A program made the translations under genes and the position numbers. The notes beneath the pieces were generated by a model. It had not been told where the DNA came from and searched no databases. It worked only from the letters and a program-made list of their open reading frames with translations. A stretch of 32,966 bases of DNA, taken from positions 1-32,966 of the forward strand of contig JAFRBD010000036.1 in the NCBI GenBank assembly GCA_017405065.1, given 5' to 3'. Below, one piece after another: positions 1-32,966 of the stretch (positions are counted from its first letter, which is position 1; each line of letters opens with the position of its first letter). The stretch comes from Ruminococcus sp. (GTDB lineage: Bacteria > Bacillota > Clostridia > Oscillospirales > Acutalibacteraceae).

Positions 1-79
1 CCTCACGCCGCGGATTGGGAAAGAAGTCGTCCGGCTGTACCGTGAGCAGATAAGCGCCTTTCGTCGCCGCCCACATCAT
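1..79 (-). CDS. Partial ICE hypothetical protein, runs off the window edge
   Basis: Only the first 26 codons are present, beginning MMWAATKGAYLLTVQPDDFF. The ATG at 79-77 overlaps the TGA stop (78-76) of the DUF3846 gene in an ATGATG arrangement, so the two are probably translationally coupled. The start resembles small accessory proteins that accompany DUF3846 genes in clostridial ICEs, but too little is visible to name a family. Confidence 0.55.
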   Translation of the reverse strand, partial: MMWAATKGAYLLTVQPDDFFPNPRRE

Positions 80-486
80 AACTCTTGACCCTGAGCCTTA
101 CCGGGCGCTTTTTCACCGGGTATCGGCTCCTTGATCGCGACGACCCTGCCGCAAAGCTGCATGAATGATTCCGGGTGCTTGAATCGCTCCTTGAACTTCT
201 CCATCAGCTCAGGCGATAAATCGGTGAAGTTTTCTTCTCCGAGACCGACGACCATAAACTTGCCGAAGATAATATCATACATATCACCATCCGCGTCATA
301 TAACGCGCGGTTCGGCTTAGAATGATTCAGTTTACCTTCTTCATCACATAGAATTGCGACCATATCCTCGAACGGATAGGTCGCCTGAAAAGTATCGCAG
401 TCGAGAGCCTTTTGAATATTCTTATATCCGCCCTCGATCTCAGTTTCATATGGAACCTTGCCGGGTTCCACCATTAAAACCTTTAT
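76..486 (-). CDS. DUF3846 domain protein (ICE accessory)
   Basis: Small acidic protein of the DUF3846 type, common in clostridial conjugative elements; its function is unknown. Recognisable parts are an N-terminal VEPGK segment, a central YPFEDMVAILCDEEGKLN stretch, then NRALYDADGDMYDIIFGKF and VVGLGEENFTDLSPE. The first ATG is at 474-472, but the frame is open upstream and reads ATA-K-V-L-M-V-E-P-G-K. From memory, family members begin MKVL.VEPGK, which puts the start at the ATA at 486-484. The Shine-Dalgarno AAGGAGG at 503-497 is 10 nt from this ATA and 22 nt from the ATG. The ATA overlaps the stop codon of the upstream gene. If AUA initiation is not accepted, the CDS is 76-474 (132 aa). Confidence 0.8.
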   Translation of the reverse strand: MKVLMVEPGKVPYETEIEGGYKNIQKALDCDTFQATYPFEDMVAILCDEEGKLNHSKPNRALYDADGDMYDIIFGKFMVVGLGEENFTDLSPELMEKFKERFKHPESFMQLCGRVVAIKEPIPGEKAPGKAQGQEL

Positions 487-1319
487 AAGCTCTGTTCCTC
501 CTTCTTATCCGCGCCCCTTGCCGACGCCGTTTTTTTATTGCCCTCGGCGAGCTTTTTCAGCACTGAGGGCTTTTTATCCTTTGTTACAGAATCAACGCCG
601 AGAATCTCATTGATGATCTCGTCGGCTGTTTTGGTAGATACCGTCGGTTCCTGCCCCTGTATCGTATAGCCGGGCAACAGAACGCCGTTGACCATAAAAG
701 GTCGAGAATGTTCGCGAGGAATAGGCGGCGAAATCTCTGTGAATAGATGCGCAAACGCCTTTTTACGTCCCTCGATGTATTTTTGCGCCGCTGCTTTGTC
801 GGTATAGCGTTTTCTGTTCTGACCGGCAATCTCAACATTATAGCCTCGTGTCGGAGCATTGGTGCGCACATCCCATGTCACATACCATGCGATCGGTACC
901 GACTGTCCGGACGCTCTGTCATATTTGGTATCTTCCCAAACAGACACGCTCATTTGATACACCTTGTTACTGATGGTATCGCGGTCATGATAATTCTCAT
1001 GTACCCATTGATTTGAAGTATGCTCGGCTGCCGGAGTATTGAGATATTCGAGCGCACGGTTATAGGTTTTCGTAACCGCCGCCTGACGCTCCCACTCACG
1101 AACCGAAGCTCTGATTTTTTCAAAAAGGGCTTGTTCAGTTTCAACGCTCTTGTCTCTTGCTTTTGCCAGATCGTCTGACCCTAATGCGATAACAGGCGCC
1201 AAATCCAGAGTGTTATCGTCATAACCCTCCACAACGGTATGCTCGATTTTCAGTTCTATGCCGGGTTCAAGTCGATCACCGTAGTCAAACACGCCGTAAT
1301 ACTTTTCTTTCCTCAACAT
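483..1319 (-). CDS. ICE hypothetical protein, paralogue A
   Basis: Soluble 278-residue protein with no family I can name. It is homologous along its whole length to the adjacent upstream gene (1333-2088). Shared blocks include ALEYLNTPAAEHTSNQWV against ALNYLEIAPVQHTGNQWV, a TISN.VY.M segment, an EISPP.P.E segment and a LLPGY..(Q/E)G.EP segment, so the pair arose by tandem duplication. The C-terminus carries a KKPSVLKKLAEGNKKTA tail that recurs in the next two upstream proteins. The start is at ATG 1319 just after AGGAGG; TTG 1316 is an alternative. The stop overlaps the start region of the DUF3846 gene. It probably acts in mobilisation or maintenance of the element, which is inferred only from context. 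Confidence 0.75.
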   Translation of the reverse strand: MLRKEKYYGVFDYGDRLEPGIELKIEHTVVEGYDDNTLDLAPVIALGSDDLAKARDKSVETEQALFEKIRASVREWERQAAVTKTYNRALEYLNTPAAEHTSNQWVHENYHDRDTISNKVYQMSVSVWEDTKYDRASGQSVPIAWYVTWDVRTNAPTRGYNVEIAGQNRKRYTDKAAAQKYIEGRKKAFAHLFTEISPPIPREHSRPFMVNGVLLPGYTIQGQEPTVSTKTADEIINEILGVDSVTKDKKPSVLKKLAEGNKKTASARGADKKEEQSL

Positions 1320-1332
1320 TTCCTCCTGTCAT

Positions 1333-2088
1333 TCATATTTCCGGCTCCGTTTTCTTTTTAGAAGGATTAGCCGGAGTGGCCTTCTGCTGCGATTTTGCCT
1401 CACTGAGCTTTCCGAGAACGGAATCCTTATCCTGTTTTGGTTCCTCACCCTCCACATGATAACCGGGCAACAGCCTTCCGCTTTCCGAAAAAGCGTATTC
1501 ATACTCCTTCGGCACAGGCGGTGAGATCTCCTGAAAATACTTAGCAAAGGCGCGGATACGACCGTTCAGATAATTCTCCGCGTCATACCGATCAGAATAC
1601 TTGCGCTCCTTTCCGGCGATCACAATATAATGGTGCGGTTTCGGAGTGTTGAAAATAACCTGCCACTCAACATGCCAGCGTTTGTTGAGAGCGTTACTGC
1701 TCCACAAATTCCAGCGGGTATTTTCAGTTATGCTGCAGGTCATCTTATACACCATGTTACTGATCGTTCGGTTTCCTTTATCATCCTTGACCCACTGATT
1801 GCCGGTATGCTGTACGGGAGCGATCTCGAGATAATTCAGCGCTAATTGCAGTCGCCGTGTTTCTATTGCGTCCTTTTCCCACACCTTCATGCCGGATTGA
1901 AGAATCTCATACATGTTTTCTTCCTTCTTGAAGCTCTGATCATATAAAGCTCGGACTTCCTCAGGACTTTTCCGCAATAAATCTGTAATGTCAAATTCAT
2001 GCAAATACAGATTGTGTTCCAGCTTGACACGGCAACCGGGAAGAAACAGATCATCCTCAACTATCTCATATTTCTTTTCATCGTCTAT
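1333..2088 (-). CDS. ICE hypothetical protein, paralogue B (start likely AUA)
   Basis: Paralogue of the downstream 278-residue protein; function unknown. A conventional start, TTG at 2004, would give 223 residues but has no Shine-Dalgarno site and omits the N-terminus. Upstream of it the frame is open and encodes DDEKKYEIVEDDLFLPGCRVKLEH, which aligns with KYYGVFDYGDRLEPGIELKIEH of paralogue A, so translation must begin earlier. The only suitable codon after the strong GGGGGTG at 2100-2094 is ATA at 2088-2086, with 5 nt spacing, giving about 251 residues. The C-terminus has a DSVLGKLSEAKSQQKATP tail shared with its neighbours. The gene lies 11 nt after the LPD1 gene. Confidence 0.7.
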   Translation of the reverse strand: MDDEKKYEIVEDDLFLPGCRVKLEHNLYLHEFDITDLLRKSPEEVRALYDQSFKKEENMYEILQSGMKVWEKDAIETRRLQLALNYLEIAPVQHTGNQWVKDDKGNRTISNMVYKMTCSITENTRWNLWSSNALNKRWHVEWQVIFNTPKPHHYIVIAGKERKYSDRYDAENYLNGRIRAFAKYFQEISPPVPKEYEYAFSESGRLLPGYHVEGEEPKQDKDSVLGKLSEAKSQQKATPANPSKKKTEPEI

Positions 2089-2099
2089 AAAATCACCCC

Positions 2100-4112
2100 C
2101 TACAACGACTGTTTATGATCCTTTTTCGGTGAGTGGGGCGCGGCTTTCTGCGCGACCTTCGCCGCGGCGAGCTGACCGAGAACAGATGGCTTATCATCGT
2201 TGAGGATAGAAAGCTGTTGCGGCGCCTGCTCCTTAGGCATAGGGAGAGAGGGCACTTCCTCGGTATGCGTAAACACCCGCTCCTTTTTCAGCTCGGCGAT
2301 CAGATTGTCAAACGCGGCGTTGATTGCCTTGCGTTCTTCACCCTGCGGATAAGCCTTAACGACCTCGGTGCTGCCGTCCTTGTTGGTGTACAGTCCGACG
2401 CAGCTCTCAGCGTGACCGACAAGATAGTCCGACTGATACGGCAGCCTATCCTTGACATAACAGGCAAAAGCCCTCGCCGTCATTTCAACCGCGCTGTCCC
2501 AATATCCACCATCCTTTTCGGTGCTGCTGCCCATCTTCTGAGAATTCTTGTAATAGTCGGTCTGGATACGCTGCAACTGCGGCTCGCCTTGATTCTGAAT
2601 CCTGTGCATGATACTTTCCTGAACTTCAAGATCCTGACAGGTGCTTTTCGGAATGATATGCCCGGTGATCTCTTTTTTCAGAACACTCAGCTTGAAAACG
2701 GTATCCGGTACGCCTTTCAAAAAGTCAGCTTTCAGCGCCTCATACCGCTCAATGATGATCGGCTCGTCAGTATGATAGACGGAGCTTTTCATCACGGAAT
2801 CGACCCATGCCTCGGCTGATTTTCTCTGCCGCGCATTGGATTGTTCAACACGAGCCTTCGCCTGTTCAGGCGTTTCAGACTTGAACTTGATCGTATCAAC
2901 CAGCCGTTTCATCGGCTCATAGTATCGTGCGTTATCGGAAAGCATACCGCCTGTGCCTTTCACTCCGCCGAGGTAATCGTCAAGGCCGTGCCACCATTCA
3001 TGGGCGAGAGCGCCGGCACCGTGCATTTTGGTCAGATTGATGACCTTGCGCAGCGGTTCATAGTGCGCTGCCGCGTTGCCGCTGCCGCGAGCTCCGAACG
3101 CGATCGCCAGCGTACCGGCAAAAGCAATATCCTTGTCTGAAATATGCAGCGCTGTTGCAAGATCCTTCAAAGCCTCAAAGCCCATATTCAGGGACGCCTG
3201 ACGGTCGAGCTGATTCAGCCAGTTGCCGAACTCGCCGCCGCGAAAACCGAAGGTATCGAGATAATGCTGTCCGACAATATCCTGACCGTTGCGGTAATCG
3301 GGACCTGTCCGGTTGATATGCTCCAACTGCGGAGGGACAAAGCGCCGTTTGCCGACTTTCGTTTTGCTTTTCGCATGATCCTGCGCCCAGCGGATCGCTT
3401 CTTCACGGGTGACGATATTTGTCTGCAAGATGGAATGTCCCTTTGTGACAAAGTAGGTGTCAGCCTGCCAGTCATCCCTGCGAGAATAGCCTTTGCCGTC
3501 ATAGAGGTGTACATCGTACCCGCGAGGTATCTTCTGATCCTTCGGAACGAGGAACTGATCTCTTTTTGCTTTGGATGTGAAATCATAACGGAAGTTAGAT
3601 TCCGACGTCACCCTCAGCGTAGAAAACAGCTTTGAGGATAAGGCAGGATTGAAAGAATACTCGCTTGTTCTTTCAAATGAATTTCTGCCGTATGAATCCG
3701 TGCTCGGTTTCAAATATCCATTGTCGATATAGAAACGGTCAAACGCCTGCATAGCGTCATCGATAGATCGAACCTTCTCCATGACCGCCTGCAACTGACG
3801 GACGGTATTGATATACCGTTTCTGAACCTGTTTCCGGTCCTCGGGAGAGTAATTGCGGTAAATGACAGGTCTGACATTCAGACTGTCACGAACCTTTTTG
3901 ATAAAGTACACGACATCGACCGGAACGCCGTCGTCGTGCAGCGCCTGATAATCAGGCTTTTTCCAGACGTTATCTTTTGTAACGTACTTATCAGCCTCGC
4001 GGCCGTTCATTTCATCCAGATCGTCGGCGTAAAGCCCTCGGGATCTCCAAAGGTCTTTTTTCGCGCCGCCGATCTTTTCGCCGAAGTCCTCATGTAAAGG
4101 ACGTTCAGGCAT
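2100..4112 (-). CDS. LPD1-domain protein with zincin motif
   Basis: A 670-residue protein with the large polyvalent protein-associated domain LPD1, found in polyproteins and single proteins of conjugative elements and phages. The diagnostic segment runs from about residue 290 (FGFRGGEFGNWLNQLDRQAS) through AFGARGSGNAAAHYEP to ALAHEWWHGLDDYLGG at about 370. HEWWH fits the HExxH zinc site of metallopeptidase-like folds, so a peptidase acting on host or recipient proteins is possible but unproven. The N-terminal third is a separate region without a family I recognise. The C-terminus ends in a KPSVLGQLAAAKVAQKAAP tail shared with the next two genes. Its ATG (4112) lies 3 nt inside the end of the upstream gene, after GGAGGATATTC, which implies coupling. 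The stop is TAG. Confidence 0.8.
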   Translation of the reverse strand: MPERPLHEDFGEKIGGAKKDLWRSRGLYADDLDEMNGREADKYVTKDNVWKKPDYQALHDDGVPVDVVYFIKKVRDSLNVRPVIYRNYSPEDRKQVQKRYINTVRQLQAVMEKVRSIDDAMQAFDRFYIDNGYLKPSTDSYGRNSFERTSEYSFNPALSSKLFSTLRVTSESNFRYDFTSKAKRDQFLVPKDQKIPRGYDVHLYDGKGYSRRDDWQADTYFVTKGHSILQTNIVTREEAIRWAQDHAKSKTKVGKRRFVPPQLEHINRTGPDYRNGQDIVGQHYLDTFGFRGGEFGNWLNQLDRQASLNMGFEALKDLATALHISDKDIAFAGTLAIAFGARGSGNAAAHYEPLRKVINLTKMHGAGALAHEWWHGLDDYLGGVKGTGGMLSDNARYYEPMKRLVDTIKFKSETPEQAKARVEQSNARQRKSAEAWVDSVMKSSVYHTDEPIIIERYEALKADFLKGVPDTVFKLSVLKKEITGHIIPKSTCQDLEVQESIMHRIQNQGEPQLQRIQTDYYKNSQKMGSSTEKDGGYWDSAVEMTARAFACYVKDRLPYQSDYLVGHAESCVGLYTNKDGSTEVVKAYPQGEERKAINAAFDNLIAELKKERVFTHTEEVPSLPMPKEQAPQQLSILNDDKPSVLGQLAAAKVAQKAAPHSPKKDHKQSL

Positions 4113-4380
4113 GAATATCCTCCGTCACTGAGAAAACGCTGTTGACGACCTCGGGACAGGCGTTGAGTATCTGCATGATACGCATAGCTGTACCGCAGGG
4201 CTTGACCGCGCCGGCAGTCCAGAGCCGCACGGTATCGACGGTGACATTCATGATGACCGCAAAGCCCTTTTCGTTCATATCCAGCTTCTTCATCAGTTCA
4301 CGGATCGCGGCGGGCTTGATATTCGGATTCTTCGCCGCGCTTGCAATGATTTTTACCACATTTCCTTTTTGCTTCATCAT
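4105..4380 (-). CDS. Small XRE/HTH-type DNA-binding protein
   Basis: A 91-residue helix-turn-helix protein. The segment IRELMKKLDMNEKGFAVIMN followed by VTVDTVRLWTAGAVKPCGTA matches the pattern of single-domain XRE proteins such as HigA/YiaG types (R-E-L-R-x-K-L-x-M-s-q-x-x-F-A, then V-S-x-x-T-V-x-x-W-E-x-G-x-x-x-P-x-G-x-A). Likely a transcription regulator of the element or an antitoxin-like protein, but no toxin partner is adjacent. ATG 4380 lies close behind AGGAGG; ATG 4377 has the better spacing. It overlaps the LPD1 gene by 8 nt and begins 6 nt after the TOPRIM gene, so it is in the same operon. Confidence 0.75.
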   Translation of the reverse strand: MMKQKGNVVKIIASAAKNPNIKPAAIRELMKKLDMNEKGFAVIMNVTVDTVRLWTAGAVKPCGTAMRIMQILNACPEVVNSVFSVTEDIHA

Positions 4381-4386
4381 TTCCTC

Positions 4387-5385
4387 CTAAATTGAAACAG
4401 CCACACGCTTTTCGCGGTGGCGTTGCTTTCCTTGTACGATTTGCTGTAATTTGATTTGCAGCATTTCGTTATAGTCCTTACCCTGGTGGGGAGGATTGAT
4501 CCCGACGCGGATATGCTTGTACTTCGGATCGGCACGCAGCATATCTCTGATCTTTCGGGCATTTTTCAATCCCCCTAAATCGTTATCCATGTGAAGCGTT
4601 ACCCGACGGATCTCCGGGTGCCGCTCCAAAAATGCAATCAACGCAACGGGAGAAGTCCCGCCGAGCGATAGACGGTAGCCGTTCCACTGCCAGCCGTCAA
4701 GTTCCTGCATGGTCGCGTGAGAGAGCGCGTCGATCGGCGCCTCAAAGACGGCGACCTGACTGCTGTGAGCTTTCTCGGGCGGCAGACAAAAGCTGTATGC
4801 CTTATCGCTGCCGTAGACGTCTTTTTTCAGATTGTCATACAGCCCGCGCATACAAGCAAACCGAACCTTGCCGGCTTCATCCGTACCGGTAAAGACACAG
4901 ACCGGTATGTATTTCGGCTCGTCCTTCTTCGGCTTATAGCTGCCCTGATACAATAACCCCAGACTGATACACCGCTTGATCACCTTATCGCTGATCCCGC
5001 GTTTGAGAAGATAAATAAACAATCCGGTCGCGCATTTCTTCGGCCACGGTAAAAATAACTTTGCCGGTCTGCGCGGCTTCGGCTGCTCCTGCGGATGGAT
5101 AGGGGACGCTCTCGGCACAGCCTCGCCGGTCAAGCGTGTCACCGCCTCGGTAAAGCCGTAACCTCGGATCTCCATCAGATAGTCCAGGGCGTTGATCCGT
5201 TTGCCTCGACTGTTCCAATACCAAAAGCGGCGGTTGGATACATAGACGAGGCTGTCATGCTCGCGGTGACGGTAATTCGGACCGTCACGCTTCAATACGC
5301 CGGGCTCGCAAGTCTGCAAATAGGCAAACAGATCCGCGTCCCGCGCCTGTTTAATTTGTTCGTCTGTTACATAGGTCTTGATCAT
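4387..5385 (-). CDS. DUF3991 and TOPRIM domain protein (primase-like)
   Basis: A 332-residue protein of the DUF3991/TOPRIM type found in Gram-positive conjugative elements. The N-terminus (DADLFAYLQTCEPGVLKRDGPNYRHREHDSLVYV, then FWYWNSRGKRINALDYL) resembles the CHC2-like region of DnaG primases without the zinc cysteines. The C-terminal half carries the TOPRIM features, with an acidic Glu in VAVFEAPIDALSH and the metal-binding DND in VTLHMDNDLGG near residue 267. It probably makes primers or processes DNA during element replication or transfer. It lies between the replication initiator (30 nt upstream) and the HTH gene in one minus-strand operon. The Shine-Dalgarno AAGGAAGG sits unusually close to ATG 5385. 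Confidence 0.85.
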   Translation of the reverse strand: MIKTYVTDEQIKQARDADLFAYLQTCEPGVLKRDGPNYRHREHDSLVYVSNRRFWYWNSRGKRINALDYLMEIRGYGFTEAVTRLTGEAVPRASPIHPQEQPKPRRPAKLFLPWPKKCATGLFIYLLKRGISDKVIKRCISLGLLYQGSYKPKKDEPKYIPVCVFTGTDEAGKVRFACMRGLYDNLKKDVYGSDKAYSFCLPPEKAHSSQVAVFEAPIDALSHATMQELDGWQWNGYRLSLGGTSPVALIAFLERHPEIRRVTLHMDNDLGGLKNARKIRDMLRADPKYKHIRVGINPPHQGKDYNEMLQIKLQQIVQGKQRHREKRVAVSI

Positions 5386-5415
5386 CCTTCCTTATCTGAA
5401 CTTGAAAATATATCC

Positions 5416-6255
5416 TCACGCCTTACGGCGTCGTCGGTGCATAGGATAATCGTGATTGATCTCGAATTGATAGTGATTATCCATGTTCGTAGGTGCGTTA
5501 AACAACGCTGAGAGGACATAAGCTCTTGTATTGCCGACCTTGCTGGTCGTCTCATTCAGCTCGTCTAAGACAAACTCGATATGAGATGAATCGATTTTCA
5601 GTAATTGAGACCTGACCATATCCCGCGGCAGTTTCTCCGACGAGATTACACAATAGGGATGATCCGAGATAATAGCCTCCAGCATAAGCTCAACAAGAGC
5701 GTCCAGCTTCTCGGCGCCGTACCGCTCAACAAGAATATCGTACTCGATATTGTCCTTGATCTGCTCGCGGATCGCGCGCACGCGCGTCTTGTCTTTCTTG
5801 TCTGTTGATTTATCTTTATTTGATCTATCCGTACTTTGTATATCTTTATTTAATTGTGCGGGATTTTCCTGTTCAGGAAAGTCCTGTTCAGGAAAAACCT
5901 GATCAGGAAAAACCTGTACTGGATTTTCCCGTTTAGGTGGAAATGGCTCTGTAATGGGCTTTTGCGGTTGTTCGTGGATCGTATATTCAACCGTGCCGAG
6001 GCGACCGTTAGCCATCCTGACACGTTCACGGGTAAGATAACCCTGTTCTTCCAGCTCGCGCAATGTTGTCGAAATCGCGTCAATCCCGTCTTTACAGATA
6101 TAGGCGAGACCTTTTGTGGTATAGTCCCAATCTTCCGGCAGCGAAAGCATGAGGGACATCAGACCCTTTGCTTTCAGGGACAGGCGCGGATTTCTTAAAT
6201 GGTGGTTGCTCATGACAGTAAAGTCTCTTGTTTTTTCAACTCTGAAAACAGCCAT
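5416..6255 (-). CDS. Replication initiator-like protein (wHTH + DUF6017)
   Basis: A 279-residue protein with an N-terminal winged-helix domain (about residues 1-80: FRVEKTRDFTVMSNHHLRNP, then LSLKAKGLMSLMLSLPEDWD and a TTLRELEEQGYLTRERVR wing) as in plasmid and ICE replication initiators. A Pro/Gln/Phe-rich linker runs from about residue 95 to 145. The C-terminal DUF6017 domain (about 150-270) includes IEYDILVERYGAEKLDALVE and VLSALFNAP. Together these suggest autonomous replication of the excised element. The linker is encoded by five 15-bp repeats with palindromic cores (5868-5940). In RepA_N-type initiators the origin lies inside the rep gene at this place, so the repeats may be the origin. 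The start at ATG 6255 follows AAGGAAGGAG. Confidence 0.8.
   Translation of the reverse strand: MAVFRVEKTRDFTVMSNHHLRNPRLSLKAKGLMSLMLSLPEDWDYTTKGLAYICKDGIDAISTTLRELEEQGYLTRERVRMANGRLGTVEYTIHEQPQKPITEPFPPKRENPVQVFPDQVFPEQDFPEQENPAQLNKDIQSTDRSNKDKSTDKKDKTRVRAIREQIKDNIEYDILVERYGAEKLDALVELMLEAIISDHPYCVISSEKLPRDMVRSQLLKIDSSHIEFVLDELNETTSKVGNTRAYVLSALFNAPTNMDNHYQFEINHDYPMHRRRRKA
5868..5940. repeat. Five 15-bp iterons with CCTGNNCAGG palindromes inside the rep gene
   Basis: Units start at 5868, 5883, 5898, 5913 and 5928, exactly 15 bp apart. The first two are identical CCTGTTCAGGAAA, the third is CCTGATCAGGAAA, and the fourth and fifth are degenerate (CCTGTACTGGATT, CCCGTTTAGGTGG). The period is five codons, so the protein linker repeats as well (FPEQ-type units). 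The perfect inverted repeat within each of the first three units is not required by the protein, which suggests a DNA-binding role. Confidence 0.75.
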
Positions 6256-6272
6256 GTGTTATTCTCCTTCCT

Positions 6273-6956
6273 TCAAAATTTTTTGATATTGATATAGTTG
6301 TAGCCGAATCTCACGATCCCTAATGCGTTCAACACTAAACAGAATCTTGTTATGTCAATGACAGCGGGATCAGCCAGATCGGAAAAAGAAAAGTGCTCCG
6401 AACCAAAATACAGGTCTTTCGCAGCACAGAATAATGTGTATGTATCCGATGACAAAACCTTTGGCTTGATTTTTCCAAAAGATATGTCATTCATGTTGAT
6501 ATGGCTCCATGCAGATTTCCAGAGCCGTTCATCAGCCGAGAGAAGATACACGGCAGCTAAGAGCTTGGAATTCTCGTGATTCAACTTCAAATAACAGTTG
6601 TTAAAAACGGATTGATGTGCAGAATCGTAAAAAACCGTCGGATTGCTTTTCTTCCTTTTACAGATCCTGATGTAGTGATTGACCCTTCTAATCAACCTCT
6701 CGTGATCGATCTCAAAAGCTAAATATCTCCACACTGACGCCAGAGAAGCACATCCGCAACACACCTTCTCCGGTGTGTATTGGCACACCTTATACTTGCA
6801 GCCCGACTTCTTTTCATAGTCGAGGCAATAGACACAGCTAAAGTCTTTGTCGGTATATAGCTTTCTCCCTGTCTCTAACAGCATTTCGTCCTTGTGATCA
6901 TCACACAGAGCGATAAACCCGTCCAGACCGTCAGGTGCTTTTTTGACTTCACTCAT
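6273..6956 (-). CDS. Cys-rich ICE hypothetical protein
   Basis: A 227-residue protein. The N-terminal 75 residues hold many cysteines (CVYC, SGCKYKVC, KVCCGC), which suggests zinc binding. The C-terminal part (FYDSAHQSVFNNCYLKLN, then LLAAVYLLSADERLW and IKPKVLSSDTYTLFCAAKDL) faintly resembles the small DUF6075-type proteins of clostridial elements, but I am not confident of this. The start at ATG 6956 follows GGAGGGGTATT. It is the element gene closest to the attachment site and reads away from it. The 17-nt gap to the rep gene suggests co-transcription. Codon use is more AT-rich than in the neighbouring chromosome. Confidence 0.65.
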   Translation of the reverse strand: MSEVKKAPDGLDGFIALCDDHKDEMLLETGRKLYTDKDFSCVYCLDYEKKSGCKYKVCQYTPEKVCCGCASLASVWRYLAFEIDHERLIRRVNHYIRICKRKKSNPTVFYDSAHQSVFNNCYLKLNHENSKLLAAVYLLSADERLWKSAWSHINMNDISFGKIKPKVLSSDTYTLFCAAKDLYFGSEHFSFSDLADPAVIDITRFCLVLNALGIVRFGYNYINIKKF

Positions 6957-7062
6957 AATACCCCTCCTTTCAATTCGATGTATTTATTTTGTTAATAAGC
7001 GTAGGATAAGTTTGCGGCGAAGCCGTTAAAGAATATAATTGTATAAAACATCTATATATAAA

Positions 7063-7096
7063 AAAGACACCACATCAATTAAGATGTAGTGCCTTT
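7063..7096 (-). terminator. Intrinsic terminator, minus direction
   Basis: Arms AAAGACACCACATC (7063-7076) and GATGTAGTGCCTTT (7083-7096) pair with a 6-nt loop. In minus-strand RNA the two imperfect positions become G-U wobbles and the stem is followed by six U residues. In plus-strand RNA the same positions are A/C mismatches. It should therefore stop transcripts entering the element from the attachment-site side. Confidence 0.65.
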
Positions 7097-7163
7097 GAAT
7101 TTTCGTATTTAGGTAGTTTGCTATTGAATTTCCTGTCGAATTATAATATAATAACCACAGTTG

Positions 7164-7255
7164 AGCAAACAGCAATAGCTGGTGTTTGCTAATGACTTGC
7201 TAATTGGACTGCGTAGTATTAGCAAGTACGAGGCGCCACGAGGACGTACTACGTA
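7164..7255. repeat. Nested inverted repeats near the ICE end
   Basis: Three overlapping dyads: AGCAAACAGC (7164-7173) with the arm ending TGTTTGCT at 7190 (one bulge); ACTTGCTAAT (7195-7204) with ATTAGCAAGT (7218-7227), perfect over 10 bp; and TGCGTAGTA (7210-7218) with TACTACGTA (7247-7255), 8 of 9 matching. The interleaving allows alternative folds, as seen in single-strand origins, oriT regions or recombination sites. Confidence 0.6.
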
Positions 7256-7292
7256 GCATTTAGAACCTTGATTTTTTCACTGTTTATCTTGG

Positions 7293-7330
7293 ATTCTGCG
7301 GTATTCTGTAATACTGTATGATACTGCGTA
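7293..7330 (+). repeat. Four short direct repeats abutting the attachment site
   Basis: ATTCTGCGGT, ATTCTGTA, ATACTGTATG and ATACTGCGTA follow one another with 10-, 8- and 10-bp steps and end 17 bases before the tRNA anticodon loop. Helically phased direct repeats just inside an element end are the usual form of integrase or excisionase arm sites. Confidence 0.45.
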
Positions 7331-7347
7331 ATAATAGGATGGTAAAA

Positions 7348-7392
7348 CTCCTAAGCGAAAGGTCGGGGGTTCGAATCCCTTTTGGCGCGCCA
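7348..7392 (+). other. Attachment site: 3' fragment of tRNA-Arg(CCU)
   Basis: The fragment reads as the anticodon loop CTCCTAA (7348-7354, anticodon CCT at 7350-7352), a 3' anticodon stem GCGAA, variable loop, T-arm GGGGG-TTCGAAT-CCCTT (7365-7381), acceptor strand TTGGCGC (7382-7388), discriminator G and encoded CCA (7390-7392). No matching 5' acceptor (GCGCCAA) or D-arm occurs in the preceding 76 bases, so the 5' half must be at the other end of the element. The region from the anticodon loop onward is the likely att core. Confidence 0.8.
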
Positions 7393-7398
7393 CTTTTT

Positions 7399-7425
7399 AG
7401 GGATACCTGTTTTAGGTATCCCTTT
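7399..7425 (+). terminator. Intrinsic terminator of the tRNA-Arg gene
   Basis: A perfect 10-bp stem AGGGATACCT (7399-7408) / AGGTATCCCT (7414-7423) with loop GTTTT, closed by a short T run. It lies 6 nt after the tRNA CCA end. Confidence 0.7.
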
Positions 7426-7455
7426 GATAATGTCAACGCTCTTTATGAGGAAGCT

Positions 7456-8166
7456 ATGAAGAAAGATTTTATCAAAGGAATGCGGCACGGCGTTCCGATC
7501 ATGCTCGGATATCTCAGCGTTTCGTTCGGCTTCGGCGTACTGTGCATCCAACTGAATCTATCGATATTCGCTGCTGTCGGTATCTCTGTCACGAATCTGA
7601 CCTCCGCGGGACAGGCAGCGGGCGTCGGTATCATCGCCGCGGGCGGTTCTTTGATCGAAATGATCCTTTGTCAGCTTGTCATCAATCTGCGTTATTCGCT
7701 GATGAGCCTGAGCCTGAGTCAAAAGCTCGATCCGTCCTTTCATCTGATGCACCGCCTGTTTGTCGCTTACGGTGTGACGGACGAGATCTTTGCCGTCGCA
7801 TCGTCGCAGTCGGAACCGCTGAGACCCGCTTATATGTACGGCCTGATCTTCACGCCGTTTTTAGGATGGAGCACGGGCACGCTGCTCGGCGCGGCAGCGG
7901 GCGACGTCATGCCCTCGTCGGTTACGGCGGCTCTGTCGCTGATGCTGTACGGCATGTTTATCGCCATCATTATCCCTCCCGCCAAGAAAAACCGCAAGGT
8001 GATGTTTGTGATCTTGATTGCGGCTGCACTGAGCGTCGTGATACATTACTGCCTTCCGATGATCTCCGGCGGCTTTGCCATCATCATCGCCGCTGTGATC
8101 GCTTCCGTCGCGGGCGCGTTATTGTTTCCCGTGTCTGAGCGGGAGAGAGGGGAGGCGGCAGAATGA
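7456..8166 (+). CDS. azlC: AzlC family branched-chain amino-acid exporter, large subunit
   Basis: A 236-residue integral membrane protein of the AzlC family, which with AzlD exports branched-chain amino acids or analogues such as azaleucine. The N-terminus KKDFIKGMRHGVPIMLGYLS with SFGFG is typical, and it is followed by several hydrophobic helices. The frame is open back into the tRNA fragment, but the start is set at ATG 7456, preceded by GAGGAAGCT. The preceding codons read through the tRNA and its terminator and cannot be coding. The stop overlaps azlD by 4 nt (ATGA). No good promoter is visible in the 63 nt between the tRNA fragment and the start. Confidence 0.9.
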   Translation: MKKDFIKGMRHGVPIMLGYLSVSFGFGVLCIQLNLSIFAAVGISVTNLTSAGQAAGVGIIAAGGSLIEMILCQLVINLRYSLMSLSLSQKLDPSFHLMHRLFVAYGVTDEIFAVASSQSEPLRPAYMYGLIFTPFLGWSTGTLLGAAAGDVMPSSVTAALSLMLYGMFIAIIIPPAKKNRKVMFVILIAAALSVVIHYCLPMISGGFAIIIAAVIASVAGALLFPVSERERGEAAE

Positions 8167-8471
8167 GTATCGTCATTTATATCGCCGTCATGGCGGTTAC
8201 GACTTATCTGATCCGCATGATCCCCTTTGCCGCCGTGCGCGGAAAGATCAAATCCCGTTTTGTCAATTCCGTACTGTACTATACTCCGTTTGCCGTACTG
8301 TCGGCAATGACCTTTCCCGCGATATTCTACACGACAGGCGATACGGCAAGCGCGGCGGTCGGTACGGTGATCGCCCTTGTGATGGCATATTTCAATCTGC
8401 CGCTGATCGTCGTCGCTTTGTCAAGTTCGGCGGGAGCGTTCATCACCATGCTGATCATGGGTATCGTGTGA
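8163..8471 (+). CDS. azlD: AzlD family branched-chain amino-acid exporter, small subunit
   Basis: A 102-residue membrane protein of the AzlD family with about four hydrophobic segments. The first carries the family-typical TTYLIRMIPFA sequence. It is the partner subunit of AzlC and overlaps it by 4 nt in an ATGA junction, so translation is coupled. Length matches the family. A terminator follows at 8479. Confidence 0.9.
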   Translation: MSIVIYIAVMAVTTYLIRMIPFAAVRGKIKSRFVNSVLYYTPFAVLSAMTFPAIFYTTGDTASAAVGTVIALVMAYFNLPLIVVALSSSAGAFITMLIMGIV

Positions 8472-8478
8472 TATGCTT

Positions 8479-8500
8479 AGCCCCGACTTTCGGGGCTTAT
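8479..8500 (+). terminator. Intrinsic terminator after azlCD
   Basis: Stem AGCCCCGA (8479-8486) / TCGGGGCT (8490-8497) with a 3-nt loop, followed by a weak T-rich tract. Confidence 0.7.
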
Positions 8501-8549
8501 TTGCTATTTTTCGGACGGCAGGCTTTCGATATATGTTACAAACTTGATA

Positions 8550-8578
8550 TTGAATAATTCTGTCGTTTGTGGTATGAT
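8550..8578 (+). promoter_or_regulatory. Promoter for tmk
   Basis: A -35 box TTGAAT (8550-8555) and a -10 box TATGAT (8573-8578) with 17-bp spacing, about 95 nt before the tmk start. Confidence 0.55.
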
Positions 8579-8673
8579 AATAAAGATTAAAAAGGAAAGT
8601 TTGTGCTTTTGTGTTTGACGCTGATGATAAACAGCTTTTATTTTCGGCATACACATAAGTAAAGAGAGTGAAT

Positions 8674-9342
8674 ATGGCACAAAATAAATGTAAACTGATC
8701 GTGATCGACGGTCTTGACGGCTCGGGAAAAGCAACGCAGACAAAGCTGCTTTCCGACAGGCTGAATCGGCGCGGGTTCAAAGCGCGTACCATCAGTTTTC
8801 CCGATTACGACAGCGACTCCTCCGCTTTGGTCAGGATGTACCTCGGCGGAAGGCTCGGCAGCAGCCCCGACGACGTTAACGCCTATGCCGCTTCTTCGTT
8901 CTATGCGGTTGACCGCGTCGCGTCATATATCAATAGCTGGCGTAAGGATTGCGAAGAATTTGATTATATCATAGCCGACCGCTATACCACATCGAATATT
9001 ATCCACCAGATGGCGAAGGTCGATGAAGCCGAACGCGACAGCTACATCGAATGGCTCTTTGACTTTGAATATCATCGTTTGGAGCTGCCCGCTCCCGATA
9101 TGGTGATCTTTCTCGACGTCGATCCCGCTATCAGTCAGAAGCTGATCTACGGCAGATATCAGGGCGATGAGAGCAAAAAAGATATCCATGAACGCGATTT
9201 TGCCTATCTGATGCGCTGCCGCAGCTCTGCACTGTACGCGATCGAGCGTCTCGGATGGGTGCGGATCGACTGTACCGAGGACGGCGAGATGCGTTCGATC
9301 GAGGATATCGGCGACAGTATACTATCTATGATCGTTGATTGA
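8674..9342 (+). CDS. tmk: Thymidylate kinase family protein
   Basis: A 222-residue P-loop kinase that should phosphorylate dTMP to dTDP. The Walker A motif GLDGSGKAT is at residues 13-21, the substrate-binding SFPDYDS segment follows, and the DRYTTSN motif is in mid-protein. Length is close to bacterial Tmk. The start is set at ATG 8674 after AAAGAGAG; an in-frame GTG at 8668 is possible but closer to the ribosome site. It has its own promoter at 8550 and is separated from the next gene by a heptamer-repeat stretch. Distant members of this family act on other nucleotides, so dTMP specificity is inferred. Confidence 0.85.
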   Translation: MAQNKCKLIVIDGLDGSGKATQTKLLSDRLNRRGFKARTISFPDYDSDSSALVRMYLGGRLGSSPDDVNAYAASSFYAVDRVASYINSWRKDCEEFDYIIADRYTTSNIIHQMAKVDEAERDSYIEWLFDFEYHRLELPAPDMVIFLDVDPAISQKLIYGRYQGDESKKDIHERDFAYLMRCRSSALYAIERLGWVRIDCTEDGEMRSIEDIGDSILSMIVD

Positions 9343-9360
9343 TATATTTTACTATGATAA

Positions 9361-9388
9361 ACGAATCACTGACCACCGGTCACTGAAT
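9361..9388 (+). repeat. Heptamer array upstream of the DJ-1 gene
   Basis: Consecutive 7-mers ACGAATC, ACTGACC, ACCGGTC and ACTGAAT, ending 1 nt before the CAGGAGG ribosome site. Same period and phase as the arrays at 20223, 22380, 24836 and 13757. Confidence 0.6.
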
Positions 9389-9401
9389 CAGGAGGATAAC
9401 C

Positions 9402-9941
9402 ATGTTTTATTGCTTTTTAGCTGACGGATTTGAAGAAACTGAGGCTTTCGCTCCCGTTGATATCCTGCGCCGCGCAGGCGTCGAGGTCAGGACAGTGGGC
9501 GTAAGCGGCAAGGTGATCACCGGATCTCACAAGATCCCCGTGACTGCCGATATGACCATCGATGAAATCAAGCTCAATGATGATTTGAACGGCGTGATTC
9601 TGCCGGGCGGTATGCCGGGCGTGAAAAATCTTTATGCCGAACAGCGCGTTCGGGACGCGGTCGAATATGCATATAACAACAATCTGTTTGTCTGCGCGAT
9701 CTGCGCGGCTCCGCTGATCCTGGGACGCTTGGGGATCGTCAAAGGAAAGAAAGCGACCTGTTTCCCGGGATTTGAAGAGGAACTCAAGGGCGCTGAGATC
9801 ACCGGTGAAAAGGTCGTCGTTGACGGCAGGATCATTACATCACGCGGCGCAGGCTGCGCGCTGGACTTCGGTTTTGCGATCGTTGCACAGGTGAATGACG
9901 AGGCTTGTGCCGCGCGTATCGCGTCGGCGATGCAGTGCTGA
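9402..9941 (+). CDS. DJ-1/PfpI family protein
   Basis: A 179-residue protein of the DJ-1 subfamily. The conserved glutamate is in GFEETEAFAPVD (residue 14) and the nucleophile cysteine is C101 in AICAAP, the elbow motif. The position that is often His in the active site is here in CFPGFEEE. Family members act as glyoxalase/deglycase-type enzymes or stress proteins; the real substrate is uncertain. The start at ATG 9402 follows CAGGAGGATAACC. The stop overlaps the following ATG by 1 nt, so it is coupled to the folate gene. Confidence 0.85.
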   Translation: MFYCFLADGFEETEAFAPVDILRRAGVEVRTVGVSGKVITGSHKIPVTADMTIDEIKLNDDLNGVILPGGMPGVKNLYAEQRVRDAVEYAYNNNLFVCAICAAPLILGRLGIVKGKKATCFPGFEEELKGAEITGEKVVVDGRIITSRGAGCALDFGFAIVAQVNDEACAARIASAMQC

Positions 9942-10528
9942 TGGCTAAGACGAACCCCGCTTCTGCAGAGAAGCCGTATTTGCGTGAATTCTTTCTTGAA
10001 CAGCGCAAAAGGCTTTGTGAGGATCGGCAGCGCAAGGATGATCTTGACGCCGAGATACAGATACGCCTGCTGATGAGCCGCGATTACCGCGACGCCGATA
10101 CGGTTCTGCTGTACATGGCGCGCAGGCATGAGATCGCGACTTCCATGATCATGCATGCAGCGCTGGCAAACGGAAAGACTGTCGGATACCCTGTTTGTAT
10201 GAACGATCATCATATGATCTTCCGCCGTATTGCCGCCGTATCCGATTTTGTCCAGGGACGGTACGGGATCTTGGAGCCGAAAACCGAATGTGAGACGATC
10301 GTCCCCGATGATAAGACGCTTTGTGTCTGTCCTGCGCTGTCTTGTGATATGCGCGGTTTCAGGCTCGGTTTCGGCGGCGGTTACTATGACCGTTATCTGA
10401 AAGATTTTACCGGCAAAAAGGCTGCGTTGTGTTATGCAGACAGCATCGTCCCCGTGATACACAGCTTTGATTATGATATTAAAATGGATGTTATCCATAC
10501 GGATAGCTTTACACGATACATGAAGTGA
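9941..10528 (+). CDS. 5-formyltetrahydrofolate cyclo-ligase
   Basis: A 195-residue enzyme that converts 5-formyl-THF to 5,10-methenyl-THF with ATP and so recycles folate. Family signs: an N-terminal LREFFLEQRKRL helix, PVCMNDHHMIFRR, GRYGILEP, and the C-terminal ATP-binding GFGGGYYDRYL. The frame opens earlier at 9905, but the ATG at 9941 overlaps the DJ-1 stop by 1 nt and gives the normal length, so it is preferred. Confidence 0.9.
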   Translation: MAKTNPASAEKPYLREFFLEQRKRLCEDRQRKDDLDAEIQIRLLMSRDYRDADTVLLYMARRHEIATSMIMHAALANGKTVGYPVCMNDHHMIFRRIAAVSDFVQGRYGILEPKTECETIVPDDKTLCVCPALSCDMRGFRLGFGGGYYDRYLKDFTGKKAALCYADSIVPVIHSFDYDIKMDVIHTDSFTRYMK

Positions 10529-10600
10529 ATGTAATGAGCTGCCGCGAGGCGCTCTCGACTGAAATCGGTTATTCACGAATCACAGATTGGAGTATGAAAT

Positions 10601-12121
10601 ATGAGCGATAATCCACGCAATTTTTCTTCTGAAGATTCTATCGAGGAGACTCGTCGCAAAAAGATGGAAGAGTTCAGGCGTTCTGCCGATCACAGAGCCA
10701 TCCGCGGCGAATCTGCCGACGCCGGCTATGAGGAGCCTGTCGATTATTCGGCGTTCGAGTCTGATCCTTCGTATGAAGCCGACGCGCCCAGATCACGCCG
10801 CAGGAGAACCAGAGAGATCAACTCTTATTCCGATAACGATACCAAAAAGCGTATCGAGCGCGATTCCAAGAAGCAGCTCAAGCAGCAGAAGAAGGAAGAG
10901 AAAAAGATCGAAAAGGGTAAGGCAAAACGCAACCGCCGTATCTTTAAGCTCGTGTGGATCACGATGATCGTCTTGGTGGCGGTCATCTTGTCACAGTACC
11001 TTCTGGTCGGCATCAACGATCTGATGGCGATCTCCCGCGAGGATAATCCGACGAAGGTCATGATCCATATCCCCGCCGATCCGACGATGGACGACGTTGC
11101 CAAGACCTTATACCACGCGAATGTGATCAAGCAGCCCGGGTTTTTCAAGCTGTATGCGACCTTTACGTCTTCTGAAGAGGGCTTCCGTCAGGGCGATTTT
11201 GAGATCGAGACCGATAAGGACTATGAGGCGATCATCAACTTCCTGCAGAGCAACGTGAACCGTACCGATATCGTAACCGTTCAGATCACAGAGGGTATGA
11301 GCGTATTGGAGATCGCGAACACGCTTCATGAAAATGGCGTTATCACCGATATTCAGGAGTTCCTCAATCTGTGCAACGACACTTATTTCGATGAGGATTT
11401 CTCTTATCTCAAGGATATTACCAACGCATCCGACCGCTATTATAAGCTCGAGGGCTATTTGTTCCCCGATACCTACGACTTCTATGTCGGCGAGGCGCCG
11501 AAGTCGGTCATCAGTAAATTCCTGAACAACTTTGATAACAAGGTCGTTTTGCATAAAGAAAAGTATTTCGACCATTCCAAGAAGTCTACTCTGCTCGAAG
11601 AGGCTGAGGAGACAGGCTATTCGCTTGACGAGATCCTCACGATCGCTTCCATTATTCAGGCGGAGGCGGCGTCTCGTGATGATATGTACGTCATCTCGTC
11701 TATTTTACATAACCGTCTGAAGTACGGCGCGGAATATGATGTGTCCAAGCTCGACTGCGACAGTACGATGTATTACCCGTATCGAGAGGAATCCGATGTC
11801 CCCGAGTCGATCCGCGCGAGCTTCAAGTCTACCTATAATACGTACACCTTCGACGGTCTGCCCCCGGGACCCGTCTGCAACCCCGGTATCGAGGCGATCA
11901 AAGCCGCGATCAAGCCCAACGAGACCGACTATCTGTATTTCTGCCATGATAAGGTCGAAAATGGCTCCACTCCGTATTATTCCGTGACAAACGAAGAGCA
12001 CGAGGCATATCTGGAGGCGATCAAAAACGGCTCGACTGCGTCCGCCAACAGCGATATCTACGACGGATACGATTATTACTACGACTACTACGGCTATTCT
12101 GATGAAGGCTATTATGAATAA
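10601..12121 (+). CDS. mltG: Endolytic murein transglycosylase MltG
   Basis: A 506-residue membrane-anchored YceG/MltG protein that cleaves nascent glycan strands and sets their length. It has a long charged cytoplasmic N-terminus (1-112, with a Lys/Glu coiled stretch at 85-110), one transmembrane helix at about 114-137, a LysM-like region (DPTMDDVAKTLYHANVI and TVQITEGMSVLEIANTLHEN), then the catalytic domain with the Glu in ILTIASIIQAEAAS and the conserved FDGLPPGPVCNPG. An unusual C-terminal tail is half tyrosine (YDGYDYYYDYYGYSDEGYYE). The start at ATG 10601 follows TTGGAGTATGAAAT. The 3' end overlaps the U32 peptidase start. Confidence 0.9.
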   Translation: MSDNPRNFSSEDSIEETRRKKMEEFRRSADHRAIRGESADAGYEEPVDYSAFESDPSYEADAPRSRRRRTREINSYSDNDTKKRIERDSKKQLKQQKKEEKKIEKGKAKRNRRIFKLVWITMIVLVAVILSQYLLVGINDLMAISREDNPTKVMIHIPADPTMDDVAKTLYHANVIKQPGFFKLYATFTSSEEGFRQGDFEIETDKDYEAIINFLQSNVNRTDIVTVQITEGMSVLEIANTLHENGVITDIQEFLNLCNDTYFDEDFSYLKDITNASDRYYKLEGYLFPDTYDFYVGEAPKSVISKFLNNFDNKVVLHKEKYFDHSKKSTLLEEAEETGYSLDEILTIASIIQAEAASRDDMYVISSILHNRLKYGAEYDVSKLDCDSTMYYPYREESDVPESIRASFKSTYNTYTFDGLPPGPVCNPGIEAIKAAIKPNETDYLYFCHDKVENGSTPYYSVTNEEHEAYLEAIKNGSTASANSDIYDGYDYYYDYYGYSDEGYYE

Positions 12122-13340
12122 ACCTGAGATCCTTTCGCCTGCGGGCGATCCGGAGAGTTTTGGCACGGCGTTGCGCTACGGAGCGGATGCCGTGTATCTT
12201 GCAGGCAAGAGCTTCGGCATGCGTACCGCGTCCAAGAATTTTTCTTTTGAAGAATTATATGTTGCTTGTGAGAAAGCGCATCAATTGAACAAAAGGGTCT
12301 ATCTGACCTGCAATACGCTTCCGCGCAACGCCGATATACCGCTGATGCCTGAGTTCCTGCGTCAAGCGCAGGGCTGCGGCGTCGACGCGTTCATCATCGC
12401 CGATCTCGGCGTATTTGAGCTGGCGAAGAAATTTGCGCCCGACGTCGAGCGTCATATCTCCACTCAGGGCGGCGTCATCAACTACGCGTCCGCTCTGGCG
12501 TGGTACAATAGAGGGGCGAAGCGCGTGGTGCTGGCGCGTGAGATGCGTCTTGAAGAGATCGCCGAGCTGCGCTCCAAGATCCCCGATGAGCTGGAGATCG
12601 AGTGTTTTGTTCACGGCGCGATGTGCGTTTCTTTTTCCGGCAGGTGTCTGATCTCATCCTTTATGACGGGCCGTGACGCCAACCGCGGCGACTGCGCTCA
12701 GCCGTGCCGCTGGAAATATCATCTGATGGAGGAAAACCGCGAGGGCGAGTATTTTCCCGTCACAGAAGATGATACCGGCACTTATCTCTATAATTCCCGC
12801 GATCTGTGCATGATCGAACATATCCCCGCGCTGGTCAAGGCGGGCGTCAACAGTCTGAAAATAGAGGGCAGAGCAAAGACCTATTACTATACTGCCGTGA
12901 CGACGAACGCTTACCGTCACGCGGTGGACGAATACTTCGATCACATCGACGATCCGGATTATCATGTCAGTCCGTGGATCGTTGAGGAATTGGAAAAAAT
13001 CAGTCATCGCGCTTATTCGACCGGTTTCTTTTTCGGCGAGCCGGGTCAGGAGACGGAAAGCGGCGGTTACATACGGCATTACAATGCCGTAGCGGTATGC
13101 GAGGAGAGCAGCAACGATCAGAATATCGCGGTCGTGACCCAGCGAAACAAGTTTCTTGTCGGCGATACGCTCGATATCCTGCCGCCCGACGGCTTTTCCT
13201 ACGAAGTCAAGTGCCTGAAGCTGATGAACGAGGATGGGGAAGAGGTGGCTTCGGCGCCGCATCCGATGCAGCGGCTCTATATGACGGCGGATAAGCCGAT
13301 CCCGAAAGGCTCCGTGATCCGCAAACGTAATGAAATTTGA
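12114..13340 (+). CDS. Peptidase U32 family protein, TrhP-like
   Basis: A 408-residue U32 protein. It begins NKPEILSPAGDPESF, carries the U32 signature region ECFVHGAMCVSFSGRC and the cysteine-bearing GDCAQPCRWKY segment, and ends in a small beta domain. Members such as TrhP take part in prephenate-dependent 5-hydroxyuridine formation in tRNA; older annotation calls them collagenases. The frame allows a start at 12102, but ATG 12114 matches the family N-terminus and has GAAGG 6 nt upstream. It overlaps the mltG stop (TAA 12119-12121), so the two are coupled. The TrhP role is by family analogy. Confidence 0.85.
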   Translation: MNKPEILSPAGDPESFGTALRYGADAVYLAGKSFGMRTASKNFSFEELYVACEKAHQLNKRVYLTCNTLPRNADIPLMPEFLRQAQGCGVDAFIIADLGVFELAKKFAPDVERHISTQGGVINYASALAWYNRGAKRVVLAREMRLEEIAELRSKIPDELEIECFVHGAMCVSFSGRCLISSFMTGRDANRGDCAQPCRWKYHLMEENREGEYFPVTEDDTGTYLYNSRDLCMIEHIPALVKAGVNSLKIEGRAKTYYYTAVTTNAYRHAVDEYFDHIDDPDYHVSPWIVEELEKISHRAYSTGFFFGEPGQETESGGYIRHYNAVAVCEESSNDQNIAVVTQRNKFLVGDTLDILPPDGFSYEVKCLKLMNEDGEEVASAPHPMQRLYMTADKPIPKGSVIRKRNEI

Positions 13341-13352
13341 CAGAATAATGCT

Positions 13353-13374
13353 GATGAAAAGCGTTCTTTTCATC
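13353..13374 (+). terminator. Hairpin after the U32 gene, weak terminator
   Basis: Perfect 9-bp stem GATGAAAAG (13353-13361) / CTTTTCATC (13366-13374) with loop CGTT. There is no T run after it, so termination is uncertain. Confidence 0.35.
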
Positions 13375-13384
13375 AATCGCGATA

Positions 13385-13413
13385 TTGACTTTACGCTTTC
13401 AGCGTACTATAAT
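13385..13413 (+). promoter_or_regulatory. Promoter of the alaS leader
   Basis: Near-consensus -35 TTGACT (13385-13390) and -10 TATAAT (13408-13413) with 17-bp spacing. Transcription should start near 13420, just before the T-box stem I. Confidence 0.85.
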
Positions 13414-13419
13414 ATATTT

Positions 13420-13640
13420 CGGCTGTGAAGGGACGAGCGTTTACGTCACCCGGTGCAGAGAGAGGTCGGTCGGTGAAAGACCTTACGGGAAGTATGCGCA
13501 GCCATCCCTGAGCCTCCGTGTGAAAGCGCGGCGTAACTCTGCGTTAAAGAGATCTGAGCGGTCGTATCTTTGATACGGCAATTTGGGTGGTACCGCAGGC
13601 CAAGCCTGTCCCATTGTTTTGGGGCGGGCTTTTTTTTAAC
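13420..13640 (+). promoter_or_regulatory. T-box riboswitch, alanine (GCC specifier)
   Basis: Stem I base pairs GGCT/AGCC and AGGGA/TCCCT (13429-13433 with 13505-13509). The specifier codon GCC (Ala) is at 13501-13503, followed by the usual A and then the closing helix. The AGAGAG K-turn-type element is at 13457-13462. The T-box sequence GGGTGGTACCGC (13585-13596) carries UGGU at 13588-13591, which pairs with the ACCA end of tRNA-Ala. The terminator stem AAGCCTGTCCCA / TGGGGCGGGCTT follows with an eight-T tract ending at 13638. Uncharged tRNA-Ala should favour the antiterminator and switch on alaS. Confidence 0.9.
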
Positions 13641-13641
13641 T

Positions 13642-13787
13642 AATGAGGAATTAGAAATGAGGAATGAGGAATTTTGAGAAACGCGTGAACGCGTTTCGGA
13701 TTTGTATTACATTTGATTATCACATATAAATCGAGTGAGGGCAGCGCCCTCCGTTTATTCCTAATTCCTAACTCCTAATTCCTAATT
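13642..13787. repeat. Imperfect 31-bp inverted repeat of heptamer arrays before alaS
   Basis: The right arm (13757-13787) is ATTCCTA, ATTCCTA, ACTCCTA, ATTCCTA, ATT. The left arm (13642-13672) is the same kind of array on the opposite strand (ATTCCTC, ATTCCTC, ATTTCTA, ATTCCTC). The arms match at 26 of 31 positions. Between them lie two perfect hairpins, GAAACGCG/CGCGTTTC near 13678-13697 and GAGGGC/GCCCTC near 13736-13750. The unit sits between the T-box terminator and the alaS ribosome site. Confidence 0.6.
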
Positions 13788-13809
13788 TGATGAAGTGAGG
13801 TAATGAAAA

Positions 13810-16443
13810 ATGCAGTATATGGGTTTGAATGAACTCAGAGAAAGGTTTTTATCCTTTATGGAGAGCAAGGGCCATCTTCGCCTTCCGAGCTTTCCGCTTA
13901 TCCCGAAAGACGACAACTCCCTGCTCCTGATCAACTCGGGTATGGCGCCGATGAAGAAGTACTTTACCGGCGAGGTCACCCCGCCGCGCAAGCGCGTGAC
14001 GACCTGTCAGAAGTGCATCCGCACCCCCGATATCGAGCGCGTCGGCATCACCGCGCGTCACGGCACCTATTTTGAGATGCTGGGCAACTTCTCGTTCGGC
14101 GATTACTTCAAGAGAGAAGCTACCGCTTGGGCGTGGGAGTTTTTTACAAAAGAGCTTGAAATGCCGATCGATAAGCTCTATGTATCCATTTATCAGGATG
14201 ACGACGAAGCCTATGATATCTGGACGAAGGAGGTCGGCGTAGATCCCTCCCATATGGTGCGTCTGGGCAAGGAGGACAACTTCTGGGAGCACGGCTCCGG
14301 TCCCTGCGGCCCCTGCTCCGAGATCTATTTCGACCGCGGCGCCGAAAAGGGCTGCGGCAGCCCCGACTGTGCCGTCGGCTGCGAGTGCGACCGCTTTGTC
14401 GAGGTATGGAACCTTGTATTCTCTCAGTTTGAGTCCGACGGCAAGGGCAACTATACCGAAATGGCAAAGAAAAACATTGATACCGGTATGGGTCTGGAGC
14501 GCCTTGCCTGTGTGATGCAGGGCGTGGACAACCTGTTTTTGGTCGATACCGTACAGAATATCATGAAGCACATTTCTCAGGTCGTAGGCGTGAAATACGG
14601 CGAAAACGATAAAAAGGATATCTCCCTGCGCGTTATCACCGACCATATCCGCTCCACCACCTTTATGATCGCCGACGGCGTCATGCCCTCCAACGAAGGC
14701 AGAGGCTACGTCCTGCGCCGCCTGCTCCGCAGAGCCGCGCGCCACGGCAGACTCTTGGGCAGGACAGAACCCTTTTTGTATCAGATCTGCGATACCGTGA
14801 TCAAAGAGAATGCTTCCGCTTATCCCGAGCTGGAGGAGAAAAAAGACTATATCACCAAGCTCATCAAAATAGAAGAAGAAAACTTCGCCAAAACGGTCGA
14901 TGCGGGTCTTTCGATGCTGGAGGATATCATCGATCGCGAGGAAATCAGCGTTCTCAGCGGTGAGGATGCGTTCAAGCTCAACGATACCTATGGTTTTCCG
15001 ATCGATCTGACCCGTGAGATCCTCGCCGAAAGAGGCATCAAGGTCGATGTCGATCGTTTTCATGAGTTGATGCTGCTGCAGAAGCAGCGTTCCCGTCAGG
15101 CGCGTAAAAACGCCGGCGCCGACGCGTGGGTCAGCGATGCGATCGATCTTTCCGATCTTTCTGCGACTTTGTTTGTCGGCTATACCGATGTTGCGTGCGA
15201 GAGCAAGATCCTTGCCATCGTCAAGGACGGCGAACGTGTCGATCGTGCGCAGGAGGGCGATACTGTCGTTATCGTTCTTGACCGGACTCCGTTCTATGCG
15301 GAAAGCGGCGGTCAGGTCTCCGATACCGGCGTGCTGAAAGCAGGCAACTGCGAGATCGACGTCGACGACGTACAGAAGGATGCTTCCGCCGTATTCATGC
15401 ACATGTGCGAGGTCGCTACAGGCACGTTAGCCGTCGGCGATACCGTAGACGCAAAGATCGACACGGAACGTCGTCAGGATATCATGCGCAACCATACTGC
15501 GGCGCATCTGCTGCAGGCGGCTCTCAGAGAAGTGCTTGGGAACCACGTTCAGCAGGCAGGACAGCTCGTTAACGAGGACGTCATGCGTTTTGACTTTACA
15601 CATTTTTCGGCGATGACAGCGGATGAATTGCTCAGAGTCGAAAAACGTGTCAATGATATTATCTTAGAGGGTATTCCCGTTACCTGCACCGAAATGTCTA
15701 TCGACGAAGCGAAGAAGAAGGGCGCTATGGCGCTTTTCGGCGAGAAGTACGGCGACGTTGTCCGCGTGGTCGAAGCCGGCGATTTCTCTAAGGAATTCTG
15801 CGGCGGCACGCATGTGGACAACACGGCAAAGGTCGGTATGTTCAAAATCAAGCAGGAAGGCTCTGTTGCGGCAGGCGTTCGCCGTATCGAAGCTGTTACG
15901 GGTCATAATTTCCTCAGATTCATCAATGAAGCCGTCATGATGATCGGTAAGGCGGCAACCGCTTTGCATATCAATAACCCGCTCGAGCTGGTTCAGGGAT
16001 CCGCGCGCGTTATGCTCCGCCTGAAAGAAGCGGAAAAGGAGATCGAAAAGCTGAAGGCTGAGATCGCTAAGGATCAGACCAGCGCAATCCTTGATAATGC
16101 TGAGGAAGTGAACGGTACAAAGATCATTACCGCGATGTTCAGCGGCGCGCCTGCCGATTCCCTGCGCAAGATGTGTGAGAATATCTCCGAGGTCGTTGAC
16201 GACGGCGTCGCGGTACTTGCATCCGTTACGGACGGTAAGCTGATCTTCTCCTGCCTCTGCACCAAAACTGCCATCAAGAAGGGTCTGAAAGCCGGCAATA
16301 TCGTTCGCGCGGTCGCTCAGATCGCCGGCGGCAACGGCGGCGGCAAGCCCGACATGGCGATGGCGGGCGGTAAGGATATCACCAAGGCTGACGAGGCGCT
16401 CTATGCCGTCAAGGGTATTATAGAAGAATTGTTACATCAATAA
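13810..16443 (+). CDS. alaS: Alanyl-tRNA synthetase
   Basis: Full-length (877 aa) class II synthetase that charges tRNA-Ala. The N-terminal catalytic domain begins LNELRERFLSFMESKGH, with motif 2 around RHGTYFEMLGNFSFGDYFK. The editing domain has the zinc ligands H562, H566 (HTAAH) and C664, H668 (CGGTH). The C-terminal domain ends with GGGKPDMAMAGGKD. The start at ATG 13810 follows GTGAGG; ATG 13819 is an in-frame alternative. Regulated by the upstream alanine T-box. A terminator follows directly. Confidence 0.97.
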   Translation: MQYMGLNELRERFLSFMESKGHLRLPSFPLIPKDDNSLLLINSGMAPMKKYFTGEVTPPRKRVTTCQKCIRTPDIERVGITARHGTYFEMLGNFSFGDYFKREATAWAWEFFTKELEMPIDKLYVSIYQDDDEAYDIWTKEVGVDPSHMVRLGKEDNFWEHGSGPCGPCSEIYFDRGAEKGCGSPDCAVGCECDRFVEVWNLVFSQFESDGKGNYTEMAKKNIDTGMGLERLACVMQGVDNLFLVDTVQNIMKHISQVVGVKYGENDKKDISLRVITDHIRSTTFMIADGVMPSNEGRGYVLRRLLRRAARHGRLLGRTEPFLYQICDTVIKENASAYPELEEKKDYITKLIKIEEENFAKTVDAGLSMLEDIIDREEISVLSGEDAFKLNDTYGFPIDLTREILAERGIKVDVDRFHELMLLQKQRSRQARKNAGADAWVSDAIDLSDLSATLFVGYTDVACESKILAIVKDGERVDRAQEGDTVVIVLDRTPFYAESGGQVSDTGVLKAGNCEIDVDDVQKDASAVFMHMCEVATGTLAVGDTVDAKIDTERRQDIMRNHTAAHLLQAALREVLGNHVQQAGQLVNEDVMRFDFTHFSAMTADELLRVEKRVNDIILEGIPVTCTEMSIDEAKKKGAMALFGEKYGDVVRVVEAGDFSKEFCGGTHVDNTAKVGMFKIKQEGSVAAGVRRIEAVTGHNFLRFINEAVMMIGKAATALHINNPLELVQGSARVMLRLKEAEKEIEKLKAEIAKDQTSAILDNAEEVNGTKIITAMFSGAPADSLRKMCENISEVVDDGVAVLASVTDGKLIFSCLCTKTAIKKGLKAGNIVRAVAQIAGGNGGGKPDMAMAGGKDITKADEALYAVKGIIEELLHQ

Positions 16444-16451
16444 TCGATAGA

Positions 16452-16477
16452 GCCGCAGTTTTATCTGCGGCTTTTTT
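16452..16477 (+). terminator. Intrinsic terminator after alaS
   Basis: Stem GCCGCAG / CTGCGGC with loop TTTTAT and six T residues. Confidence 0.85.
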
Positions 16478-16497
16478 CGTCTGAAAAATAACAATCA

Positions 16498-16526
16498 TTG
16501 AAAATAATGATAAAATATGCTATGCT
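16498..16526 (+). promoter_or_regulatory. Promoter of the dockerin protein gene
   Basis: TTGAAA (16498-16503), 17-bp spacer, TATGCT (16521-16526), about 50 nt before the start codon. Confidence 0.55.
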
Positions 16527-16577
16527 GAAATAAATAAATGTTATTCACTGTTCGCCGCAGCTGTAAAGGAGGAAAAC

Positions 16578-18935
16578 ATGAAACGCTCTTTATCTGTTTT
16601 ATTGGCTATACTGATTATGTTCTGTGCGCTGCCGCTTTCGGCACAGGCAGTTGACAACAGAACACAGGCTGATACCGTAGCCGGAACATCTTATTATCCG
16701 ATTACGGTAAGCTGTGTTTACGATCCTGCTTCCAACACGGCAACGGTTGAATGGAGCGAAATCGCCGGTGCGTCGGGTTTTATGATTCAGCTGCTGAACA
16801 GCTTCGCCGATGGGTCAAATTATTCGCGCATCAGCAAGAGTGAGGTTTCTGTATCACATCAGCGTAAGGTCATGTTCGGCGCCGAGAGCTTTTCGGAATA
16901 CGGCTGGGGCGGAGATAAGTATTACGTTGAAGTGGTAGCGTACGGAGACGATTTAAATACCGTGATCGCTTCCGGCAGATCGAATATCTTCACCACCGAA
17001 TTGCCGATCCTTGACGAACCGCAGGAGGTCAAGCTGGACAAAAACGGCGTCGCCTCATGGAAGAGATCTTCTCAAGCCGATCTTTGCCGGCTGTACCTGT
17101 ATCAGCTTTCGGATGATGATCCGCTGCTTGTGATCGGCGTGGAGGGCGAAAGCTACGACCTTTCATCCTATATGGTATCGGGATGTTATTATTATATCAG
17201 AGTCCGTTGTGAAGCGTCCGGCTACCGCTTCAGCAATCTGATCATGTCGGAAAGCGTCGCTTTCATGAAGCAGAGTGTCAGCGGTATCTTCTGGAGCGAT
17301 TATCAGCTTAGCTGGTCGGCATATTCCGGCGCCGCGCAGTATCAGCTGATCCTGTATATCAGGGAACCGAACACCAAAGTTATCGGAAAGGTCACATCTG
17401 ACTTGAGTTATGACTTTACCGATATTTTAAACGATGTTTACCGTCAGTACGGAACCGTCAGTTGTTATGTTAAGGTCACTGCTTTGAGAGCCGACACGTC
17501 AGCTCTATCTTTGCCGACCGACAGCCCGAGTATCAGGACGGGCAAGCTGATCGACATAGCAGGCTGTACCATATCCGCGCCTGTAGGCAGAGAACACCCT
17601 GACTTCGACCCCGTCCCGCTTGACGGGTCAAAGTATTATGCTGAAGTGATCGACTGGTATCTGTATGAGGGCTCGTATCCTCATCTGACGGCTTCGGACG
17701 TATTTTCTCAGGGAAAGCGTTATGCCGTAAGGATCAGATTTACCGCGAAGGACGGCTACCGTCTGCAGGATAATGAGACGACTTATACGATCAACGGCAG
17801 TCATGCTGTTTCCGTCGGAAAACATACGAGAGAATTCGTGATGACCGCTTCACAGGGCGGTACGCTGATCACATCCGCCGGCTGTTTGATCACTGCACCT
17901 ATTGCGGGTCAAAAACCTGCGACGGATGCAGTATCGCTTGACAGCGGAAAATATGAAGCGCAGCTGAAATACTGGTATCTCAACGAGAGCCCTTATCCGC
18001 ACCTTTCATCCGGAGATACCTTTGAAGCCGGCAAGAAATATGCCGTGCGCGTGGAATTCGTCGCCAAAGATGGCTACCGCCTCGATAACGATAAAACTGA
18101 ATTCACGATCAACGGCAAATCGCCTCGTACGATAGGCAATAATATCAGAGAACTGGAAATGACCGCCGCCGACGGTATCGCGGTCAAAACGGTCGATTGT
18201 ACGCTGACGGCTCCCCGCGTGGGCGATCATCCCGATATGCACGCTGTTGCGGCCGACGATGAAAAGTATACTGCTTCAGTCGATAAGTGGTATCTGGATA
18301 CAGCCCCCGATTATCCTCAGCTGACGGAGAACGGCTACTTCCGAAAGGATAATAGATATGCGGTGCGAGTCGACTATATTCCCAAAGTCGGATACTGTTT
18401 TGATGAAACCACGGTGGTAAAGATCGGCGGCAATGACGCGATCCGCGTCGGTATTCATACATGGGAGTATGTGTTTGATGTGATGTACGCCGATATCAGC
18501 TTATCCGGCACCTGTGAGAGTTATATTGATAATTATACAGCGGTGATCCTGTTGTTCAAAGAGGGGGAGACAAAGGCTTCCTACCATACATATCAAAACG
18601 CAAAAATCTTCCAATACAACATACCGGATATTGAACCCGGTGTGTACACCGTAAAGGTTTCCAAGCGTGATCATGTTGCACGTGAATATACGGTTGATAT
18701 CCATGGCAGCACGCAGCTTGATGTGAAGCTCTGTCCTATCGGCGACGCGACGATGGACGGTAATGTCAATATGTTCGACTATAACGCGATCTACAAGCAT
18801 GTTGCCAAGACGTCTGAGCTGGAAGAAGGCTCCTATCAAAAGGCATGCGCCGACGCGACAGGGGACGGCAAGGTCAATATGTTCGACTATAACGCGATCT
18901 ATAAGCATGTCGCCAAGACGAAACCGCTGTTTTGA
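16578..18935 (+). CDS. Secreted multi-domain protein with C-terminal type I dockerin
   Basis: A 785-residue exported protein. A signal peptide covers about residues 1-25 (LLAILIMFCALPLSAQA). Fibronectin-like beta domains occupy about 35-320 (NTATVEWSEIAGASGFMIQL is typical). Three tandem repeats of about 105 residues follow at roughly 324, 430 and 536, each with a C.(I/L)(S/T)AP opening, a conserved W-Y-L, and a YAVR....(K)(D/V)GY segment. A beta-sandwich lies at about 640-718 and a dockerin at about 721-785. The dockerin has two calcium loops, DATMDGNVNMFD and DATGDGKVNMFD, each followed by the same helix YNAIYKHVAKT. The dockerin should bind a cohesin of a cellulosome-like scaffold. No catalytic domain was recognised. 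AGGAGG sits just before the ATG. Confidence 0.85.
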   Translation: MKRSLSVLLAILIMFCALPLSAQAVDNRTQADTVAGTSYYPITVSCVYDPASNTATVEWSEIAGASGFMIQLLNSFADGSNYSRISKSEVSVSHQRKVMFGAESFSEYGWGGDKYYVEVVAYGDDLNTVIASGRSNIFTTELPILDEPQEVKLDKNGVASWKRSSQADLCRLYLYQLSDDDPLLVIGVEGESYDLSSYMVSGCYYYIRVRCEASGYRFSNLIMSESVAFMKQSVSGIFWSDYQLSWSAYSGAAQYQLILYIREPNTKVIGKVTSDLSYDFTDILNDVYRQYGTVSCYVKVTALRADTSALSLPTDSPSIRTGKLIDIAGCTISAPVGREHPDFDPVPLDGSKYYAEVIDWYLYEGSYPHLTASDVFSQGKRYAVRIRFTAKDGYRLQDNETTYTINGSHAVSVGKHTREFVMTASQGGTLITSAGCLITAPIAGQKPATDAVSLDSGKYEAQLKYWYLNESPYPHLSSGDTFEAGKKYAVRVEFVAKDGYRLDNDKTEFTINGKSPRTIGNNIRELEMTAADGIAVKTVDCTLTAPRVGDHPDMHAVAADDEKYTASVDKWYLDTAPDYPQLTENGYFRKDNRYAVRVDYIPKVGYCFDETTVVKIGGNDAIRVGIHTWEYVFDVMYADISLSGTCESYIDNYTAVILLFKEGETKASYHTYQNAKIFQYNIPDIEPGVYTVKVSKRDHVAREYTVDIHGSTQLDVKLCPIGDATMDGNVNMFDYNAIYKHVAKTSELEEGSYQKACADATGDGKVNMFDYNAIYKHVAKTKPLF
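18765..18920 (+). repeat. Near-identical 48-nt direct repeat within the dockerin
   Basis: Copies 18765-18812 and 18873-18920, offset by 108 nt, differ at 2 of 48 bases, both silent. They encode the two halves of the dockerin. Confidence 0.8.
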
Positions 18936-18969
18936 CGGTTCGATAATGGAAAGGATTATGATATCAATT

Positions 18970-19033
18970 AGTTGTCATCCATTTGAATAAATGGCACTTT
19001 AAGATCCTTCGCTTAACGCTCAGGATGACAACT
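18970..19033. repeat. Palindromic intergenic repeat (GTCATCC...GGATGAC type)
   Basis: Outer arms AGTTGTCATCC (18970-18980) and GGATGACAACT (19023-19033) are perfect over 11 bp. Inside are a small hairpin CCATTT/AAATGG and a GATCCTTCGCTTAACGCTC segment. Repeats of the form GTCATCCTGAGCGAAGCGAAGGATC are widely scattered in bacterial genomes, and this appears to be a member. Confidence 0.6.
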
Positions 19034-19058
19034 GAGTCGCTCTGGACGACACGACTGA

Positions 19059-19092
19059 GGGGCTATCGCGTTTCATGCGACAGCCCCTTTTC
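19059..19092 (+). terminator. Intrinsic terminator after the dockerin gene
   Basis: GGGGCTATCGC (19059-19069) pairs with GCGACAGCCCC (19077-19087) with one mismatch, then TTTT. Confidence 0.7.
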
Positions 19093-19111
19093 CGATCATA
19101 TAAAACAATAA

Positions 19112-19133
19112 ACCCCCGAGGAAGCTCGGGGGT
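19112..19133 (-). terminator. Intrinsic terminator of rpmB
   Basis: Perfect 9-bp stem ACCCCCGAG / CTCGGGGGT with a 4-nt loop, just after the rpmB stop in the minus direction and followed by a U-rich stretch. Confidence 0.75.
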
Positions 19134-19146
19134 CGTTTGCTGTTGA

Positions 19147-19335
19147 TTAAACCGCTCTTGTTACCTTACCTGAACGTAAGCAGCGGGTGCAAGCGTGTAC
19201 TCGTTTGGGAGTGCCGTCAACAATAGCCTTTACTCTCTATACGTTAGGCTTGAATGTTCTGTTGGAACGTCTGTGCGAGTGAGAGACTTTGATGCCGAAT
19301 TTAACATCCTTGCCGCAAAAATCACATTTTGCCAT
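19147..19335 (-). pseudogene. rpmB: Ribosomal protein L28 gene with in-frame amber codon
   Basis: A 62-codon frame encodes a zinc-type L28: MAKCDFCGKDVKFGIKVSHS, then HRRSNRTFKPNV, then RVKAIVDGTPKRVHACTRC and a final LRSGKVTRAV. The four zinc cysteines (C4, C7, C49, C52) are intact. Codon 33 (19239-19237) is TAG, where the family usually has Gln in N-(V/L)-Q-(K/R)-V; CAG to TAG is one transition. Everything else looks functional: promoter, AAAGGAGG ribosome site, normal TAA stop and terminator. TAG is a normal stop in other genes here (scpA, gerW, the carboxypeptidase, the LPD1 gene). It may be a sequencing error, a decayed second copy, or read through by a suppressor. Confidence 0.85.
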
Positions 19336-19381
19336 GCTTGTACACCTCCTTTAAAAAATTAATACATGCATTAACTCGTAT

Positions 19382-19410
19382 ATAATAGCAGAATCCGATC
19401 AAAAAATCAA
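19382..19410 (-). promoter_or_regulatory. Promoter of rpmB
   Basis: On the minus strand TTGATT (19410-19405), 17-bp spacer, TATTAT (19387-19382). Confidence 0.6.
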
Positions 19411-19444
19411 TAGTTTTTATAAAATTTATTTCATCTTTTTCAAC

Positions 19445-19473
19445 TTGCTATTTTTGACGGTTTATAGTATACT
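19445..19473 (+). promoter_or_regulatory. Promoter of the site-2 protease gene
   Basis: TTGCTA (19445-19450), 17-bp spacer, TATACT (19468-19473), divergent from the rpmB promoter. Confidence 0.55.
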
Positions 19474-19524
19474 ATATTCTGTATTGATATGTCAATCATG
19501 TTTTGATCGATTTCAGGTGATATT

Positions 19525-20211
19525 ATGCTGATTCAATTACTTTCCGGCAGACTGGATTTCGCGTCAGCGCTGACCCAGGTGTTTGCGATCCTGCTCATCG
19601 TCTTTCTGGTGCTCCCTTTCCATGAGTGGGCGCATGCCTTCACCGCGATGAAGCTGGGCGATACTTCTGTGAAATATCGCGGCAGACTGACGCTGAATCC
19701 GCTGGCGCACATCGACCCCTTCGGCGCCTTGGCGCTCTTGCTGTTCGGCTTCGGCTGGGCAAAGCCCGTTCCCGTCGACGCGCGTAATTTTAAAAAGCCC
19801 AAGCTCTATATGGGAATCGTCGCACTGATGGGACCTGTCGCCAACATCGTCGCCGCCATCGCGGGCGGTTTGATTTTCCAGGCGATCAATACCTTTGCAC
19901 CGTCGTTTTTCTCAGGACAGGGCTTCGGGTATTATGTTTATCTGTTCTTATCCTATTATGTCTCGATCAACGTCAGCTTAGCGGTGTTCAACCTGCTGCC
20001 GATCCCGCCGCTTGACGGCTCCAAGATCCTGTTCATCTTCCTGCCCGATAAAGCGGTCATGTGGTTCTATCGATATCAGCAGATCATTTCCATCATCCTG
20101 ATCGCGATGCTGTGGCTTGGCGTGCTGAGCGTTCCGCTGAGCTTTCTGAGCGGTTATGTGCTGAAATTCGTGAACTGGCTTACGGCATTACCGTTCTTGT
20201 TCTTTAAATAA
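19525..20211 (+). CDS. Site-2 protease family membrane metallopeptidase (M50)
   Basis: A 228-residue membrane protease of the M50/S2P class. The zinc motif HEWAH is at residues 33-37 in the first helix region and the third ligand is D164 in NLLPIPPLDGSK. GRLTLNPLAHIDPFG after the first helix is characteristic of this short S2P group. It probably cleaves membrane-embedded substrates; the actual substrate is not evident. The start at ATG 19525 follows CAGGTGATATT. It heads the scpA-scpB operon region but is separated from scpA by a heptamer array. Confidence 0.9.
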   Translation: MLIQLLSGRLDFASALTQVFAILLIVFLVLPFHEWAHAFTAMKLGDTSVKYRGRLTLNPLAHIDPFGALALLLFGFGWAKPVPVDARNFKKPKLYMGIVALMGPVANIVAAIAGGLIFQAINTFAPSFFSGQGFGYYVYLFLSYYVSINVSLAVFNLLPIPPLDGSKILFIFLPDKAVMWFYRYQQIISIILIAMLWLGVLSVPLSFLSGYVLKFVNWLTALPFLFFK

Positions 20212-20222
20212 AAGAAATCTTA

Positions 20223-20257
20223 ACTGATCACTAACCACTGGTCACTGATCACTGAAA
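20223..20257 (+). repeat. Heptamer array upstream of scpA
   Basis: ACTGATC, ACTAACC, ACTGGTC, ACTGATC and ACTGAAA in unbroken 7-bp register, ending exactly at the AGGAGGG ribosome site. Confidence 0.7.
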
Positions 20258-20267
20258 AGGAGGGATT

Positions 20268-21050
20268 ATGATGCCTGAACAACCGAATAGTCAGATCACC
20301 ATACTGCCCTCCGACGCGGCAACGCTCCCTGTGGGCGAACAGCAGTTCACTTATCATTTCGACGTCTTTGAAGGCCCTCTTGACCTTTTGCTGACGCTTG
20401 TCGTAAAGAATAAAATCGATATCTATGATATCCCGATCGCCGAGCTTCTCGAGCAGTATATGGAACAGATCGAGCTTATGCGTGAAAACGAGATGGATAT
20501 CGCGTCCGAGTTTTTGGAGATGGCTTCACGGCTGGTCTATATCAAATCCGCGATGCTCCTGCCCAAGTATGAGGACGAGGCGGAGGATCTGAAGAAAGAG
20601 CTGACCGGACAGCTGATCGAGTATCAGCTTTGCCGTGAGATCGCGCGGATGCTCGCGCCGATGGTCGATTTCGATACGTTTACCAAGTCGCCGTCTAAGG
20701 TCGATTTTGATTTGACCTATAATCGTATCCATGATCCCGGGGATATTTCCGCGGCATATGTCAGCGCCGTCGGACGCGGCCAGCGCAGGCTGCCTCCCGA
20801 CCGTTCCGCCTTTGAGGGGATCGTGAGCAGAAAGATCGTTTCCGTATCTTCCCGCATCATTCATCTGATGCGCCGCCTGTGGCACGGCAGGACTGTGACT
20901 TATCGTGAATTGTTTGAATCCAGCAGCGGCAGAAGCGAGCTGGTCGCTACTTTCTTGGCGGTATTGGAGCTTGTCAAGGGCAAGCGCATCCGCATCGAAG
21001 GGGAAGGCGACGAGGCGACGGTCAGGATGATAGAGAATAAGGAGGGATAG
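20268..21050 (+). CDS. scpA: Segregation and condensation protein A
   Basis: A 260-residue kleisin subunit of the SMC-ScpAB condensin that compacts and separates chromosomes. The N-terminal YHFDVFEGPLDLLLTLV and KIDIYDIPIAELLEQYM are family hallmarks, as is ASEFLEMASRLVYIKSAMLLP. The C-terminal winged helix includes TVTYRELFESSSGRSELVATFLAVLEL. The first of two adjacent ATG codons (20268, 20271) is used; AAGGAGGG is upstream. The stop is TAG, and scpB begins 2 nt later. Confidence 0.95.
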   Translation: MMPEQPNSQITILPSDAATLPVGEQQFTYHFDVFEGPLDLLLTLVVKNKIDIYDIPIAELLEQYMEQIELMRENEMDIASEFLEMASRLVYIKSAMLLPKYEDEAEDLKKELTGQLIEYQLCREIARMLAPMVDFDTFTKSPSKVDFDLTYNRIHDPGDISAAYVSAVGRGQRRLPPDRSAFEGIVSRKIVSVSSRIIHLMRRLWHGRTVTYRELFESSSGRSELVATFLAVLELVKGKRIRIEGEGDEATVRMIENKEG

Positions 21051-21052
21051 CT

Positions 21053-21715
21053 TTGACTGAAAAAGAATATCGGTCCTCGATCGAGGCAATACTTTTTGCG
21101 GCGGGCGATCCCGTTGATCTCAAAAGATTGGCAGAATCTTTGGAATTACCCGAAAGCGCGGTAGAGACCCAGCTGAATACGCTGATGGATGAATACGCCG
21201 CCATGGATCGCGGTATCACCGTCATCCGTCTCAATAACAGTTATCAGATGGTATCCGTCAAAAAATACGCGCCTCAGGTGCGTAAGGCAATGGATCTCAG
21301 GCGCAATATCCCGCTTTCTCAGGCTGCGATGGAGGTGCTTGCCGTTATCGCGTATAACCAGCCTGTGACCAAGAGCTTTGTCGAGCAGGTCAGAGGCGTT
21401 GATTGCTCCGGCGTGATCGGTTCGTTGACGACAAAAGGGCTGATCGAGGAAAAAGGCCGGCTGGAATTACCCGGCAGACCGCTGCTGTACGGTACTACCG
21501 ACCATTTCCTGCGCTGCTTTTCCATCCGTTCGCTGGACGAGCTGCCTCCCATCCCCAAGGATGAGGATAAGGGCGGCAGAGGCAAACAGCTCAGTATTTT
21601 TGAAAATGCCGAAGAAGGCGTCGGACAAGACGCTGAGACGTCTGAAACACCCGATGACGGTACAGTGACAGGTACAGTCGAAGATATCGTCACCGAAGCC
21701 GTAGAAGGTTCCTGA
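21053..21715 (+). CDS. scpB: Segregation and condensation protein B
   Basis: A 220-residue ScpB, the winged-helix partner of ScpA in the condensin complex. YRSSIEAILFAAGDPV, AAMEVLAVIAYNQPVTKSFVEQ and the GLIEEKGRLELPGRPLLYGTT region are diagnostic. The C-terminal 40 residues are acidic and low complexity. Translation starts at TTG 21053, 6 nt after GGAGGG, which overlaps the end of scpA; there is no better start. Confidence 0.93.
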   Translation: MTEKEYRSSIEAILFAAGDPVDLKRLAESLELPESAVETQLNTLMDEYAAMDRGITVIRLNNSYQMVSVKKYAPQVRKAMDLRRNIPLSQAAMEVLAVIAYNQPVTKSFVEQVRGVDCSGVIGSLTTKGLIEEKGRLELPGRPLLYGTTDHFLRCFSIRSLDELPPIPKDEDKGGRGKQLSIFENAEEGVGQDAETSETPDDGTVTGTVEDIVTEAVEGS

Positions 21716-21716
21716 A

Positions 21717-22352
21717 TTGATCGCGCTGTATATCATTCTCGGTATCTTACTGCTGCTTTTTCTGATCATGATGATCAGAGTGCAGGTGTTCGCACAGTAT
21801 GCGGACGATCTGACGCTCTCGGTCAAGGTGCTGTTTATTAAAATCCGGCTTCTTCCCGCAAAGGAGAAGAAAAAGAAATCGGACAAGAAAAAGCCCGAAA
21901 AGAAAAAGCCTGAAGAAAAGAAACCGAAAAAGGAAGAAAAGAAAAAGGAGAAAAAGCCCAATTTCCTGACAAAGCTCAAGGAAAAGAAGGGACTCAGCGG
22001 TCTTTTATCGCTGTTCACTTCCGTTGCAAAGATCGCGGCCGGTATGCTCAAAAGCATTTTCTCCCATATCGTCATCAAAAAGCTCGACGTCGGTATCGCG
22101 CTGTCGGGTGAAGATGCCGCGACGGTAGCCGTCAATTACGGCAAGGTGTGTTCGGCGCTTTATCCCGCGGTGAACGTCATTTCAAAAATCATGGTGTGCA
22201 GGGACTACCATGTCGTTGTCGAGCCTGTATTTGATCCCGACGAGCCGACAAAAGTATACGCGGATGTGCATGCGTATCTGCGCGTCATCTTTGTCATAGC
22301 CGCCGCGATCAAGGCGGCAGTCAAGCTGCTGATCGTCAGGATCAAGCTGTAA
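21717..22352 (+). CDS. DUF2953 domain protein
   Basis: A 211-residue protein with one N-terminal transmembrane helix (IALYIILGILLLLFLIMMIR), a Lys/Glu/Pro linker of about 40 residues (about 50-90), and a C-terminal DUF2953 domain (KKLDVGIALSGEDAATVAVNYGKVCSALYP). Its function is unknown; in clostridia it commonly sits beside gerW/ytfJ, which points to sporulation. The TTG start at 21717 follows GAAGG and lies 1 nt after the scpB stop, so it is in the same operon. Confidence 0.8.
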   Translation: MIALYIILGILLLLFLIMMIRVQVFAQYADDLTLSVKVLFIKIRLLPAKEKKKKSDKKKPEKKKPEEKKPKKEEKKKEKKPNFLTKLKEKKGLSGLLSLFTSVAKIAAGMLKSIFSHIVIKKLDVGIALSGEDAATVAVNYGKVCSALYPAVNVISKIMVCRDYHVVVEPVFDPDEPTKVYADVHAYLRVIFVIAAAIKAAVKLLIVRIKL

Positions 22353-22379
22353 TTGATTCCCTTTTGGAATTGTATATCA

Positions 22380-22414
22380 ACTGATCACTGGACACTTGCC
22401 ACTGATCACTATTA
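22380..22414 (+). repeat. Heptamer array upstream of gerW
   Basis: ACTGATC, ACTGGAC, ACTTGCC, ACTGATC and ACTATTA in 7-bp register, ending just before the GAAGGAG ribosome site. Two of the units are identical to units before scpA. Confidence 0.7.
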
Positions 22415-22431
22415 TAGAAGGAGTTGTTACT

Positions 22432-22851
22432 ATGAGCGATCATCCTCTCAACAGTTTAATGGACACTTCCATGAAAAAGATCAAGGAAATGATCGACGTC
22501 AATACGATCATCGGAGATCCGATCACCGCCCCCGACGGCACGACCATCATCCCCGTATCCAAGGTCACCTACGGCTTTGCGTCCGGCGGTTCCGATCTGC
22601 CGACGAAAAAGGACAGCCGCAGCGATTGCTTCGGCGGCGGTTCCGGTGCGGGCGTTACGATCCAGCCTGTGGGTTTTTTGAGCATTGCCAAGGGCAACGT
22701 GAAGTTTATCCCGATCGAGAAGTACGACGGCGCGGCGGATCGTATCGTAGGCATGATCCCCGAGGCTTTTGATAAGATTTCTTCTTTTATCAAGAAGGAT
22801 AAAAAGGACAAGACCGACCTCGAGAACGATCTCGACAGTTTCGACGTATAG
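22432..22851 (+). CDS. gerW: GerW (YtfJ) family sporulation protein
   Basis: A 139-residue YtfJ/GerW protein; in Bacillus this spore protein is needed for proper germination. Family marks: VNTIIGDPITAPDGTTIIPVS, YGFASGGSD, FGGGSGAGVTIQPVGFL. The Gly-rich core is intact and the C-terminal tail is Lys/Asp-rich. The start at ATG 22432 follows AAGGAGTTGTTACT; the upstream in-frame extension covers the heptamer array and is rejected. The stop is TAG and a repeat hairpin follows. Confidence 0.9.
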   Translation: MSDHPLNSLMDTSMKKIKEMIDVNTIIGDPITAPDGTTIIPVSKVTYGFASGGSDLPTKKDSRSDCFGGGSGAGVTIQPVGFLSIAKGNVKFIPIEKYDGAADRIVGMIPEAFDKISSFIKKDKKDKTDLENDLDSFDV

Positions 22852-22896
22852 CCTCCCTTTTCTAAGGGAGGTGGCTCCGCAGGAGTCGGAGGGTTG
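22851..22896. repeat. Small palindromic repeat after gerW
   Basis: CCTCCCTT (22852-22859) pairs with AAGGGAGG (22864-22871), then GGCTCC/GGAGTC forms a second hairpin, followed by GGAGGG. This double-hairpin pattern (GGGAGGTGGC...) recurs in gut clostridial genomes. It may also act as the gerW terminator. Confidence 0.5.
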
Positions 22897-22961
22897 CCGA
22901 CTGTATCTGTTTGCGTTTCATAATTCATCTTTTGCCGTCATATATTGCATCAGGTGATGAT

Positions 22962-24077
22962 ATGAAAAGGCTGTTGTCTGTCGTTTTTGCAATACTTGTG
23001 TTTTCGTCATCTGCTGCTGCGGTACACGCGGACGGTATCGAGATCTCTGCGGATGCATTTGTTCTGTATTGTCCCGATAACGGAGAAATACTGTTGCCGT
23101 CCAACGTCGACAGCGAGCTTCCGATCGCGTCGACGACGAAGATCATGACGACGCTGCTGACACTGGAAGAAGCGGCAGATGATAACCGAACGGTTGAATT
23201 CACGGATGAAATGACTGCCGAGGGAAGCTCCATGTACCTCAGAAGAGGGGAGAAGGTCACGCTGTATGATCTTGCCGTCGGCATGATGATGCAGTCGGGC
23301 AACGACGCTGCGAATGCCGCCGCGATCTCGATCGCCGGCAGTATCGAAGATTTTGCCGCATTGATGAATGACAAAGCGCGGCAGATCGGTATGACGCATA
23401 CCCATTTTGTCACGCCGAGCGGTCTGGATGACGAGGATCATTATTCCACTGCATATGATATGGCGCTGCTGATGGCATACGCCCTGCAAAATGAGGATTT
23501 TGCGTATATCACGTCGCAGACCTCCATGGAAGTACATTTCATCTATCCTGCCGATAAATTCATCACCTATCCCAATCACAACAAGCTCCTGCGTATCTGT
23601 GATGATTGCATCGGCGGTAAAACAGGCTATACGGACGCGGCGGGGCGCACGCTGGTATCCGCGGCGCGGCGGGACGGCTTGACCCTGATCGCCGTGACGC
23701 TCAATGATCACGACGACTGGGACGATCATATCTCTTTGTATGACTACGGCTTTGCCAATTATCAAAGGGAGACGTTTCATACACAGGAGCTTGTCGTAGA
23801 CGTTGTCGGCTCAGACAGGGATTCGGTGTCGGTCTGCGCACAGGAAGTGACCGCAGTAGTACCGAAGGATCATGACGCCGTCCAAACCTCGATCATGCTG
23901 CCGCCTTTTGTTTACGCTCCCGTTGAAAAAGGGGACTGCATAGGGAAGGCGACCTTTTCGATCAACGGAAAAGTCGTTGCCCAAGGCGACTTGATCGCAT
24001 CGCAAAGCGCGGGATATGACAGCAGAAAAAGAAGTATTTTTGAATTGATAAAGGATCTATTGAATTGGCACAGTTAG
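22962..24077 (+). CDS. D-alanyl-D-alanine carboxypeptidase (DacF-like)
   Basis: A 371-residue S11-family penicillin-binding protein that trims the terminal D-Ala of peptidoglycan stem peptides. A signal peptide covers about residues 1-24 (LLSVVFAILVFSSSAAAVHA). The catalytic motifs are STTK (S57 nucleophile, K60), SGN (112-114) and KTG (220-222). A C-terminal beta domain follows. The context beside scpAB and gerW matches the sporulation-associated DacF type. An earlier in-frame start at 22911 would hide the signal peptide; ATG 22962 follows AGGTGATGAT. The stop is TAG and overlaps the next gene. Confidence 0.93.
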   Translation: MKRLLSVVFAILVFSSSAAAVHADGIEISADAFVLYCPDNGEILLPSNVDSELPIASTTKIMTTLLTLEEAADDNRTVEFTDEMTAEGSSMYLRRGEKVTLYDLAVGMMMQSGNDAANAAAISIAGSIEDFAALMNDKARQIGMTHTHFVTPSGLDDEDHYSTAYDMALLMAYALQNEDFAYITSQTSMEVHFIYPADKFITYPNHNKLLRICDDCIGGKTGYTDAAGRTLVSAARRDGLTLIAVTLNDHDDWDDHISLYDYGFANYQRETFHTQELVVDVVGSDRDSVSVCAQEVTAVVPKDHDAVQTSIMLPPFVYAPVEKGDCIGKATFSINGKVVAQGDLIASQSAGYDSRKRSIFELIKDLLNWHS

Positions 24078-24826
24078 TCAGATTACAGAAGATGCTCGCC
24101 GACTGCGGCGTAGCCTCTCGCAGAAAAAGTGAAGAATTGATCGCGGCAGGACGCGTTCGTGTGAACGGTCGTGTAGCGCAGATCGGCGATAAAGTCGATC
24201 CGTACAATGATAAGGTATACGTCGGCAAGCGCCGCGTCACCGGCACCGCGAGACCGGGTCTGCGTTATATCATGCTCAATAAGCCGCGCGGCGTCCTCAC
24301 AACCATGAGCGATGAGCGCGGCAGAAAGTGCGTCGCTGACCTGATCAAAGACATCGATGTCCGGCTGTATCCCGTCGGCAGACTTGACCGTGACAGCGAG
24401 GGTATGCTGCTGATGACCAACGACGGCGCGTTTGCCAACCACATCATGCATCCCAAAAAGCACGTCAATAAGGTCTATCGCGTTACGGTGCGTCCGAATA
24501 TCACGGACGAGCAGGTCGCAAAGCTCGAAAGCGGCGTTGTGATCGACGGACGAAGGACAGCTCCCGCTCAGGTACGCGTCGTCAGCCGTGATAAGGATAA
24601 CGAACGCTGTGTGCTGGAGGTCGTGATCCGCGAAGGCAGAAACCGCCAGATCCGCAAGATGTGCGACGCGGTCGGTCTTGAGGTCGCGCGTTTAAAGAGG
24701 ATCGCCATCGGCGGCGTCAAGCTCGGAGGACTGCGCTCGGGGATGTATCGTGATTTGACGGATCTCGAGGTACGCAAGCTTTCCGCCGACCCGAATCCGA
24801 GTGAGAGCTTTTTGGAGATGAACTAA
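24065..24826 (+). CDS. rluB: 23S rRNA pseudouridine synthase, RluB type
   Basis: A 253-residue RsuA/RluB-family enzyme. The N-terminal S4 RNA-binding domain is at about 4-50 (RLQKMLADCGVASRRKSEEL). The catalytic Asp is D108 in GRLDRDSEGMLLMTNDG. Conserved NKPRGVLTT and EGRNRQIRKMCDAVG are present. It should modify helix 89 of 23S rRNA. The TTG start at 24065 overlaps the carboxypeptidase end by 13 nt and has AAAGGA upstream. Confidence 0.92.
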   Translation: MAQLVRLQKMLADCGVASRRKSEELIAAGRVRVNGRVAQIGDKVDPYNDKVYVGKRRVTGTARPGLRYIMLNKPRGVLTTMSDERGRKCVADLIKDIDVRLYPVGRLDRDSEGMLLMTNDGAFANHIMHPKKHVNKVYRVTVRPNITDEQVAKLESGVVIDGRRTAPAQVRVVSRDKDNERCVLEVVIREGRNRQIRKMCDAVGLEVARLKRIAIGGVKLGGLRSGMYRDLTDLEVRKLSADPNPSESFLEMN

Positions 24827-24835
24827 GAGCTGAAA

Positions 24836-24882
24836 AATAAGAAATAAGAAATTAACTAAACACTAAATACTAAGAACTAATG
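24836..24882 (+). repeat. Heptamer array upstream of the 117-residue gene
   Basis: AATAAGA twice (24836-24849), then ACTAAAC, ACTAAAT, ACTAAGA and ACTAATG (24855-24882). It fills the space where a ribosome site would be expected and ends 2 nt before the start codon. Confidence 0.65.
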
Positions 24883-24884
24883 CT

Positions 24885-25238
24885 ATGCTTGTTGTTAAAC
24901 CCGATCTGAAAAATGAACAGAATGAAAGCAAGGCGCTGAATGCCTTTCTGGACGATGCGCCCTGCGGCTATATCCGCTTTCATCACAACGGCTACATTCT
25001 TGTTGTAGAGGAGTTGTTGCCGCTTCCGGAGAATCCGAAAGCGATGGATGGATCGATCTACGGTATCCTCGATACCATCATCCGCGCGCTCGGTTCCTAC
25101 GGCTTGAACCATTCCTGCTATTATATCGAATGTGATAATCCCGTGCTGTTTCCGACGCTGGAAGCCCTGCGCTTTTCAATGAAGGACGGCAAGATGAAAA
25201 GCGACTTGTCCAGAATATTGAATCATCATCATGATTGA
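24885..25238 (+). CDS. Small protein, possibly GNAT-like
   Basis: A 117-residue protein I cannot assign firmly. The order of its parts, GYIRFHHNGYILVVEELLPL then YGILDTIIRALGSYGLNHSCYYIECDN then LFPTLEALRFSMKDGKM, is like the later part of GNAT acetyltransferases (strand, helix, the N-x-x-x-x-x-L-x-x-x-G-F region), but the acetyl-CoA loop (Q/R-x-x-G-x-G/A) is not visible. The ATG at 24885 lacks a Shine-Dalgarno site; the region before it is a heptamer array. Codon use looks normal for the neighbourhood. Confidence 0.6.
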   Translation: MLVVKPDLKNEQNESKALNAFLDDAPCGYIRFHHNGYILVVEELLPLPENPKAMDGSIYGILDTIIRALGSYGLNHSCYYIECDNPVLFPTLEALRFSMKDGKMKSDLSRILNHHHD

Positions 25239-25245
25239 TTCCCAT

Positions 25246-25403
25246 GCTCCCTGCAGCGGCAGTGTCATTAAGTTAAGAAGGGCTCCTTTTGGGAAAAGGA
25301 GCTGTCACCCGTTGGCGACTGAGGAATTGTACTCATTGACCGAGTGTCAGTGAGATACCATTTTCTTAACTTAAGGACATAGCCCTTCAACGGGAGCTTT
25401 TTT
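25246..25403 (+). terminator. Intrinsic terminator split by a small repeat element
   Basis: GCTCCC (25246-25251) pairs with GGGAGC (25392-25397), followed directly by six T residues. The loop of this would-be terminator contains the 117-bp inverted-repeat element at 25263-25379. Confidence 0.45.
25263..25379. mobile_element. MITE-like element with 17-bp terminal inverted repeats
   Basis: TGTCATTAAGTTAAGAA (25263-25279) and TTCTTAACTTAAGGACA (25363-25379) match as inverted repeats with one mismatch. The interior has no gene but holds a hairpin GCTCCTTTT/AAAAGGAGC followed by GTCACCCGTTGGCGACTGAG, resembling double-hairpin repeats seen in gut clostridia. No target duplication is obvious. Confidence 0.55.
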
Positions 25404-25426
25404 CTTATAAAACCGTGCATTTTTGC

Positions 25427-25455
25427 TTGCTATTTTGATGCTGTTGTAATATAAT
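25427..25455 (+). promoter_or_regulatory. Promoter of the carboxyltransferase operon
   Basis: TTGCTA (25427-25432), 17-bp spacer, consensus TATAAT (25450-25455). Transcription should begin near 25462, which rules out an ATG start at 25461 for the next gene. Confidence 0.65.
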
Positions 25456-25526
25456 ATAAAATGAAGAAATTTGTGGCGGATGTTTTGCGCTTGGATCAAA
25501 TATCCGTCTTTTTGGGAGGAATGATT

Positions 25527-26810
25527 TTGGGTGCTGAAAAGTATTCATCCTACGATGTGCTGAATGCGTTTTTTGACGACGGCAGCTTCAACGAGACCGA
25601 CGCTTATCTCAAGAGCGGCGACGGCAAAGCGGAGGCGGTGACCGGCTTCGGAACCGTTGACGGTACGGCAGTGTACGCATTTGTTCAGAATGTGGACGTC
25701 TGCGGCGGCGCGATGAGCAAAGCTCAGGCGAAGAAAATCACTAAGCTGTATAACGCGGCGCTGAAAACCGGCTCTCCCGTTGTCGGTTTTTATCACTCGG
25801 TCGGCGGAAGATTGGAGCAAAGATATGAGCTGCTCTCCGCTTACGGCGATATTCTGAGAAAAAGCGCTAAGCTCAGCGGCGTTGTTCCGCAGATCTCCGT
25901 TGTTCTGGGCAATTGCCTCGGTACTTCTGCACTGATCGCAGCAGCGGCTGATTATATTATCATGGAAAAAGATGCGAGAATATCGGTCGACACGACAGGC
26001 GAAAAGGCTTCTGCCGACGAGAATTCGGGTTCGGGCGTTGTTTCCTTTGTTTGCGAAGGTTGGAGAGCCTGTACGGAGAAAGCCAAGGCTCTGCTCGGTT
26101 ATTTCCCCGCCAATAATCTGGAGCCCGCTCCCGCATTCGAGACCGTTCCCGCATACGCTCAGCCCGATAAATTGCCGAAATACTTTGCCGATGAAAACTC
26201 GCTTCTCTGTGTCGGCGGCGGTTACGGCGAGCCCGTATGCACCGCTTTCGGCAGAGTGAACGGTTATCCTGTCGGCGTGATCGTCACCAAGGGCGGCACG
26301 ATTTCCGCAGACGGAGCGAAGAAAATGAGTAAGCATGTGCGCTTCTGTGATGCGTTTTCGATTCCCGTTATCACGATAGTCGATGCGGAGCGGTTCGATA
26401 ATCTTGCCGACGCATCCAAGCTGGTATCCGTTTATGCCGAGGCGACCGCTGCGAAGATCTCTGTCATCTCCGGTACTGCCGTCGGCGCTGTTTATATCGC
26501 CTTAGCGGGCACGACTTCAGGCGCTGATCTGGTCTACGCGCTGCCCGACGCCGTCGTATCTCCGATCACGCCCAAGGCGGCTGCGTTCATTTTGGACGAT
26601 TCGATCGCCGACGCTCCTGTCGCAGAGCAGGAAGCGCTCGCGATGGATTACGTCAAGGCGAATCTGTCCGCTGTGAAAGCGGCAGAGGACGGCTATGTCG
26701 ACGATATCGTCGGGCCGGAAGGCTTGAGAGATAAGCTCGTCGCGGCGCTCGATATGCTGTCGAGCAAGCGCGTATCGACCTTACCGAAGAAGCATACAAC
26801 TAAGATATGA
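25527..26810 (+). CDS. Carboxyl transferase domain protein (MmdA/12S-like), divergent
   Basis: About 427 residues, related to the carboxyltransferase subunits of methylmalonyl-CoA decarboxylase, acyl-CoA carboxylase and transcarboxylase. FFDDGSFNETDAYL, TGFGTVDGTAVYAFVQN, FGRVNGYPVGVIV and FCDAFSIPVITIVD follow the family. Key loops are altered: the usual DSGGAR is HSVGGR (90-95), GPCAGG is GNCLGT (128-133), and AYGGAY is AVGAVY. It is about 80 residues shorter than MmdA. The frame opens at ATG 25461, but this coincides with the transcription start; GGGAGG at 25514-25519 points to TTG 25527. It is followed by a biotin carrier and an OadA-type subunit. Confidence 0.8.
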   Translation: MGAEKYSSYDVLNAFFDDGSFNETDAYLKSGDGKAEAVTGFGTVDGTAVYAFVQNVDVCGGAMSKAQAKKITKLYNAALKTGSPVVGFYHSVGGRLEQRYELLSAYGDILRKSAKLSGVVPQISVVLGNCLGTSALIAAAADYIIMEKDARISVDTTGEKASADENSGSGVVSFVCEGWRACTEKAKALLGYFPANNLEPAPAFETVPAYAQPDKLPKYFADENSLLCVGGGYGEPVCTAFGRVNGYPVGVIVTKGGTISADGAKKMSKHVRFCDAFSIPVITIVDAERFDNLADASKLVSVYAEATAAKISVISGTAVGAVYIALAGTTSGADLVYALPDAVVSPITPKAAAFILDDSIADAPVAEQEALAMDYVKANLSAVKAAEDGYVDDIVGPEGLRDKLVAALDMLSSKRVSTLPKKHTTKI

Positions 26811-26828
26811 TCAATGGGGGATAACAAT

Positions 26829-27194
26829 ATGAAAAATCTGAGAATCACCGTAAACGGCGTCGCTTATGACGTACAGGTAGAAGAATTGGGAAGCGAAGCC
26901 TCTGTGTCCGCTCCTGTCGCTCCCGTGAAAGCGGCTGCTCCCGCTCCCGCTGAGAAGGCCGCTCCCAAGACTGTCGGCGAGGGAATGAAAGTTGCCGCTC
27001 CGATGCCCGGTACCATCGTTTCCGTGAATGTTTCCGACGGTCAGGCTGTCAAGAAGGGCGATGTTCTTATTGTCCTTGAGGCGATGAAGATGGAAAACGA
27101 GATCAAAGCGCCCAAGGACGGTACTGTCACCGGCGTCAGCGTCAATAAGGGCGAAAGCGTCGATACAGGGGCGACCTTAGTGACCATCGGTTAA
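26829..27194 (+). CDS. Biotin carrier protein (biotin/lipoyl attachment domain)
   Basis: A 121-residue biotin carrier like the gamma or 1.3S subunits of decarboxylases and transcarboxylase. It has a short N-terminal domain (about 1-25), an Ala/Pro/Val linker (about 26-48) and a biotinyl domain with the EAMKMEN motif; K87 is the modified lysine. It shuttles the carboxyl group between the two flanking enzymes. ATG 26829 follows TGGGGGATAAC; the ORF could begin upstream at 26814 but without a ribosome site. It is 18 nt after the carboxyltransferase gene. Confidence 0.92.
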   Translation: MKNLRITVNGVAYDVQVEELGSEASVSAPVAPVKAAAPAPAEKAAPKTVGEGMKVAAPMPGTIVSVNVSDGQAVKKGDVLIVLEAMKMENEIKAPKDGTVTGVSVNKGESVDTGATLVTIG

Positions 27195-27204
27195 GGAGTA
27201 TCAT

Positions 27205-28605
27205 ATGGCTAAAAAGATATTAATAACAGAAACTGCGCTGCGCGACCCGCACCAGAGCCTGATCGCGACCCGCATGACGACGGAGGAAATGCTGCCGATC
27301 CTCGATGCGATGGATCAGATCGGCTTCTATTCTCTCGAGTGCTGGGGCGGCGCGACCTATGACGCGTGTCTGCGCTTTTTGAACGAGGATCCCTGGCAGC
27401 GTCTGCGGATCATCCGCGATCATTGCAGGAATACGAAGCTCCAGATGCTGTTCCGCGGTCAGAATATGCTGGGATACCGTCATTATGCCGACGACGTGGT
27501 AGAATATCTGGTTCAGCGTTCGGCGGCAAACGGAATCGACATCATCCGTATTTTTGACGCGCTGAACGATATCAAGAACCTGCAGGTAGCCATCAAGGCG
27601 GCTAAGAAGGAAGGCGCTCACGCGCAGGTAGCGATCAGCTACACCACCGGTCCCGTCTTTACCGACGAGTACTATGTCGATTACGCGAAGCGCATCGCCG
27701 ACGCGGGCGCCGATTCCATCTGTATCAAGGATATGGCTGCGCTGCTGACGCCGTACAATACCGAAAAGCTCGTCAGAGCGATCAAGGCGGAGGTCGATCT
27801 GCCGCTGCAGCTGCATACCCATTATACTTCCGGTCTTGCCTGCATGTGCCTGATGAAGGGCGTGGAAGCGGGCGTCGATATGATCGATACCGCGATCTCT
27901 CCGCTGGCGCTCGGCACCTCTCACGCGCCGACCGAGAGCATGATCGCCGCGTTCATGGGTACCGAATACGATACCGGTATTAAGTTGGAGAGCCTGACGC
28001 CGATCCGCGAGTACTTTATGACGCTCAGAGAGAAATACATCAAGAGCGGTCTGCTTGATCCGAAGATGCTCGCTACCGACGCCAAGGCGCTGATCTATCA
28101 GGTGCCCGGCGGTATGCTGTCGAACCTGCTCAGTCAGCTCAAACAGGCAGGCAAGGAAGATAAGCTCACCGAGGTGCTCGAGGAAGTACCGCGCGTGCGT
28201 CAGGACAGCGGTTATCCGCCGCTCGTGACCCCGACCTCCCAGATCGTCGGTACGCAGGCGGTATTCAACGTCATCACCGGCGAGCGCTACAAGATGTGTA
28301 CCAACGAGTTCAAGGATCTGGTAGCCGGCAAATACGGCACCACGCCGATGCCGATCGATCCTGAGTTCCGCAAACGCATCATCGGCGATATGGAACCCAT
28401 CGACTGTCGTCCGGCTGATCTGCTGGCGCCTGAGCTTGAAAAACTGCGCGCCGAGATCCCGCAGTATATGGTGCAGGAGGAGGACGTCCTCAGTTACGCT
28501 CAGTTCCCCAAGGTAGCGGTCGATTTCTTTGAGAAGCGCCGCAATAAACAGCTCGGCGTCAACTCCGAGCTGCTGGATAAAGAGAATAAAGTCCATCCGG
28601 TATAA
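27205..28605 (+). CDS. oadA: Oxaloacetate decarboxylase alpha / pyruvate carboxylase B-type subunit
   Basis: A 466-residue DRE-TIM-type carboxyltransferase of the OadA/PycB/5S family that moves carboxyl between carboxybiotin and pyruvate/oxaloacetate. ALRDPHQSL has the metal-ligand Asp (D14); K175 in CIKDMA is the lysine that is carboxylated; H204 and H206 in LHTHYTSG bind metal; FRGQNMLGYRHY is typical. It lacks the fused C-terminal biotin domain of long OadA proteins, which agrees with the separate carrier upstream. The start at ATG 27205 follows AAGGAG. It ends the operon at a strong terminator. Confidence 0.93.
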   Translation: MAKKILITETALRDPHQSLIATRMTTEEMLPILDAMDQIGFYSLECWGGATYDACLRFLNEDPWQRLRIIRDHCRNTKLQMLFRGQNMLGYRHYADDVVEYLVQRSAANGIDIIRIFDALNDIKNLQVAIKAAKKEGAHAQVAISYTTGPVFTDEYYVDYAKRIADAGADSICIKDMAALLTPYNTEKLVRAIKAEVDLPLQLHTHYTSGLACMCLMKGVEAGVDMIDTAISPLALGTSHAPTESMIAAFMGTEYDTGIKLESLTPIREYFMTLREKYIKSGLLDPKMLATDAKALIYQVPGGMLSNLLSQLKQAGKEDKLTEVLEEVPRVRQDSGYPPLVTPTSQIVGTQAVFNVITGERYKMCTNEFKDLVAGKYGTTPMPIDPEFRKRIIGDMEPIDCRPADLLAPELEKLRAEIPQYMVQEEDVLSYAQFPKVAVDFFEKRRNKQLGVNSELLDKENKVHPV

Positions 28606-28613
28606 CCTGCAAC

Positions 28614-28637
28614 AAAGGCGCCCCTTCGGGCGCCTTT
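28614..28637. terminator. Bidirectional terminator between oadA and the TIR gene
   Basis: Perfect 10-bp stem AAAGGCGCCC (28614-28623) / GGGCGCCTTT (28628-28637), loop CTTC. It serves the convergent genes on both sides. Confidence 0.8.
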
Positions 28638-28640
28638 GCG

Positions 28641-29579
28641 TTATGTAACCTTGTATTTTGTTTTGCGGAACGACGCGGTCGAGGCGATCTCTATGATGAT
28701 CGCTGCAACAGCGCCGATGTATATGACGGCGATCACGCTGCCGAAGCCGGTATCATTACTGATCAGTGATGACAGAACGCCTGAATAGGTCAACAGATTC
28801 AGCGTTTCGACAACAACCCAGTAGGCGACAAAAACCATCATCAGATTGATCCTGTGCTTTTTGATGACCTTGATCGGCGCAGTTTTGTGCCTGCGGATAA
28901 TGAAGGTGCAGACCAATGTAAACGGCATCAGAATGGTGATCAAAAAGAAAGATGTTAATTCGATATGACCGACCTTTATCTCAGGGCTGTTGCTAAAGAA
29001 CAAGATAAACAGCGCCATTCCTATGACATAAAGTATCCATATCATTATCGTAGAAAAAGAATAGCTTGTCGGCTTTTCCGCTGTCATGTATACAGCGCCC
29101 CCGCCGGGCTTTTGTACGACTTTCGGTTCATTCGCCGGTATCGGTTTTTCCAAAACGGAGGGATCGGTCGACTGCACATAAAAATGTCCGTTCAGCGCAC
29201 TGATCAGCGACTGGTATGCTTTTGCTTTATCATTATAAGCGATGATTCGCTGGGAGGGGGACAACATGAAGTTGAATTCGCTGTTCATTTCAGTTCTGTC
29301 GATGATGAACGGGATGACGGGCTTGCCTTTTGAGATGGCGTCTATGATCTCGGATTTTACCCAATAGGAATTCTGTGAATTTTTTGAACAGACCAGCACG
29401 ACAGCGCCGCAGTTTGTGATCGCGGCGGGTATCGCTTTGGTGTAATCCGAGCCGCCTTCAATGGAAGCGGGAGCCATCCAGCAAGTAAATCCGTTCTTAA
29501 TCAGTACGTCGCGAAGCTGTTCGGCTGCAGCGGTTTCCTTAGAGCTGTAGCTGATGAATACATATGGGGCGTCTGACAT
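28641..29579 (-). CDS. TIR domain protein with four transmembrane helices
   Basis: A 312-residue protein. The N-terminal TIR domain (about 4-130) has YVFISYSSKE, FTCWMAPASIEGGSDYTKAI and VCSKNSQNSYWVKSEI; E77 in the last motif is at the place of the NADase glutamate of enzymatic TIRs. A Pro-rich linker (about 138-172) leads to four hydrophobic helices at about 175-196, 207-228, 244-264 and 281-302. Prokaryotic TIRs act in NAD-consuming defence or signalling, and a membrane-tethered single gene of this form may do either. It has its own near-consensus promoter and the AAAGGAGGTGTGTTC ribosome site sets the start at 29579 rather than the earlier 29639. It lies between housekeeping genes without a defence partner. 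Confidence 0.85.
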   Translation of the reverse strand: MSDAPYVFISYSSKETAAAEQLRDVLIKNGFTCWMAPASIEGGSDYTKAIPAAITNCGAVVLVCSKNSQNSYWVKSEIIDAISKGKPVIPFIIDRTEMNSEFNFMLSPSQRIIAYNDKAKAYQSLISALNGHFYVQSTDPSVLEKPIPANEPKVVQKPGGGAVYMTAEKPTSYSFSTIMIWILYVIGMALFILFFSNSPEIKVGHIELTSFFLITILMPFTLVCTFIIRRHKTAPIKVIKKHRINLMMVFVAYWVVVETLNLLTYSGVLSSLISNDTGFGSVIAVIYIGAVAAIIIEIASTASFRKTKYKVT

Positions 29580-29610
29580 GAACACACCTCCTTTGGAACT
29601 GCTGTGTTGA

Positions 29611-29639
29611 ATTATATCAGTTATCGGTAGAAATAGCAA
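29611..29639 (-). promoter_or_regulatory. Promoter of the TIR gene
   Basis: On the minus strand TTGCTA (29639-29634), 17-bp spacer, consensus TATAAT (29616-29611), between tmcAL and the TIR gene. Confidence 0.7.
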
Positions 29640-29652
29640 TACTTTATCGGAT

Positions 29653-30774
29653 TCAAAGTCTGATGACGCCGTTGGAAAACTCGTTGATCGGCTGTCCGCC
29701 TTTAGCGATATTCATTGCTTCCGCCGCGCGCAGATCGACGTTAAATATTTCTTTAGCAGAAATATTGTTCAGGCTTTCATAATCCGTCTTCGTCTTGACG
29801 ATCAGCGGCAGCGCTGCGCCTCTGAGCAATCCTTCAAGACCCGCTTTGAACCCGAGGATGCGCAGATAGGGGACAGGGGTGTTCTGCATTTCCTGCGTGA
29901 TGTTGAGGAACGCGGCGAGCACGATCCTGCGGATCCGCGCCATGGTGTAGCGTTTTGTTTTAACGGCGTTATATATTTCGTTCAGAGAATTAAACTGCTT
30001 TGCCGCTTCAATGATTCGGTATTCCAGACCCTCGCTGACGTCGGCGATCCGGCGCAGTTCTTCCGGCGTGGTGGTTTTGAGCCGATAGAGGATCGCGGAT
30101 TCAATGCTGCTTAACCGGCAGGGACGGTCGATCTCCATCGGCGTGAGCAGTCTGTACGACTCGCCGTTCTCGATCATCTCGCGGATCTTGCTTGCCGAGG
30201 CGATCCCGTCGCGTATCACATCTTCATCGTGACCCGCGCCCTTACGCGGAATCGCGATCGGCAGGATACCGTACTTTTGACAAGCCTTGATGTACTCGAG
30301 CGCGAGGATGTTGTTCGGCTGTTCGAGGATATGAGCATGTTTATCTCCGACCGCCGAGCTCAGCGCCTTGGGATAGTACTGCCCGCCCTTCATTGCAGAA
30401 CGTATCTTGTCGTTTATTAATTCGTTTTCCAGCAAACTCGCAACCTCAGACAGATCGTTGATGGAGTTTTCCGCTCCGAAGTACAGCCTGTTACAGTTGA
30501 GTGCAGCGGCGATGTGAACGCCGTTATCAGCGAAAACCTGTGCGCTTGATAAAGCGTATACTGTCGGCAGTTCGACGACGATATCCGCGCCGTTTTGCAG
30601 CGCCGCTTTCGCTCGTTCGTATTTATCGGTGATCGCGATATCGCCCCGCTGAACAAAGCTGCCGCTCATGATGCAGACGATATCATCATGAGAATCCGAT
30701 TTGATTTTCTCTAACAGAAATTTATGTCCGTTATGAAAGGGATTGAATTCGCAGATAACGCCTGCACGGCTCAT
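29653..30774 (-). CDS. tmcAL: tRNA(Met) cytidine acetate ligase TmcAL
   Basis: A 373-residue nucleotidyltransferase-fold enzyme (YlbM family) that makes N4-acetylcytidine at the wobble base of elongator tRNA-Met using acetate and ATP. The N-terminus has GVICEFNPFHNGHKFLL with the HxGH motif at 14-17, then IMSGSFVQRGD and RAKAALQNGADIVVELP. The C-terminal helical domain is complete. ATG 30774 is chosen; an in-frame GTG at 30780 is possible and the ribosome site is weak. It is divergent from ackA, which also handles acetate, a common pairing in Firmicutes. Confidence 0.92.
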   Translation of the reverse strand: MSRAGVICEFNPFHNGHKFLLEKIKSDSHDDIVCIMSGSFVQRGDIAITDKYERAKAALQNGADIVVELPTVYALSSAQVFADNGVHIAAALNCNRLYFGAENSINDLSEVASLLENELINDKIRSAMKGGQYYPKALSSAVGDKHAHILEQPNNILALEYIKACQKYGILPIAIPRKGAGHDEDVIRDGIASASKIREMIENGESYRLLTPMEIDRPCRLSSIESAILYRLKTTTPEELRRIADVSEGLEYRIIEAAKQFNSLNEIYNAVKTKRYTMARIRRIVLAAFLNITQEMQNTPVPYLRILGFKAGLEGLLRGAALPLIVKTKTDYESLNNISAKEIFNVDLRAAEAMNIAKGGQPINEFSNGVIRL

Positions 30775-30810
30775 ATTCACACCAACTTTATGATTTTAGG
30801 ATAAAAATGC

Positions 30811-30839
30811 TTGAAATACTCAGCTTTTTGTACTATTAT
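30811..30839 (+). promoter_or_regulatory. Promoter of ackA
   Basis: TTGAAA (30811-30816), 17-bp spacer, TATTAT (30834-30839), 47 nt before the start codon. Confidence 0.65.
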
Positions 30840-30885
30840 AGTATATGTTATTATTGTTGAATTTTCAATACAGGAGGAAGAATTA

Positions 30886-32088
30886 ATGAAAATATTAGTT
30901 ATCAACGCAGGCAGCTCCAGCCTGAAATATCAGCTCATCGACATGGATACCGAGCAGATGATCGCCAAGGGCAACTGTGAGCGCATCGGTCAGGAAGGCT
31001 CCTTCATCGGTCATAAGACCGCCGACGGACGTTCTTTCACCAAAGAGATCCCCATGCCCGATCATGCAAAGGCGTTCATCGCCGTCAGCGACGCGCTTCT
31101 TTCCGAAGAATTCGGCGTGATCAAGAACCTCGACGAGGTCGCCGCGATCGGTCACCGTATCGTTCAGGGCGGCGCGCTGTTCAGTGATCCCGAGCTGGTC
31201 ACCGAGGAGGTCATCAAGGGCATCGAGAGCCTGATCCCGCTGGCTCCTCTGCATAATGCGGGACATGTCCAGGCGATCAGGGGCTGTCAGCAGGTTTTCG
31301 GCGACAAGATCCCGATGGTCGTCGTATTCGATACCGCGTTCCACAGCACCATGCCCGAGAAGGCGTATATGTACGCCGTTCCCTATGAGTATTATGAGAA
31401 GTACGCCGTCCGCCGTTACGGCGCTCACGGCACCTCTCACCGCTTTGTATCCGGCGCAATGGCTGATCTGATGGGTAAGGATATCAAGGATCTGAAGCTC
31501 ATCACCTGCCATATCGGCAACGGTTCCTCCATCACCGCCGTCAAGAACGGCAAGGTCATCGACACCTCGATGGGTCTGACGCCTCTCGACGGTATCCTGA
31601 TGGGCACCCGCTCCGGCTGTCTGGATCCCTCCGTCGTCACCTTCATCGCCGAGAAGGACAACCTCTCGCCGCAGGAGATGAACATCCTGCTCAATAAGAA
31701 ATCCGGTCTGTTGGGCGTTTCCGGCGTATCGAGCGACGACCGCGACGTTACCGCCGCCGAGGAAGCCGGCAACCACCGCGCGAAGCTCGTTCACGAGATG
31801 CTGTACTACCAGATCGCGAAGTACATCGGTCAGTACTGGGTCGCTATGGGCGGCTGCGACGGCATCGTCTTTACCGCAGGCTTGGGCGAGAATCAGCCCG
31901 CTCTGCGTGAGGCTGTCATCGACTATCTCGCGTTCGCGGGCGTGAAGCTGAACAAGGAAGTCAACGCCGTGACCAGAGATACCGCGTTTATCTCCGCCGA
32001 GGATTCTTCCATCCCCGTCGCCGTTATCGCGACCAACGAGGAGCTGGCGATCGCAAGAGATACCAAGTCGATCGTAGAAAAGCTGTAA
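30886..32088 (+). CDS. ackA: Acetate kinase
   Basis: A 400-residue acetate kinase that makes ATP and acetate from acetyl phosphate, the last step of fermentative acetate production. The motifs are intact: VINAGSSSLKY at the N-terminus, HRIVQGG, RYGAHGTSHRFV, CHIGNGSSITAV, GTRSGCLDPSVV, and VFTAGLGENQPALRE. The start at ATG 30886 follows CAGGAGGAAG; an upstream in-frame extension from 30811 overlaps the promoter and is rejected. No pta gene is adjacent. The strong codon bias toward C-ending codons suggests high expression. Confidence 0.97.
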   Translation: MKILVINAGSSSLKYQLIDMDTEQMIAKGNCERIGQEGSFIGHKTADGRSFTKEIPMPDHAKAFIAVSDALLSEEFGVIKNLDEVAAIGHRIVQGGALFSDPELVTEEVIKGIESLIPLAPLHNAGHVQAIRGCQQVFGDKIPMVVVFDTAFHSTMPEKAYMYAVPYEYYEKYAVRRYGAHGTSHRFVSGAMADLMGKDIKDLKLITCHIGNGSSITAVKNGKVIDTSMGLTPLDGILMGTRSGCLDPSVVTFIAEKDNLSPQEMNILLNKKSGLLGVSGVSSDDRDVTAAEEAGNHRAKLVHEMLYYQIAKYIGQYWVAMGGCDGIVFTAGLGENQPALREAVIDYLAFAGVKLNKEVNAVTRDTAFISAEDSSIPVAVIATNEELAIARDTKSIVEKL

Positions 32089-32100
32089 GGGTGAGAGATA

Positions 32101-32736
32101 ATGAAGAGAATCACTGCATTATTGATCGCTTTACTGCTGCTCGTCTCACTTGCTTCCTGTAACAGCGCCGAACAGGGCGGGAACAGCGAAGCGGAACCGA
32201 AAGACGCTCCGACAGCATCTCAGACAGAAGCCGCGACAAATGCTGCTGAGCCGGCGCAGGCAGAAGCAGTTGATATCAGCGGCTGGAACTGGATCGACGG
32301 AGAACTGGATTGCTACAATTATGACGACTGCTACATGTCATATCAATATCCCGAGCAGTTCAAGACCTCGTCCGAGGACAGCAGCGGCTACCAGTCGCGC
32401 AGCTATTATTATAATCCATCCAACGCCGAAGCAGATGCGAACGGTTCGCCCTACGGTCTCTATATCTCCTTCGGACAGGGATCGTTCGGCGGCATGACAA
32501 AAAGCTCGCTGGAAGAAACGGCTCCCAACGGTCTTTCGGAGCGTGAACTCGGCGGACGTCAGGTACTCTTTGCAGAGCTTTCGTCTGATCCGAACACCGG
32601 CGCTCATGCTTTCGCCTATTATCTGGCGTATGACGAGGATGAATGGTCGCGGATCTGGATCATTCTGTGTGATCCGGAGGAGGACGGCGCATTCAGAAAA
32701 ACCTTTGAAAACAGCATCAGCTTTGCAAAAGACTGA
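32101..32736 (+). CDS. Putative lipoprotein
   Basis: A 211-residue exported protein. A lipoprotein signal with lipobox LASC places the lipidated cysteine at C20, followed by a Glu/Ala/Thr-rich tether (about 21-58) typical of surface lipoproteins. The folded part (about 60-211) is rich in aromatic and acidic residues (YNYDDCYMSYQYPEQF, FGQGSFGGMTKSSLEE) and matches no family I recognise. It begins 12 nt after ackA and shares its transcript; GGGTGAGA precedes the ATG. It may be a solute- or surface-binding protein; the function is unknown. Confidence 0.8.
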   Translation: MKRITALLIALLLLVSLASCNSAEQGGNSEAEPKDAPTASQTEAATNAAEPAQAEAVDISGWNWIDGELDCYNYDDCYMSYQYPEQFKTSSEDSSGYQSRSYYYNPSNAEADANGSPYGLYISFGQGSFGGMTKSSLEETAPNGLSERELGGRQVLFAELSSDPNTGAHAFAYYLAYDEDEWSRIWIILCDPEEDGAFRKTFENSISFAKD

Positions 32737-32760
32737 CAACATTCTTAACAGACAGAAAGA

Positions 32761-32787
32761 AACCGCTCTCGATGGAGGGCGGTTTTT
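32761..32787 (+). terminator. Intrinsic terminator after the lipoprotein gene
   Basis: AACCGCTCTC (32761-32770) pairs with GAGGGCGGTT (32775-32784) with one G-T wobble, then a T run. Confidence 0.8.
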
Positions 32788-32966
32788 ACATACTGTACAG
32801 CACAATTGTGCACAAAACAAACAAATTAAAGTGTACCCCATGTCAAGGACAGAATAAAAAACAGTACAGTTAGATTTGTTGGTTAAGTTTTTCTGCTTCG
32901 AAGTCAACTATCAGAGTCGGAGACGAAGTCTCCTTATCTGAGAAAGCGACATCAAAAGTGGAGTCA
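32788..32966. other. Unannotated right edge, possible tip of an IS3-family element
   Basis: No gene is visible. A CACAATTGTG palindrome lies near 32801, the sequence TGTACCCCATGTCAAGGACA begins near 32832, and a hairpin GGAGAC-GAA-GTCTCC lies further on. The TGTACCCC...AAGGACA pattern resembles terminal repeats of IS3-family elements (IS150 group) as I remember them. The element would run off the window, so it cannot be confirmed. Confidence 0.3.

Follow-up and report, generated by a model that had tools for sequence, protein, structure and literature searches.

Genomes and phages in which TAG is read as glutamine exist, some crAss-like phages among them. Here we analyzed a TAG codon standing where glutamine is expected inside rpmB, the gene for ribosomal protein L28, in a stretch of 32,966 nucleotides (the window) that makes up the whole of contig C142 in a draft genome of 2,520,461 bases and 160 contigs, for which tool figures give 91.28% completeness and 5.3% contamination. 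In Escherichia coli, L28 is among the ribosomal proteins reported to yield cold- or temperature-sensitive mutants when deleted (PMC5390287), and the Bacillus subtilis protein is described as a late-assembly protein that stalled 45S particles lack (PMC4199504).

The rpmB frame, which lies on the minus strand (the earlier note on this DNA gave no strand), comprises 62 codons and a stop and was translated as MAKCDFCGKDVKFGIKVSHSHRRSNRTFKPNV, an internal stop, RVKAIVDGTPKRVHACTRCLRSGKVTRAV and the final stop (Table 1). Its cysteines at residues 4, 7, 49, and 52 form two CxxC pairs, the second of which is downstream of the TAG. In a whole-genome search, the interrupted frame matched the Ribosomal_L28 profile (PF00830) at 1.2e-19 with one TAG inside; the Pfam score was 71.9 bits against a curated cut-off of 27, with the TAG read through by the tool, and a separate Pfam match was made with the intact rpmB homologue from genome G083. 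By its score and its two CxxC pairs the frame belongs with bL28, and the frame itself is interrupted by the TAG at codon 33. The AGGAGG motif stands nine bases upstream of the rpmB ATG, and a scan of the promoter-like site found 11 of 12 consensus bases. The elements that the earlier note listed as intact are all present: a promoter-like site and a ribosome site ahead of the frame, the zinc cysteines and the final stop within it, and a terminator-like stem beyond.

Table 1. Features of the rpmB locus, in window coordinates
Feature	Position	Strand	Evidence
rpmB, ribosomal protein L28 (zinc-ribbon form), interrupted at codon 33	19147..19335 (frame 19335-19147)	-	Translation and profile match
In-frame TAG, codon 33 of rpmB	19237..19239	-	Sequence; Gln in relatives readable here
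rpmB ribosome-binding site AGGAGG	19345..19350 (19350-19345)	-	Sequence read
Promoter-like site TTGACA-18-TATACT upstream of rpmB	19466..19495	-	Consensus match only
Intrinsic-terminator-like stem past rpmB	19111..19134	-	Consensus match only
Divergent neighbour, peptidase family M50 protein	19525..20211	+	PF02163

The M50 peptidase gene adjoins rpmB in close relatives too, with matches spanning both genes. Beyond the rpmB terminator, a 785-residue protein with a C-terminal type I dockerin domain is encoded at 16578-18935. Elsewhere in the window, a T-box leader (13416-13616) lies upstream of the gene for alanyl-tRNA synthetase (13810-16443). Between the T-box and the start of alaS, a 147-nt element (13641-13787) folds strongly and has repeated GGAATTA-like ends; 16 further matches to it, most of them partial, occur in 877 kb of the genome. 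A second strongly folded intergenic element, of 126 nt (25259-25384; z about -6), carries long terminal inverted repeats; it gave no Rfam match at the gathering score and has 13 other partial or full matches in the same 877 kb, with many in relatives.

Codon 33 encodes glutamine in all 95 rpmB loci that could be read there (93 CAG and 2 CAA). These loci represent 95 different genomes and were drawn from 100 given to the script, the other five being unreadable at this codon (four contig-end fragments and the rpmB of G126, which is without a start). T at rpmB position 97 occurs in none of the 95. The sequence thus bears out the claim that TAG stands where homologues have glutamine, and the codon-33 TAG is absent from every readable relative. 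Glutamine also occupies this place in the two best solved-structure matches (9qt5 and 5o60). Within a genus sample of 100 genomes that included the window's own, 91 had an L28 match, an internal stop in L28 was reported for the window's genome only, and all 50 genomes with at least 90% completeness and at most 5% contamination had a match.

In the nearest relatives, G107 (88% over 1,151 bases) and G083 (85%), the L28 residues are those of the window's frame at every one of the 62 codons but codon 33. Across the 189 bases, rpmB of the window differs from G107 at seven positions and from G083 at six, all of them synonymous save the one that makes the TAG: the synonymous differences fall at 48 (G107 only), 60, 96, 129, 153, and 186, and that at 97 creates the stop. 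The window's bases at 60, 96, 129, and 153 were found in 1, 46, 22, and 7 of the 95 loci, respectively, such that position 97, with its unshared T, neighbours a position whose base is common in the genus. Given that the protein of the nearest relatives is otherwise identical and that relatives carry glutamine, selection appears to have kept rpmB until very recently. These alignments suggest a gene that either remains under full selection or left it only very recently, and a TAG change that is either very recent or absent from the living genome.

We also looked for the TAG more widely. A degenerate TAG pattern scanned against genome_contigs returned seven matches, none of them L28; the pattern fixed Asn-x-TAG-x-Val and so covered only some L28 sequences, and the scan perhaps omitted records close to the genome of the window. 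Two patterns run against viral_contigs for a TAG shared with phage gave no matches. Separately, three rpmB matches were seen in unannotated phage records from faecal samples. An L28 search of 398 family genomes showed no stops among the matches listed, which were the best ones and do not amount to a stop count. When 23 family genomes, picked for an L28 that was absent or partial in that search, were re-examined, 11 matched at E values up to 1, six of these being L28 pieces at contig ends (G535, G330, G403, G540, G464, and G407).

To judge recoding, we set 877 kb of the window's genome, including the window itself, against 778 kb of G107. First stop counts were swollen by shadow frames and by stretches ahead of the real start; we therefore relied on the 133 of 159 gene matches whose codon-position pattern was that of a true frame (124 kb, with 26 dropped) and judged their remaining stops by eye. 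Codon 33 of rpmB was the only internal stop judged genuine and the only one within a well-conserved stretch. The others lay ahead of what is probably the real start or within the final codons of a gene, a stop at residue 47 of 366 (L155) being the less clear case, and similar 5' stops appeared in G107 in the reverse comparison of 136 real-frame genes. TAG was the natural stop of 11 of the 118 genes with a readable end (a count made on the 159 matches, shadow frames still included), and in eight of those G107 has TAA or TGA. On the strength of one genuine internal stop in 133 genes and TAG ending 11 of 118, recoding of TAG was rejected, and the opinion in the earlier note that general recoding is unlikely was upheld. 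The mark of a programmed readthrough site, a stop conserved at the same codon in relatives, was seen in 0 of the 95 readable loci. The codon-33 TAG most likely does not reflect a novel decoding of TAG.

The TAG might instead be suppressed or read through, by a mutant or borrowed CUA tRNA or by near-cognate reading, to yield full-length L28. This would accord with an rpmB protein sequence that is unchanged elsewhere, including downstream of the TAG. The draft genome gave 25 tRNA matches, a set that is incomplete since several ordinary tRNAs are absent, and at 91% completeness a suppressor could sit in the missing part. ARAGORN was given 22 of the 25 loci (L036 and L047 appear in their neighbours' output), and L044, L053, and L056 were read from Rfam alignments; by eye, the anticodon of L044 is CCC and that of L056 (29 bits) is GTA. 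No CUA anticodon was present in 24 of the 25 matches of this incomplete set, the anticodon of L053 being unreadable. That locus (1501-1615; G000 C159 34455-34569) is tRNA-like with about 40 extra bases, including a hairpin, in the anticodon arm; it was not called by ARAGORN, and the insert lies near the anticodon. Against suppression stand the other 24 tRNAs, the natural use of TAG as a terminator (eight of the 11 cases being TAA or TGA in G107), the lack of a second genuine in-frame TAG in the 133 genes, and the fact that the codon-33 stop is not common to relatives. The amber-suppressing tRNA that the earlier note had listed was thus not seen among the 24 readable matches of an incomplete set, and suppression retains a very small probability.

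The same note had offered a dispensable copy with another L28 elsewhere. One L28 match was found in the draft genome and no second, a weak test at 91% completeness, and an intact second L28, whether a zinc-independent paralogue or a duplicate, could lie in the unassembled part. However, a single L28 was present in each of the single-contig relatives G068 and G101 and likewise in each of G107 and G083, and the only two of the 100 genus genomes with two L28 matches (G005 and G050) owe the second to a contig-end fragment. We regard a hidden second copy as highly improbable. The interpretation in the earlier note was thus borne out in part: its doubt about recoding was sound, and of its three options (base-call error, other copy, and suppressor) the other copy is unlikely.

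Lesions of rpmB were not confined to the window's genome. Full-length rpmB genes were counted from 137 genus genomes (86 in the genus sample, 40 more read by place, and 11 further loci). The reading of those 40 brought up G121 (C131 1027-1215, L291), which has a nonsense TAA at codon 20 with further residue changes, and G126 (C54, L292), which is without ribosome site and start. In addition, G092 (C5, L290) and G085 (C30, L294) have in-frame losses of 45 and 60 nt, respectively, with the four cysteines kept in both. By eye, the bases shared at these two deletion joins are few, fewer than an ordinary k-mer join would need. The L27 and L35 genes served as controls in 140 genomes. L27 was matched in 126 of them, none with an internal stop (G027 was split by a frame change; G074 and G131 were partial), and L35 in 124, again with no stop (G139 was split; G004 and G117 were partial or at a contig start). 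The difference in nonsense codons, 2 of 137 rpmB loci versus 0 of 250 control matches, was not significant (p 0.12). All five lesion genomes have more than 80 contigs, a number exceeded by 92 of the 161 genomes; the chance of this is 0.058, under a cut that was set once the data were known.

Contigs also break within this gene. At least 14 of 161 genus genomes have a contig end inside rpmB (G004, G005, G007, G013, G038, G050, and G082; further, G117, G132, G134, G135, G136, G137, and G145), versus 4.1 expected from an even spread (Poisson 1e-4). Contig ends within the 189 bases are at about three times expectation, and several of them fall at nt 68-79 (e.g., L295-L303 and L311). The proportion of pairs sharing exact 31-mers was 31.5% among 30 rpmB loci and 28.7% among all 95. 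Among 30 stretches of equal length from the L27 gene, which come from a differing set of genomes, it was 13.8%. The breaks in rpmB are likely due to this exact sequence shared between species. Two lines of reasoning about the assembly were given up. The 27-mers across the TAG were dropped as support for the contig, being unshared simply because the T is, and a join of two near relatives was unsupported, as the window's rpmB differs from both G107 and G083 at 60, ahead of the stop, and at 96, 129, and 153, beside or past it.

Taking these observations together, the C-to-T difference is isolated and probably stems from a consensus error or from a rare harmful allele. A single base turns the glutamine codon into TAG, and the fragmented draft yielded no rpmB copy besides this one. 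Taken at face value, the sequence would be translated for 32 residues only, and since the resulting peptide would be without the second cysteine pair, it would not be a working L28. The population most likely still makes L28, with the T either introduced as a consensus error or picked up by the assembly from a rare harmful allele. What favours this is glutamine in 95 of 95 loci together with an otherwise unchanged protein in the nearest relatives, the only genuine internal stop in 133 genes and 124 kb, an L28 match in each of the 50 better genus genomes, and, at the level of assembly, the excess of contig breaks in rpmB, its 31-mer sharing, and the fragmentation of the lesion genomes. We infer that an error or rare allele, rather than a fixed and tolerated loss, is the most likely origin of the TAG. 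Some evidence runs the other way. The contig looks clean, in that no other in-frame stop or disrupted gene in the window was judged genuine against relatives, and the bases around the TAG fit no simple join of two near relatives; both speak against an artefact, as does the scarcity of shared bases at the G085 and G092 deletion joins.

The four other genus genomes with rpmB lesions, set beside L27 and L35 genes free of stops, could mean that loss of L28 is tolerated, which would count against the favoured reading. Next in order of probability, though doubtful, is a genuine loss that became fixed recently in this strain, whose ribosomes would assemble without L28 at the price of slower or cold-sensitive growth. 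It would be in keeping with the variety of the lesions in G121, G126, G092, and G085, with joins in two of them that share too few bases for an ordinary k-mer join, with the absence of stops from the matched L27 (126 of 140) and L35 (124 of 140) genes, and with the E. coli deletion phenotype, which suggests that loss may be survivable (PMC5390287). It fits poorly with the lack of any nonsynonymous change elsewhere in rpmB relative to the nearest relatives, with the confinement of all five lesions to fragmented drafts, and with a nonsense excess that is not significant (p 0.12); moreover, a late-assembly protein, as L28 is described for B. subtilis (PMC4199504), should cost fitness when lost. 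The broader proposition that L28 is conditionally dispensable in the genus, with rpmB repeatedly lost or remodelled (by nonsense change, central in-frame deletion, or loss of the start) and the TAG one of at least five natural alleles, seems unlikely to us.

Should the TAG be an error or a rare allele, the lesson is one of caution only: rpmB lesions in drafts of this genus need checking against reads. Should the recurrent lesions be real, they would show that a ribosomal protein that is conserved as a rule can be dispensed with in nature, and direct tests could establish which ribosomes do without it.

Set against known systems, the locus resembles the genomes and phages that read TAG as glutamine in having TAG at a place in rpmB where glutamine is expected; it differs from them in that TAG is here a normal terminator and no other genuine in-frame TAG occurs in the compared genes. 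To the four-cysteine form of bL28/rpmB (PF00830) it is alike in its over-cut-off score, four cysteines, start, ribosome site, and terminator, and unlike in a frame broken by the TAG at codon 33. With an ordinary nonsense mutation, pseudogene, or metagenome consensus error it shares a single unshared transition, a stop that is not conserved, and no signs of recoding, differing in that the change strikes a normally conserved ribosomal gene that is apparently single-copy.
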